Part shown: one piece after another, positions 1-64,000 of the stretch
Position numbering within the stretch: the stretch's first letter is position 1
Layout of the letters: each line of letters starts with the position of its first letter
Assembly (NCBI RefSeq): GCF_036669915.1
Contig: NC_089312.1
Coordinates: forward strand, 17,986,317 to 18,050,316
Reading direction: 5' to 3'
Length of the DNA stretch: 64,000 nt
Origin: Pocillopora verrucosa
Lineage: Eukaryota > Cnidaria > Anthozoa > Scleractinia > Pocilloporidae
Program-made: the position numbers and the translations under genes
The notes under the pieces: generated by a model
The model's input: the letters and a program-made list of their open reading frames with translations, nothing else
Told to the model about the DNA's origin: nothing
Databases searched by the model: none

Positions 1-41
1 CAGCTTATATAAATATGATTTTTTGTTATTACAATTTGCAG

Positions 42-3000
42 GGGTTGAAGTGTCACTGGAAACACAAAATAACTTGCTTGACCTGGTTGCCTTTAAACTG
101 GGCACTGAATCAGCCGAAGAGACTTTGACCTTAGAAGTAAGGGTTTCTTAATGCTATTGCAGATGCAACACAGTCAATTATATGCAGATGGAAACCAGAA
201 TCCTTTAAACTTAAGAGCAACATGATACTGGTTTGAATTAATGATACCAATGGCTGTTTGAGGTGATGCCTAATCAGTTGTAACAATCTAACTGTTAGCA
301 ATATTTTTTTAATACCTTTAGGAAAAATCAGAGTATTTAGAAACTGGGGATGCTGATATGGATGAGAGTGAAACATTTAGTAACGATGATGATCTAATTA
401 ACCCAGAGGTAATTAATACACATGTAGTATACCTGGTTTTTACCCACACAAGCCTAATGCTCATAAATACCAGCTGATGTTCTCTGTTTCCATGTCTAAA
501 GCATTTAGAGCATTGTGCTCTTTATTGGTGGGAGTGTAAGTCCATAACAGGACATCTTTCAACTGATTGTTGGGTGAGATAGACAGTTGGCCAATTTAGG
601 GAAATTTCTGTTCTTACCTCTCATTCTAAGGATCTTTTGAGGTTTTAATTTTTGTTGATCATTCCCTTCTTTAACCCTTTAACTCCCAGGAGTGGCCAAG
701 ACAGAATTTTTCCTTACAGTACCAATACAACATCAAACAGACAAATGATGAGAATAAAGAAAAATAAAAGTTGGAGATCAGTTGATCCAATACTAAATTC
801 TCTGAACTAACATCATTAGCATTGCATGATAGAAAGTAAGGGGAATTACCAATAAGATCTTGAGAGTAAAAGGGTTTAGAATGTTGTGTATCCCTCCCCT
901 GGTTTCCCTCTCAGACCCATTAAAGTTTTACCAGTTTATTCATTATCATTTTAATGTGATCCATTTAAACCTACTGTTTTTTTTTTCTGGAATTAGAATA
1001 CCCACTGATACAAAATTGCAAAATAATCTTACGTTGATTTGCATGTATGAAAATTGCAATTTAAGCTCAACTTGTAGTGCCTTTCAGATTAAAGAACTGA
1101 TTAATAATTTGTGTACTTCATTCTATAGGGTGATGGTGGTACAATTACTGTTTTATGGAAGTGAGTGAATGGTTTATTTATTCATATATTTTATGTATTG
1201 TTTTTTGTTCCTTCTTTAAGTAGTTTGTTGTATTTGTTAGTACTATAATACTCTTATTTGTTTGTTTGTTTGTTTGTTTTTTTTTCAAATGAGCAATTAA
1301 AACTGTTACAATGTGGCTGGAAATTGTTGCTGGTGTTTCACATGAAGTCTCCTTACTTAGGTGAGGAGGAAGACAACTTTTTACAAAAAAAAAATGCTGG
1401 ATCATTTATTGTATTGCATGCATTGTACATGTATCTCACTTGAAACACAAAGTTTAAAAAAAAATGTTTCTAGAGAACTGAAAAGTTATTTTCATGTCTC
1501 TTTTAACAGCAGTGACAATTATGCAGAACGATTGTTTAAAAGTATGACAACCAAAGATGGCCGAACATATGAAGCTATGATGCTAGGTTTGATAAAGGTA
1601 TAATAATTAAACTTCAAATGATTTTAATTGATGACAGGTCTTTTTTGTTTATTGGCTATGTGAAGGAATTTCTTTAAGACAGGTAGATTCCCATATCATG
1701 ACCTGAGAAATTTCCTGCTTTTAATTCTTGAGATGGCTACAGGACAGGCTGAGCAGTTTTGCCACTCAGTAAATATCCACCACTATCCACTTCTGCTTTG
1801 GTAAATAATTGTTAATTGTTCCACAGAAAAGTGCTTTTATAATTCAACCTATATTGTGGGAGTGTCTTCTCTCATGGTTTTGGTTTTCACAATCTCTGTA
1901 TTTGCAATGCAATTATAAGATATACAGAAAATATGTACCTGAAGATGAACATCTTTGAGACAATTATTGTCTTCCTGTTTTTAGTTTAGAGCCTATGAAA
2001 GAGCCTTTGATATGCTAATCAATGGAATGAGAGCAAATGGACACCAAGGTTGGATTTTCGTGTTCCAAATTTTATAAGGATAAATTAAATAAATGAATGT
2101 AGTTTTGATTAAACTGATAGATATTGAATTAATAATTTACCTGTCAGTTTTACTCATGAAAACCATTTTTTTTTTGATATGCAGCTTCTCTGTTGACCTA
2201 CAATTATCTATTAAAGGGAATCTCAAGAATTGAAAATTGGGAAATGGCACAGGTCAGTACATATTACCCTGACTGTACAGCTCTTTCACTGTTCAGGTAT
2301 ATCTGTAATGGGAGAAAACGTCATCACAGTTAAAGAAAGAACTGAAGGTAGATGAAAAGAAAAGGTAATTATCTGCCATACAATTCTCATGATTTTTGGA
2401 GAATTTGGTAGTAGATCAACTAATAGTCCTGTTCTTTATATTTTCCCCTATTCTCAACACTTGTCTGCTTGATATTATATTGATATCGTAAAGAGAAATT
2501 CTGTTTTGGTTGCTCCTGGCAGTGAAAGGGTTAAGGAGTCCCTTAATTCCATTGTTGTTCCAAATGCTGTCTCAAGTCTGAACAGATTTGGGTTTAGTAA
2601 ACATTTTTTTCAATGATGTGTAGTATTTACAGACTGCAGAATGCAGATCTGCCTTTACCTAGAAATAGAAGTTGACTTCAAGCAAACACATTTTGGAACT
2701 AGCTACCAGCAAACCAGAAAAACTTACCAAGCATCATGAACATTATGTAGAAGGTTATCTCTCTGGCCTTTGTTGTGAAAAAGTTTGCAGAAGTACATGC
2801 TTGAAGCCTAAATGATCTTGTAAAGTTTGCCTTGACACTGACACAAACTTTGAGTGAAATCTAAATTACTGGTTTGACATCTTGGCTTTCCTTTTTCAGA
2901 TTCTTGTCAAAGAAATGGTTAAAGAACCTGTAGTCATTCCTGATCTCAGTGAGTTTATTTTACTGTAATAATTCCTTTGAAACAAATTGTTCATGTCATT

Positions 3001-6000
3001 ACCATAAATACCATCACTAATTGTAGTGTGCATGTCATTTTTTAGAGAATGCCCACTGATCATGTTTCTTCAGTCAATTATTCTCTTTTTTAGCTATCCT
3101 TGAGTACTTCCCCCATCATTGCAGTCAGGGTTTTTTAGTATTAAATTTTTATATTTAAACATGACCTGGGTGTGAATATGATCCTGCTGAATTCTCTTAT
3201 CTACCTAATTTATTTTTCCTCTTCCTCCTCATCTCCCTCCTTTTTAACATAATCAGAAAAAATTTAATTTAGGTATTCCTTTGTATTTCTCTACTAGTCA
3301 CATTCAATTCCCTTATGAGGGTTGCTGTTGTAGGAGTTAAAGAAGGACAAAGGACAAGGCTTGTACTGTCCTTGATGAGAGACATGAAAGATCTTGGAAT
3401 AGGTAAGTTGGTTCTGTTATATTGCAATGAGGGTCCCAGAATCATGACTGGAACACATCTTGAATCTTTTAATTTGTTACCCAATATATTGCAACCCCTG
3501 AAATCACATTTACCAGACTATTTTCAGACCTTGTATTGTTCTTCCCAATATCTTGGGTCAATTTCAGTGGGAAGAAGTAACAATACCTCTGTTGTCGCAA
3601 GGATAAATACATAACATGTTTCTTTTAACATCCAAGATCTGATTAATTCTCCTCTCTAGCTGCTACAAATTTCCTCTCAATTCATTGTGAGAATTTGGTG
3701 TTACTTGTAGATCAAGATAAGAACTTTTACCTGATGAGTTTGAGTAATCTCATTACTTGTTTGCTGAATATACTGTATGGATATTATAGGGAGAAGTTAC
3801 ATGTTAATCACTTCTGTTAGTTACATGGTAAAAGAACACTGATTTGTTTACAGTTAAACCTGAGTTATATTTCATGCCCAGAATAAAAATTCTGGGTTTG
3901 AACCAGAGTATGGGTCATTGTTTTGTGCTCATTAGGACCTCTCTGCATCCAGGGTACCATCAAATTTCTAGGGAAACTTCACTAAATGCTAAGGGAAGGA
4001 TAATAGTTCAACTGTTGACAAGCTTCCATCCAGGAAGAGAGGTGGTACCTCTCATGCTATTTATCAAGACTGAAGAGGGAGAATTTAATTCTTTTTTTTT
4101 TCATCAACCTTTCCTTAATTTTTTAGACTGTGTCATATTGCAGTACATGCAAAATGCTGCTTAATTAAGTGAGGTGTAGATTATTTGTTACATAGCAAAA
4201 AAATGAAAGGGGTATTTTGAAATGAATAAGATGTCTGTTCTTGGTAAAAGAAACTTATTTTTTTCATAACTAATGGAAAGTATGTTTTCTTTAAGAGCCT
4301 TCTCTGGAATCATACACTCAGTTACTACGAGCAGAATACCTGCCATTTTGGAACAAGAAGAAGGAAAGGAAGCAGAATAAACGTAAATGTCAGATTATGT
4401 ACAATGTAATTATTTAATATGTGTTGATTATATGTAGTTCATCCCCATCCAAGAGGAAAGGTGTGAAGACCAGTAACCTTGTAAAGCAACAGCTAGGAAA
4501 AGGGCTTATAGGCATGTGGCCTGGTGATCAGAAGAAGATGAGAGACAGACAGACAGTTGGACTGTTATCTAGAGTAACAATTTATCTTTAAAATCAGCAC
4601 TTTTAATCCCTATCATATCAATGAAAGCTTTTTATTCTACTTTTATTGTTGTTTCTCCAATTACCATATTCCCACCAATAGCGTAACTCCATTTTTCTGC
4701 TTATGAAATATGCAAAACCCACAATTCTTCTAGTCACTCTGATGAAAAGGCACAAGTAGATTGATGGTCACCCAAAAAATGGAAAGCCAGACAAACATGT
4801 GGACAAACAAACACAGATATTACTGTGAATGTATACCTGGACAACTCCAAACAAAAACATTTCCTATAATGAGTAGGTACATTCAAGTAGACCCACAGAT
4901 GGATAAATAAGAGTCTGTGAGACAAATTGATATAGAAGACATTTATACACTGTAATTATAATTTCTTAACCATTTAGAAACTATTTCTTTTTTCCTTGTC
5001 TTTTCAGAACCATTGAAAAAGATGTTTGCAAGTCCTGCAGTTCTTGATCTAATTCTCACTCAACTGGAATCTCTGCCCAATCTCCCACCCATTATAGATC
5101 CAGAAGATAGTAAGACTTCTACCAGAGAAATCTACCTCTTTTTAGCCTTTTACATGATAAGCTCATGATATAAGAAAAAGAGTTTTTGATTGCTCAGAAG
5201 CAAATTTAATATATCAATCTGGACCTTTTGCACTCACACAGATGAAGAATCTTATATTGTACTTTGTTTCTTTTTTTTAGGTTCCACTAACACACCATTT
5301 TTCTTGATTCTATTTTGCTAAAGTTTTTCTCCAGTATTGACTATTTTATCCATTTTGTCCATGCCACTGTTGCCAAACCCCTTAATAGCTGTAATAATCA
5401 TTTCAAATATCTTTCTTCTTTAAAAGAAAGGACTTTGCCAAGTCCATTTGTAATGGAAGTTCCCCACAGTCTCTTGGTGTGTTTAGGCCTGTTGAGTGTT
5501 TTGGTATTTAAAGAAAAACCTAAGATAGCTGTACGCAAGTTTGCCAGGGACACAATTTTTTATCCTTTTTCTCAACTTGTCTTGTGATTAACTGAAAGAT
5601 GTCAGGTGACAGAGGTTGAAAGTGTTGCATTTTAGGGTGTTAGCTTACAGTTAACTCAGGGTTTAATGGAATGACCATGGCAAAAAAATAAGTCAGATTA
5701 CATGTGCAAAATAAAAAGGTTTATAGAGGTTTTTGGAAATAGTGACTTCATGGAACAGTTATAAATAGAATTAATTCTTTCAAAAAAATTATTTATGTTG
5801 ATCAGAAGATAAGATAATGCAAAAAAAAATAGATAATTGAGGTCTGGATGATTGAGGTTTCACCCTATTTATGCCTCATTATTGTTCAGATTTGAGAATT
5901 ATATTGTATATGAAAATTTACCTAATTTTGCTTTTGTTTTGAGCTGATGGGAAAAAATATATTTTTTTTAGGCAACTTCCTCAACACAGCTATGAGTGCA

Positions 6001-9000
6001 GTAAGTATTTTTACCTAAAAAATGACACTCATGTTTACAAATATTTGATAAGGAATGAAAAGACTTCAGAGCATTCCCATTTTTATTAGAAAGAAATTGA
6101 AAATAATTTAGAGCCCAAGTTACTCAGTTCATAGGAGTATTAGTTCTGGCCTGCTAAAAGACTTCAGAATTGACAAACAGTCTTTCCCATTTGACCACAA
6201 AATGATGCCTAAAAAATTTTGACAAGAAAAAAACCATAATTGAAACAAAATTTGATTCTAATTTGTTCTTTTTACAGGCTATTCTTTGTATTGATGCTAA
6301 TATAGCAATACGTGTGTACAACTTGGTGCAGAAAGACAGGAATGTTTCTTATCTTGGTGTGAAATATTCTCAGTTCTAGTAAGTGATTTTTTTGTGGAAA
6401 GATTTTTAATGTACATACAAGAAAATTCCTACCATAGTATACACACTAGTGTATAAGAAAAAAAAACAGTCCTGTACCACTTTTAGTAAGAATTTAGTAT
6501 GACCTTACTTTTACCTTGCTTTGTGAACTACTGGTTATACAAAGAAGACTTGCTGAAGCAAAATTAATGTACACAGATGTAGTGAGATCATTTTCATCTG
6601 GGAAAAATTCCATGAGAGATAATCTTGTCACCCCATCTGAGTTGTCTGACTGAATTCTTTGAGCTAAGGAGCTATGAAGATTTGCTTGATTTTGAACTGA
6701 CTGAGCAATTAATTTCAGTGGATCATGAAATCAAAAGACAAAAGAGCCTGTTTGTCAGTCAGTCAGTCAGCCAATCAATCAGAATGACAGATTGTTTTTC
6801 TAATTGACTGGCTCAGGGATTGGTTGATTGATTGACTGGCAAGTGAATAGATTGACTGACCAATTGATTCTTTAATTGATGTTATGATATTTCTCATTCC
6901 TCCATCCATTTGTCCATTCATTCATTCATTCATTATTTCTGCTGTAGTTCCACATTTCTTTTGGCCCTCTCAACATCAGATGTGGAATTTTCTTTGCTAT
7001 ATAAGTACTACAAAGAAATTGTACCTGAGGTATGTTTAATAGCTGTTTCATATTATATCTTTTGATGTATTGCTTGCTGTTGTTGTAACAAACTCATGCT
7101 TTTTTTTTGTCTGTTTTGTCTCTTTTTTTTATTGTAATACCCTGGTTTATAATCTTACAGTTTTTCTGATGTTATCTTAAAGCTGAGTGTTGAAGCATTT
7201 GAAGTACTTCTTGTATGGATCTTTGTTTTGACTACTATTTGGAGCACTCAAAATTCTTTTTCTCAGTGTATGCATATGTCATTTATTACATAAACTCATC
7301 TTTCACTTGTTCTTTTCTTTGTTAGAAAACAGCTTGAACTATTTTGGCACACCCCCTTCAAAATAATAAATAGTGCCAGAAGAGAAAAGAAATTAGGTGT
7401 AAACATTTAAAGTCATTGTTGTTGCCTGTAATGTAAAGTAAATCTCCCTGTTCAAGAGAAGATATTTATTTTCTATATATCTTTTTCATCACAGCAGGTC
7501 TGTTATTCCATTCATATTTTTTTGATATTTTTAAAAAATTGTTTGCTTTTTAGAAAATTAGACCAAGATCATACGTCTATGTCACCCTTCTGAACCAGGC
7601 GTACAAGACTCACAATGTAAAAATTGCTCCACAACTCTATCAGGGTAAGTTTTCAACTTATCACAGTACCTCCACAAAGTTTCATGTACAATTCTGGATT
7701 AACTTCCAGTAAACCCCTTGTACATGTACCTTCTCTATTTAGTCCTTAAGAAACCTCATTGCTTTTTTTGTTAACTCCTTTGCACCTCTCTCACATTAGC
7801 AGGCATTATTATCTTTCTTTTATGCCCATGAAAATTAGCCTTCTTCACCTTGCTTTTTCTTAGGAAAAAGTATTTAGTGTGTTTAATCATATTGTCAAAG
7901 CCAGAAAGGTCTCAAATATAAAAGAAATATCAATTAGGCTTCCTATTAATTTAAAAAGATTAATAATTATTATTGATTAATATTATTGAGCTGGCAACCT
8001 CCATCAAGAGCTCATATTTTTTTTTAATTGAGAAGCAGGGAAAGCATAGTGGTGAGAATTTGTCCACCCAATGCAGTGGACAAGCTTCTTTTCCTGAGCA
8101 TAGCATCACTTTTAGGTTCAGAATTTTTTTTCAAGGTGCTTGTTCTTCCTCTCAGGGTTCTCCTCCAGGTTCCATTTTTTGGGCTCCTCCCTCAAAAACT
8201 TACACCCCAAATTTTGAATTTGAACTAGAAACTGAGAACAAGAGGAGCCTGTTGAAAGTTTATTGCAGCCAGACAGCCTGCATTAGATAGCCCATCCTCA
8301 AAATGCAGCCAATTTTTGTAAAGTGGTAAAACAATGAGAAGTAGAGTAGCAGATCTTATTAATTAGTCTATTGCTAAGCTGTGTTCCCTCCTTCTAAGCA
8401 TCTGACTCATTCCCTCCATTGACCATTCAACTCTTGCAAGGATTTCCTGCTGGTTCCATTGTTTTTTAACGTCTTATCATTTTCAAACAAGGTCAGTCGA
8501 AGCTGTCCTTTTGTTCTTCTCCCCAACAGGAAGACTAACTATTGCAGGAATTTATTAGTTAATGTTTTCTTTCCCTTTAACAGATATGCAAAAGTATAAA
8601 GTAGAGATTTCAGAAAATGTAGTCAGAGCATTGATTAAAACCCTTGCTGCAGCTGACAATCCTGAGGTTTGTTGTGATCAGTGGAAATTCAGAAACATCT
8701 ACTCAATAAATAATGGTGGTAGTGATTATCTTAGGAATTGTACAAAATTTGAAATACTTGAAAAAGTTTTTTTTCCCTAGGCCCCCCTTATGTTTGATGG
8801 CTGGGGAATGTTATCGCCTGGAACCTAGAAATCTTCCAAACCAGTGGTAGCCGTAGGATAATTTGCTATCCCGGACCTCTCTTGCACCCCCTTATTCATC
8901 CCCTCCAGACTCCCTCTTTTTTCTTCTTTTAAATGGATGCCACAGAAAGAAATAAACCATGTAATCTCATTCAGATGTCAGACTTCATTGTGATTTTAAA

Positions 9001-12000
9001 GTCACTAAGTGTTTTTAAATCATTCATCATCTTAGGATCTTAAAAAGAACTTGGAAGTCATGCACGATGTTTTACATTGGGTAGGAGTATTCAAGCTAAG
9101 GTATGTTTCTTAACCCGTGTGCGCCCAAGATCAGGTTGTTAAATCTTCCTTCCAGCTGTTGCACATAAGCATGCAAATAAGTTAGGAAAATTGCTTTTTT
9201 TGCAAATCACAGCCTCTCAAGGATTTGTTTTTGTATTCTCATCACCTGGTTGTTGAGTAATGTATTGAATTTGTGAGGAGAAGTTACTTGTTAGTCAACT
9301 TCCTTCCTCCTATTGTGAATATTGTAAAGAAACTTCTTGATACTAATGTTAAAGTGAATCTTCTAAACTGAGTTTGAAAGGTTTTTTTAATCTCTAATGA
9401 GGATCTTCAATTTTTGCTGTTATAGTATTCCTCCACTGACCATTGCTCTAATCATTCGGATGTACACTGTAAACGATAAACTAGAAGAAGCTTGGTAAGG
9501 TTACAAACTACCTCATAGGTTATAATATTCTTAACAGGGCCGTTCTGAAACCACTTATTGGAGGAGATTGCTTCCTGTAGAGATATTATTTTACCATTAT
9601 TATTATTATATCTTTTTCTACATCGTATATTTTAATAGTAAGCCATTGAAATTGAGTAGCCAGTAAAGATTTAGACAGACACTTTTAATTACTGCTTAGT
9701 CTTATTAAAAAGGCCCGCCGTTCAGAAACAAGTAGCTGGCAAATCGTCGGCCTTCAGTGCATCTATAAAACACTGGCTGTTTTTATACACACAAAAAATA
9801 CATGGGTCCGCACGTTCTCTTAATTTTATCCTAAATGCCGTTTGGTAGAAGAAATGGATTTCTCTGATTGCTCCGATTGTGAATTGCTCCAACTAGTTTA
9901 GCTCTGTAATTAGTTTTGGTACCCTGTTATATGATATGATCATTCCCAATTTCATATGCTTTCATTTACAGCACTGAAAAATTGCTTTTGTTGTTGTTGT
10001 TGTTGTTGTTGTTGCTGTGGCCATGCCATCCTAAAGACACCACCTTCGACCTATTTTTGGAATAGTATATACATTTAAAAACAGATTTATGTTAGGCTAA
10101 CTAGGGATTCTATTATTTCAGGAATTGTTTAGCGATGTACAATAAAGTAGAAGCCTTTCCACAGTAAGTACTTTATGAATTGTCAGGTCAGGTTTTATTA
10201 AAGTGTGGAGACCTTTCTCTAGTGTCTCTAATTTTTTGCCTGCAACTCGGAAATTACTCACAAAAAATCGTGGCTGTATTTTCTGTGCTGATTTTGGCAC
10301 CATTTCTTGGGGACTTTTCTGGAAAAAAATTCACTTACTATGTCATTTTAAGTTGTATCATGTTTGGCCTCATAGCCAACTTGTTTGCGACATACCTAAC
10401 ATGTATAGGATAGGTATTTAAATCGAAGTTTATACCTGTTAATGTAAGACTTGATATAAGAATATTTCACGTGTCTTGTGAGTCTTACGTTGTAGAAACA
10501 TGGACTTTTCATGGTAATTTTTTTTTAATTTCACTCCAGTTTTTCAAGTCTCTTTAACATACTGAATCTGGCGGTGAAGAAAGGTGACAAAACCAAAGTA
10601 GTGGTAAGTGTCACGCTGCATGTCACACTAGACTGTCACAGTATTTTTCTGGCTAGGATGTCACACTCTAGGTGTGTAGGTGCTTCAATCGATATATTGG
10701 GTGACAGGTAAAGGGATGCGCTCGGCTTAGTTTAGACGTGTGCATCAGAAGTAAGATATAGTGTCGTTTCATTGCAATTTTACATGGATTGCCTTTGTTT
10801 CTTTCCATCTCTACTTTTGGAAATCCTTCCAGAATATTACCTGAGAATGCATTGCTTCATCCAATAACTTCAGACGATTTTATGTACTTCCGTAAAATTT
10901 TTACACCCCAAAGATTTGACAGTTTGTCTATCGCTCTGTCTTATTAGGTGTTTTTTGTGTGTGTGGGTCCCAATATTTGTTGCTGTTGTGATACTTTTCA
11001 ACTCTTTCAGGTAACTTTTGAGCTGATAGCCAAGTATGGGTTTGAATTTAACAGTCGCAGACGAAGTCGTTATTATGATGCAGTCGACCTTCCTCCTGAT
11101 AAAAGGCAAGGCACTTGTCATTATTCTTTCCTTAGTATCATATACAATCAGTACTTTTGAAGGTAGAAAACACAACACTGGTAACAACAAACAAACTTGA
11201 GAACCCACTGACTTTTGGCTGACTGATTTACTGACTGAATGTCAAATTGGCTGGAAGGCTCGCAAGCTGATTGATTGTATATGTATATGTATGTATAATC
11301 TTTATTTAAGCACGAAACAATTCATCAGCAATTATATTAACTAAAACTATTTAAAAATTAAAACACTAACTAATAACTAAAAGCTGTTTTCCGTGAATGC
11401 CGTGCGTTATAGAGTGGCATTGATCTTGCGTTTAAATAACCCCAGAGACTCTGTGTTCCTTATATCACATGGAAGACTATTCCATAATGTGGCTCCACTA
11501 TAGCTAAAGCTTTTTCGATAATAGTTAGTGCGAGGTAGAGGAACATTGAGTTTATTTTCAGAGTCCCCGAGGTCATAAGCAGAGTTACGCCATCTAAACT
11601 TAGAATTAAGATATTCAGGAGCTAGCCCGTGCAGACATTTGAAAACCATGGTAACTCTATGAATTTCCTGCTGGCTTGTCAGATTTTTCCAACTTAAAAA
11701 TTCAAGTAGCTTAGTTGCATCGGCATCATAGCTGGAAAATGTCAAAACACGGGCTGCTCTAATCTGTAATTTCTGCAGCTTATCTCGAAGCGTTATCCCA
11801 CAGCTACCCCAGACAATGTCACAGTAATCAAAGTGAGGTTTTACTAAAGCTTGGTAAAGATTGTCTAACAGACTGCTAGACTAAACATTTTACAACTGCC
11901 TGCCTGGTAGCTATACTGACTGACCAACTGCTAGACGGCCAGGCTAATAGTTTTACTGACTGCTTGCCTGATTGCTAGACTAACTGACTGACTGACTTCT

Positions 12001-13168
12001 CGACTGCTAGGCTGAGAGTCTTACTGACTGCCTGCCTGCCTGATTGCTAGACTGACGGATTGACAGACTTATCGTCTGACGGACTAAACCGTCAATTTAC
12101 CAATTCATTCATCATTATTTCATTTGTCATTATCAGGAAACACATCGACAAGTTATTTGAAAGTTTAGCTGCTCTCGGTAAGTGCTTTGAAGGTTCTCGC
12201 TTACTCAGTTTCTCGGTAATATAGGCTCCGGTAGTATTTCTTTTTTTCAATGAAAGATATACTTGAAGAGGGAGGGCTGCATTCTGTGACATAACTGAGG
12301 GAAAGCCTTACATTGGTTTTGTGGTTTAAGTTGCAACTTTAGAGAGCCATTTAACTTGTTGACCCCTTCCACCCTAAGGTTAACATTCATACTCTTCCCA
12401 CTGTTCTCTTTACAATTTCTGTGGTACTGACAAAAAGAATTTATTAGAGCATTTATGGCACGGTGGTGAGAACGCACGCCTTCCCACTACTGTGACCCGG
12501 ATTCGATTCCCGGACCTGGTGTCGCATGTGGGTTGCGTTTTTTGTTGGTTCTCGTCCTTGCTCTAAGGGTTTTTCTCTGGGTCACCCCTTCACAAAAGCC
12601 AACGTTCTAAATTCCAATTCAACTTGGAAACAGTGGACAAGAAGAGTCAGCTCGCGGAATGTCCTCCATTAAATCCCATTTTTTGTAATTTGTTTGACAA
12701 TTAGGTGATCATTTCTTTTATTCATATGACCTTAACTTTTGATTCCTAAAGGATGTGTAAGGAGAAATAAAAAGCCAGACACTCTAAGCGGTAAGGTAAA
12801 GGGGTTTATTCAAGAGATAAAGTAGTCAACTCTAGTGTTCTAAAGCTATACCCAATCTAATCAACACATGATGTCTCGATTAGACCATTTATCTGTTTGT
12901 CTCTTTTTTTGTTGTTTTAATAGAAAAAAACAGGAAGAAAGCAATAGACGCAGCAGCTAACTTGCCGGATGAGGTATGGATCTGTAGTTGTCTCCATGTG
13001 TATACAACTTTAAACCTTTTTCTTATAGGTGTAATTGGTTATTCATTTTTTAATTTCGATTTCTTTTGAAAAATACAGAAATAAATGGGCAAATTTCTAT
13101 CTTTTAATCACGATGTTTTTATATCTGTGTTTAAGGATGATGCCTCACATAACCCAACAGAGATTTAA
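42..13168 (+). CDS. PTCD3: PTCD3 / mS39, mitochondrial small-subunit PPR protein (5' end missing)
   Basis: Exons read: 42-136, 322-408, 1129-1160, 1510-1597, 1985-2048, 2185-2252, 2900-2948, 3298-3402, 4296-4382, 5008-5109, 5972-6000, 6278-6378, 6948-7029, 7554-7644, 8584-8666, 9036-9100, 9426-9494, 10122-10163, 10540-10603, 11011-11105, 12137-12177, 12924-12973, 13136-13168. All phases agree and give 539 residues. The human protein has about 689, so the transit peptide and first ~150 residues lie left of the window. Family hallmarks include AERLFKSM followed by a run of PPR helices, LGIEPSLESY, SNFLNTAMSA and LEEAWNCLAMYNK. PTCD3 is the PPR component of the mitochondrial ribosome small subunit and supports mitochondrial translation. 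The intron after 11105 has a GC donor. The last exon, giving an acidic tail ending in NPTEI, rests on a weak TTTAAG acceptor; an alternative last exon near 13666 is possible. Identity is firm, the 3' end less so. Confidence 0.9.
671..877 (+). repeat. Palindromic MITE-like repeat, family A, copy 1
   Basis: Begins TTAACCCTTTAACTCCCAGG and ends GAGAGTAAAAGGGTTT, so the ends are inverted repeats of each other. Near-identical internal text (CCAAGACAGAATTT, AAGCAGACAA-like, ATGGCAGACAGTAAGGAGAA-like) recurs at 42950-43152 and 54985-55197, and inverted at about 2365-2535. It lies in a PTCD3 intron. Confidence 0.8.
1256..1280. repeat. (TTTG)n microsatellite
   Basis: About five tandem TTTG units followed by a T run, inside the PTCD3 intron before the exon at 1510. 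Confidence 0.9.
2365..2535 (-). repeat. Family A palindromic repeat, inverted partial copy
   Basis: Reads as the reverse complement of family A: CTGCCATACAATTCTCATGA, then GGAGAATTTGGTAGTAGATC, CACTTGTCTGCTTGATATTA and an end of CAGTGAAAGGGTTAAGG. The outer left end is lost. It is intronic in PTCD3. Confidence 0.7.
3632..3830 (+). repeat. Palindromic MITE-like repeat, family B, copy 1
   Basis: Contains CCAAGATCTGATTAATTCTC, GAGAATTTGGTGTTA, TACCTGATGAGTTTGAGTAA and ATGGATATTATAGGGAGAAG. The same ordered text recurs at 9110-9310, 14405-14608, 59408-60122 and inverted at 48320-48525. It is intronic in PTCD3. Confidence 0.75.
6750..6935. repeat. Degenerate CAGT/TGAC tetranucleotide-rich tract
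   Basis: Runs of GTCAGTCAGTCAGTCAGCC and later TTGATTGATTGACTGGC and GATTGACTGACCAATTGA, followed by (ATTC)n at about 6918-6933, directly before the exon at 6948. It resembles the CTGACTG tract at 11210-12080. Confidence 0.7.
8045..8270 (+). mobile_element. Old, degenerate tRNA-derived SINE copy
   Basis: Starts with an A-box-like CATAGTGGTGAGAAT and continues with GTTCTCCTCCAGGTTCC and CTCAAAAACTTACACC, the order seen in the clearer SINE at 12455-12665. The B box is eroded to TAGGTTCAGAATTT. No flanking target duplication was identified. Confidence 0.5.
9110..9310 (+). repeat. Family B palindromic repeat, old copy
   Basis: Begins TTAACCCGTGTGCGCCCAAG and keeps family B order (TCTTCCTTCCAGCTGTTGCA, then CTCATCACCTGGTTGTTGAG and GAGGAGAAGTTACTTGTTAG), but is strongly diverged. 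It is intronic in PTCD3. Confidence 0.55.
9986..10016. repeat. (TTG)n microsatellite
   Basis: About nine TTG triplets with one interruption near the end, in the PTCD3 intron before the exon at 10122. Confidence 0.9.
11210..12080. repeat. CTGACTG-rich imperfect minisatellite split by a LINE insertion
   Basis: Two flanks (about 11210-11275 and 11880-12080) consist of loosely periodic words such as CTGACTGA, CTGCCTGCC, GATTGCTAGACT and ACTGACTGACTGACTT. The LINE fragment at 11279-11880 sits between them. It all lies inside the GC-AG intron 11106-12136 of PTCD3. Confidence 0.7.
11279..11880 (-). mobile_element. 5'-truncated non-LTR retrotransposon (CR1/jockey-like), reverse-transcriptase 3' end
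   Basis: The reverse strand encodes an open frame from about 11880 to a stop at 11407. It opens with a reverse-transcriptase C-terminal motif (NLYQALVKPHFDYCDIVWG, then LQKLQIRAARVLTF). The cysteine-poor tail follows: IHRVTMVFKCLHGLAPEYL, RKSFSYSGATLWNSLP, LFKRKI. This is the usual end of LINE ORF2 in CR1/Rex/jockey-like elements. A short TATATG-type microsatellite at 11279-11297 is the expected 3' tail. The 5' part, including endonuclease and catalytic RT motifs, is missing, so it is a dead-on-arrival copy. No stop or frameshift was seen in the retained frame, which suggests a fairly recent insertion. Confidence 0.85.
12455..12665 (+). mobile_element. tRNA-derived SINE
   Basis: The head resembles a tRNA gene: A-box region TGGCACGGTGGTGAGAACGC and B box GATTCGATTCC at about 12511-12521. 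The body (GGTTCTCGTCCTTGCTC, TTTTTCTCTGGGTCACCCC, CAAAAGCCAACGTTC) matches the pattern of the older copy at 8045-8270. No acceptor-stem pairing is evident, so it is not a functional tRNA. It is intronic in PTCD3, before the exon at 12924. Confidence 0.8.
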
Positions 13169-14404
13169 GGAAAAGAGTAGATGCAAAGTGCCCAAACGAA
13201 GAGCACAGAAAACATCGCGGAAATCTCTGAACAGTAATATAGACTTTGTTACAGTCATTTGTCGTGGACGTTAATTTTGTGTTTCGGAAGCGTTTTATTT
13301 TTTGAACAACCTGCTAGTTCGCACACTTCCGTTAATTGACACGCACGAAGTATTAAGCAAAATCGTTCCCAGGGTCTCTCCTCTTTCCACCCTACGGAGC
13401 CAGGGAGACTGGACAACGCCGTGGGGTCTTCTCTCTGTCGTTCTAAATGGTCTGAAGTCGGGAGAGAAGGGGTACTATGGCGTTTTCAGTGCAGTTTCAT
13501 AGGTCGGAAAGTGGTCGATCTTAGCAAATGGCAACATACAGTAAACCAATAAGAACTCAAAACAGATGCAAGTATGAGACACTAAGCGCGCAAACAAACA
13601 AACAAACGAAGGAAAAAAATTTTTTTTAGATCAAGTTTTAAATGGCTCTTAATGCATCTCCTTACAGATCGCAAGTAAAGTAGAAATAAAGAAGATTGTT
13701 TTGGACAGTTTCAACGTGCCGTTCACTTTGAATAATATGCGTGTTTTGCGTCACACTACTACTGTTGTATGCTTTCGGTTTAGGTCCGTTTGGTCACCTC
13801 ACAAATAAAAATTTCATCAGTACTATTTTGACTTGAACTAAATTTAAATAAAAAATATTTGCTCCACTACTATAGATAAATGGTCCAACTTTTTTTTCCA
13901 GTATCACGAGAGGTAGTTTTCCACGGTCATGCGGTTTGCCCTTACAGCTAACTTTTCTCATGCTCCCCTTTCCTCTCTCACGGCTAACTTTTCTCTCCCA
14001 TTTCTCTATCCTCCTCTCCTCTCATGATTCAGCTGGATGGACGCGATGGAATAGGACATCCCCGAGATTTCACGAGCCTCTGTTTCAAAGAGAGGCCAGG
14101 GGCTCGGTCTTTGATCCGAGAATGATCTGTTACTCTCATCCATTTTAACCCGGCTGCCTTTCACAATAGAGATTGGATCAGCGAATGTAGTTTTAAAGGC
14201 CATTTAAGTGCCTCATGGAAAAAAATAATGGGTATTTCAGTATCCAAGGAGCCCATCCTTTCCCCAAACTTATATTTTATACAATATATAGCGACATGTT
14301 GGGTATGAATTATTGGCAGGAAATATTGTCACGGTGTGAAAGTGAAAACAGTCATGACTAGATTCTTCAAATCCACCTTTGGCGTCTTTGATAACAGTTA
14401 GCTT

Positions 14405-14608
14405 TAACCCTTGAACTCCCAAGATGTGATTGTTAATCCTCCCTTCTAGCTGTTTAGCATTTCCTTACAAATTGGTTACGAGAATTTGGTGCTAGATCGT
14501 GAGAACAAATCCTACCTGATAAGTTTGAGTTTTCTCATTACCTGCTTGCTGGATTATGTATGGATATTATAATTACATGTTCATTGCTTCTGGGAGTTGA
14601 AGGGTTAA
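14405..14608 (+). repeat. Palindromic MITE-like repeat, family B, intact copy
   Basis: Starts TTTAACCCTTGAACTCCCAA and ends CTTCTGGGAGTTGAAGGGTT, giving clear inverted ends. Internal order is as in the copy at 3632-3830. It is the best-preserved family B copy here. Confidence 0.85.
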
Positions 14609-15394
14609 GTTTACCAGTTCTTGATACCATCGTTACGACCAAGGTAGAATCTATCATCAGTACTGTACGGCTAACAACTAATTGGGACCCATCTACGAAA
14701 ACCATAGGGTGAACTCTTAACCCTTAATTAAAACCCAAATCGATTAACATGGTAATTTTCCTTACAGTATCAATTGAGTAGCAAGCAAACAGGTGATAAG
14801 AATAGAAAAAACTGAACAGTAAGCGGCGGACTCTATTTTAACGCTCTAAAGAAATTTACAAGCAACTGTTTAACAGCTTGAAGAGAGAAGTATCAGTCTG
14901 ATCTCGAGACTTACGGTTAGGAGGCCATACCACTCAACTAAATCAGTGATATTTTTTTTCATACTGATCTTCAGTTACAAGGAAAGGACTGGGGTTCACG
15001 AAAGTTACCCATTTTTACTCTTCCAAGCTTAAAAAAGCGAGAAGCAGTTCACGAAATTCACAGATTTTTACTCTTCCAAATTTAAACGGTGAAAATCAGT
15101 TCATTCTTTTTGGACGGGATCCAGCGATGATGAAAGATTGAATTTTTCATATTACTTACTAAGCACGAGTAAAGAGAAACGGCATGGTTGGAATTGTGTA
15201 AATATTCGTCTACTTTGTAGCTATTACTGTCACCACAGTTCTGTCTCACTGAGGAACAACATGTGAGCCGTTTTCATACTTCTGAATTGTCGCCCAGAGT
15301 TAGGAAACTAATTTAGACTTTCAAATACGAGTATATTTTAATCTGTAAAACTATCTTTCCCGAACGAATGATTGTTACACCACTTGTTTTGAGT

Positions 15395-15545
15395 ACTTTA
15401 TTGGGGAGGGGGGAAGACAAGGAAAATAGGGGCCAATTGGGGAGGGGAGAGGCCTGTTGGAGAGGGACTTATTAAGGAGAGACATTATTAGGGAGGAGGA
15501 GTCTTATTATGAAAGAGGGACAACAAAGGAGAAAGTTTATTAGAG
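15395..15545. repeat. Purine-rich minisatellite, TTATT-GGGAGGGG-type units
   Basis: Irregular units of roughly 16-25 bases begin with TTATT and continue with a G/A run: TTATTGGGGAGGGG, TTATTAAGGAGAGAC, TTATTAGGGAGGAGG, TTATTATGAAAGAGGG, TTTATTAGAG. It may lie in or just past the MOGS 3' UTR. Confidence 0.7.
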
Positions 15546-15741
15546 CGTTTACGGTAGATGCACATATTGTTCCTTTTCTTCGACCTAACTTGTGATTACT
15601 TAAGTTTAGGGTTTACGACACCCAATCAAAGGCGCCCTTGAACGAACTACGATAAAATCTCTTTTAGAGTGTTCTTTTGAGTCACAATCAATAGTCAATA
15701 TTATTTTGTTCTAATAAATTTTAAAAACCTGTGCTAAATTT

Positions 15742-18700
15742 TTAAAAATGTTCTGACATCATGAGCACCACGAGAGAGGACCACCCTGTGAAAGGATGAG
15801 ACCCCTTCCCATGACCTGTCCCGTCGTCGTACTGTTCCCATATGAACCCTGACCTCTCGTACTCCCTGAACATATTTTTGATTAGATTTTGTCGTAAATC
15901 TGTGTAAATTGCTTTAGCTGTGCCCTGGTAAGGCCCCGGGATGCTAGCGTAGTGGTTCAAGGCCCTCACGGCCAGGAAGTTGATGTTGATCCATATGGCT
16001 CCTCTCCAGTAAGGAGCATCGTGTTCAGTGTTGTGCTTCTTGTAGACGGGGTCGCTCTTGGACAAGGACCGTATACCGTACTTACCCCACAGCTTCTCTG
16101 GGTCTCTTAACTGAGTGAGAACTTTTTCAAGTTTGGGTGAAGTGGGATCTAGGATCTGAAGCAGAAATGGAAACAAGCTGACGTAACCAACTGCGTTCAC
16201 GTACCTAAGAGAAGGACCCTGCTTTGATGTAACGATGCGAACAGTCTTTTTGGGCGAACCGGGTTGATTCGGATACATAACACGCTGAACAAGCTTCACA
16301 AACTTGGTATGATTGCCAAAATCGCTATACGTCTCCGCCTTTGAAGACCAATGATACTCGTCCAACAGCCTGTTGTCCGACAGATACTGGCTCGTTGATT
16401 TGTACAAGCCGGCATCTGACTTCTCACCCACAGCCTCAGCGATGTCAGCCATCAGTCCTGCAGCAAATGCCATCCAGCAACGTAGATCAACGTGCCTTTC
16501 ATCGTCTGACGGGTGCGACGCACGGGGATAATCATCCAACCCGGAGGTAAGCGTCTTAGGATTCAACTCTCTGTCTGTCTTAGCATCCCTCCCGTGCCAC
16601 CTGTATGTAGATGGTTGATTTCCTAACTGTGTAGTGTTGAACCAATTAAACCACGCCTTCAGGCGAGGAAAAATCTTCCGCAAGTATTCTTCATCCAACA
16701 CGCCCTTATCCACCATCGATTTGATAGGCAGGATCAAAGTGGGTGGGTTTGCGTTTTCGTTGTGCTGTACGACGAAATCTGAAGGTACTTTCGTTCGGGC
16801 TTCGTCGCCGAGAATCTGCTCCCTAGGAATCCAACCTTCAATGTTGATCAAATCCAGCCAATGGCCGATGATATCTTTGCTTATATCCGAGTCCCACTGA
16901 CTGATTAGTAGTTGGTGGAAGCCTTCATCCCAGAGGAAACCTCGTGGAAAGAAAGGACGCGACGGAACTGCGGTGTACAAAGCGCTTTCCCAGTAATCTT
17001 TCGGTTCCTTAAAGAACCGAGAAATCACTTTTGAGCTTCCATAGAAATAACCAATGCCTCCAATCATGTTACTTAGCCCGGCCTGCGCAAATTTAACCTC
17101 ATCGTCATTAAACCCTTTAGCCTTCAACGAAAACTTTTCTTCAAATTTTTTGTCAAATTCGGCGCTGTATTTATCTCTAAGATTCGTGAAAGCAGCCCCT
17201 ATCAGGCTTTTCTCCCTGGTTGAGGAACTTTCAGACTCGAACACAAACTCCACGTCGAAAGGAAGTTCGAGAATCCATTGCTGGACAAATAGGTTCACTG
17301 GTAACTCACGCCCATTCTGGTCACGTTTAGCCACGTGACCCGCTAAGGCAAGCAGCTGCATATTCTTGCCATCTTTCATTTTTTCCCCACGCATGTTCTG
17401 CATCACTATTTCCTTGACCGAATGCACGTGCGGCGTGTGTGTAATTAAGAACGACGACAACAAGACTTTAGAGGGGCGTGGAAAATATAGCTTAAAAGAG
17501 CCGAGTTCAGGCGTGTAACCGCGCAGCGCTGTAAGTGTGTTCTTGTGGACAACTGGCTGCAGTTGGGCTTCTCCTTCGTAAGTGACATAGAAAAGTAACG
17601 AAACCATCTGCCTGGGGTTTCCCTAAAAAACGAATCGGACGCAAAAATAACAAATGAATAAACATATTTCAAAGTGTTAAACGATTTAGAGTCATTTGAA
17701 ATTTCGATTAAGTATCTACGATGAAATACTGCATTTAAATTGTTTACGTTTTCAATTTCACCTCAACCTGACAGTTAAATCTAAGATAAAATATTAAACA
17801 AAAAATCAAGTCTGTGAATGAGACTGGTGAAAAGTAACTTAAGGTTGAAAAACTATCTCTCTTGTCAGCAATTAAGCAAAGGTCAGAAAGGAAAAATCAG
17901 TGCATCTCTTTGAAGTTTGATTTTGGACACATTTCAAAAATGCTGATTATTAGCTCATGCTTGTTGTGTCATTAAGTGACCGTGAGAATCAGGGTATGAC
18001 TAAATGGGGCAAAAAAACACCAACCGTTCTCTTTCCTGAAATTCTTGCAGTCCAGTCTCCACCATGATCTCCACCCAACCTTTTCACAAAGTCTGTATTC
18101 AACTCAAAATCTTTGTCAACTATTTGCTGAGAACCAAAGTTGGTGCCATCGTGTTTAAGCCAACCATACTTGGGAAGCCCGTCAGACTGCTCACAAGTGT
18201 GACGAATGGTTACTTGACCATCAGGTGAAAGCTGAGGGAACCACATTAAACCTGTCATGAGGGACTTAGGACTCCTTGTTCTGTGGACAATAGAAAAAGA
18301 TTTGTAATTGAGCAAGTTCAATCCACACAAAATCTTCTGGAAGGTGGCCAGCTAAATTAAAAAAAAATAGCATGCGTCTTCATTTTCTGCCATAATTATA
18401 CATTCTATGTAGGGTTATGGAGATGAAAGAGGTAATCCTATATTTGATATTCCCTCACAAAGAAGAAGATCTGGTGGTCTAGTTTGATCCAGTAATAATG
18501 GTCTCAAAATCATTCTCCAGAAGACCAGTTTAAGATGAACTCACATTATTGCAGTAAATGTAAAAATGATTTTTTCTACAGTTAGGCCCAATTCCTAACT
18601 CTATCAATGTATCTCTTTGAGGTGGTTGAAAATGGTTTTGTTACCTTAAATTATCAATTCCTCAATGGAAAGTAACTTCAACACCTTTTACATTGATTCA

Positions 18701-19892
18701 TTTTCTTGGAAATGAGATCAAGAAAATACTTGATTTTTTTCTCATCAAGTTAAAACTTCTTAAATATGTAGGGTAACCAAAGACACAGCACCTTCCCTAA
18801 GCTGTTTGAAATATAGTGAAGACTGACTGAAGGATAAATTCCTATCCAGCCTTACATTTTGTTGGGCTAGAGTTAATTATCATCACATCTTTGTTATAAA
18901 TGAACACTTGCATGACAATTTACCCTTTAATCCTTAAATCCGTGGAGTGACTAGCATCTTATTTCTCCTTACAATATCATCTCTAAATTACAGATAAAGG
19001 TCATGAGAATAAAGGAGATGATCTCCAATTAAAGAGGCTCATAATTGATCATCAAATTCTCCTTTTCAGCACCTTAGGAAATGTATAGAGAACAGTATGG
19101 AGAATATGCATTTTGATGTTAGGGTGTAAAGGGCCAAACAATATGGATCTGGTGGATAGAACTCCCCCCAAATAGGGTAAGCTCACCTGTCCTCACAGAA
19201 CCCTCTACAACAGTCTCCATTACTCCTCTTCACCATAAAATTAGTGTGCATAATCAACACACTGTTCTCTAGACATTTCACATGGAATTGGCCAGGAGAA
19301 TTTGTTTCACAGTCCAGGATTCTCTAGATGGTGATCATTCTCTTTATTCCCATTACCTTATTGTTTGATTCAGCCATGATTCTGTAAGGAGAAACTTGAT
19401 GCTCATCATTCTTCAGAGTTCAAGGGTTCAGGAGAAAAATCCTCAGAAGTCATGTTTAACGACTTTAGTCTTAAAATTTAAAAGGAAATAAATTTAGCTT
19501 TGTAACTGAAACTAACAGATAACCAAGCTCAAGTGAGTCGTCATAATTTAAGAAAAAAATAGTGTCAGCTTTTTTTTTTTTTCAAATCAATAATTTTCTT
19601 ACCGCAGCCCAAAGTAGAGGTTAGATCGATATGTTCCCCAGAAGCGACTCATTTCCATTTCACTCTTGTTTATAACTAACGGCGCATCGAGTGGCGTGAA
19701 AAGACGTGTGGACAATTTGTAATTCCAAAGTTTATAGGCTCCAAACAAAAACAATGGAAGACCAAAAACAGCTGCCAGCACTAGAATTGGTTTGAAAGAA
19801 GATTCCTTCACCCGGCGCCGAGGAAATTTAGTCCTATCTACATGATCTCTTGAAGAATCGAAACTGTGTTTTCCTTTCCTCTGTCGTGCCAT
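15742..19892 (-). CDS. MOGS: Mannosyl-oligosaccharide glucosidase (ER glucosidase I, GH63)
   Basis: Exons 19603-19892, 18025-18280 and 15742-17622 (stop) join in phase to 808 residues; the human enzyme has about 837. The start chosen, MARQRKGKH, gives a short basic cytosolic tail before one membrane segment at about residues 34-55, the expected type II ER anchor. WGTYR, RHTCEQSDG and GGDHGGDWTA mark the GH63 N-terminal domain. The large last exon carries FFPRGFLWDEGFHQL, GWIPREQILGDEAR, LDDYPRASHPSDDERH and NTEHDAPYWRGAIW, the conserved (alpha/alpha)6 catalytic region. The enzyme removes the outermost alpha-1,2-glucose from Glc3Man9GlcNAc2 on nascent glycoproteins in the ER lumen. The donor after exon 2 (GTTGGT) is weak but the phase and homology fit. 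No inactivating change was seen. Confidence 0.96.
18925..19135 (+). repeat. Palindromic MITE-like repeat, family C, copy 1
   Basis: Begins TACCCTTTAATCCTTAAATC and ends GTTAGGGTGTAAAGGGCCA. The internal text (TCATGAGAATAAAGGAGATG, CACCTTAGGAAATGTATAGA, GAACAGTATGGAGAATATGC) recurs at 47880-48045 and 58108-58290. It lies in MOGS intron 1. Confidence 0.8.
19290..19432 (-). repeat. Family C repeat, inverted partial copy
   Basis: Reverse-complement order of family C: GGAGAATTTGTTTCACAGTC, GATGGTGATCATTCTCTTTA, GTAAGGAGAAACTTGATGCT and an end of TTCAAGGGTTCA. It lies about 155 bases from copy 1, head to head, in MOGS intron 1. Confidence 0.65.
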
Positions 19893-20100
19893 TTTCGAGA
19901 ATAATGCTAAATTGAAGGAGAAAAAGACTTGCAAAACTCTGCGAACAACTTTACAGAGGGTCAGCCATCTTGTTACCATGCGGCCGAGAATAAGCTGGAA
20001 AGGACTGAGCACTAAGGTAAAAGTCGCGGCAGTCGCCCGACCGGCGCGACAATCGCGTGCTTTCTGACCCGTCAGTACTTCCGGTTTGTCTCAGAATATT
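19893..20100 (-). promoter_or_regulatory. Probable MOGS promoter region
   Basis: This is the only GC-rich stretch nearby, directly upstream of the MOGS start on the reverse strand. ACTTCCGG at 20077-20084 reads CCGGAAGT on the gene strand, an ETS-type core common in TATA-less housekeeping promoters; CCGGAATA follows at 20095-20102. Assignment is by position and motif only. Confidence 0.45.
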
Positions 20101-22966
20101 CCGGTTGCAAGACAAATCTCTCGGTCTACCGCAAAGTTTTCAAAGTATCTCAAATGTCGCAAATTTAGATGACGATTTTCCTGTAAACAATGGGTGAAAA
20201 AGCAAATAACTGTTATAAAAAGTAAACTTTATTGTGGTGAAAATAATGAAATTTATTTTCAAGGATTTTTGATTGTTTGCATATTTAATTTGACGAATTT
20301 TGATTTAAGAAGTTCCCTTTTTAGTTTATGAGGAGCTTCTACAGCAACACCTACCTTGTCATTTTTGAAGTACAATCCCCATCTGAATATCTTGTTTTTC
20401 AGAGAAGTAAGGGTATTTTACAGGAAAATTTCTGATCTAACCCCAAAGTTTTGGTGGCTGGGTACACAAGGGAAGTGAAGTGCTTTAAGTTTTGATAGTC
20501 CACTTAACTTCTATTCAAGGTGAAGTTAAATATGAAGCTGTTGTTTGGTCTCATCTCTGCAAGGTTGACAGTGTGGAGAAACTGCTTTAGGTCTTTTAAG
20601 ACTAAGCAGCAACAGCAAAGGAGACAGACTTAAGGGTAGGATATACCCTGTACAATTCCTTTTAAGACTTTAAGAGATAGCTATGTCGTAGAGAGGCACC
20701 ATGTAAAGGCTTGGGCCATATGGAAGGATAGGGAATTACTAACTGGTTCAGGGATAGGTAAGGGCAAGAAAGATTGCAGAAGGGTGAAAGGGTAAACTTA
20801 TGATAAACTCAATAAAAAAGTGAGTTAAAGCTGTTTAGTTTTCAAGCCTTTACCCTTGTTTTCCTTTGTAACAAAAGGAAATTTCAGGAATACAGAGTTT
20901 TACTTCATGAATATAAAAGTTGTCAATTTCCATAACTGTTATACAAATGGGTTACCATTTGGTGAAAAGTTGTCAGTGAGAAGTTCATTCTCAAACAAGA
21001 TTTTATTAGGTACATGTGAACTTCTTCCCTCAACTCATCAATTTGTTTTTCCCTTTCTGGGCCTATGTGACAACATATCACTAATGTGACAGTTAGTTGT
21101 TTGGTTGTTTCTCTGTCTGTTTTTTTGTTTGTTTGTTTTTTGTTTCCCTTTTACTGCTGAGCTGTACCAATAACCAAGGCAAACAAACAGAAAGTTCTTA
21201 CATCTCCTGTGGCTTATTATAATCTTATAGTCCATGCAGTACCTGAAGGCACTGCTTAATAACTGCTCATCATCACAGGTCAATGTCCATCATTCTTGTC
21301 TGAATCAGTTTATAATCAACAAACAAGATCAGAATGCAAAACTGGACCTGGATAAAATTATGGTATGCATAACTACCTGCCAAATAACAAGACCCATGCT
21401 CTTTTTATAAATAAGAAATCAAGTAATCCTATTTAGGACAATTGTTTATATTAACAATTATTTTCTTTCTTTGCTATTGGTGAAATGATAGTCTTTAATG
21501 AAACCATAAGTATTAAGTAAGTGTCTTCCTGACAGTCTTCCAAGCATTTCTTACAAGTTTAGTTAAGAGAAGTTGGCATTATATAAAGTTGTTTATAGAC
21601 TAGTATAATTCTCAATTCAGACTACCTGCTTAACAATGTAATTATACTGCAAAGAGACATTTTTATTGGTCACTCCGTGAAAGGCTTTTAGGGAAAGAAG
21701 ATATAATTCTCATCTGTGTAATTTCAGCCTTTTGAGACTTCGACAAGTACCTTCATCCTTCAAAAATTGTCCTTAATTGTGCTACAATAGAGAGTATGGT
21801 TGATTATTGGCACACAAACAATTCAGAAACCTATCACAAAACACCTAAAGGGTGGGAATCAGAACAAACTGTCAGAAAAAAACAAATTGAAAATTTAAAA
21901 ATGCCTTTTTGTGCAACTCATTTATGTTCAGACACATTACTAAGATTTGACAAAAAGGGGAATGAAACTTTGAAACATCAAAGGTGGGAGCCACAATGCT
22001 GAGCAAGATTACAGACAGTGGCATCTTCCTTTGAATTTTTAGCACATTTAAAGATAATTTTCAAGAATATAGACTACTAGATAGAATCTCAATGTCACTA
22101 GTGCTATAATTTCATATAAACCTTTAAAAATGGAAATAAAAATAACATGATCTCTGGAGCATACTTCTCCTTTGGGGAATACAATCTACCACTTTGTGAA
22201 AAGTGTAGAAAGAAGTGCACCCACCACAGAATTGTTTAACCTGCTGAAACCCCGATCAGAGGTTTGACTCTTCATTCTCCCATTGATAGGGTGTTTATAG
22301 AGCAGGGGGAATTTCATAATTGATCAAGAAAGGTGTCCACAGAAAGGAGATAAAGCAAAACAATTAATGTAAAGGAGCTGAGTGACTTCAAACTTGTCAA
22401 AAGGGTTCTTTGCCCTGCCTCTCCAATGCCATTTCTATAATTATTTTTGCACCTGCAAATGAAACCCACACATGAAAACTTCAAATAATCTATATCATCC
22501 AACTTGTAATGTCCCATGTATTTTCATTTCAATTTTCCTAGGCTTTTTCTCTAGTTCTTCCTAGAAGACCTATTAAGTTAAGAAGTGTTACCTAAGATAA
22601 ATAGTCATCACCTCTTGGTAAAGGAGGCTAGACAACTGTTGAACCACTAAAAAACTTGACATACAACACCATCTGCTTTTCATCATCTCCATATTTCAAA
22701 GCTGAAAAAAAACCTTGAAAAAAATTCTTTCTTTGACAGGGTTTCTTTAAGTTAACTTCTTGGAGAACAAGAGAGTTCATCCACATATTACTGCTGGAAG
22801 CAATCAAGACATTAAATCTCATTCCTAAGACCCCCTTCTACACATTACACAAACTTTTCACCAGAATAAAACTGAGAAGCGAAGCCCATATGTACAACTT
22901 ACAAGACACTTGTCTTATATCTGGATTTCTCTATAATTTAAACCATATAGCATAGCCTGATGTAGC
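20101..22966. other. Spacer or long 3' UTR downstream of ACTR1
   Basis: No coding homology was recognised on either strand. AATAAA on the reverse strand at about 20226-20231 is the last possible poly(A) signal before the MOGS promoter; others occur near 21001 and 21661. ACTR1 could therefore have a 3' UTR of up to 2.7 kb, but shorter ones are equally possible. Confidence 0.4.
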
Positions 22967-27925
<4,959 letters not shown>

Positions 27926-28112
27926 CTTGCCACAGAAAATAAGTACTATTTACACTATCCTCAGAAAAAACATAGAGCTCGGTTCAGAATGTAAAATGGC
28001 GGACAACCCTTTTTTTCCACGTGACAATTTTCGACCAATCATTAGGCTGTGAATCCTACAAATCGATTTCTATTTGACCAGCGGTTCTCCACATTATAAA
28101 TATTATTACAAA
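27926..28112. promoter_or_regulatory. Compact bidirectional promoter, ACTR1 (-) / PLPP (+)
   Basis: Only 187 bases separate the two start codons. The gap holds AAAATGGCGG at 27993-28002, CCACGTGAC (E-box CACGTG) at about 28018-28026 and a CCAAT box at 28035-28039. A second ATGGCGG motif, CAAGATGGCGGC at 28118-28129, overlaps the first codons of the phosphatase gene. AANATGGCGGC is the YY1 consensus often found at or just past the starts of housekeeping genes. No TATA box is evident. Function is inferred. Confidence 0.65.
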
Positions 28113-31100
28113 ATGTCCAAGATGGCGGCGAAATTAAGACAAGGATCATGGAATTTATTGGCCGAAATCGGAGCACGAATGATCCTGTTTGCAATATTTA
28201 TGTAAGTCTTTTGTTTACTTATTGTTTTTTCGTAAAATAGAAACAGCTCTTTTAACGAAATACCGCCTTTCCACGTCCAATTTCATTCAATTCCATCGGC
28301 CAGAAAGCCAGCTGTCGACAGTTGTACCGAAAAACTTCGTTACTATGCCTCCCTATCGCCAGAGAACGAATGCTCCATTTGATGCCTGTGATTCTTTTAT
28401 TTTGATTTAACCCGGGGTCAATATTTCAAGCATATTCTAAAGGTAATAGATTAGTTGCTAAATATATGAATAGTTGTGACATCTAACCTGTAGAACTGAC
28501 CAAGTGACCGTAAATCATTGATTTGATCAACAAATTTTGCTCATGTGGCCACCGATTGCTTCCTTCATTAGTAAGATCCTTCCGAATCAGTTCGTTTGAT
28601 AGTATGGTCAAGTCTCTATGCTAACCAACAGAAAATGCAGTGTCTCAATAATTATGTAAAAAGACACGCAATTTCAAACGGATGTTTGTGGACTGGACAG
28701 AACTACAGAAGTTTCCCAGATTCTCCGAGATGACACTTTGAAAACTTTGAAAACTTTCACACAAAACAGTTTGAAAACACAACTTCTTTGCTTAATTCCA
28801 AATGCAGTGACAAATTCAGTTTAACTTATCCATTACCTATCATTATCTGTACGCATGTAAACCATCATGAGCTATATTACCATAGAATTATGGTCAACTC
28901 GCCGACGGACCAACTCGCCAACATTTAAAATCGAGTAGAGACGTCGGCGAGTTGGTCCTCAATCCAATACAACTTATTAGAAGTTAAACATACAGAAAAG
29001 TAAATGATATTTAGTAAAAAACACTGGTGAACATTGGTGAACATCAGACAGAAGCTTAAACATTGGTGAACATTGGTGAACATCACCAATGACTATAACA
29101 GCTTAAGACGTGAACAAGATAAATTGTGCGACAACAACGCCGTAAAGACTCATCATGTCAATCGCTCAGATTTTTTAAAGAAAACTTGGCTCTCTAGACA
29201 AGATCTTTAGTAAAAAGCAATTCTTTCTGTTTGCAACAAAGTTCATAAGGATCTCAAGGCGAATAAAGCGAAGTAAACATCACCAATGACTCTAACTGCT
29301 TCAGACGCGAACGAGTTATTGTGTGACAACAACACTGTAAAGACTCATCATGATAATCGGAGATTTTTAAAGAAAACTTGGCTTTCTAGACAAGATCTTT
29401 AGTAAAAATCAATTCTTTTTATTTGCAACAAAGTTTAATTAAAGGGATCTCAAGGCGAATAAAGTAAAGTAAACATCGCCAATGACTATATCCGCTTTAG
29501 AAGCGAACAAGTTATTGTGTGACACCAACACCGTAAAGACTCATCATGTCAATCGCTCAGATTTTTTAAAGAAAACTTGGCTTTCTAGACAAGATCTCTA
29601 GTGAAAAGCAGTTCTTTTTATTTGCAACAAAGTTTATAAGGATCTCATGTCAATCGGTCTTATTTATTTAAGTCAATTCGCTTGGTAAAAAGTCAACGCA
29701 CAAACGGTGTTGTTGTCACAATAATTATCTCGTTCACGTCTGAAGCGGATATAGTCATTGGTGATGTTTACTTCACTTTATTCGCCTTGATATCTTTATA
29801 AACTTTGTTGCAAATAGAAAGAATTGCTTTTTACTAAAGATCTAGAAAGCCAAGTTTTCTTTAAAAAATCTGAGCGATTGACATGATGAGTCTTTATGGT
29901 GTTGTTGTCGCACAATAACTCGTTTGCGTCTTAAGTTGTTATAGTCATTGGTGATGTTCACCAATGTTCAAGCTTCTGTTTGATGTTCACCAATGTTCAC
30001 CAGTGTTTATTTTTACTAAATATCATTTACTTTTCTGTATGTTTAACTTCTAATAAGTTGTATTGGATTGAGGACCAACTCGCTGACGTCTCTACTCGAT
30101 TTTATATGTAAGCGAGTTGGCGTCAGCGAGTTGGTCCGTCGGCGAGTTGACTGGATACCTTACCATAAGCAGAAAAATTAGAATATGTTATTGAATAGTC
30201 TCACCATGTAAAAGAGTGGTGGAAAAATCAAAAACACACTTAAATTTTGCAAAAATATTCTTGGGTTTCAAAGTACTGCTAAAGCGTAGGGTGATATTTA
30301 TACAGTGTCAGGTGGGAGTAATAGACACTTTTTTTGTTAAGCTTACAAACATTTTAATCTCTTCTCAGGTCATTGGAGTATACTTCTGCATTTGTGCGTG
30401 TCATTCACGAGGAAGAGATGTGGCTGTACAAGAACCCTAAATCCAAAAACACAATCTCAACAGAAATGCTTTTTGTAGGTTACTGTTTTATGTTTTTATC
30501 AAGCTAATAGATACATGCCTTCAACTGCTACATGTATCGAAGTTTAATTAAGGAGCTAAAGAGGACTAAAGAGCCATCAGGGCTGAAACAATTAATAACT
30601 CATGGTTTCTTCTCTCAAAAGCCAATTTGACTATTTCATAGACTGACTTTATTCAGTTTAAATCAGTGGTCTGAATCAATGAAATAAGCCAATGTTGCTT
30701 TTGAAATGTAAATTATAGAGTCTGACTCATATAGACATCATTCATATATGGTGGTTCTAATTTCTGTTCTTAACTATTCATCTACATTAGCCTTTCTGGC
30801 ATGGATAAAACACTGAAAAATAATCCTATTTTTCCTCAAAAGCAAAGGCAAGAGGGCTTATTTACAAACAGCCAAAAGGAACTTAACCATGCTTCCATTT
30901 TAAGAGAGGTCTATCTTAAATGTTATAGAAAGCCTTGCTTAGTGATACAGTATGATAGTTGATGAAAGTTTGTTTATTCATCCACAGAGTTGTAAGAACT
31001 GTCTATATGGTTCCCTGTTTATTTATTTTCTGTTTTTGGCAGGTAATAGGTGCAGTTCTTCCTGCTGTTTTAATCCTTTTTCTAGCAACATTAAGAAAGG

Positions 31101-34030
31101 ACAAAGTTGATGGTACACAAGCTATTTTAGGTAGGAGTAACACTCACTTCTTCTTCAAAATTAACTAACTTTCTGTTCTTACTTTTGTCCACCAATTGGT
31201 ATCCCTCATATCATACCGCCACATTTATTCATCTGTGTATTTATCATCCTTGTTTGCCTTCCAGCTCTAACATTAACTCTTGGACTCAATGGAGTTGTGA
31301 CAAACATAGTGAAAATTCTTGTAGGCAGGTAAACATTTACGTCAGATTTAAATTTCTGTGAAAGTACTTGCAGAGGGATTTCACTGTGCAATTTGTTTCC
31401 AGTTGAATATTACTTCTCTTACCTTTACTACATCTGTACAAGAGAAGCAAAACCTACTCATTACTTAGCTTCTAATTATTTGAAACAAATTTGATTTTGT
31501 AGAGATTCTTAATATAGAAATACCATGACAAGTTCTTACTTGCTTGAGTTGTTGATCCAGGCCTCGTCCGGATTACTTCTGGCGTTGTTATCCAAATGGA
31601 GTTATTCCAGCAAGTACAGAGTGTGACGGCAACCCTGATGAAATAATTGAGGGCAGAAAAAGTTTTCCAAGTGGCCATTCTTCATGTAAGTTGTCATTTA
31701 TAGGCAGGAAAGGAGTATTGAAAAATAAGAGATCTCTTACCAGGAACTCTATTTTTCTGATAAATAGACTTAGCTTAAAATTCATAAAGTTGAGGAAAAT
31801 CTTGTTGTCAGTAAAGTGGGAAAAAAATCTAGGGCTATATCCTCCATATGTTTGGTGATAGGCAAAGGTGACCCATGGTGAGCTTGCTGGACTGTGGATC
31901 AAAAGGTTCTGGCTTGAACTTGTAAGTTCAACCACAGTCGCATTGCTGCCAAGAAACGTCACTCTCACACTACCACTTTCCCCCAGGAAGGTAAATGATT
32001 ACCACAGAATTGTTTAGGAAACTTAATAAAATCTTGAGGTTACCTATTCTGGAGCACTATTCCTTGGCAGAGAAGGAACTAGGTATTAGTTCTGTGAATA
32101 GCAGGAAAACTTTCTACAACATAGGCCATTTAGCTCAAAAGCCATACTTAATGTCTTTATTGCATGTATACAAGTTAGATCACTGCCTCTGCTTTTTTTG
32201 TTGTTGGTGGAATTGCTTAATTTGTCATGCTTGTGTATTGCTTCAATTTGCAGTTGCCTTTTGTGGCCTTGGCTTCACCTCACTTTATCTTGCGGGAAAG
32301 TTACACTGCTTTCAAGCTCAGGGAAGAGGACAAGGGTGGAAACTGTGTATTGCTCTAACCCCTTTGATAGCTGCCATGGCATTGGCACTCACCAGATATT
32401 CAGACTATCGCCATCACTGGCAAGGTATACTAGACAGTAGAAAGGTGACAATCTCAGGCTCCCCAGGCCTTGTGGATAACTATTTCATAATTCATACAGG
32501 GAAGTCCTGGAAGCCGTAAAAAAAAAGGCGTCATGGCTCTCAAAAGTAAATCTACTGTTAATTTCAAATAAATATATATTTTTTTGCTGTTGTTGATTGG
32601 AACTCCTTGTTACAGTGAAGAGAGACATTTTCCAATGTCGTTTTAAAATCTGTTTTGTCATGTTTTTTTCCATATTCTTATTTTTGCGAAATATACGTCT
32701 CAAATTTAGGATTTGAATGGAATATCATATAACAGATCAGTTCAGAGCTCTAAGATACTTCTGCCTTGAAATTTTCTTTTATGAGAAAGTTGAGCAGGAG
32801 AGAGAGAATGATTTACAATGAACGTATCTTCCTTCCGACGTGCAAGCAATCCAAACAATAGACTGATCTTGTACAGTTTGACGAGAAATGAGAAACGGGA
32901 AGCAAATAATTCGCTCATAGATGTTAAGCAGGAACATGGTCGAAGAGCTTTGACATAAAAATTAAGTTTAATTGTCTTCTGATCACTATCATTTTTCCAC
33001 AGACATAATGGTTGGTACCATGATAGGTGAGTTACATTGTTACCAGCCACTTAGCCGACTTGTCAACTCGTCGACAACCAATTCACCGACACCGTTAAAG
33101 TCAACTCGCCCACACCAGTCAACTCGCCGACTTCAATTTGCCAACACCGGTCAACTCGCCAACACCGGTCAACTCGCCAACACCAACTTCTGGTACTCAA
33201 CAGGTTACCAAAGACCAAAGGCGACTGTCGGCACGTCGATATAAGGTGTCGGCAAGTTGACCAATGGTGTAGGCAAGTTGGTTGTCGGTGAGTTAACTTG
33301 TTGGCAAAGTGACTAGACATCGTATTGAAACACTACTTGTTTTAAAATGTAACTTTCCTTCGTTGAAGAACTAGGGATTCAGTTGTGATTGAAAAAAAAG
33401 TCTTTTAAAATGCAAGTGTTTGGTCTCTTCTCATCTGTTTTGCGTTGAGTATTGGTTGAAGATTTCTTGATATCGCATTTCCTGAAATCGGGAACGGAAC
33501 TGTTCATTTTTCAATAAGTTCGACAAAGAGTTTTGTATATGAAGAAGATAGGTATTATGAGTCGTTTTTTCCGCGTCATTCAAAGCACCCCCAACTTGAG
33601 GAATAACGTAGAGTTTTTAGCTTGCTGTGTTATAAATACACAAAAAATTAAGAATTACAGCAAAAAGGAACTATTGTGGTTACGAATGGATGAGAATCAA
33701 ATGGATGGATTTGATAATATTAGACTTGAATTTTTAGGATGGACAAACCGTGACGGTTTTATCTTTAGGAGTGTTGTGTCAGCGGGTTCCACCGCAGTGC
33801 AACTTGCAAACATGAGGTGGTATTCTTAAAAACTTTTCTTTGTTCCAGGTTTGTTCTTCGCCTATCTTTGTTACCGACAGTATTACCCAGCGCTTAACAG
33901 ACCTCATTGTCACATGCCATACTGTGCCATCATGCCGGCTAAGTTTGTTGGTGATGAACATGATCACATGTTACCAGTGACAGTTCGAGAGATCAAGAAT
34001 GTTCATCCTATTGTGACAAAATCTCTTTGA
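28113..34030 (+). CDS. PLPP5: Phospholipid phosphatase 4/5-like, PAP2 superfamily
   Basis: Exons 28113-28201, 30369-30474, 31043-31130, 31265-31328, 31561-31685, 32254-32424, 33003-33026 and 33849-34030 give 282 residues in continuous phase. EEEMWLYKNP and FPSGHSSFAFCGLGF followed by YLAGKLHCF match PLPP4/5 rather than PLPP1-3. The three PAP2 motifs are complete: KILVGRPRP (K-x6-RP), PSGH, and TRYSDYRHHWQD (R-x5-H-x3-D). Several hydrophobic segments fit the usual six-span fold, with the active site facing the lumen or outside. The family removes phosphate from diacylglycerol pyrophosphate, phosphatidate and related lipids. A second in-frame ATG at 28122 could also serve as start. PLPP4 and PLPP5 cannot be separated by eye; the symbol follows the closer remembered match. 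Confidence 0.92.
28885..30159. mobile_element. Large foldback element with CAACTCGCCGAC ends and internal tandem repeats
   Basis: The outer arms are inverted copies: left TCAACTCGCCGACGGACCAA from 28894, right the complement ending about 30151. Inside, 28937-29097 (AGACGTCGGCGAGTTGGTCC, then TGGTGAACATTGGTGAACAT) pairs with 29942-30110. The centre holds about 2.9 direct copies of a 196-197 base unit (29081, 29278, 29474) starting CATCACCAATGACT, then about 1.2 inverted copies (29715-29957). No coding capacity was seen. An 8-base direct repeat TTACCATA at 28877-28884 and 30160-30167 may be the target-site duplication. It lies wholly inside intron 1 of the PLPP gene. Confidence 0.85.
31855..32005 (+). 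mobile_element. Second tRNA-derived SINE type, degenerate
   Basis: The order is A-box-like CCATGGTGAGCTTGCTGGAC, TGTGGATCAAAAGGTTCTGG (eroded B box), then CCAAGAAACGTCACTCTCAC and a pyrimidine-rich end, CCCCCAGGAAGGTAAATG. This matches the layout of a widespread tRNA-derived SINE with a conserved ...CAAGACACTTCACTCTCAC core, recalled from memory. It differs from the SINE at 12455. It is in PLPP intron 5. Confidence 0.55.
33044..33316. mobile_element. Small foldback repeat with CAACTCGCCGAC units
   Basis: The left arm (CACTTAGCCGACTTGTCAAC, then CGACAACC) pairs with the right arm ending GTTGTCGGTGAGTTAACTTG. The left half carries at least four imperfect tandem words of the type GTCAACTCGCCAACACCG. 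The motif is shared with the large element at 28885-30159. It lies in PLPP intron 7, directly after the 24-base exon at 33003. Confidence 0.8.
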
Positions 34031-34495
34031 CTACAGCTGAATCTTAGAATTAGATGTACGAGATGCAAGAAATATACGTATCGAGAATGGTTTCTTCTTA
34101 TTTGGAATTTTACTAGATAACCTACAGAGATTTAAAGTTAGATTACGCCCCCACCCCCGTCGAATTGTTTCAGGACGAGTCTCATGCATTCGCAGTTTTC
34201 AAGTAAAAATTACACCTTGTACACTGGCAAAAAGAACGTCACGTCAAAATTCTTGTTCCCTGAAAATTCCTTTCCATAAGAGTTTTAGAAATTCAGATGG
34301 CTAACGGCTTTAAAATATATATTTTCAGATTTAAATTGGGAAAAATTTGATTGGAAAATTGTCTTCAGAACTAGGGCTGGTCGACATACGCTTTTCCTGA
34401 AATATAACAAGAAGAATTTTTGATGGGGTATATTTATTTCACGAAATGTATTTTAAATACTAATAAACCAAAGAAGACGTAATACCTGGCCAGTC

Positions 34496-34501
34496 AATAA
34501 A
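34496..34501 (+). terminator. Probable PLPP poly(A) signal
   Basis: AATAAA lies 466 bases past the PLPP stop codon, followed by A/T-rich sequence. Another AATAAA-like site (CTAATAAACC) occurs at about 34460. Confidence 0.5.
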
Positions 34502-34904
34502 AGATACAAGTAAGAATGCGTGTCTATTCATCTGTTCAAGGAGGTAACGGGGGGGGGGGTATCCCTGGGGTGTCCGTGTCCGTGTCCCCCCCTTTCCTAA
34601 GCCTTTTTTGTCACATTGACTGAATGAAGTAAGGCATGAAAAATTCTTGGCGACGCCCTAGTTGTCTATGTCATATTGGGGGAGATTCCGCTTTTGAGGA
34701 TGTTTTAGCTTCCTTCACAACTCGGTTAAGCTGGAATTATGTTGTCTGGCGCTTCGAGGCTTCTATATTCCCCCAGGCATTTGCCTCACCAAATTTTAAT
34801 GTCGAAGGTAAAATCAGAGACCGTGTCTCTCCATACATTGACCAAGCTTTGAAACCTAGACCTTGTAGACCTTTTCTTTCGAGCCATTCGCTCGCGAAAG
34901 TGTT

Positions 34905-35090
34905 AACTAGTATTATCAACTGAGTTGATGACTTCGATCTGACGATGAGCTAAATACTTGGCCTACCTGGCTAAATACGATGGCCAATTTACGCTATCAA
35001 CTCATTTGACAATACTAAATTACCCTGTTGTACTCTTCCACCGACGTAGCACTACAGTTTCGTTAGAAACTTAACCCCTTTGCACCTAAA
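34905..35090. repeat. Foldback repeat with TATCAACTGAGTTGAT ends, copy 1
   Basis: TATCAACTGAGTTGAT, a central part ending GGCCAATTTACGCTATCAAC, then TTGTACTCTTCCACCGACGT and CGTTAGAAACTTAACCCC. Related copies occur at 37690-37915, 45745-45910 and 47195-47262. Confidence 0.65.
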
Positions 35091-35268
35091 AGTGAACTGC
35101 TTACCTTTAAAACCTTCATACTTACGGATACAACAATTTAATTGTTCTAGAGAGTCTTGACACTTCCAGTTCAAATTTCCCACCCTGGCCAGGCAAGATT
35201 CCACGGTCCCATTCCCGTGGGTTGCCCGGGAGGGGGATGTTGAAGCTTCTAATTGATCGGCCCAAAAA

Positions 35269-35560
35269 AAGTTACACAGCTTTCAAGCTCAGGGAAGAGG
35301 ACAAGGGTGGAAACTGTGCATTGCTCTAACCCCTTTCATAGCTGGCATGGCATTGGCACTCACCAGATACTCAGACTATTGCCATCACTGGCAAGGTATA
35401 CTAGACCGTAGAAAGGTGACAAGCTCAGGGTCCCCAGGCCTTATGGATAACTATTTCATAATTCATACAGGGAAGTCCTGGAAGCCATAAAAAAAAAAAG
35501 GCATCATGGCTCTCAAAAGTAACTCTACTGTTAATTTCAAATAAATATGTATTTTTTTAC
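35269..35560 (+). pseudogene. Duplicated fragment of PLPP exon 6 plus intron 6
   Basis: It copies 32299-32588 closely: most of exon 6 from the codons for KLH through the donor CAAG|GTATAC, and on into the intron to ATAAATATGTATTTTTT. Because intron sequence is included, this is a DNA-level duplication and not a retrocopy. It encodes the third PAP2 motif with the arginine before the histidine pair replaced by cysteine (SDYCHHWQ) and an LHSF for LHCF change. No other exon is present, so it cannot be functional alone. It lies about 770 bases past the PLPP poly(A) signal, in the same orientation. Confidence 0.93.
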
Positions 35561-36277
35561 AATAGGCAGTTCCCGTCGACAAGCGGTCGGAACGAAGATA
35601 GTTTCTATAGCAAAGAAAACGACGTGTTCGCGTGTGACACTCCAATAAGTAAATTAACGGCTTTAAAGAAGACCTGAATGAAGATAGCACTCTTCTTCTC
35701 CACTATCTCAATCCAAATGTCTTTAAAAGGAGCTAATAAAAATTCAAACGTTAAGTCACGAGAAAGTTCGAGGCTATTCTTCCAGCGCTCTAAGCACAAA
35801 GCTGCGGTGAATCGGGGACTATCATAAACCGTTACGTCACCGAGTAAGACTCCCTAACCTCTTTCAGACTTCGCACGGACAACGAAGTGAGAGAAAACAT
35901 AATACTCAGTGCACTGTATCCTATGTGACCTGCGTACAAAGCAGGGGAAGGGGTGGGGAAGTAATGCGAGTGCGAAGCGTGATCGTTAAATCTACTCAGA
36001 TCAAAAGATCCTGACGAACGCGCCCTGCGCTCGCACCTACCGCTTTTTCCGCAGCCAAGCAGGCTAACACTGCACCAGTCTGCTTGTCACGAGATCATGC
36101 TGATAGATAACAAGGCCGTTACGAAAGAAAAAAGACAAATATAACGCAAACGTCTGTTATTTACCATACTAACACGCAAAGCTAACAAAATGTAAACTGT
36201 AACTACACCAAGTTTCAATCCTCGGTCAATTTACATTTAACAGTCTCTGTAATAAAGAAAAAAAACTCGACCCTCTG

Positions 36278-36512
36278 CTCAGTAGTAATGGGTGCCAATA
36301 TAAAGGAGAACCAATCAGAATCGAGTAAATAGCACACGTGACTTGAATTGACCAATCAGATTGCCGGATTTCCGGATTTAAAACCACGGAGGCGCCTGGA
36401 AATGATAGAATGGAATCTGGAAATCCGGCAATCAATTCAAGTCACGTAGGCTATATACTCGATTCTGATTGGCTCTCCTCTATACTGGCACCTATTACTA
36501 CTCTGCTCTTAC
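36278..36512. repeat. Near-perfect palindromic MITE-like element
   Basis: Left GTAGTAATGGGTGCCAATAT, AACCAATCAGAATCGAGTAA and GTGACTTGAATTGA are mirrored on the right as ACTCGATTCTGATTGGCTCT and CACCTATTACTACTCTGC. The arms are about 95 bases with a GC-rich centre (CCGGATTTAAAACCACGGAG). No open frame of note. Confidence 0.85.
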
Positions 36513-36835
36513 TTTTGAGAATAAAGAAACAAAGAAACACAACGATTTAAAACAGTAAAATATCAATTTTCATTTCGACATGAATTTTTTTTTTAACGAA
36601 CTGTGGTCAAGACTGTCCATCATGCTACCGCGGTTATTCTGGCTCGAGACAGCTTTTGAGGGACTGATGAACGAATATTTAGATTTAAAACTGTCTAAAA
36701 AAAAAGTCTGAAAAAAAAAGCCTATAAAACTGAACGATCACTGATTATGAAAGGACCTATATTCACTTCAACAATTGCCGAAAGCACCGTAAGATGTATA
36801 CCAACAAATTATAAGACAGGAAGTAAGGGGGAACG

Positions 36836-36976
36836 TAGCCTGCGAGCAGGGCCACGCCTCGTGTGTTTCTTCGCTCGCGGGAAGTAAGAGGCCTTGACCC
36901 CGAAAAAACTCGCCCCGACTCGTCTCAATTCTTCACACCAGCGGAGAAACGCGCGTCCAACAACTCGCAGGCTAGG
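36836..36976. repeat. Short inverted-repeat element with TAGCCTGCGAG ends
   Basis: TAGCCTGCGAGCAGGGC at the left is matched by AACTCGCAGGCTAG at the right. The interior is GC-rich, unlike its surroundings. It sits about 115 bases from the 3' end of the homeobox gene. Confidence 0.7.
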
Positions 36977-37089
36977 CGGAACATTGTATTCTATGTAAAC
37001 CTTCGCCATTCGTCAACTAAAATTGTTCTTTCTCTTCGTGATCATAACGCAAGCCGCATGATTCCGCCAGGCACTCTTCGCAAACTCTC

Positions 37090-40000
37090 TTAACAACGAC
37101 TCCACCTATCAGACTGATCGTAAGAGGGTGACCATGGAAACTGAACCGGCAAGAATGCAGTAGGGTGTACAGCGGGTAACCATGACAACTGATAGGGAAC
37201 GGTAACGTTGACAGGAACAAAAGGCGCTGCAAATTGTGGAATACCGTTCACCATGGACACTCCTGGAAAGTCAGTCATGATACTATTCCACATAACTTGA
37301 CTCTTTATATCAGCGATTTGAAATCTGTGGGTGACAAAAAGCTTTCCAGTGAGCCATCTCACAGCTTCTGTCTCAAAGTGAGAGTAAGTTGAAGGCTTGT
37401 AACAAGAAAATGACTTTTTTACTCGCTGCAAATGTTATTCATTTACAAAGTTATTTTTAGCACTTAGCCCCATTTTGAAATTGAGGGTATCTAGAACTCG
37501 GAAGTTATTTTTAATACTTTAGTTTATAAAATCTGAGTCGTATAGGACTTATGCGCGGAGGCTGACATCGACAAAGTCGTTTAGCCAGTTAGAACAAGCA
37601 GGCAGATTTTTCAACTAATCAGGATAAACCTCGAACTTAGTCAAGAGTTGAATGAGGAGGGTAAGTTTCTTAGGAAACTGTCGTGCGGTTATTTGGTATT
37701 ATCAACTGAGTTGATAGCGTAAATTGGCCACCGTTAAGAGTTTCAAAGCGGACGTTTCGAGTGCTAGCCCTTCGTCAGAGCGAATGGAGAATGTCCCCCT
37801 GCACTCTGACGAAGTGCTCACGCTTGAATGTCAGCTTTAACACTCTTAACGGTATAGACTAAACCAATTTACGTTATCTACGATTCAGTTGAGAGTACCA
37901 AATTACCTTGCTAGTCAAGAGTTGCTTCTTCAGCGCTGTTACGACTGTATGACATGTTTTCTTGTCGCTTTTCCTACTTGTTTTGTCTTCTTCTAAATTC
38001 ACATTAAAAAAACTGTTGGGTTATTTCCTGTTGCTAAACCTACGCCACATATTTCAATGTTTAGTATATACTAAAACGGCAGATAGCGTGTAAGGCGCGC
38101 TCTGATTGGCTACTCCGTATATCCTTTGATATTCGCCTCCAAGCAACTCTCACGGAATTTGCGCCCGAAAATTTTGCAGGAATAGATGAGTTAAAATTAT
38201 CCTTTTGTGCTATATTATCTCACTTCTTTAGTATATACTGACGCAACGATTCACCTCAGTGTGACGGCGGCTAGGGGTGGATGTTTACCTCGCCGCTTTG
38301 TCAAAAACTAGCCACCTTCACTTCGGTGAATAGTTCTAATTATTACATTTTCAGATGGAATGTGCGATGTGTTTCATTGCACCAATACAACCGACTTTTT
38401 GGACAACAAAAGTTACAGCCAACATCGTTGCGATTGCTTGATACCTTTGAGGTTGTTTCTGCCCTTGAGCTGCGTTGAGAGATAAAGCAGATGCGCTTCT
38501 CCCTGATATGGCGACGTCTTTTCTCGTTTTCTGTAGTGTTTTTCTCTGCCAAAGATTCTTCTTCTTCTTTTTGGGATATTTTAATAAGTGGCGGTTTCGG
38601 AGACGTCTTCGGGCGTTGGCAAACCAGGTCTTTAGCTTAAACGAAAATAACAGAAACGGTTCCAAAGTTTTCTTGATTCTTTCGATTATATTTGTTTTCA
38701 CCGAAAGTGTTTCAAATCGCTTGTTTGGGTTTAGGCAATTCGAGGATAGTTTCATTATGTCACCGAGGGAGAAAGGCCGATGTTGTATCAATTGGCGTGC
38801 CCAGGGATAGGTCACGGCTTGAACATCGAACAAATTTAAATTTAATGAATTTCTGAAAAAAAATTATTCAAGTTCATTGTTTGCCCCAAGCTTTAATCTT
38901 CTCCATCCTTAGCTATCCTTGTTTCTTCTTGTTTTTTATGTTAATTATTTTTTGTTTCTATCTACTGGGAGGGCTTGAAAACTAGCCTCAGGAGCGCGAG
39001 TTTTTTAGGGTGTCTGTGGCCATTCTCCCCCAGAAAATATTGTAATTGCGATCTCGGAGGATAATCTGTGGTGAATTGGGTTTTTTTTCGTATAGTTCTC
39101 TTTCATTCGTCATACGTACTTCATGCTAAACAAAAATATTGATATTAAATCTGTACGGCTCCGCTGCCCTAATAAGGAAGTCACGTAACACATCCGTTGA
39201 CATGCCTAATGGGAAGTACACTAATAGTGACGTAGCCCTTTTAAGTTTTCTAGGGAAACCTAAACGCAGAGTCCTTTCTGATGTTATGGAATTTTCAATT
39301 CTCTGATCAATGTTTTTCTTTCTCTTTTTTACCCTGATACTCTACCTGAGCTAAAGTAATTCCGTGCTGCTCGGCTAACATAAGTTTCTCAGTTGAGTCA
39401 GGGTAGGGATTCCTGATGCGTTGCATGAGCCACGCCTGTAGTGCTTTATAGGTTTCTCTGGGAATTCCTTTCTTCTTGCGAAAACCTGAAGGGCAGATGC
39501 TCCGCGGAGGTGGGAACCTGTGGATAACAAGTAAATTAAGGATTTCTAAACCTCGACCTGTCCGTTAGCCGTAAGCTGGCGCGTGGTAAGGGTACATGCT
39601 GTAATTGTCCAGTTTGAGTGTGGGGTGGGGGCACTTACAAGCATTTCACTGTCAACTGAGTAGGAGGGGAGAGGAGGGGAGGGAGGGGGGGGGGGAGGAA
39701 GTGAGAGAAGGCAGGTTGTTTTTATGGTATGAAAAGCGGGTAAAACGCATACCAAGATCTCCTTCAGTGTCCCTTTGATTATTATAACGGAATTCATGAT
39801 ACAGGCGAACCTCTCCTTAACTGCCACCTTGGAAATTGTGAGGGCGGCCGCTGCAGAGGACTGGCATTTGTAGGGTGGAAGGGGACGTAATGCAACAGTT
39901 TTTGTATCTATTATTGAATGGGTAGAACATCTTTATTCATATCTAATGGTTGTCGTCCAAATTAAATGGACGTTTCCGTTGTGAAGAGATAACCGTTCTA

Positions 40001-42476
40001 AGAGTACCCACCACCAGGAAAGAAAAAAAGTAATTACTGTGGCTTGCCGGGTTAGGTTCTGGCACTATAGCTTCATGGACAAGCTACATATGTCCTGCTT
40101 TTGCTTCTCCGTACATGATGCAAGTTTTTCACAGTATCATAGAACAGTCTATCTGCTATTCGATCTGTTAAGTTCATCAGATTCAAGTTAAGGGAAAACA
40201 TCCCGTGTACCACACGAACAAAGGAAGTGCTTTACTGTAAGACTATGGCATGTTAATTATTATAATCCATCAAGTTCTTTGCCCGTCTACGATTGGTCTA
40301 AACTCACCACCTGATCGAAGGTGCTTCTGCTATACTCGTAACCCGCCTAGGTGGGGTCACCCGCCTGTCCATATAATTTCTTATTTTATTTTGATCAGGT
40401 TTACATGATGGGTGGGGTGACCCGCCTTGGCGGGTCGCCTAGTCTGCCAGGTAGGGTAACCCTGTCAGCCGGGGTGACAATTTGCCATGTAAACGTTCAA
40501 GGTGGGGTAACCCGCCTAGACGGGGTCGCATTCATGGCAAAAAGCTCAAAAGCGAAACATGTATTTTTAAATCTTTGTACATTTCCTAGCCGTCTCCTGG
40601 CAGAAATCACCACAAACCGCAACGGACACACAAGGAGTGTAAAATGTTCACATTTCAGAATATTTAGCGTTGTAAATCGACCATATTTGGTTTCCCAAAC
40701 TATTCTGTAGAACGTATTAAATCAATAGTTCCTTGCGAAACCAAACACCGCGTAACACAACGCGTGACGCTTTCATGAATAAATACATATGTGTTCGAGA
40801 ATTAATCTTTCGTGTTTCTCGAGATGTGAGCTTGGGACGCCTCTGCTCAAACTCCTTAAATGCAACCGCAACAACAACCTCAAGAAACCTCACTCCAGCA
40901 CCCCGGGGTTGTAAGATTGCATGTAAACGCGTTTTATTTTTCGACCACAGCTAAGCGGGTTACCTCACCTAGCTGGGGTCCCCCACCTCCATGTAAACAG
41001 GCCCTAAGTAATAAATTGATAATCCTAAATTATCAAACCTTGCGTCGACTACGATAAAGAATTCGTTGAAAATTTAGTTCAAGATGAAACCTTGTTTAGC
41101 TATTGTTACTGTATAAATGATATGTTTGTTTGTTCATAAAGCCGTATCAGAGAACAATACAAAGTAAACATCCCACGCGCAAAAAAAAAAAAAAAAAAGA
41201 AGCAAATTAATTGTAAAAATTTTACCTGCGCGTTGCAAAAATATTATGAGGTTAATAGACACAGTAGCTTCCATTTGGCGCGAAAATATGCACGGATATT
41301 TGTTCAAAGACATTATCTGTTCCGAGATGCAAACAATTTTCCGAGAGCGAAGCTCGAGGGACACTGTGAGCTTCGAGCTATTGTCGACATATCGGCTGAT
41401 ATAAACGCAAATTACTCAGGTAAAATGATAAATCAAGAAGATAATCCGAAAATTAGTTACTGCAAATAAAAATGACAAATCAAGTGTACAGTACTCTAAC
41501 TTTTCTTCACTTCCTTGTCGAGAAGTATTACAGACGGTATAAAAATTGGACCTTTGGCTGATGAATACACCATTTATATTTTACTATGCTCGTCCTCATT
41601 TACGCTTCCATTTTTTTAAGTAATTCGATTCCTTTAGGGTTAATCTATATCTCGATCAAAGCTGTGCGACATACCTTGGAGACGGAAAGATTCCGCGCCG
41701 ATGTATATCACTTCTAAACTGAAATTCACACACGACTATTTCCTTTTTTTCTTAAAGATATGATAGAAACGAAGTAAAATCCTTAACGGCCTTATCAAAG
41801 TCTATATGTAAATAGAGAATATGAAGAAACCTATCAAATGTGAAAAACCCCCATCAGTCACTTTCCAGAATCTTTTAGAGTATCTCTCAAATAAATCAAA
41901 CTCTAGTATCATTATCGCTTTTTCTTTTGAACTCGAAGATGTACCGTGAAGGTCGCACTTCAATTTTATTACTTGGTGCCTTCAACAAGCTGAGACCAAT
42001 AAACTAAATTGTCAAACAAACCTTTGTCGCACGCGAAATCTTTGGACTGCAGTTCTCGCTTTTGCTTGATAAACATGAGCTTCGTCCCATATTTCAATAA
42101 GATCGTCGCCTTGAGAGAATGTCCCTTCCTGGATATGAACAAATTCCAAGCAGAAATTAGAACGCGAAACTAACAACTTACAACTGCTGCAAGATACAAA
42201 AAAAAAACGCAGCGTACCACATCAAAGCGAAAATGTAAACAATTACGGTCCAACTACCTCTATGAGCTTATACACCGCTTGGATGTCTTTTCTATGCCAG
42301 GCTAGGGCAATTTTTGCCCGAATAATCTCTTCATTCTCCTGATATTCTGGACTGTTAGCTAGACGAAGCAGCAAATTTTCGACTTCAGCATATTTTTTAC
42401 AATGAACAAGACGCTTAGCTCGCGTGCTCCAGTATGTTAAATTATCACGATTGGTTAATTCGAATAATGGCTTCAT
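37090..42476 (-). CDS. SIX-domain protein with a TALE-type homeodomain (divergent homeobox gene)
   Basis: Exons 42258-42476, 42022-42128, 39346-39517, 38445-38635 and 37090-37324 join in phase to 307 residues. Residues ~10-121 resemble the SIX (sine oculis) domain: RAKIALAWHRKDIQAVYKLI, DLIEIWDEAHVYQAKA, and FRVRQRFPPPRSI, the last spanning the exon 2/3 junction and matching the SIX-class YRVRRKFPLPRTI. Residues ~122-184 form a homeodomain with LQAWLMQRIRNPYP, three residues longer than SIX proteins between helices 1 and 2 (the TALE insertion). The recognition helix is KTWFANARRRL, as in Iroquois/Mohawk. N51 is kept; position 50 is A, not the K of SIX proteins. A KKKKK stretch follows. The tail is proline- and aromatic-rich. 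Start: the ATG at 42476, with an in-frame stop just upstream. The last splice is phase-consistent but less certain; without it the frame ends at 38351. Predicted nuclear DNA-binding factor. Confidence 0.82.
37690..37915. repeat. Foldback repeat with TATCAACTGAGTTGAT ends, copy 2
   Basis: TATCAACTGAGTTGATAGCG, AAATTGGCCACCGTTAAGAG and CTAGCCCTTCGTCAGAGCGA are followed by the inverse order TCTGACGAAG, CACTCTTAACGGTATAGAC and TTTACGTTATCTACGATTCA. The arms pair over roughly 90 bases. It is in the last intron of the homeobox gene. Confidence 0.8.
38058..38245. repeat. Element bounded by TTTAGTATATACT inverted words
   Basis: TGTTTAGTATATACTAAAAC near 38058 and CTTTAGTATATACTGACGCA near 38228 bracket a segment with CGCGCTCTGATTGGCTACTC. 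The bounding word is itself nearly palindromic. No coding potential. Confidence 0.5.
39655..39705 (+). other. G-rich tract, quadruplex-capable
   Basis: Runs GGGG, GGGG, GGG and a run of eleven or more G within about 45 bases, in the second intron of the homeobox gene (39518-42021), about 140 bases upstream of its homeodomain exon on the gene strand. The G-rich strand is the non-template one relative to the + strand; on the transcript it is C-rich. Confidence 0.7.
40335..41010. repeat. Repeat cluster of GGTGGGGTNACCCGCC words
   Basis: Imperfect palindromic words such as GGTGGGGTCACCCGCC, GGTGGGGTGACCCGCC and GGTGGGGTAACCCGCC recur at 40335-40535. A complementary end, GCGGGTTACCTCACCTAGC followed by CATGTAAACAGGCCC, lies at 40957-41007. 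CATGTAAAC also occurs at about 40489, suggesting repeat ends. It lies inside the second intron of the homeobox gene. Confidence 0.6.
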
Positions 42477-43856
42477 GGTTATTAAAGACTTAATCTGTAG
42501 GCAGGAGTTGCCAACCAAAGGCACTGTTCAAGCAGACTACTGTTCTAACAGTTTCAGCGTTGATTGTGGAAAAGTTCGACTCGTGGGAATAGCGCCTTCC
42601 TATTGGTTGACAGTACGTAAAGGTGTCGATCAAACCAACCACATGCTCGGGATTGATATTACAAATGGTAGAATAGTTATGGGAATTGGAGAATGTGGGA
42701 TAGAAAACGAGGAAACAATCAGCCCATGACGTGGATTTGGAAATCTCGTAAAAAGATTTTAAAATCTTTCGCTTCGTGCGTACCTACATAACAGAATTGA
42801 CAGGATTTGATAATACTTTATTCACAACGATGCGGCATACAATCTCTGTTCGGTTGATAATTCAGGTGACGTTTGAGAGAAAACTTAAAAAAAGGAAAAA
42901 ACTGAGCCATATCCATGCTTGGTCACATGATATAGCATACAAGGCTCTTACTCCCGTGAGCGACCATGACAGAATTTCTCTGAACGACATCAATACAGTA
43001 ACAAGCAGGCGAATGATAAGAACAAAGATAAATATCAATTAGGGGATGATTAGTTGATCTGGTACCAAATTCTCCAAACTAACATCGTAAGAATTGTATG
43101 ACAGACAGTAAGGAGAATTACTTAATGAGATCCTGAGTGAGAAAGGGTTAACTAACTGAAACTAGGTTTGCAATCCCAGAAGTGCTAACAAATACATAGA
43201 AAGTCCGATGAATCTACTGGAATTAAGACTGAGGTGGTTATTCCACGTTTTACTCATCGCGATGAACGGAAAAATGCTAAATCAAACTTAACGTCAATAC
43301 GTTGCAGAGTTGTTTCTTCATTTTTGCTATAGGACCTAGTTTAAAATGCGGATAATTTTCGATAGGTTTAGACTCCTATTGTTTAATGTGGCAAAGTAGA
43401 TACCTGTCTTGATTTCAGAGTGTTAAGGATAAAACTTTCAAGAAGGCTGTGTAAACTTGAAAGGTTTTGGTCCTTTGTATTTCAAGTATCCTCACAGACA
43501 AATCGTTTGAAATTTGCCCTCTCATTCCAATATTGGCTTTCCTACATGCATGTTCCTTTTGTTTCTTTAGTCATAAGTTACTATTTCAATATTTAACCTT
43601 ACTCAGTTATATCTTAAAATTTCCTTAAGGTTTGAGCGAACTAGGTGTGGCCTATTGACGGTCAGAACACATTCAGCGACAATTCGCTACGTGTGACATG
43701 AGTTTTTTTTTCCATGAAAAGCTGTATCCCCTGGACAGCATTCTGTCCTTAAAACAAGTCGCAACGACGCGTTTTGCAGGCAGTGCTAACGGTACGTAAG
43801 GGGCGATTTGGAGTGGGACCTGCTGCAGCACATTGTCGGCTCGTGTGTTCCGCCCT
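42477..43856. other. Spacer between PIGN 3' end and homeobox gene 5' end
   Basis: Both flanking genes are on the reverse strand. No coding homology was seen. It holds the family A repeat at 42950-43152. The promoter of the homeobox gene should lie at the left of this spacer, but no clear TATA box was found. Confidence 0.5.
42950..43152 (+). repeat. Family A palindromic repeat, copy 2
   Basis: CTTACTCCCGTGAGCGACCA at the left, AGTAACAAGCAGGCGAATGA, TTGTATGACAGACAGTAAGG and an end of GAGTGAGAAAGGGTTAA. Internal order equals that at 54985-55197. Confidence 0.8.
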
Positions 43857-46800
43857 TTAGGCTATTTTCTTGCTCGTCCTGAATACTAAGGACGCACCTG
43901 TGAAGAGCCTAGCCAGACCGAATATTGGAAGCAAGAATATAATAAAGGCCATCATGATAACAAAATGGCTGATACTTGTCCCAATGTCTAGCCAACTACC
44001 GCTATCCTGCACAAGGTAAAAGAAATGCAGTCCCATTAAATCCGTCATCACTAGCACTACCAACACTAGACTTTGAACTGGGATCGAGAGCACCACGTGT
44101 ATTGCGTCGAATGCACATGCTACAATCACAAACGGAATAAGCACTTTACAGAGCAGTAAACTTCCCATAACGAAGGGCGAGAATACAGTCAGGAAGCAAT
44201 AAACGGACGCGGGATCAAAGCTGTTTATACTAGCAATGTTTCCTGTTCCAAAGAAGGCCACTACGATAAAGAACACGAAGAAATAAGCGCAGCGAAGGTC
44301 CTCTAGAGTGAGTTTTCTCATTACAGGGGTGTCCATGCCTCTTGTAAGCGCTTTCCAAGCTGGCTGATGAGTGCTCGTGGAGCTGTCGTTACTTAGTTGA
44401 GTTTCTAACAGCGCGTCAAGGGTTTTGCCAGAAAGTTTGTGCTCAGACAAAAGCCATGCACCCATTAGCAGCGAGAGGACTAACAAAAACAGGCCTTCAT
44501 AGGCAGTACTCATCAATATATATAATGAGGAAAACGCTATAGCTATACTCGACAATCGGACCGTTAAATTACTCGAGTTGATCAGAGGTAACAGAAAAGA
44601 CGATATAAGAATAGTCCAACTCCCAAGTTGGTTTACTAATGGGAGTCCGAGTTTTTGTTGTAGACTCGCTGCTGTACTGTTCACGATATAAATTGCTAAT
44701 CCCGTGAGAAGTGCTTGAGGGAGCAGGATTTTACACGATTTTGTTAATTCTGTCCTAAGTGAGTAAGACACACTGGAAACGTAAAACAACAGAGACGAGA
44801 AAATGATTAAAGTTAAGAATCCTGCCGCAGTCACCAAGAAATAGTTGGCTTCACGTCCGACAACAGGAAGAACAGGAAACACGGAGAGAGCGAAGTTGAG
44901 GATCAGCCAACCTGCTACAGATAGCCTGCAAGTTCTGTACAATTGAGTGGTGAAAGGCCACAGAGCAAGACAGATGAGACCAACAGAGAGAATCTCTCGC
45001 TTGAAGAAGCTCATGACTAGAATCTCTAACGAGAAACAACCGAACATGAAGGTAAACAGAACTCTATGCTGCAACTGTTTTGCACGGATATAGCTCCAAG
45101 CCGCTTTGACCACGTGAAGTCTCTTGGCAATGCGGTTCCAAAACACCAAGGGCAATAAGCAGTAGCTGTAATACATCCAAGGCGCTTTTTGAATAAACAA
45201 AAGAATTAGCGCGAGAAAAGCGAGGACCAAAGTTGCGGTGTTTAAAGGCACCGTCTCCACCATTGGCTGGACACTCCCTTTATCGAGTTTGGACGCCTCT
45301 TTGATGACTTCGCTATGATCTTCGACAATCTGTAGGATGATGCACGATATCCATCCCAAAAATCCAAGAGTAACCACTAAATTTAAGAAAACCCTGTCGT
45401 AGTTCTGGTAGTAATTGAGTCCTTCTAATGCAAGATTGATTAGACCTCTGCTTAGGCTCTCGGCTTCTTTATACTTCTTGGCTCGCATGAACTCTTTTAT
45501 GTCACGAATCATTCCTGTTTTCTTTGCACCTATATGACAAAAACAACAAACGAAAAACATCTCAATTTCCAATCGGTATTTGTAGAAGAACCAGTATAGT
45601 AGTCACACAGAGGGAGAGTAGGGAGGGAGGGGGAATGGGGCTAGGGGTTTGGGATTTCTGAGAGGGCCGATTGAGAGTGTGGGGTGTATCATCATATTAT
45701 TTATTATGAAATGTTTCTTACTTTTTAAAATAAGTCCTCTAACATTGTTGCTGATCTGGTACAGACGAAGGGCTAACTCTTGAAAGGTCAGCCTAGAAAC
45801 TCTTTGAGGTGGCAAATTTACATTATCAACTCAGTGCTCAAAACTAAATTTTCTTGTTATACCCTCCACCGATGCAGCATCATAGTTTCTTTGGAAACTT
45901 ACCCCCTTTTCGTTTTGTTGGGGCCTCCTTTCATGTTGGCACTAAGAAAATAACAACCCCCTACAGTATAAACTAAAAGGATTATACCTGCCAAGGAAGA
46001 GAAGGGCCGAAACCAGAGAGAAGTTTCCTTTCTGAACAATTCTTTCACATCATATTGAGCAAGAATCTGCTGTGAATTCATGAAGAGGTTTTCTGCAAGG
46101 TATTGCTCAGAGTTGTTGAGATAGTCCAATGGTAAAATTCCCACAGAGTTCAGAGGAAATGGAACACCTGATCAGAAAATAAACTGTGTTATCTGCTGCG
46201 GGATAATAGGCAAGTTATTGACAGAGACAAAAATAATGGTAAATGAAAGCTCAGCAGAGGAACAACCCCAATATACAGCCATTTTGACTGAAAAAAGTAG
46301 GTAGATGAAGGATTTATCCCGTCGCAAAATTAGGATAACTTGCAATGATCATACTGTGCAAAAAGCTTACTTCATGCTGTGTTTTTATTTACTTGTTGAG
46401 TCAATGGAAAACAAGAAAATGAAATTATTCTTTTATAAAAAAAGAGCTGTTTAAGCTGATGGATGTTGTTAAATACAAACCCACCAATCAGAGAAGTCAT
46501 CAGTGGTGCAATATCAGCTTGATTGACATCTATTCTTTTCAGATGACCAAGATTCCACTTGATTGTCTCCTCGGCAATATCAACACCTTGTGCAGGAGCC
46601 ATTGGTCCTTGTACACCAGCTCCCCAAGCTACTAAGGGAGTCAGTGTTTCGTGAGGATGTCCTGCCCCATGGGACCCCCAGTTAGTCATCCCATGATCAG
46701 CTGTCAACACAAATGCTGTTCGATGATCATGACCATAAAATTCTTCAATTAAATTTTCCATGTCTTTTATCCCTTTGTCCACAACAGCAATATTCCTAAG

Positions 46801-49800
46801 ATACTCTTGGGAGGTTGGTCTGTGTGCATGGCCATTGGTGTCAATTCCTGAAAGCAATCACAAAAGTCAAACAATACTTATACTGATAAAATGTAGGTAG
46901 ACTTGATTTGATATAGCATTTTTCACAAAACTATGCTGCTCCTAAAGGTGGGTAAATTCATTAATTACCAAAAATATGAAATGGCAATGCCTAAGAACCC
47001 TCTGAATCATGAAGTGGTTATCATCTAGTGTTAAGTGTACAATTTTAAAATCCAGTGACACTCCAAGCTGTCTTCATTAGTTTTTAAACAAAATATTTGA
47101 TTCATGAAAGTTTAAGTGTTGGTACACATAAGGAAGAAAGAAAGATAAATGACTATTTGTGCAGTTTCCCAGTCATAATCCTGATGAATACTTCAAGACA
47201 ATTTATCTTGTTATACTCCCTACCAATGCAGAACCACAGTTTCTTTAGAAACTTGCCCCCTTTATTTCTATAAATACTACACTTGAGAAAGCACCATACC
47301 ACTAATGGGTCTTCAAAGGTCTTGAAAGAAACATTGTGTGAAACTACTTTACAACTAATTAATCACAAAAACAAAACAAAACAAAACAAAAAAAAAAAAA
47401 ACAAAACACAAAAAAAACCAGATACTTTGTATCTTACAGGTAAGAAGTGCAGGAGCAGTGAACAATGCCACATCTTTAAGAAACCTAGTGGTATTTATGG
47501 AAAGCACTTACCTAGAAGGTGAAAGAAAAAAACAATTTTCTCTTCATGAAGCATCCTCTTCAAAGTTTCATTATTCATTGAAGCACTAAAGAACTTTCTT
47601 ACTTCATTAAACACCCAAGTATCAAGCTTAGCAGCATCCTCATTTGCAAAGTCTTCTGCAACATCTTCATACATGGATGTAAAAACATGGTTTCCACTGG
47701 CTCCCTTGGCAAACATTGGCAGGATATCAGGGCTTCCCCAAGACCATGTGTATCTGCTTTCATTAAAGGTAGAATCAAACTCCACTGGGTTCTCTTTCCA
47801 ACCTAGAAAAAGGAAGCAACATATAGTGTGGTGAGTAATCCATAGCAGTAAAAATAGAATTGTAATTTGGGAGAGGCCTTAACTCTTTGACTCCCTAAGA
47901 GTGACTAGCTTCTAATTCTCCTTGCAACATCACTTCTGAATAAAGGAAATTATCACCAAATAAAGAAGCTCTTGATTGTCAAACAAATCCTCCTTCTCTG
48001 CACCTTAGGAAACACTACAGACCTTTGGGCGTAAAGGGTTAACTACTGTTTAAATCAATGGCATCATCTGGGATAATATTATCCCTACTGATGCCATCGA
48101 TTTGTCAAAACTCAGATTTTTAATGTTTGATTCAAACAGTATGGTTTTAGGCCTCCATCCAAATCTCTTTAATATGCTGAAAATAATTTTTTTTTAAATC
48201 ATTTGAAGAGTTTTGATAGTGACATCCATCAAAATCAAAGTAACTCTAGCCAACCTCTAGCCTGCATGGCTGGTATATACATGTAAAGGGGAGAGAAGGG
48301 GTAAACTAGGCCTTCTACAACCACAATCTCAACATCAGTTCTCCCTACTGTCTGTCTTCCATTATCCATACATGATCCAGCAAACAGGTAGTGAGAATAC
48401 ACAAACTTATCATGTTAAAGTTGCTGCCTTGTCTAACACCAAATTCTTATACCTAATTTACAAGGAAATTTGTAGTAGCTAGAGGGGAGAATTAATAATC
48501 AGATCTTAGGATTTAAAGGATTGCACAGAAATATCAATGCTCCCCACTGAAAAATTCAATATATTGTTAAGTGTTTGCTTAATATCAAGTGTAAAGTTCT
48601 GTCCATCATAAATTTACTGTAATTTCTGGTTATTTACCTACACAGCTGATTACCTGTATAGGTTAATTTTTGCAACAATGAGAAAAAATTTCAACAGATT
48701 TCGGGCCACACTGGCAGATAACCCGCACCCAAAAATAAAAGAAAATTGTCAACTCACACAAAGTTCCTCCATTGCTTTTGTTGACATGATATCCTTGAGC
48801 ATGCAATTAATAAATTTTCACACTTCTTGCTTTCAATGTTTCATTAAGAATGATACCAGTTGTAAAAATCTGCTCTCAAAAGAAATCGATATCTCAAGAT
48901 CTATGAGTTGAAGAAATCGCTTGAATTGTTTTTTAAACCAAACAAAGAAACAAGCTGAGAAATTGACAAGGTAAGTAAGTAAGAGTACAAACAAGATAAA
49001 AGCTTTTGTTATTGAGTTTTGAAGATATCTTTTAAAAAAGTCTTAAAAGTCTCTGAGCAATCTGTGCAAAATAAATGAGTTATTGCACAGGTCTTTTGAT
49101 GGGTATCTTTAGTGGATCTTATTATCATCTCTGTTTCTTCTGGCTTATAGTTTAAAAAACTATACAGGAAGCTTTAAAAATTAGTGTATTACCTGCACCT
49201 TCCTATAACCTGCACCAACAACTGTTTGTGGAAAAATTAACAGATTACCAGTGTGAAATCAACCAGAAATTACAGTAATACTGGAATTTATGCTATTTTT
49301 ATTATACAAGTAAAGAGAAAGTCCATCTCCATATTCTTACAATTGCAGCTCATTTATATTATCATCATCCTAAAGCAAACCTGTAAGCTCAGTAACTTGC
49401 ATAGATTCTGAATTTATTTCATTGCTTTCAATAATTTTGGAAAGAAAAAGTCTCTTATAATACCGAGCAATCTGTGCAAAATAAATGAGTTATTGCACAG
49501 GTCTTTTGATGGGTATCTTTAGTGGATCTTATTATCATCTCTGTTTCTTCTGGCTTATAGTTTAAAAACTATACAGGAAGCTTTAAAAATTAGTGTATTA
49601 CTTGCACCTTCCTATAACCTGTACTAACAACTGTTTGTGGAAAAATTAACAGATTACCAGCATTAAATCAACCAGAAATTGCGGTAAAACTGGAATTAAC
49701 GCTATTTTTATTATACAAGTAAATAGAAAGTCCATCTCCATATTCTTATAATTGCAGCTCATTTATATTATCATCCTAAAGCAAACCTATAAGCTCAGTA

Positions 49801-50840
49801 ACTTGCATAGATTCTGAATTTATTTAATTGCTTTCAATAATTTTGGAAAGAAAAAGTAACAAAGTTCACTCACGCCAAATATGGGTATAGGAGCCACAAA
49901 ATTTATCAACAGGAGATTGAAATCAGTCTAATTATAACATATTACACACTGAAAGCAAAATTGCAAAACAACTTAAGTCATACCTAACCTTAGATTTTTC
50001 TCCTTTGGGGAAAACCAAATGGGTAAAGTTTCAATTTTCTCAGAAACTGAGCTTCTCATTTCTAAAAGGTCCTGAGCGTCATAAACCTACAGTAAAGATA
50101 TGCAAATGATAGATCATTTGCCAAACTAACAAGGGCCGAGTCTTCATCAATACAGAATAAGGAATAATAATGAAATTGCTTGTCAGAAGAACATACTAGA
50201 AGTATCTAGTTTCAATTTTCCCAAAGTTGGTTTCGAAAGCAACTGCTATTTTCATAGTCCAATCATAGATCTTATTCACGGGAGGTTCTCATAACTAAAA
50301 GTAAAAGAGGACGTGAGATCAAAGAGCTTCTTGATTTACATCTATTGCTGGATTATGGACATCACTCCAAATAACAGTTATTTCTTTGAAAACCTTGGGC
50401 TCGTGAGAAAAGTTATACTCTCTCTAAAAATTGAGCATAAGACGTGATTATATTTGTTAAGACTACAAGCAACTTTATCACGAACCTTTGGCCACGGCGC
50501 TGACATCTTCGTAGAACCCAGCAATGAGGGCCACATGTCCAGGCCGAGACTCTGTAGGTACTCGTGTGTGAGAAACACCCCAACTGGCTTTTGTTTCGAT
50601 CAAATCTCTTAAATATGGTGCGCGAGTTTTTCCGCGTTCATCAAGTTCATAAAATTTGTCTGCTCGTAATCCGTCGGCAACAAATAAAACCAACCTCTTT
50701 GCGGGCGCCTTTAGAGTCGATTGGTAAGGGGTCATGCCATGAACTAGGGGAGAAGTAAAATAAATATCGAATATGGACGCAAGATAGATGATATGAACCA
50801 GTATCCCTAAAACTAAGAGAGTTGACTTCGCTGCGGCCAT
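43857..50840 (-). CDS. PIGN: GPI ethanolamine phosphate transferase 1 (PIG-N)
   Basis: Exons 50486-50840, 47512-47802, 46485-46847, 45988-46167 and 43857-45529 join in phase to 953 residues (human 931). An N-terminal membrane segment precedes [18 protein letters not shown]. The luminal alkaline-phosphatase-like domain shows [19 protein letters not shown] (metal and nucleophile region), [31 protein letters not shown] and [19 protein letters not shown]. The 557-codon last exon encodes a multi-span membrane domain with [20 protein letters not shown] and [15 protein letters not shown], typical of PIG-N. The enzyme adds ethanolamine phosphate to the first mannose of GPI precursors in the ER. The coding region is far less split than PTCD3 or ACTR1 in this window. 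No inactivating change was seen. Confidence 0.96.
45745..45910. repeat. TATCAACTCAGT foldback repeat, copy 3, partial
   Basis: GACGAAGGGCTAACTCTTGA, GCAAATTTACATTATCAACT, TTGTTATACCCTCCACCGAT and TTTCTTTGGAAACTTACCCC. It lies in the last PIGN intron (45530-45987). A shorter relic with the same right part is at 47195-47262. Confidence 0.7.
47880..48045 (+). repeat. Family C palindromic repeat, copy 3
   Basis: TTAACTCTTTGACTCCCTAA at the left; AAAGAAGCTCTTGATTGTCA, TCTCTGCACCTTAGGAAACA and an end of GGGCGTAAAGGGTTAA. It is in PIGN intron 1. Confidence 0.75.
48320..48525 (-). repeat. Family B palindromic repeat, inverted copy
   Basis: Reverse-complement order of family B: TATCCATACATGATCCAGCA, AACAGGTAGTGAGAATACAC, AACACCAAATTCTTATACCT, AGCTAGAGGGGAGAATTAAT and AATCAGATCTTAGGATTTAA. 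It is in PIGN intron 1. Confidence 0.75.
48614..49278. mobile_element. Non-autonomous TIR element with exact 18-base ends
   Basis: TTACTGTAATTTCTGGTT at 48614-48631 is the exact reverse complement of AACCAGAAATTACAGTAA at 49261-49278. The interior holds an 8-word run around GGCAGATAACCCGCACCC but no long frame related to a transposase. It is in PIGN intron 1. Its right part is tandemly duplicated (see 49055-49860). Confidence 0.75.
49055..49860. repeat. 410-base tandem duplication in PIGN intron 1
   Basis: GAGCAATCTGTGCAAAATAA starts at 49055 and again at 49465, a period of 410 bases. The units run to about 49464 and 49858 and differ by scattered substitutions and small gaps (one A in TTTAAAAAACT, a CATCAT versus CAT). 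Unit 1 includes the right end of the TIR element, so unit 2 carries a second, diverged right end (AACCAGAAATTGCGGTAAAA). Confidence 0.92.
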
Positions 50841-51372
50841 GTTGGTTTAGGTACATACGTGGCTTATCATACACCACGTAGCCACCCACGCCAATCGAGA
50901 TGAGGAGGGAGGCTGGAGCGAGAGAAAAAATTGGGAGAAATTCGGCAGAAAAGAGTCCTTTGATTTTTACTCATATTCATACAATCCATAACTCCACCTT
51001 AATGGGAAATAAGCAAAGTTCTTCTCTCACGGCTAAAGCAAACCATGTGCGCTCGTTCGCTCGCTCGCGCAGGAACTGAAACGGAGACCGAAAACGGAAT
51101 GACTTTAGCATCGTCGAGTGCTTTGTTAAAATAAGAAAATTATCCCGACCACTGATTGTTAATTAACCAAAAACAAAATAAATTTATTTGGCTGTTATCC
51201 AAAAAATGATGTAAGCAAAATGATTTATTTATTTTAGGAAACTTATGCACGGTTTTTTCGGATCAGTGATATAAATCGGAGATCGTTTTGTGACGAGGTT
51301 CAAATTTTGTCGATACTGAAAAAAACTCGGCAATAACTAAGACTTGAAAAAAATCATCAGAAGCTAGAGAAG
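50841..51372. promoter_or_regulatory. Divergent promoter region, PIGN (-) / HSP70 (+)
   Basis: 532 bases separate the start codons. TATAAA at 51271-51276, about 97 bases upstream of the HSP70 start, is a good core promoter candidate for that gene. GAA words cluster at 51070-51100 (GAACTGAAACGG, GACCGAAAACGGAATG), but I found no canonical alternating GAAnnTTCnnGAA heat-shock element. A repeated CTCGCTCG stretch lies near 51055-51070. Confidence 0.5.
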
Positions 51373-53325
51373 ATGTCAGACGAGTTGGCTCTCCCGATTG
51401 GTATCGACCTTGGAACAACTTACTCCTGCGTTGGAGTATTTCAACACGGTAAAGTTGAGATTATCGCCAACGATCAAGGAAACCGAACGACCCCGAGCTA
51501 TGTCGCCTTCAATGAAACGGAGCGCTTGATAGGAGATGCAGCCAAGAATCAAGCAACTCTTAACCCAAACAATACAATCTTTGATGCCAAGAGACTTATT
51601 GGTAGGAAATTCAACGACCCCCTGGTTCAATCCGACAGAAAAAATTGGCCCTTCGAAGTAGTCAGCGAGAATGGGAAACCCAAAATCCGCGTGCAGTATA
51701 AAGGCGCGGCGAAAAATTTTACGCCGGAAGAAATCAGTGCCATGGTCCTAACCAAGATGAAAGAGATAGCCGAAGCTTACCTGGGCCAGACCATTCATGA
51801 TGCTGTTGTCACAGTACCAGCATACTTCAACGATTCACAGCGACAGGCCACCAAAGATGCTGGAACAATAGCAGGGCTGAATGTCAAGAGAATCATTAAT
51901 GAGCCCACTGCCGCCGCCCTCGCGTACGGTTTGGAGAAAAACCTCAGCGGCGAAAAGAACGTGTTGATTTTCGACCTTGGTGGAGGGACCTTTGACGTCT
52001 CTGTGCTAACTATCGACGAAGGTTCCTTCTTCCAGGTTCTCTCCACAGCTGGCAACACACATCTTGGTGGAGAAGATTTCGACAACCGCATGGTGGACTA
52101 TTTTGTGTCAGATTTCAAGCAGAAAAACAAGAAGGATCTCAAGACCAACCCGAAATCCTTGCGTCGCCTGAGGACCGCATGCGAAAGAGCCAAGAAAACT
52201 CTGTCGTCTGCAACCCAAGCTAATATAGAGATCGATTCACTGTTCGAGGGAATTGATTTCTACTCCAGAATAACCCGTGCCAAATTTGAAGAGCTCTGTA
52301 TGGATCTGTTCCGCTCATGCCTCGACCCAGTGGAAACTGCCCTTAAAGATGCGAAGCTTAACAAACGCAAAGTGCATGACGTGGTTCTCGTTGGAGGATC
52401 TACAAGAATCCCAAAGATTCAGAGTCTGTTAGAAGAATTCTTCGAAGGAAAACAGCTGAACAAATCAATCAACCCTGACGAGGCCGTGGCGTATGGTGCC
52501 GCTATCCAGGCAGCGGTCTTGTCCGGAAACAGAAGTTCCGAACTCAAGGATATCCTGCTGCTCGACGTTGCACCCTTAAGTCTCGGGATTGAAACCGCCG
52601 GTGGGGTAATGACCACTATAGTTCAACGCAATACAAAGATTCCAGCGCAAGTTTCTAAGGAAGAGTTCTCAACTTACTCAGACAATCAAACAGCCGTTAC
52701 CATCCAGGTGTTTGAAGGAGAGCGTGCCTTCACCAAAGACAACAATCTACTGGGACGATTTGATCTGAAAGGAATCCCCCCTGCACCACGAGGTGTGCCC
52801 AGGATCGAGGTCTCCTTCGATGTTGATGCCGACGGGATCTTAACTGTTTCCGCCAAGGATCAGAGCACTGGGAATAGCAACAACATCACTATCACCAACG
52901 ACAAGGGAAGGCTGTCCAAAACGGACATCGATCGCATGGTGGCTGAAGCGGAGCAGTACAAGGAAGAAGACGAGAAGAAACGCGACAAGGTAAATGCAAA
53001 AAACAACCTGGAGGGCTATGCGCACCAAGTCAAACAAGCTGTAGAAGATCCGAAAAATGATCACAAGCTTGATCCTGAAGATAAGAAGATGGCGAAGAAC
53101 AAGGCACAAGAAGTGATTGCTTGGTTGCAACGCAATCAAGAAGCTGAAAAAGAGGAGTATGAAGAAAAGCAAAGAGATCTACAGCAAGTGTGTTCACCAG
53201 TCATGTCCAAGGTACAAGGACAGGAGACCCCGGAACAAGGGCGGGAAAACAGCTACTGCGGTGGACCTTCGGGTGCAAGGCCAACCCCCAATAGATACAG
53301 TTCTATAGTCGAGGAAATTGATTGA
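51373..53325 (+). CDS. Cytosolic-type HSP70, intronless, C-terminal EEID
   Basis: A single uninterrupted 650-codon frame encodes a full HSP70. The nucleotide-binding domain (about 1-390) has IDLGTTYS at 11-18, [12 protein letters not shown] at 199-210 and [13 protein letters not shown] at 338-350. The linker DILLLDVAP is at 393-401, followed by the substrate-binding beta domain and the helical lid. No signal peptide or KDEL is present, so it is cytosolic or nuclear. The absence of introns is typical of stress-inducible HSP70s. Two features are odd. The tail lacks GGMP repeats and is instead rich in Q, E, P and G. The last four residues are EEID, where cytosolic HSP70s normally end EEVD, the peptide read by TPR co-chaperones such as HOP and CHIP. 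Codon choice is more GC-rich than in neighbours. Confidence 0.95.
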
Positions 53326-55628
53326 CTGAACGCTCCGTAAAGGAGTTGATATTTTGCATTCTAGACTTTAAAAACGTTCCTCTTTGGTTTTTAGTAATTA
53401 GCTTTTTATCAAATCACGGACTAGAGTAGCTGATCGAGTAACAGACACTTTTAAATAATGAAACTTTAGAAACCTTCTTTTGGTGAGACGAAACGTTCGG
53501 TACTAAGTTTTACTAGTTTTACCTATCGGGCATATTATTCCTCTCACACAGCGACTCGTTGCCAGTGTTTTCAGTTTCTATTAAAGGCAGTTTGACATCA
53601 AATTGATTGCGTGATCTTTTAGATTTTTTAAAAGGGATGGCAAAGAACGTTGGTAATGGCAGAGGTCTTCGAGGATGATACATGGAAACAAACAAATACA
53701 TAAATATATAAGGAAATACATTTAAAACATATTCATTACGGGCGTCACCAAATCCTCGAAGAAATTATTTTACTTTCTGATATCTTCGAAATTATGGAGA
53801 AAAAAAATTGACTTTCATTTTCGCTGTGTACATGATGAACCTTCCTAAAAACAAACAGAGTGATAGGGTAAACCAAAAAAAATATATCAGGCGCTGTCGA
53901 TTGAAAACGATCTTTATTCTGTGCATCAGCCATTCGCATAGAGTTTTACACCTTAAGGTAAAATAGTATTTCATCGATGTTATCACTGACGCAATAACAG
54001 TTTTTTTGCAGTCCTTGCTGACATAAAACTAAATTCCCTCCCAACATCCAGGAGGTGCGACGAGCAACCTCCTTCCCAGGCTCTTTCAATCCCCCAACCC
54101 AAGGGCGAGTAGAAAAGTGACCCTGGAAAGGAGATTGACTCAGCGCGTTCTTTTAGAACGAGCCTCAACATGACGCAAGTACTATTATAACAACAACAAG
54201 GCTCGCCACTTGTTGTAGAGGTATTAAGTCTTTCAAATTTTCTCTCAACACTCGTCGACAAAGTACAGAAGGGACATTATTAGTCTAAACTAATGTAGAC
54301 ATTCTTGAGCCCGTCACGAAGTCGTTCCTCCCCACGAGGGGAGGAAGAACTGTGTGATGACCCCAAGAGCGCTTCACGATATTTCAAGAGGTAACTCGTA
54401 AAGACGCTTTCACAAAGGCAGACACAAAGTAGCAAAACAGCAGAGAAGTGAAAACATTCGCAAAAAGGAATGAGTATACGCTAACCGCGAGGTAACTCCT
54501 TCAACTCCTTATCTGTAATTGACTCCAAACAGTGCTTTTGAAAAAAGCAAAGGGTGACAGAAAACCATTTGCTAACTTTCACAAAAGCAAAGTTAGACAT
54601 TTAACCAAATATTTTCTTTTTTAGTGTATTTTTTCTCATGACACAAATAAACGATCTGTGCCGTTCTAGATTTGGTTTGTGCTTTTGTTAGAAAGATCAA
54701 CAGCTGGTACACTAAATTAATCGACATTTAACCCAGATTTTTTTAACTACGTCACGGAAGATGTCGAAGAATTAGGCTTAAGTTTGGACACCAAGTCCCT
54801 AAAACTATATGACTTAAAAAAGCCGAGGATGTATTTTCATCAACAATCTCTATACTCCGTAAGGGTTCTGAAACAAAAGTTGCTTCCCACGACAACTTAT
54901 ATGGGAATATTGAGCTAGGAGTAAGGTGAAATTTCTAGTTCCTTATCTCTTAGTCTATCCTTGCATCTTACACGTAACTGTCAGTTAACCCTTTAACTCC
55001 CATGAGTGACCAAGACAGAATTTCTCCTTACAACATCAATACAATATCAAGCAGACAAGTGTTGGGAATAGAGAAAAATTTCAGTTAGGGAATTGTTGGC
55101 TAATCCTATACCAAATTCTCAGAACTAAAATCACAAGAATTGTATGGCAGACAGTAAGGAGAACAACTAATGTGATCTTGGGAGTAAAAGGGTTCACTCA
55201 AAATGTGTAAAATCAAAGGCCACATCAACCTTATTTTGATTCATTAAATACTTTGTATCTTGCATAAAAAATGAAATTTGTTCAAAATTTATTTCCCACA
55301 TAAGTCATGAATAGCACTGACCAGCTTGAACTCTGGCCAATCAATTTTCATACTCTATTTGGATATTTTTCTCTATGATACAGTTGCCATGGCCATACAC
55401 TATACAACACAAAACTATTTTCATCAATTTAAACCTTAGAGTTCATGACAACCAAAACTTGAGGTATTTAACTTTTTGTAATATCATCTACATTTAGGAG
55501 ACATAAAATTACAAGGGATCTTGGTTAGTCCTGCAAACTCACTACCCCAAAGTATCAATACAAAGAACACCACTTTTCCACAGAAGAAGAAGATCACAAT
55601 GATAAATCCAATTACGAAACAAATCTTG
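53326..55628. other. Spacer between HSP70 and OGA 3' ends
   Basis: The genes converge. No coding homology was seen. The family A repeat at 54985-55197 lies here. Reverse-strand AATAAA at about 55288-55293, some 340 bases past the OGA stop, is a plausible OGA poly(A) signal. No strong AATAAA was found close to the HSP70 stop. Confidence 0.5.
54985..55197 (+). repeat. Family A palindromic repeat, copy 3, intact
   Basis: Begins TTAACCCTTTAACTCCCATG and ends TGATCTTGGGAGTAAAAGGG, with CCAAGACAGAATTTCTCCTT and TTGTATGGCAGACAGTAAGG inside. It is the best-preserved family A copy. Confidence 0.88.
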
Positions 55629-58600
55629 TTAAAATGTTCTACCAAAGATAAGCATGTCAGGAGGAGCTGGATCCTTGAGGGGAATAGCATAGAATCCTAA
55701 TTTGGTGTAGAAGTCCAGAGCATTGTTGTTTGTGGTTGCTATCTCACAGTGCACACCAGTACAGTCTTCAGCCTTGAGTGCAGAAAGAACACAAGCTAAC
55801 AACCGCTTGCCAAGACCAAGATCCTATCAGAAGGAAATAGTAGAAAAACACACTTAGCAGAAAAAAATAAAAAAATAAATAAAAAAAGGAGGTAGAGGTG
55901 TCACCATGGTGAACTTATTAGGTGTGTAGGATTTCAATGACCTTTTCCTCAAACAGTTTCCAATTGTGAAATGGGTGGTTGTTTATGGAATGGGGGTTGT
56001 GAGGTCCTTTTCCCCTAGAGGGGTCTGGGGGCATGCTTCCCTGGCAAAAACTTGAAATTTAGAAGCTCAGAAATGTAATTTCTAGCATTAGAGTACTAGT
56101 AGAGTACTAGCAAGTTAGACATATGGCAGATGGCACTGCTAGCTAGCTTTTGAAATCTGTATTCTTTGTCTCCATGGTTAACCACCTATCCCTTTTCACT
56201 GATGCATGAAGAGCTCTTTTTTTTTTAATGTCAACTAAAATAACTATCACTTTTAGGATTCCCTTCAAATATGAAGTAACTTTGTACCTGTGCTCTGGGA
56301 AGAAGATGGATCTGTACATGAGCACCAAACTTTAAACACACATCTTCAGGAAGGAATATTTTTGGATTGTGCAAGCTATTGGCAAGTTGTTCAGCATACG
56401 TCCACTCTGGTGAATTCCCAGCTGGCATCTTGTACTTCTTGCAAACCTGAGAAATCAATTATTTGAGAGACTGAAGTGGAGGAGGGAGAGTGATAGCAGT
56501 TACAATGTACCTGACAGCCAACTCAGTCAAAGGTAATTCAATTAAAGTAGTTTCCATATGTGGTGTATGATGTAAGAAGTCACGCTGTCATGCCACTCCC
56601 AGGCAATAACATATTTACCTACCCAGGATGCATGACATGAAGACTAACATACATGTAAGAAGCAGTGAATAACAAATCAAATAGCTAAAGGAAAAATGTT
56701 TTCTTCACAACTGTACATTTCAGTTTTCAAAGCTGTAAAGTAACTCTGCTTTCAAGGCAATTGATTAACTAGTGTGCACATGTATTCATTGATGGAAATT
56801 TACTTCTGAATTCTGATGTCATTGTGGTCTTATCCCAAAATTCAAGTTACTTCTAGTGCTGTGCACAACTAAATGTAACAGAAAGGATACAAACACAATA
56901 CCAGTTTAGTTGGAGTGCATGACTGAACAAGAATGGAAAAAGAGGTGGAAAACTAACATGGATTGAAAATGGCAAGCTTGAAAATGTAAGACAACACAAT
57001 CCAAACTTTACAAATACTGCAAAGCTTACTTAATTTTATCATTAATGGGCAAGTCAAGTGAGCAGTCCAATTTTTACATACCTCTGGAAGCCAGTGTTTT
57101 TTGAACTGCTCATAAAAGTGTTTGGAATCAGGAGCTGCTACTGCATAACCACAAATGCCATCACCATCTTCCACTACAAACACATGTTCAGGACAGATCT
57201 TCAGATATGGACCAACAAACCTGAAAAAAGGACATCTGGATAGTAAGATAAATTGTTATGTTGCTTCCAAAGGTGATAAACAAACAAACAAACAAGCAAG
57301 CGAGCAAGCAAGCAAGCAAGCGAGCAAGCGAGCAAATAAGCAAACAAGCAATGTTTTGTCTCCCCTAGGCACACTGAATATCAAATTTATTTTAACAAAA
57401 AAAATTTATTTCTATAAAGAAGAGAGAGATAGGGAGAGAGAGTGAGAGAGATGGGAAAAAAAACTTTTGGCAGATGCTAAGGACATTTACCATTTTTCAG
57501 GTTTGAAGTTTGTCTAGCCTTAAATCACAAATAGATGTCAAAAGTTTATCCAGTACAAAGCCTCTGCTTGATGGTAATACACAAAGGAGCTGGCACTCTC
57601 TTTTCATCTTTACAGTAAAGACCTGGCAACCTCAACATCTCACAGAGGAGTTCTTGTAAGTTAGCACAGTCAGAGATATGTGAAGTTACACACTAAACTA
57701 CTGAGAGAGAGCAAATCTAGGGGATGATGGCATGGCTTCGAGAGTACAGGGGGGAAAGAAACTGTAGATATATCTTCTATCAAGAGAACCACACATACAC
57801 AAAAATAGAAAAACCACATTACTGCTATAAATTACTGACCTGTCTCCTGCCATATTGAATTGTTTGTCAGGAAATAAGTCATGGCCATCTCCCCAGTCAT
57901 CACAAGTGGACACACAAATTTCATACAAGGATTTCTGGTAAGAAAAATCAAATGCAACAAATTGCACCATCATTCTGTTTTGTTGTAAAAAATTTTAAAA
58001 AATATATGTTGGTTGTTCTTTTAACACATGAGTATGTATCGACAACACTTCTCCACCCTGCACAAAACCCTTGTAGAAGCTCCACAAATCAAATGTTGCT
58101 TGTAACATTAATCCTCCAACCGCTAAGAGTGACAAGCAGCTAATTTCAAACATCAAGGTCATGAGAATGGAAGAAATGACTTAAAAAGCTCTTGATCATT
58201 AAACAAATTTTCCTTTTCAGCACCTTAGAAAATGTATAAAGAACAGCATGGAATATGCATGCTGATGTCAGTGTGTAAAGGGCTAAGGAAAAGAAGAGAT
58301 TTGTTTCACTGAGAAATGTCCATACAATCATGTACCTCATCATCTGCTTGATATGGTCTGATGGTGTAGATACAGGTGGTAGGAATTTCTGGAGCCCTCA
58401 AGTTAAACACTTCATGTCCTCCATCAATTGGTAACAGTCTCTATTGACACAATATGCCATGACAGTTTGAGCAATTCACTTGAACAATAATTGTTTTGGG
58501 TACGAGTCTTCAATGTGCAAGTCATACATAGGGAAGAGAGGTGATAAAAGTACATTATGTGCTCCAATCCTGTTGAACTGTCAGCTTACTGTAGATTTTT

Positions 58601-61573
58601 TAAAAAGGGCTGCAACACATCACGAATCCTTCCTCTTCACACAAAGAAATGTAGTCAAAACAAATATGGTTAAAACCTTGTACTACTGTACAACTGAAAT
58701 TTAACTAAAGCTTGGGCCTAGTTTTTCAAAAGGTGGATAGCACTATCCATTGGATAAATCTTTATCCAGTTGATAGTACTGTGCACTTTGTTAACATTTA
58801 TCCACTAGATAGCTATTAATCTGTTCAATAGCTATATCTACTCTTTGAATAACTGTGCACTGATTTTCACTTTCATAGTAAGTTTTTTTTCTAACAATTA
58901 TTAAAATAGGAATCAGTAATTAGATGCACTTCTTTTTCCCCGTTCAAAATGTGCACCATACCTGCAGCTCTCCACACAGACCTCCTCTAAACACCCATGG
59001 TTCAGGGTCCTCAGGGAAAAAGCTCTGTCCCTTTTGTTTCTTCCTCTTATTCTTTGTACTTAACCAGTTCACAAATGTGTCTAGTAACTGTAGGACTTCC
59101 TTGACATCCCATACGTATGGATAGAGATCATACAGCAATGCTCTGTTGGAGGTTTCTGTTAATCTTACAAACATCTCTCCCACTGATCGGCAGATTTCGT
59201 GGAACTTTTCAGCTCTCTCAGTCCATTCCGATAACTGAAATGTAGCAACAGAAGAACTTGGTGGTAAAGATGTTTGTTTCTGTGTTTGTCATCTCACTGG
59301 ACAGAACATTCAACAGCTCAGATTAGCGTATATGTTTGTAATCACATTGAATATTTCACCAAAAATTTCATCACCACTGTTGTGCTCTGCTATCTCTACA
59401 ATCCTTGTAAACCCTGTAACTCCCAATCCTAAGATATGATTGTTAATTCTACCCTCTGGCTGCTAAAAATATCCTTGTAAATAAGTTACCATAAAAACCT
59501 ACAGATAAGCAGCACCTTTTTTCCAAAAATCGTTGTTAGAAATTGGGGGTCAGGCTTATCTGCAGGAATATTTGAAAAAGGTGTTGTGAATGTTGACATT
59601 TTCACGTCCAATCTAATGCCTGGTTACTGAGCTTCGAATGTTCTGCTCATGTTCTTGTTGTTATGCAAAAATCTATGGAAAAACTGTGTTGAATGAAGAA
59701 ATTCTTGTCAACAAATACCAGAAAAAGATCAATCACATGTCAAAGTTGGTAGAAATGATGTTCATTATATTAAAGTGCTTAAAATTACGGGTAAAACTTT
59801 GAAGTATTTTCCGTTGCAATGTTAATAGTGATTTTATGTTCAATGAACAGTGGATGAAGAAGACTTCTCAAGACTCAACTTTGGATTTCTTTTGATTTCT
59901 TTCAAAAAACTTTTTTTCTGAAATTTGAGCTGCTAAATTCAAGGTGCAGCTTGTCTGTGGGTGCAGCTTATCTGCGGGTTTTTACGGTAGGTGAATTTGG
60001 TGTTGAATCAAGACAACAACTTCTACATAATAATTTTGAGTACTATTTCTTTTCTAGATAATGTATAGATATCATTTGGGAAAAGGTTTCATGTTATTCA
60101 CCTTAAGGAGTTAAGTGGTTAATAGATACCTTATATTTCTGTTCTTGCTCAGTAAGCTCCATAAACTCTTGTGAATCCTCTTTTATTGCGTTGAACTTAA
60201 GCCATTTAAAATCAGCAATAATCTGCATAGCCTTTTGACCATGATTGTATGGCAGGTAGAATAAATCTACCAACAACAGTAGATCCTCAACACTCAGTGG
60301 TGTTATTGCAGGTTTCTCTTTTACTTCCATCACCTCCATTGGCATCTCTTGCTCCTTCTTTACCACTTCTTCAATCTTAGTTTCTGCCATTTAATTACAA
60401 AGATAATTAAATGCATATATTTGGAGTGCAGGTTAAAAGATTAAAGAAAAACCTTGATTTAAAAATAGTAAAAGAGATATTGCCTTCAAAAAATTGTTGC
60501 CTTCTTTACTGAAGACAAGCATCATTGATGTCAAGTTTAATTTGAAAAGCTTCTTCAAGCCTTTTATGACATTAAATCATAGGTTGTATGATCTTGATTT
60601 GCCAGATAGTTTTACAAAGAAAACTAATTTTCTCAAATGAACATAATGTTGACTGACTTTTCCATGACCTTAAAAAAATTTTCCTTAACTTTTCCTGACC
60701 TCTCATAACTGTGAATACTAGTAAGAATACCTCAATACCCATAATCCTTTTTAAGATTCTAGATGGTCTAATGTTTCATACCTGGGGAAGGAGAAGTGGC
60801 CAGCTTTTTCCTACTATTTTCCTTTGCAACCTTTATTGGTGAGGCATTCACTACAGGTGAACAAACAGGAGAAGTAGCACTTGTAGTTGATGTAGTTTGA
60901 GCTACCATAGGGGCTTGCACCTGAACTGCCATGGACTCTGGCGTCATACTGTAGGCACCACTTTTTGCATAGGTTCTGGAAGTAGCAGCTTTTACCTTAG
61001 AGAATTCCTCTAGCCAAGCAGACACAGCCTCTCGCAGAGCAGATTGGGGGTTATAAGCAATGCGACTGGTGGTGCTCTTAGCTTCACTTAGCGATGTACC
61101 ACTCTCTGTTTCCATAGCTCCCTCTACCTTGACACTTTCACTATCTGTTTCTGGAGAACTATTTTCTTCAGCTGTGTCTTGATCAGTTTCTTTATTGGTG
61201 TTTTCATTTCCTTCACTCTCTATGCTGGCAAGAAGATCTTCCTCCATAGGCTCACTAGAGTTACTTGACTTCTCTGCCTTTGAATCAATACTCATAGGTT
61301 CCTCAGCAGTGCTAAGTGAGGAATCTTTCAACCATGAAGAAAGAGTGTGGACAGCAATAAAGTTACTTTCAAACTCACAGTTAGGATTGGTCAGTACTCC
61401 ATTGAGCATGGGGATTAGCTCTACTGGCCTTCCATCATAAGGTCCCAAGAAGACTCGACGCTGGTCATAGTCATTTGCATGAATATTGTCCCATATGACA
61501 GGTCTGCGCTTCAGCACATTTGTCAGTGTTTCAATAGTTTGAGTGCTGATCACTTTTGAGACTACCTTGGGAC
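55629..61573 (-). CDS. OGA: Protein O-GlcNAcase, C-terminal part (5' exons outside window)
   Basis: Exons in transcript order: 60782-61573, 60130-60383, 58962-59234, 58336-58440, 57840-57934, 57082-57220, 56288-56446, 55629-55823; together about 670 residues with consistent phase. The first begins at GPKVVSK, just past the GH84 catalytic domain, and has VIWDNIHANDYDQRRVFLGP and GVLTNPNCEFESNFIAVHTL. A long acidic Ser/Thr/Glu-rich insert follows. The stalk region has LLLLVDLFYLPYNHGQKAMQ and EPWVFRGGLCGELQ. The C-terminal GNAT-like domain has IYTIRPY, VVEDGDGICGYAVAAPDSKH and DLGLGKRLLACVLSALKA, ending FGRTF. The enzyme removes O-linked GlcNAc from nuclear and cytosolic proteins. The GNAT-like domain is regarded as a pseudo-acetyltransferase in animals. 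The catalytic Asp pair lies off the window. Confidence 0.95.
57275..57455. repeat. AAAC/AAGC/GAGC tetranucleotide repeat and GA-rich tract
   Basis: AAACAAACAAACAAGCAAGC and further GAGC/AAGC units to about 57350, then AGAGAGAGATAGGGAGAGAG at 57420-57450. Both are in the OGA intron between the exons at 57220 and 57840. Confidence 0.9.
58108..58290 (+). repeat. Family C palindromic repeat, copy 4
   Basis: ATTAATCCTCCAACCGCTAA at the left; ATCAAGGTCATGAGAATGGA, CACCTTAGAAAATGTATAAA, and an end of CAGTGTGTAAAGGGCTAA. It is in an OGA intron. Confidence 0.75.
58710..58870. repeat. Palindromic GGATAGCGCTATCC-type repeat, degenerate
   Basis: TTTTTCAAAAGGTGGATAGC, ACTATCCATTGGATAAATCT, TTTATCCACTAGATAGCTAT and an inverted end of TTTGAATAACTGTGC. 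Self-complementary TTATCC/GGATAA words dominate. It is in an OGA intron. Confidence 0.6.
59408..60122. mobile_element. Family B repeat interrupted by a TIR element (nested insertion)
   Basis: Family B sequence runs 59408-59486 (AACTCCCAATCCTAAGATAT to AAATAAGTTA) and resumes at about 59993 (GGTGAATTTGGTGTTGAATC to GGAGTTAAGTGGTTAA). The inserted element, about 59487-59992, has inverted ends: left CCATAAAAACCTACAGATAA, GCAGCACC; right GGTGCAGCTTATCTGCGGGT, TTTTACGG. A TA is present at both junctions. It lies in the OGA intron between the exons ending 59234 and 60130. Confidence 0.8.
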
Positions 61574-64000
61574 CTAAAATGATTGAAGCAACATTGTAAG
61601 ACCTATGCCATGTTGAGTGCCTTGACACAGAACACAGACACACATGTAGGCTGCTACATACAGGCACGTCTAGTCTTTCTTTCCCAAAGCCAGCATTTTT
61701 TAATAGTCCACTATACTTTCAAAGGAAAAATTTTTTTTTCTGTTGTTCAAAATTTAAACTAACCAACTCATTTAATTCATGCAATAGCATAATTTGAAAA
61801 ACCTTTTTGAAAGTAAGGCATAAATCCAATGAAGTAAGAACCCACTCTGCTTTTTTCTTTCAATTTTCTTCACCTTTTCATGTTTTTTTTAAAATTAGAT
61901 TTCTTCCCAAAGTTTAAATCAAACAAAGTCAATTTAAAACAAGCCAAAATCACACAAACTTTATCTTTAGTTAGAGTGAGCATTCTTCATTGAAATTGAA
62001 CCACACCTTTCAGAATCAGAGTTGACAATTATAAAGGTCTAGAAACATATTCAAAGTTTGGTAAAAGACATTGCACACAGCCACACCTGAGAGTTACTTT
62101 AACAGAAGTTTCATGAACATGGATTGGCACCAATTTTTAACGATAATAAACCAATGGAGACCAAAGACAAAACTTTCACTCAGCTGATATGGGAATTTGT
62201 AAAGTTGATTTGCTTTCCATGAGAGTGGGGTTATCACATCAATACACACAACATACAAAAAGACTCACATACTTCTTCAAAACCAACTACATAACCAACT
62301 CAACAAACACAAAAACGACACACATACAGGACAAAAAGGCACAAAATGTTACAGGACCATTATGTACACTAGTCTACTGGCACAAGTCAATACAGTTTGG
62401 CCTTTGTCTGATTCTCTTATTTTCTTCTATGTAATTGTTTAATCTTAGTACTCAAGAGTGCCAGAAAATGCTTTGACAACACTATGGCCATGTAACATAA
62501 AACAATAATTCTATTTTCAAAAGTGTTGCTTTCCCTTTTTGATTGGAAATGACAAAGTTCACTGTTATGTTGAATAGTTCTATAAATTCAATATTCACCA
62601 AAAATTCTCTCTCAATACAAGTTACTTTGCCAAATTCAGGTGAAATTCAATTTTTTAGTTTGTAGCAAAAGTATAAACAAATCATAAAAACTTGTATACT
62701 TCCCAATACTTGAAAAGAACAAAAAATGAAAATAGAATTATGTGCTGGATTGCTCACAATATTTAAAACATATCATCCTTTGTTTACAAATCTAACCAAT
62801 CTATGGTAGGTTTGCTGATAATTTTTCAAGAATCTTTCCTAATGACCAACACTGCAGTTTAAGTCTGAAAGGTCAGATTTCACTGTAGCTGAAGTTTCAC
62901 AAATGAGGTTCAGTTGATCAGGGGTGGTCTTTTTTTCATAAACAAAGGAAAACCAGCTTAAATTTTGCAAGAAATCCTTCTCATCACTGTTGATTGTTCT
63001 TTGCAGGAAGGTACATCCATTAAAACAATTTAAAACATGCAGAAGAGATCAAATACATGCACACTGACTGCAAAGAACATCAATCAACACATTCACGTGG
63101 CAAGCAAGGAATGATGTAGTTCAAGATTCTTCCCTGAGTTTATTGATTCTGTTTATTCCCTTAATAGCATTACAGCGAGTGAAGATTTTGACAAGTTTAC
63201 TAAGATATTTTGTATCATGATCCTGCACCAAAACTTAATATCATTCAATTGATATCAAGATTCTACAGAGATGTTAAATTTGATTTTTTACTCTCTGCAT
63301 CTTGTTTTTTTTTTCCCTTTTTTTTTTGTTTTGTTTTGTTTTTTTAATGTTTGTCTTAAGTGTGGGTTCATAATTTGCCTGACTGCAAAATGCCAACCAA
63401 ACCTGGAATATGCAGTGTTATCCACTGTGCTCCATTTAAGAAACACATGCAAATGCTTGTAGGATTAAACCCCTTCATTCACCTATACTAAGGTAAATGC
63501 TTGTATGGCAAATATTACATTTTCCATTCATGTTTTTTTTCATTTTTACTGAGCCATTCAAAAACTTTGGTCTATAAAAACACACAACATTAAAAAATTC
63601 AGTAAAATACAGGCTATAATCCTGCAAGCATATTGTTGTTTAGAATTGTTAATTTTTTGGTTGGGCCAAAATTTCTTTTGAGTTGGCTAATTTGTTTATG
63701 CTTTTTAGCTTGAGCTCTTTCTTTAGTTTGTTTAAAGGAGGACTTTTGTTCTGTGTTAACTAAGTTCAAACTTCTTCGGATCACCATGATCAGAAGAACT
63801 TTAAACTGAAAGATTAAAAACATTACACATGAGTCCATGAACAAATTTGGAGACAATTTAGAAAATCTTGAAAAGCTGGCTGGCTGGCAGGAAAGGAAAA
63901 ACTAAGATGCAACTGTACCTTTAACCAAGCATAGAAGAATCAGGATAGGATTTGTTCCTCACCAACACTGCTAAATGGAACAGGACATGTTGACAACAAA
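61574..64000. other. OGA intron, no exon recognised
   Basis: The next upstream OGA exon, which should encode the end of the GH84 domain, was not found in these 2.4 kb on the reverse strand. An in-frame candidate near 63930-63960 was interrupted by stops in all frames. The sequence is AT-rich with poly-T near 63308-63345 and nothing else of note. Confidence 0.55.

Follow-up and report, generated by a model that had tools for sequence, protein, structure and literature searches.

A gene on the minus strand of the stretch of Pocillopora verrucosa DNA that we analyzed (64,000 nucleotides, hereafter the window) likely encodes a SIX-TALE hybrid transcription factor of the csSix-X type, in which an old fusion would have attached an Iroquois-like TALE homeodomain to a SIX domain and its linker, on their C-terminal side. 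csSix-X, from the hydrozoan Craspedacusta sowerbyi (JF819724), is a RACE-sequenced transcript that combines a SIX domain with a WFAN homeodomain (PMC3340352). The first-pass annotation had stated that no family with this architecture was described, but csSix-X and a relative from Nematostella (XP_001633591.1) were both reported as SIX-Iroquois hybrids in PLoS One in 2012 (PMC3340352), so the architecture was already in print for a hydrozoan and an anthozoan. The architecture extends beyond this one gene, both to these published genes and to a paralogue in the coral's own genome. The window gene and its paralogue are thus a new pair in a little-known and neglected hybrid family, and the architecture itself is not new. 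What we add is two paralogues in one genome with their exon map, the extension of the homeodomain loop, a homeodomain intron placed as in PBX, and a first SIX-domain helix without detectable conservation.

Exon map and domains of the window gene

The minus-strand exons within 42476..37090 join in frame, with GT/AG splice sites, to give a predicted protein of 307 residues. The features are:

42258..42476, minus strand: exon 1, with an ATG at 42476 (the exact start is predicted); N-terminal part of the SIX domain, including a divergent helix 1 region; ends in ...VYKLIE, phase 0
42022..42128, minus strand: exon 2, C-terminal part of the SIX domain, with IWDEAHVYQAKA and, at its end, RFRVRQ; phase 2 donor
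39518..42021, minus strand: intron 2, 2504 bases, which separates the SIX-domain exons from the homeodomain exons
40338..41000, no strand assigned: interspersed element of about 660 bases, high-copy, inside intron 2
39346..39517, minus strand: exon 3, which completes the SIX signature (RFPPPR) and continues with the CPSG linker, the basic arm, and helices 1-2 of the homeodomain, whose loop has three extra residues; last residue Q44, phase 0
38445..38635, minus strand: exon 4, homeodomain helix 3 (LKTWFANARRRLR) and a basic tail with KKKNLWQR; phase 2 donor
37090..37324, minus strand: exon 5 (predicted), C-terminus, with the stop at 37090

Support is good for exons 1-3 and the beginning of exon 4; exon 5 and the exact start position are predicted. 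(Exon 5 resembles the fifth exon of the paralogue weakly.) The first-pass annotation had described the exons at 42258-42476 and 42022-42128, their phase-2 join to 39346-39517, which gives RFRVRQRFPPPRSI, and a further exon from 38635, and we found all of these as described, with GT/AG sites. Placing the end of exon 4 at 38445 and exon 5 at 37324-37090 also reproduces its 307-residue translation.

We then compared the protein to domain models. The Pfam query was a version of 260 residues that extends exon 4 to its own stop and leaves the SIX domain and the homeodomain unchanged. Residues 22-114 match SIX1_SD (E = 1.9e-13; positions 12-113 of the 113 in the profile), and residues 138-177 match Homeobox_KN with E = 1.5e-14, versus 2.3e-6 for the general Homeodomain model. 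With these scores, the three extra loop residues, and lysine and alanine at homeodomain positions 5 and 50 (K5, A50), the proposed combination of a SIX domain with a TALE-type, Iroquois-like homeodomain stands. When the first 193 residues were compared to the PDB, the best match was SIX1 (4egc, 4.4e-17), and the TALE homeodomains of PKNOX1, TGIF, and MEIS came next. A search of NCBIfam gave nothing relevant.

Two introns contain repetitive sequence. The intron 2 element has GGTGGGGTNACCCGCC-type repeats in both orientations. We scored 40 of its 1239 candidate copies, and the other near-full-length copies were 89 to 93% identical. In intron 4, at 37730-37853, there is an imperfect inverted repeat with ACCGTTAAGAGTTTCAAAGC-type arms, which is possibly the end of a mobile element.

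A second hybrid gene in the genome

We searched the genome (353 Mb in 52 contigs, with the window on C1) for SIX domains, and eight SIX1_SD matches had an E-value of 1 or less. Four are canonical SIX genes on C13, with E-values of 6.4e-42 or better. Two are pieces of genes: one in exon 1 of the window gene (0.189) and one on C3 (0.0028) that adjoins one of the genome's 15 Homeobox_KN matches. Two weak matches, on C9 (an internal stop, and no SIX-like open frame by eye) and on C14 (two stops) were dropped. The piece on C3 belongs to the paralogue:

C3:10629449-10631869: paralogue, 3' end not reached; SIX1_SD 9.9e-13 and Homeobox_KN 6.9e-14 (Pfam)

The paralogue has the same domain order as the window gene, with the SIX domain followed by the homeodomain. 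Three introns lie at identical aligned sites in both hybrids, in phases 0, 2, and 0. A fourth has phase 2 in both, at a site that is not alignable (exon 4 has 191 bases in the window gene and 101 in the paralogue). In both genes an intron interrupts the SIX signature, R(V/I)R(Q/E)RFxPP, and splicing restores it in frame, with identical phase, which agrees with the earlier claim that it is spliced across the exon junction. Both proteins also share a linker motif, RFxPP(R/K)(S/N)ICP(S/N)G, and a motif after the homeodomain, K(K/S)K(N/H)LW(Q/N)R (KKKNLWQR in the basic tail of the window gene versus KSKHLWNR in the paralogue). Across 152 aligned codons (window residues 45-200), 70 residues are identical. 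The differences at codon positions 1, 2, and 3 number 76, 48, and 105, and 42 of the 70 identical residues are encoded by different codons, as expected of coding sequence under selection. Because a second gene has the same two domains and aligned introns, the joining of the exons is unlikely to be an artefact. Very probably, the window gene is a real protein-coding gene that was correctly read.

With the homeodomain of the paralogue as the query, we obtained 23 matches in the genome with an E-value of 1 or less. Four of them come from exons of the hybrids, four are the canonical SIX genes, and five are exons of Irx, TGIF, MEIS, PKNOX, and PBX, which together with the four SIX genes are what we recognized in the genome besides the hybrids. 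No third hybrid copy was recognized among these 13; the remaining ten matches are weak (E 0.065 to 0.86).

The four canonical SIX genes (L016-L019) span about 102 kb at C13:7096811-7198807, and each has its SIX domain and homeodomain in one open frame. The fourth (L004/L019) is divergent, with the tetrapeptide ETTY. Near the paralogue, a frame with FG repeats (L009:6464-6760) looks nucleoporin-like by eye.

Class of the homeodomain and state of the SIX domain

A match to Homeobox_KN is not diagnostic of a TALE homeodomain, because canonical SIX proteins match this model too, and we rejected it as proof. The two canonical SIX proteins that we scanned (of the genome's four) have Homeobox_KN scores of 53.5 and 44.9 bits, versus 54.6 and 51.8 bits for Homeodomain. 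The class was therefore judged by other tests. The classes can be told apart by the score gap of the two Pfam models, by the loop, and by residues at positions that include 5, 50, and 54. The gap (Homeobox_KN minus Homeodomain) is 26 and 21 bits for the hybrids and 35.5 for Irx, and it is -1 and -7 for the two SIX proteins. In the loop, the window gene has the three extra residues of TALE homeodomains and the paralogue has two.

As class-diagnostic positions, we took the 16 positions outside the loop at which SIX and TALE rows have no residue in common (the sets are small, with 5 rows for SIX and 9 for TALE, and two of the rows were entered by hand). Each hybrid has a TALE residue at 10 of these positions, a SIX residue at 1, and neither at 5. 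In leave-one-out controls, TALE rows had 9-15 TALE residues and SIX rows had 12-15 SIX residues. If the loop columns are included, then the counts for TALE, SIX, and neither are 11/1/7 and 10/2/7 of 19 for the two hybrids. Both hybrids have A50 and K5, as in TALE homeodomains (A, G, or I at position 50; R or K at position 5). A SIX/SO homeodomain has 60 residues, K50, and no basic residue at position 5 (PMC4901127). The hybrids depart from this pattern, with A50, R3 and K5, and the extra loop residues.

By plain identity, the window homeodomain is nearest to the genome's Irx (30/58), followed by human IRX1 (29), MKX (26), and PKNOX1 (23). It has 17-21 of 55 residues in common with SIX rows and 19-22/58 or 21/53 with PBX, TGIF, or MEIS rows, so on these counts it is about equally close to SIX and to PBX/TGIF/MEIS, with Irx as the exception. 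The homeodomain of the paralogue is nearest to MEIS (30/52), and then to Irx and PKNOX1 (27/57). The two hybrid homeodomains are identical to each other at 28 of 57 positions.

The position of the homeodomain intron is another character. In the hybrids it lies between residues 44 and 45, and the frame of the genome's PBX exon ends there too. The SIX, Irx, and TGIF homeodomains are unbroken in this genome, and in MEIS and PKNOX the frame runs to W48. An intron at this homeodomain site has been published for the PBX genes of ctenophores, cnidarians, and humans (PMC2959044). Nevertheless, the hybrids do not fit the PBC class, which has G50 besides an intron between homeodomain codons 47 and 48 of 63: the site is common to both, but residue 50 of the hybrids is alanine. 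The IRO motif is absent from the window gene (the best ungapped match is 4/14). The tetrapeptides of the SIX subclasses (ETSY, ETVY, QKTH) are absent from both hybrids, given that the 3' end of the paralogue is incomplete, and the tetrapeptides here are RKKK and RKKA.

We also built homeodomain trees, as the first-pass annotation had proposed. In these trees SIX stands apart from TALE plus the hybrids (support 98/97 with 16 rows and 99/98 with 14 rows), but the exclusion of the hybrids from SIX is marginal. If both hybrids are constrained to group with SIX, then the p-AU is 0.05 (16 rows) or 0.038 (14 rows); with a single hybrid at a time, it is 0.052 and 0.092. These homeodomain sequences place the hybrids on the TALE side, where a grouping with SIX seems marginally, and not firmly, rejected. 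Within TALE the groupings are tentative: with 16 rows, the hybrids lie beside Irx and MKX (78/81, unstarred). Without the paralogue, the window gene groups with IRX (84/84). The paralogue groups with IRX as well (80/76), and its grouping with MEIS/PKNOX is not rejected (p = 0.175). The two hybrids are unpaired in the homeodomain tree, and their pairing is not rejected (p = 0.378).

The SIX domain of the hybrids is best conserved in its second half. The residues that are invariant among all four canonical SIX proteins are retained at 0/6, 4/16, and 16/36 along the domain in the window gene and at 0, 5, and 11 in the paralogue, with the caveats that the alignment of the first helix is weak and that the row for the paralogue is trimmed at its N-terminus. 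In SIX1 numbering, we take the equivalent of R110 to be kept and the equivalent of W122 to be a cysteine. The SIX1 substitution V17E, in the first helix of the SIX domain, abolishes EYA binding (PMC8293042). Since a change in this helix stops EYA binding, and since none of the six invariant residues are kept there, the EYA-contacting face has probably been lost in the hybrids. The earlier suggestion of a retained Eya-type surface is not supported, insofar as the weak alignment of helix 1 can be read.

Origin, relatives, and genomic surroundings

The first-pass annotation had left the choice between a hybrid and a convergent SIX protein. We favor fusion over convergence on the basis of these sequence comparisons, but fusion is not proved. 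Under convergence, a SIX-class gene's own homeodomain would have gained a loop insertion and TALE-like residues. The two SIX proteins that match Homeobox_KN are compatible with this, as are the plain identities, which are no lower to SIX than to several TALE rows, and the range of p-AU values for a hybrids-with-SIX clade (0.038 to 0.092). Also, one SIX protein, unc-39 from C. elegans, has one extra loop residue (PMC4901127), and csSix-X grouped with SIX in a published tree of the N-terminus, SIX domain, and homeodomain (PMC3340352), although that grouping may reflect the SIX domain. But convergence needs parallel change in the loop and, in both genes, at positions 3, 5, 9, 10, 11, 20, 50, and 54, and the intron at 44/45, at the PBX site, is absent from the four canonical SIX genes. 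We consider convergence unlikely.

A different history is that the hybrids are a relic. An early animal would have had a gene with a SIX domain and a TALE homeodomain; the SIX class would have arisen from it by losing three loop residues and gaining K50, and cnidarians would have kept and duplicated the original. The nearly equal scores of two SIX proteins on the TALE-type and general models fit this account, and the csSix-X study offered two origins, a fusion of Irx and Six or an atypical ancestor from which both descend (PMC3340352). However, it predicts that the hybrids lie between SIX and all TALE, which is the grouping that was marginally rejected, and the hybrids instead sit beside Irx and MKX. 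We consider a relic quite improbable. We have very little belief in a misjoining of neighbors, with exons 1-2 from a degenerate SIX gene and exons 3-5 from a separate TALE gene. It is true that the hybrid is known here from genome sequence alone and that the 2504-base intron 2 holds a mobile element. But the intron-split signature is restored in both paralogues, and the csSix-X cDNA has both parts (PMC3340352). Furthermore, no canonical SIX homeodomain turned up in the window in a tblastn search with the homeodomains from three of the four canonical SIX genes, and exon 3 is the window's sole Homeobox_KN match among the matches listed.

If an ancient fusion did place an Iroquois-like TALE homeodomain after a SIX domain and its linker, then what might the protein do? 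Residues 47, 50, 51, 54, and 55 govern the target of a homeodomain. The window gene and the genome's Irx have the same residues at these positions (T, A, N, R, R), which suggests that the homeodomain would read an Iroquois-like target. The basic arm, which SIX proteins lack, would reach into the minor groove. The SIX domain would serve for docking to other proteins. Its EYA-contacting first helix would be lost or rebuilt, so that a partner other than EYA, or a different way of binding EYA, is probable. Homeobox classes are defined by a type of homeodomain paired with a partner domain. A group that breaks this pairing suggests that the SIX domain and the homeodomain are exchangeable, and the hybrids are a natural experiment in which part sets the target and which part sets the partner. 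Because two copies on long contigs give an exon map, their origin can be tested by comparative genomics, and their function could be tested in Nematostella.

How do these genes compare to known ones? Like the window gene, csSix-X and XP_001633591.1 have a SIX domain and then a WFAN homeodomain, with no ETSY, ETVY, or QKTH and no IRO motif (PMC3340352). They differ in having the tetrapeptides RRTN and QKST instead of RKKK and RKKA (this comparison is by description only). Expression of csSix-X was seen in the gonads and around the mouth opening (PMC3340352). The main text of that study uses none of the words insertion, three amino acid, loop, or intron. The hybrids resemble the SIX/SO class (SIX1/2, 3/6, 4/5) in the SIX domain and the FPLPR-type linker, but differ from it in A50 instead of K50, the basic arm, the loop extension, IC in place of IWDG, and the exon structure. 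The window gene resembles IRO and MKX proteins in its homeodomain (nearest to Irx), A50, and NARRRL, but it differs from them in lacking the IRO motif and in having a SIX domain upstream and an intron within the homeodomain.

Our literature search, which left most subscription journals outside its reach, found one report of the hybrid, with two sequences (PMC3340352). Nematostella also has two genes of uncertain class, NVHD007 and NVHD045, with 189-base homeoboxes and an intron at the PBX position (PMC1779571); the first is elsewhere named NvIrx (PMC3531958). They are like the hybrids in this intron, as compared by description, and could be the Nematostella members of the family, but this is only a lead. 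A 2020 table of cnidarian homeobox genes has 4 SINE and 5 TALE genes for Acropora digitifera, all in known families, and 6 SINE and 6 TALE genes for Nematostella, with 5 of each assigned in the family rows; the available parts of the table have no row for hybrids (PMC7642931). Among viral contigs, there was no hybrid in 55 pattern matches. Among prokaryotic contigs, one of 158 pattern matches was confirmed (L024), and we rejected it as an out-of-frame chance match inside a bacterial frame.

The window also contains other genes. Upstream of the hybrid gene and on the same strand are a PIG-N exon (43857-45602; PF04987, 4.7e-130) and a phosphodiesterase-like exon (46372-46857), which probably belong to one gene. 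HSP70 is encoded on the plus strand at 51337-53325, in a single reading frame of 662 residues, and a 626-residue exon of Glycoside hydrolase family 63 lies on the minus strand at 15742-17622. Finally, an exon at 60768-61718 matches beta-N-acetylglucosaminidase (NAGidase) and is presumably from O-GlcNAcase.
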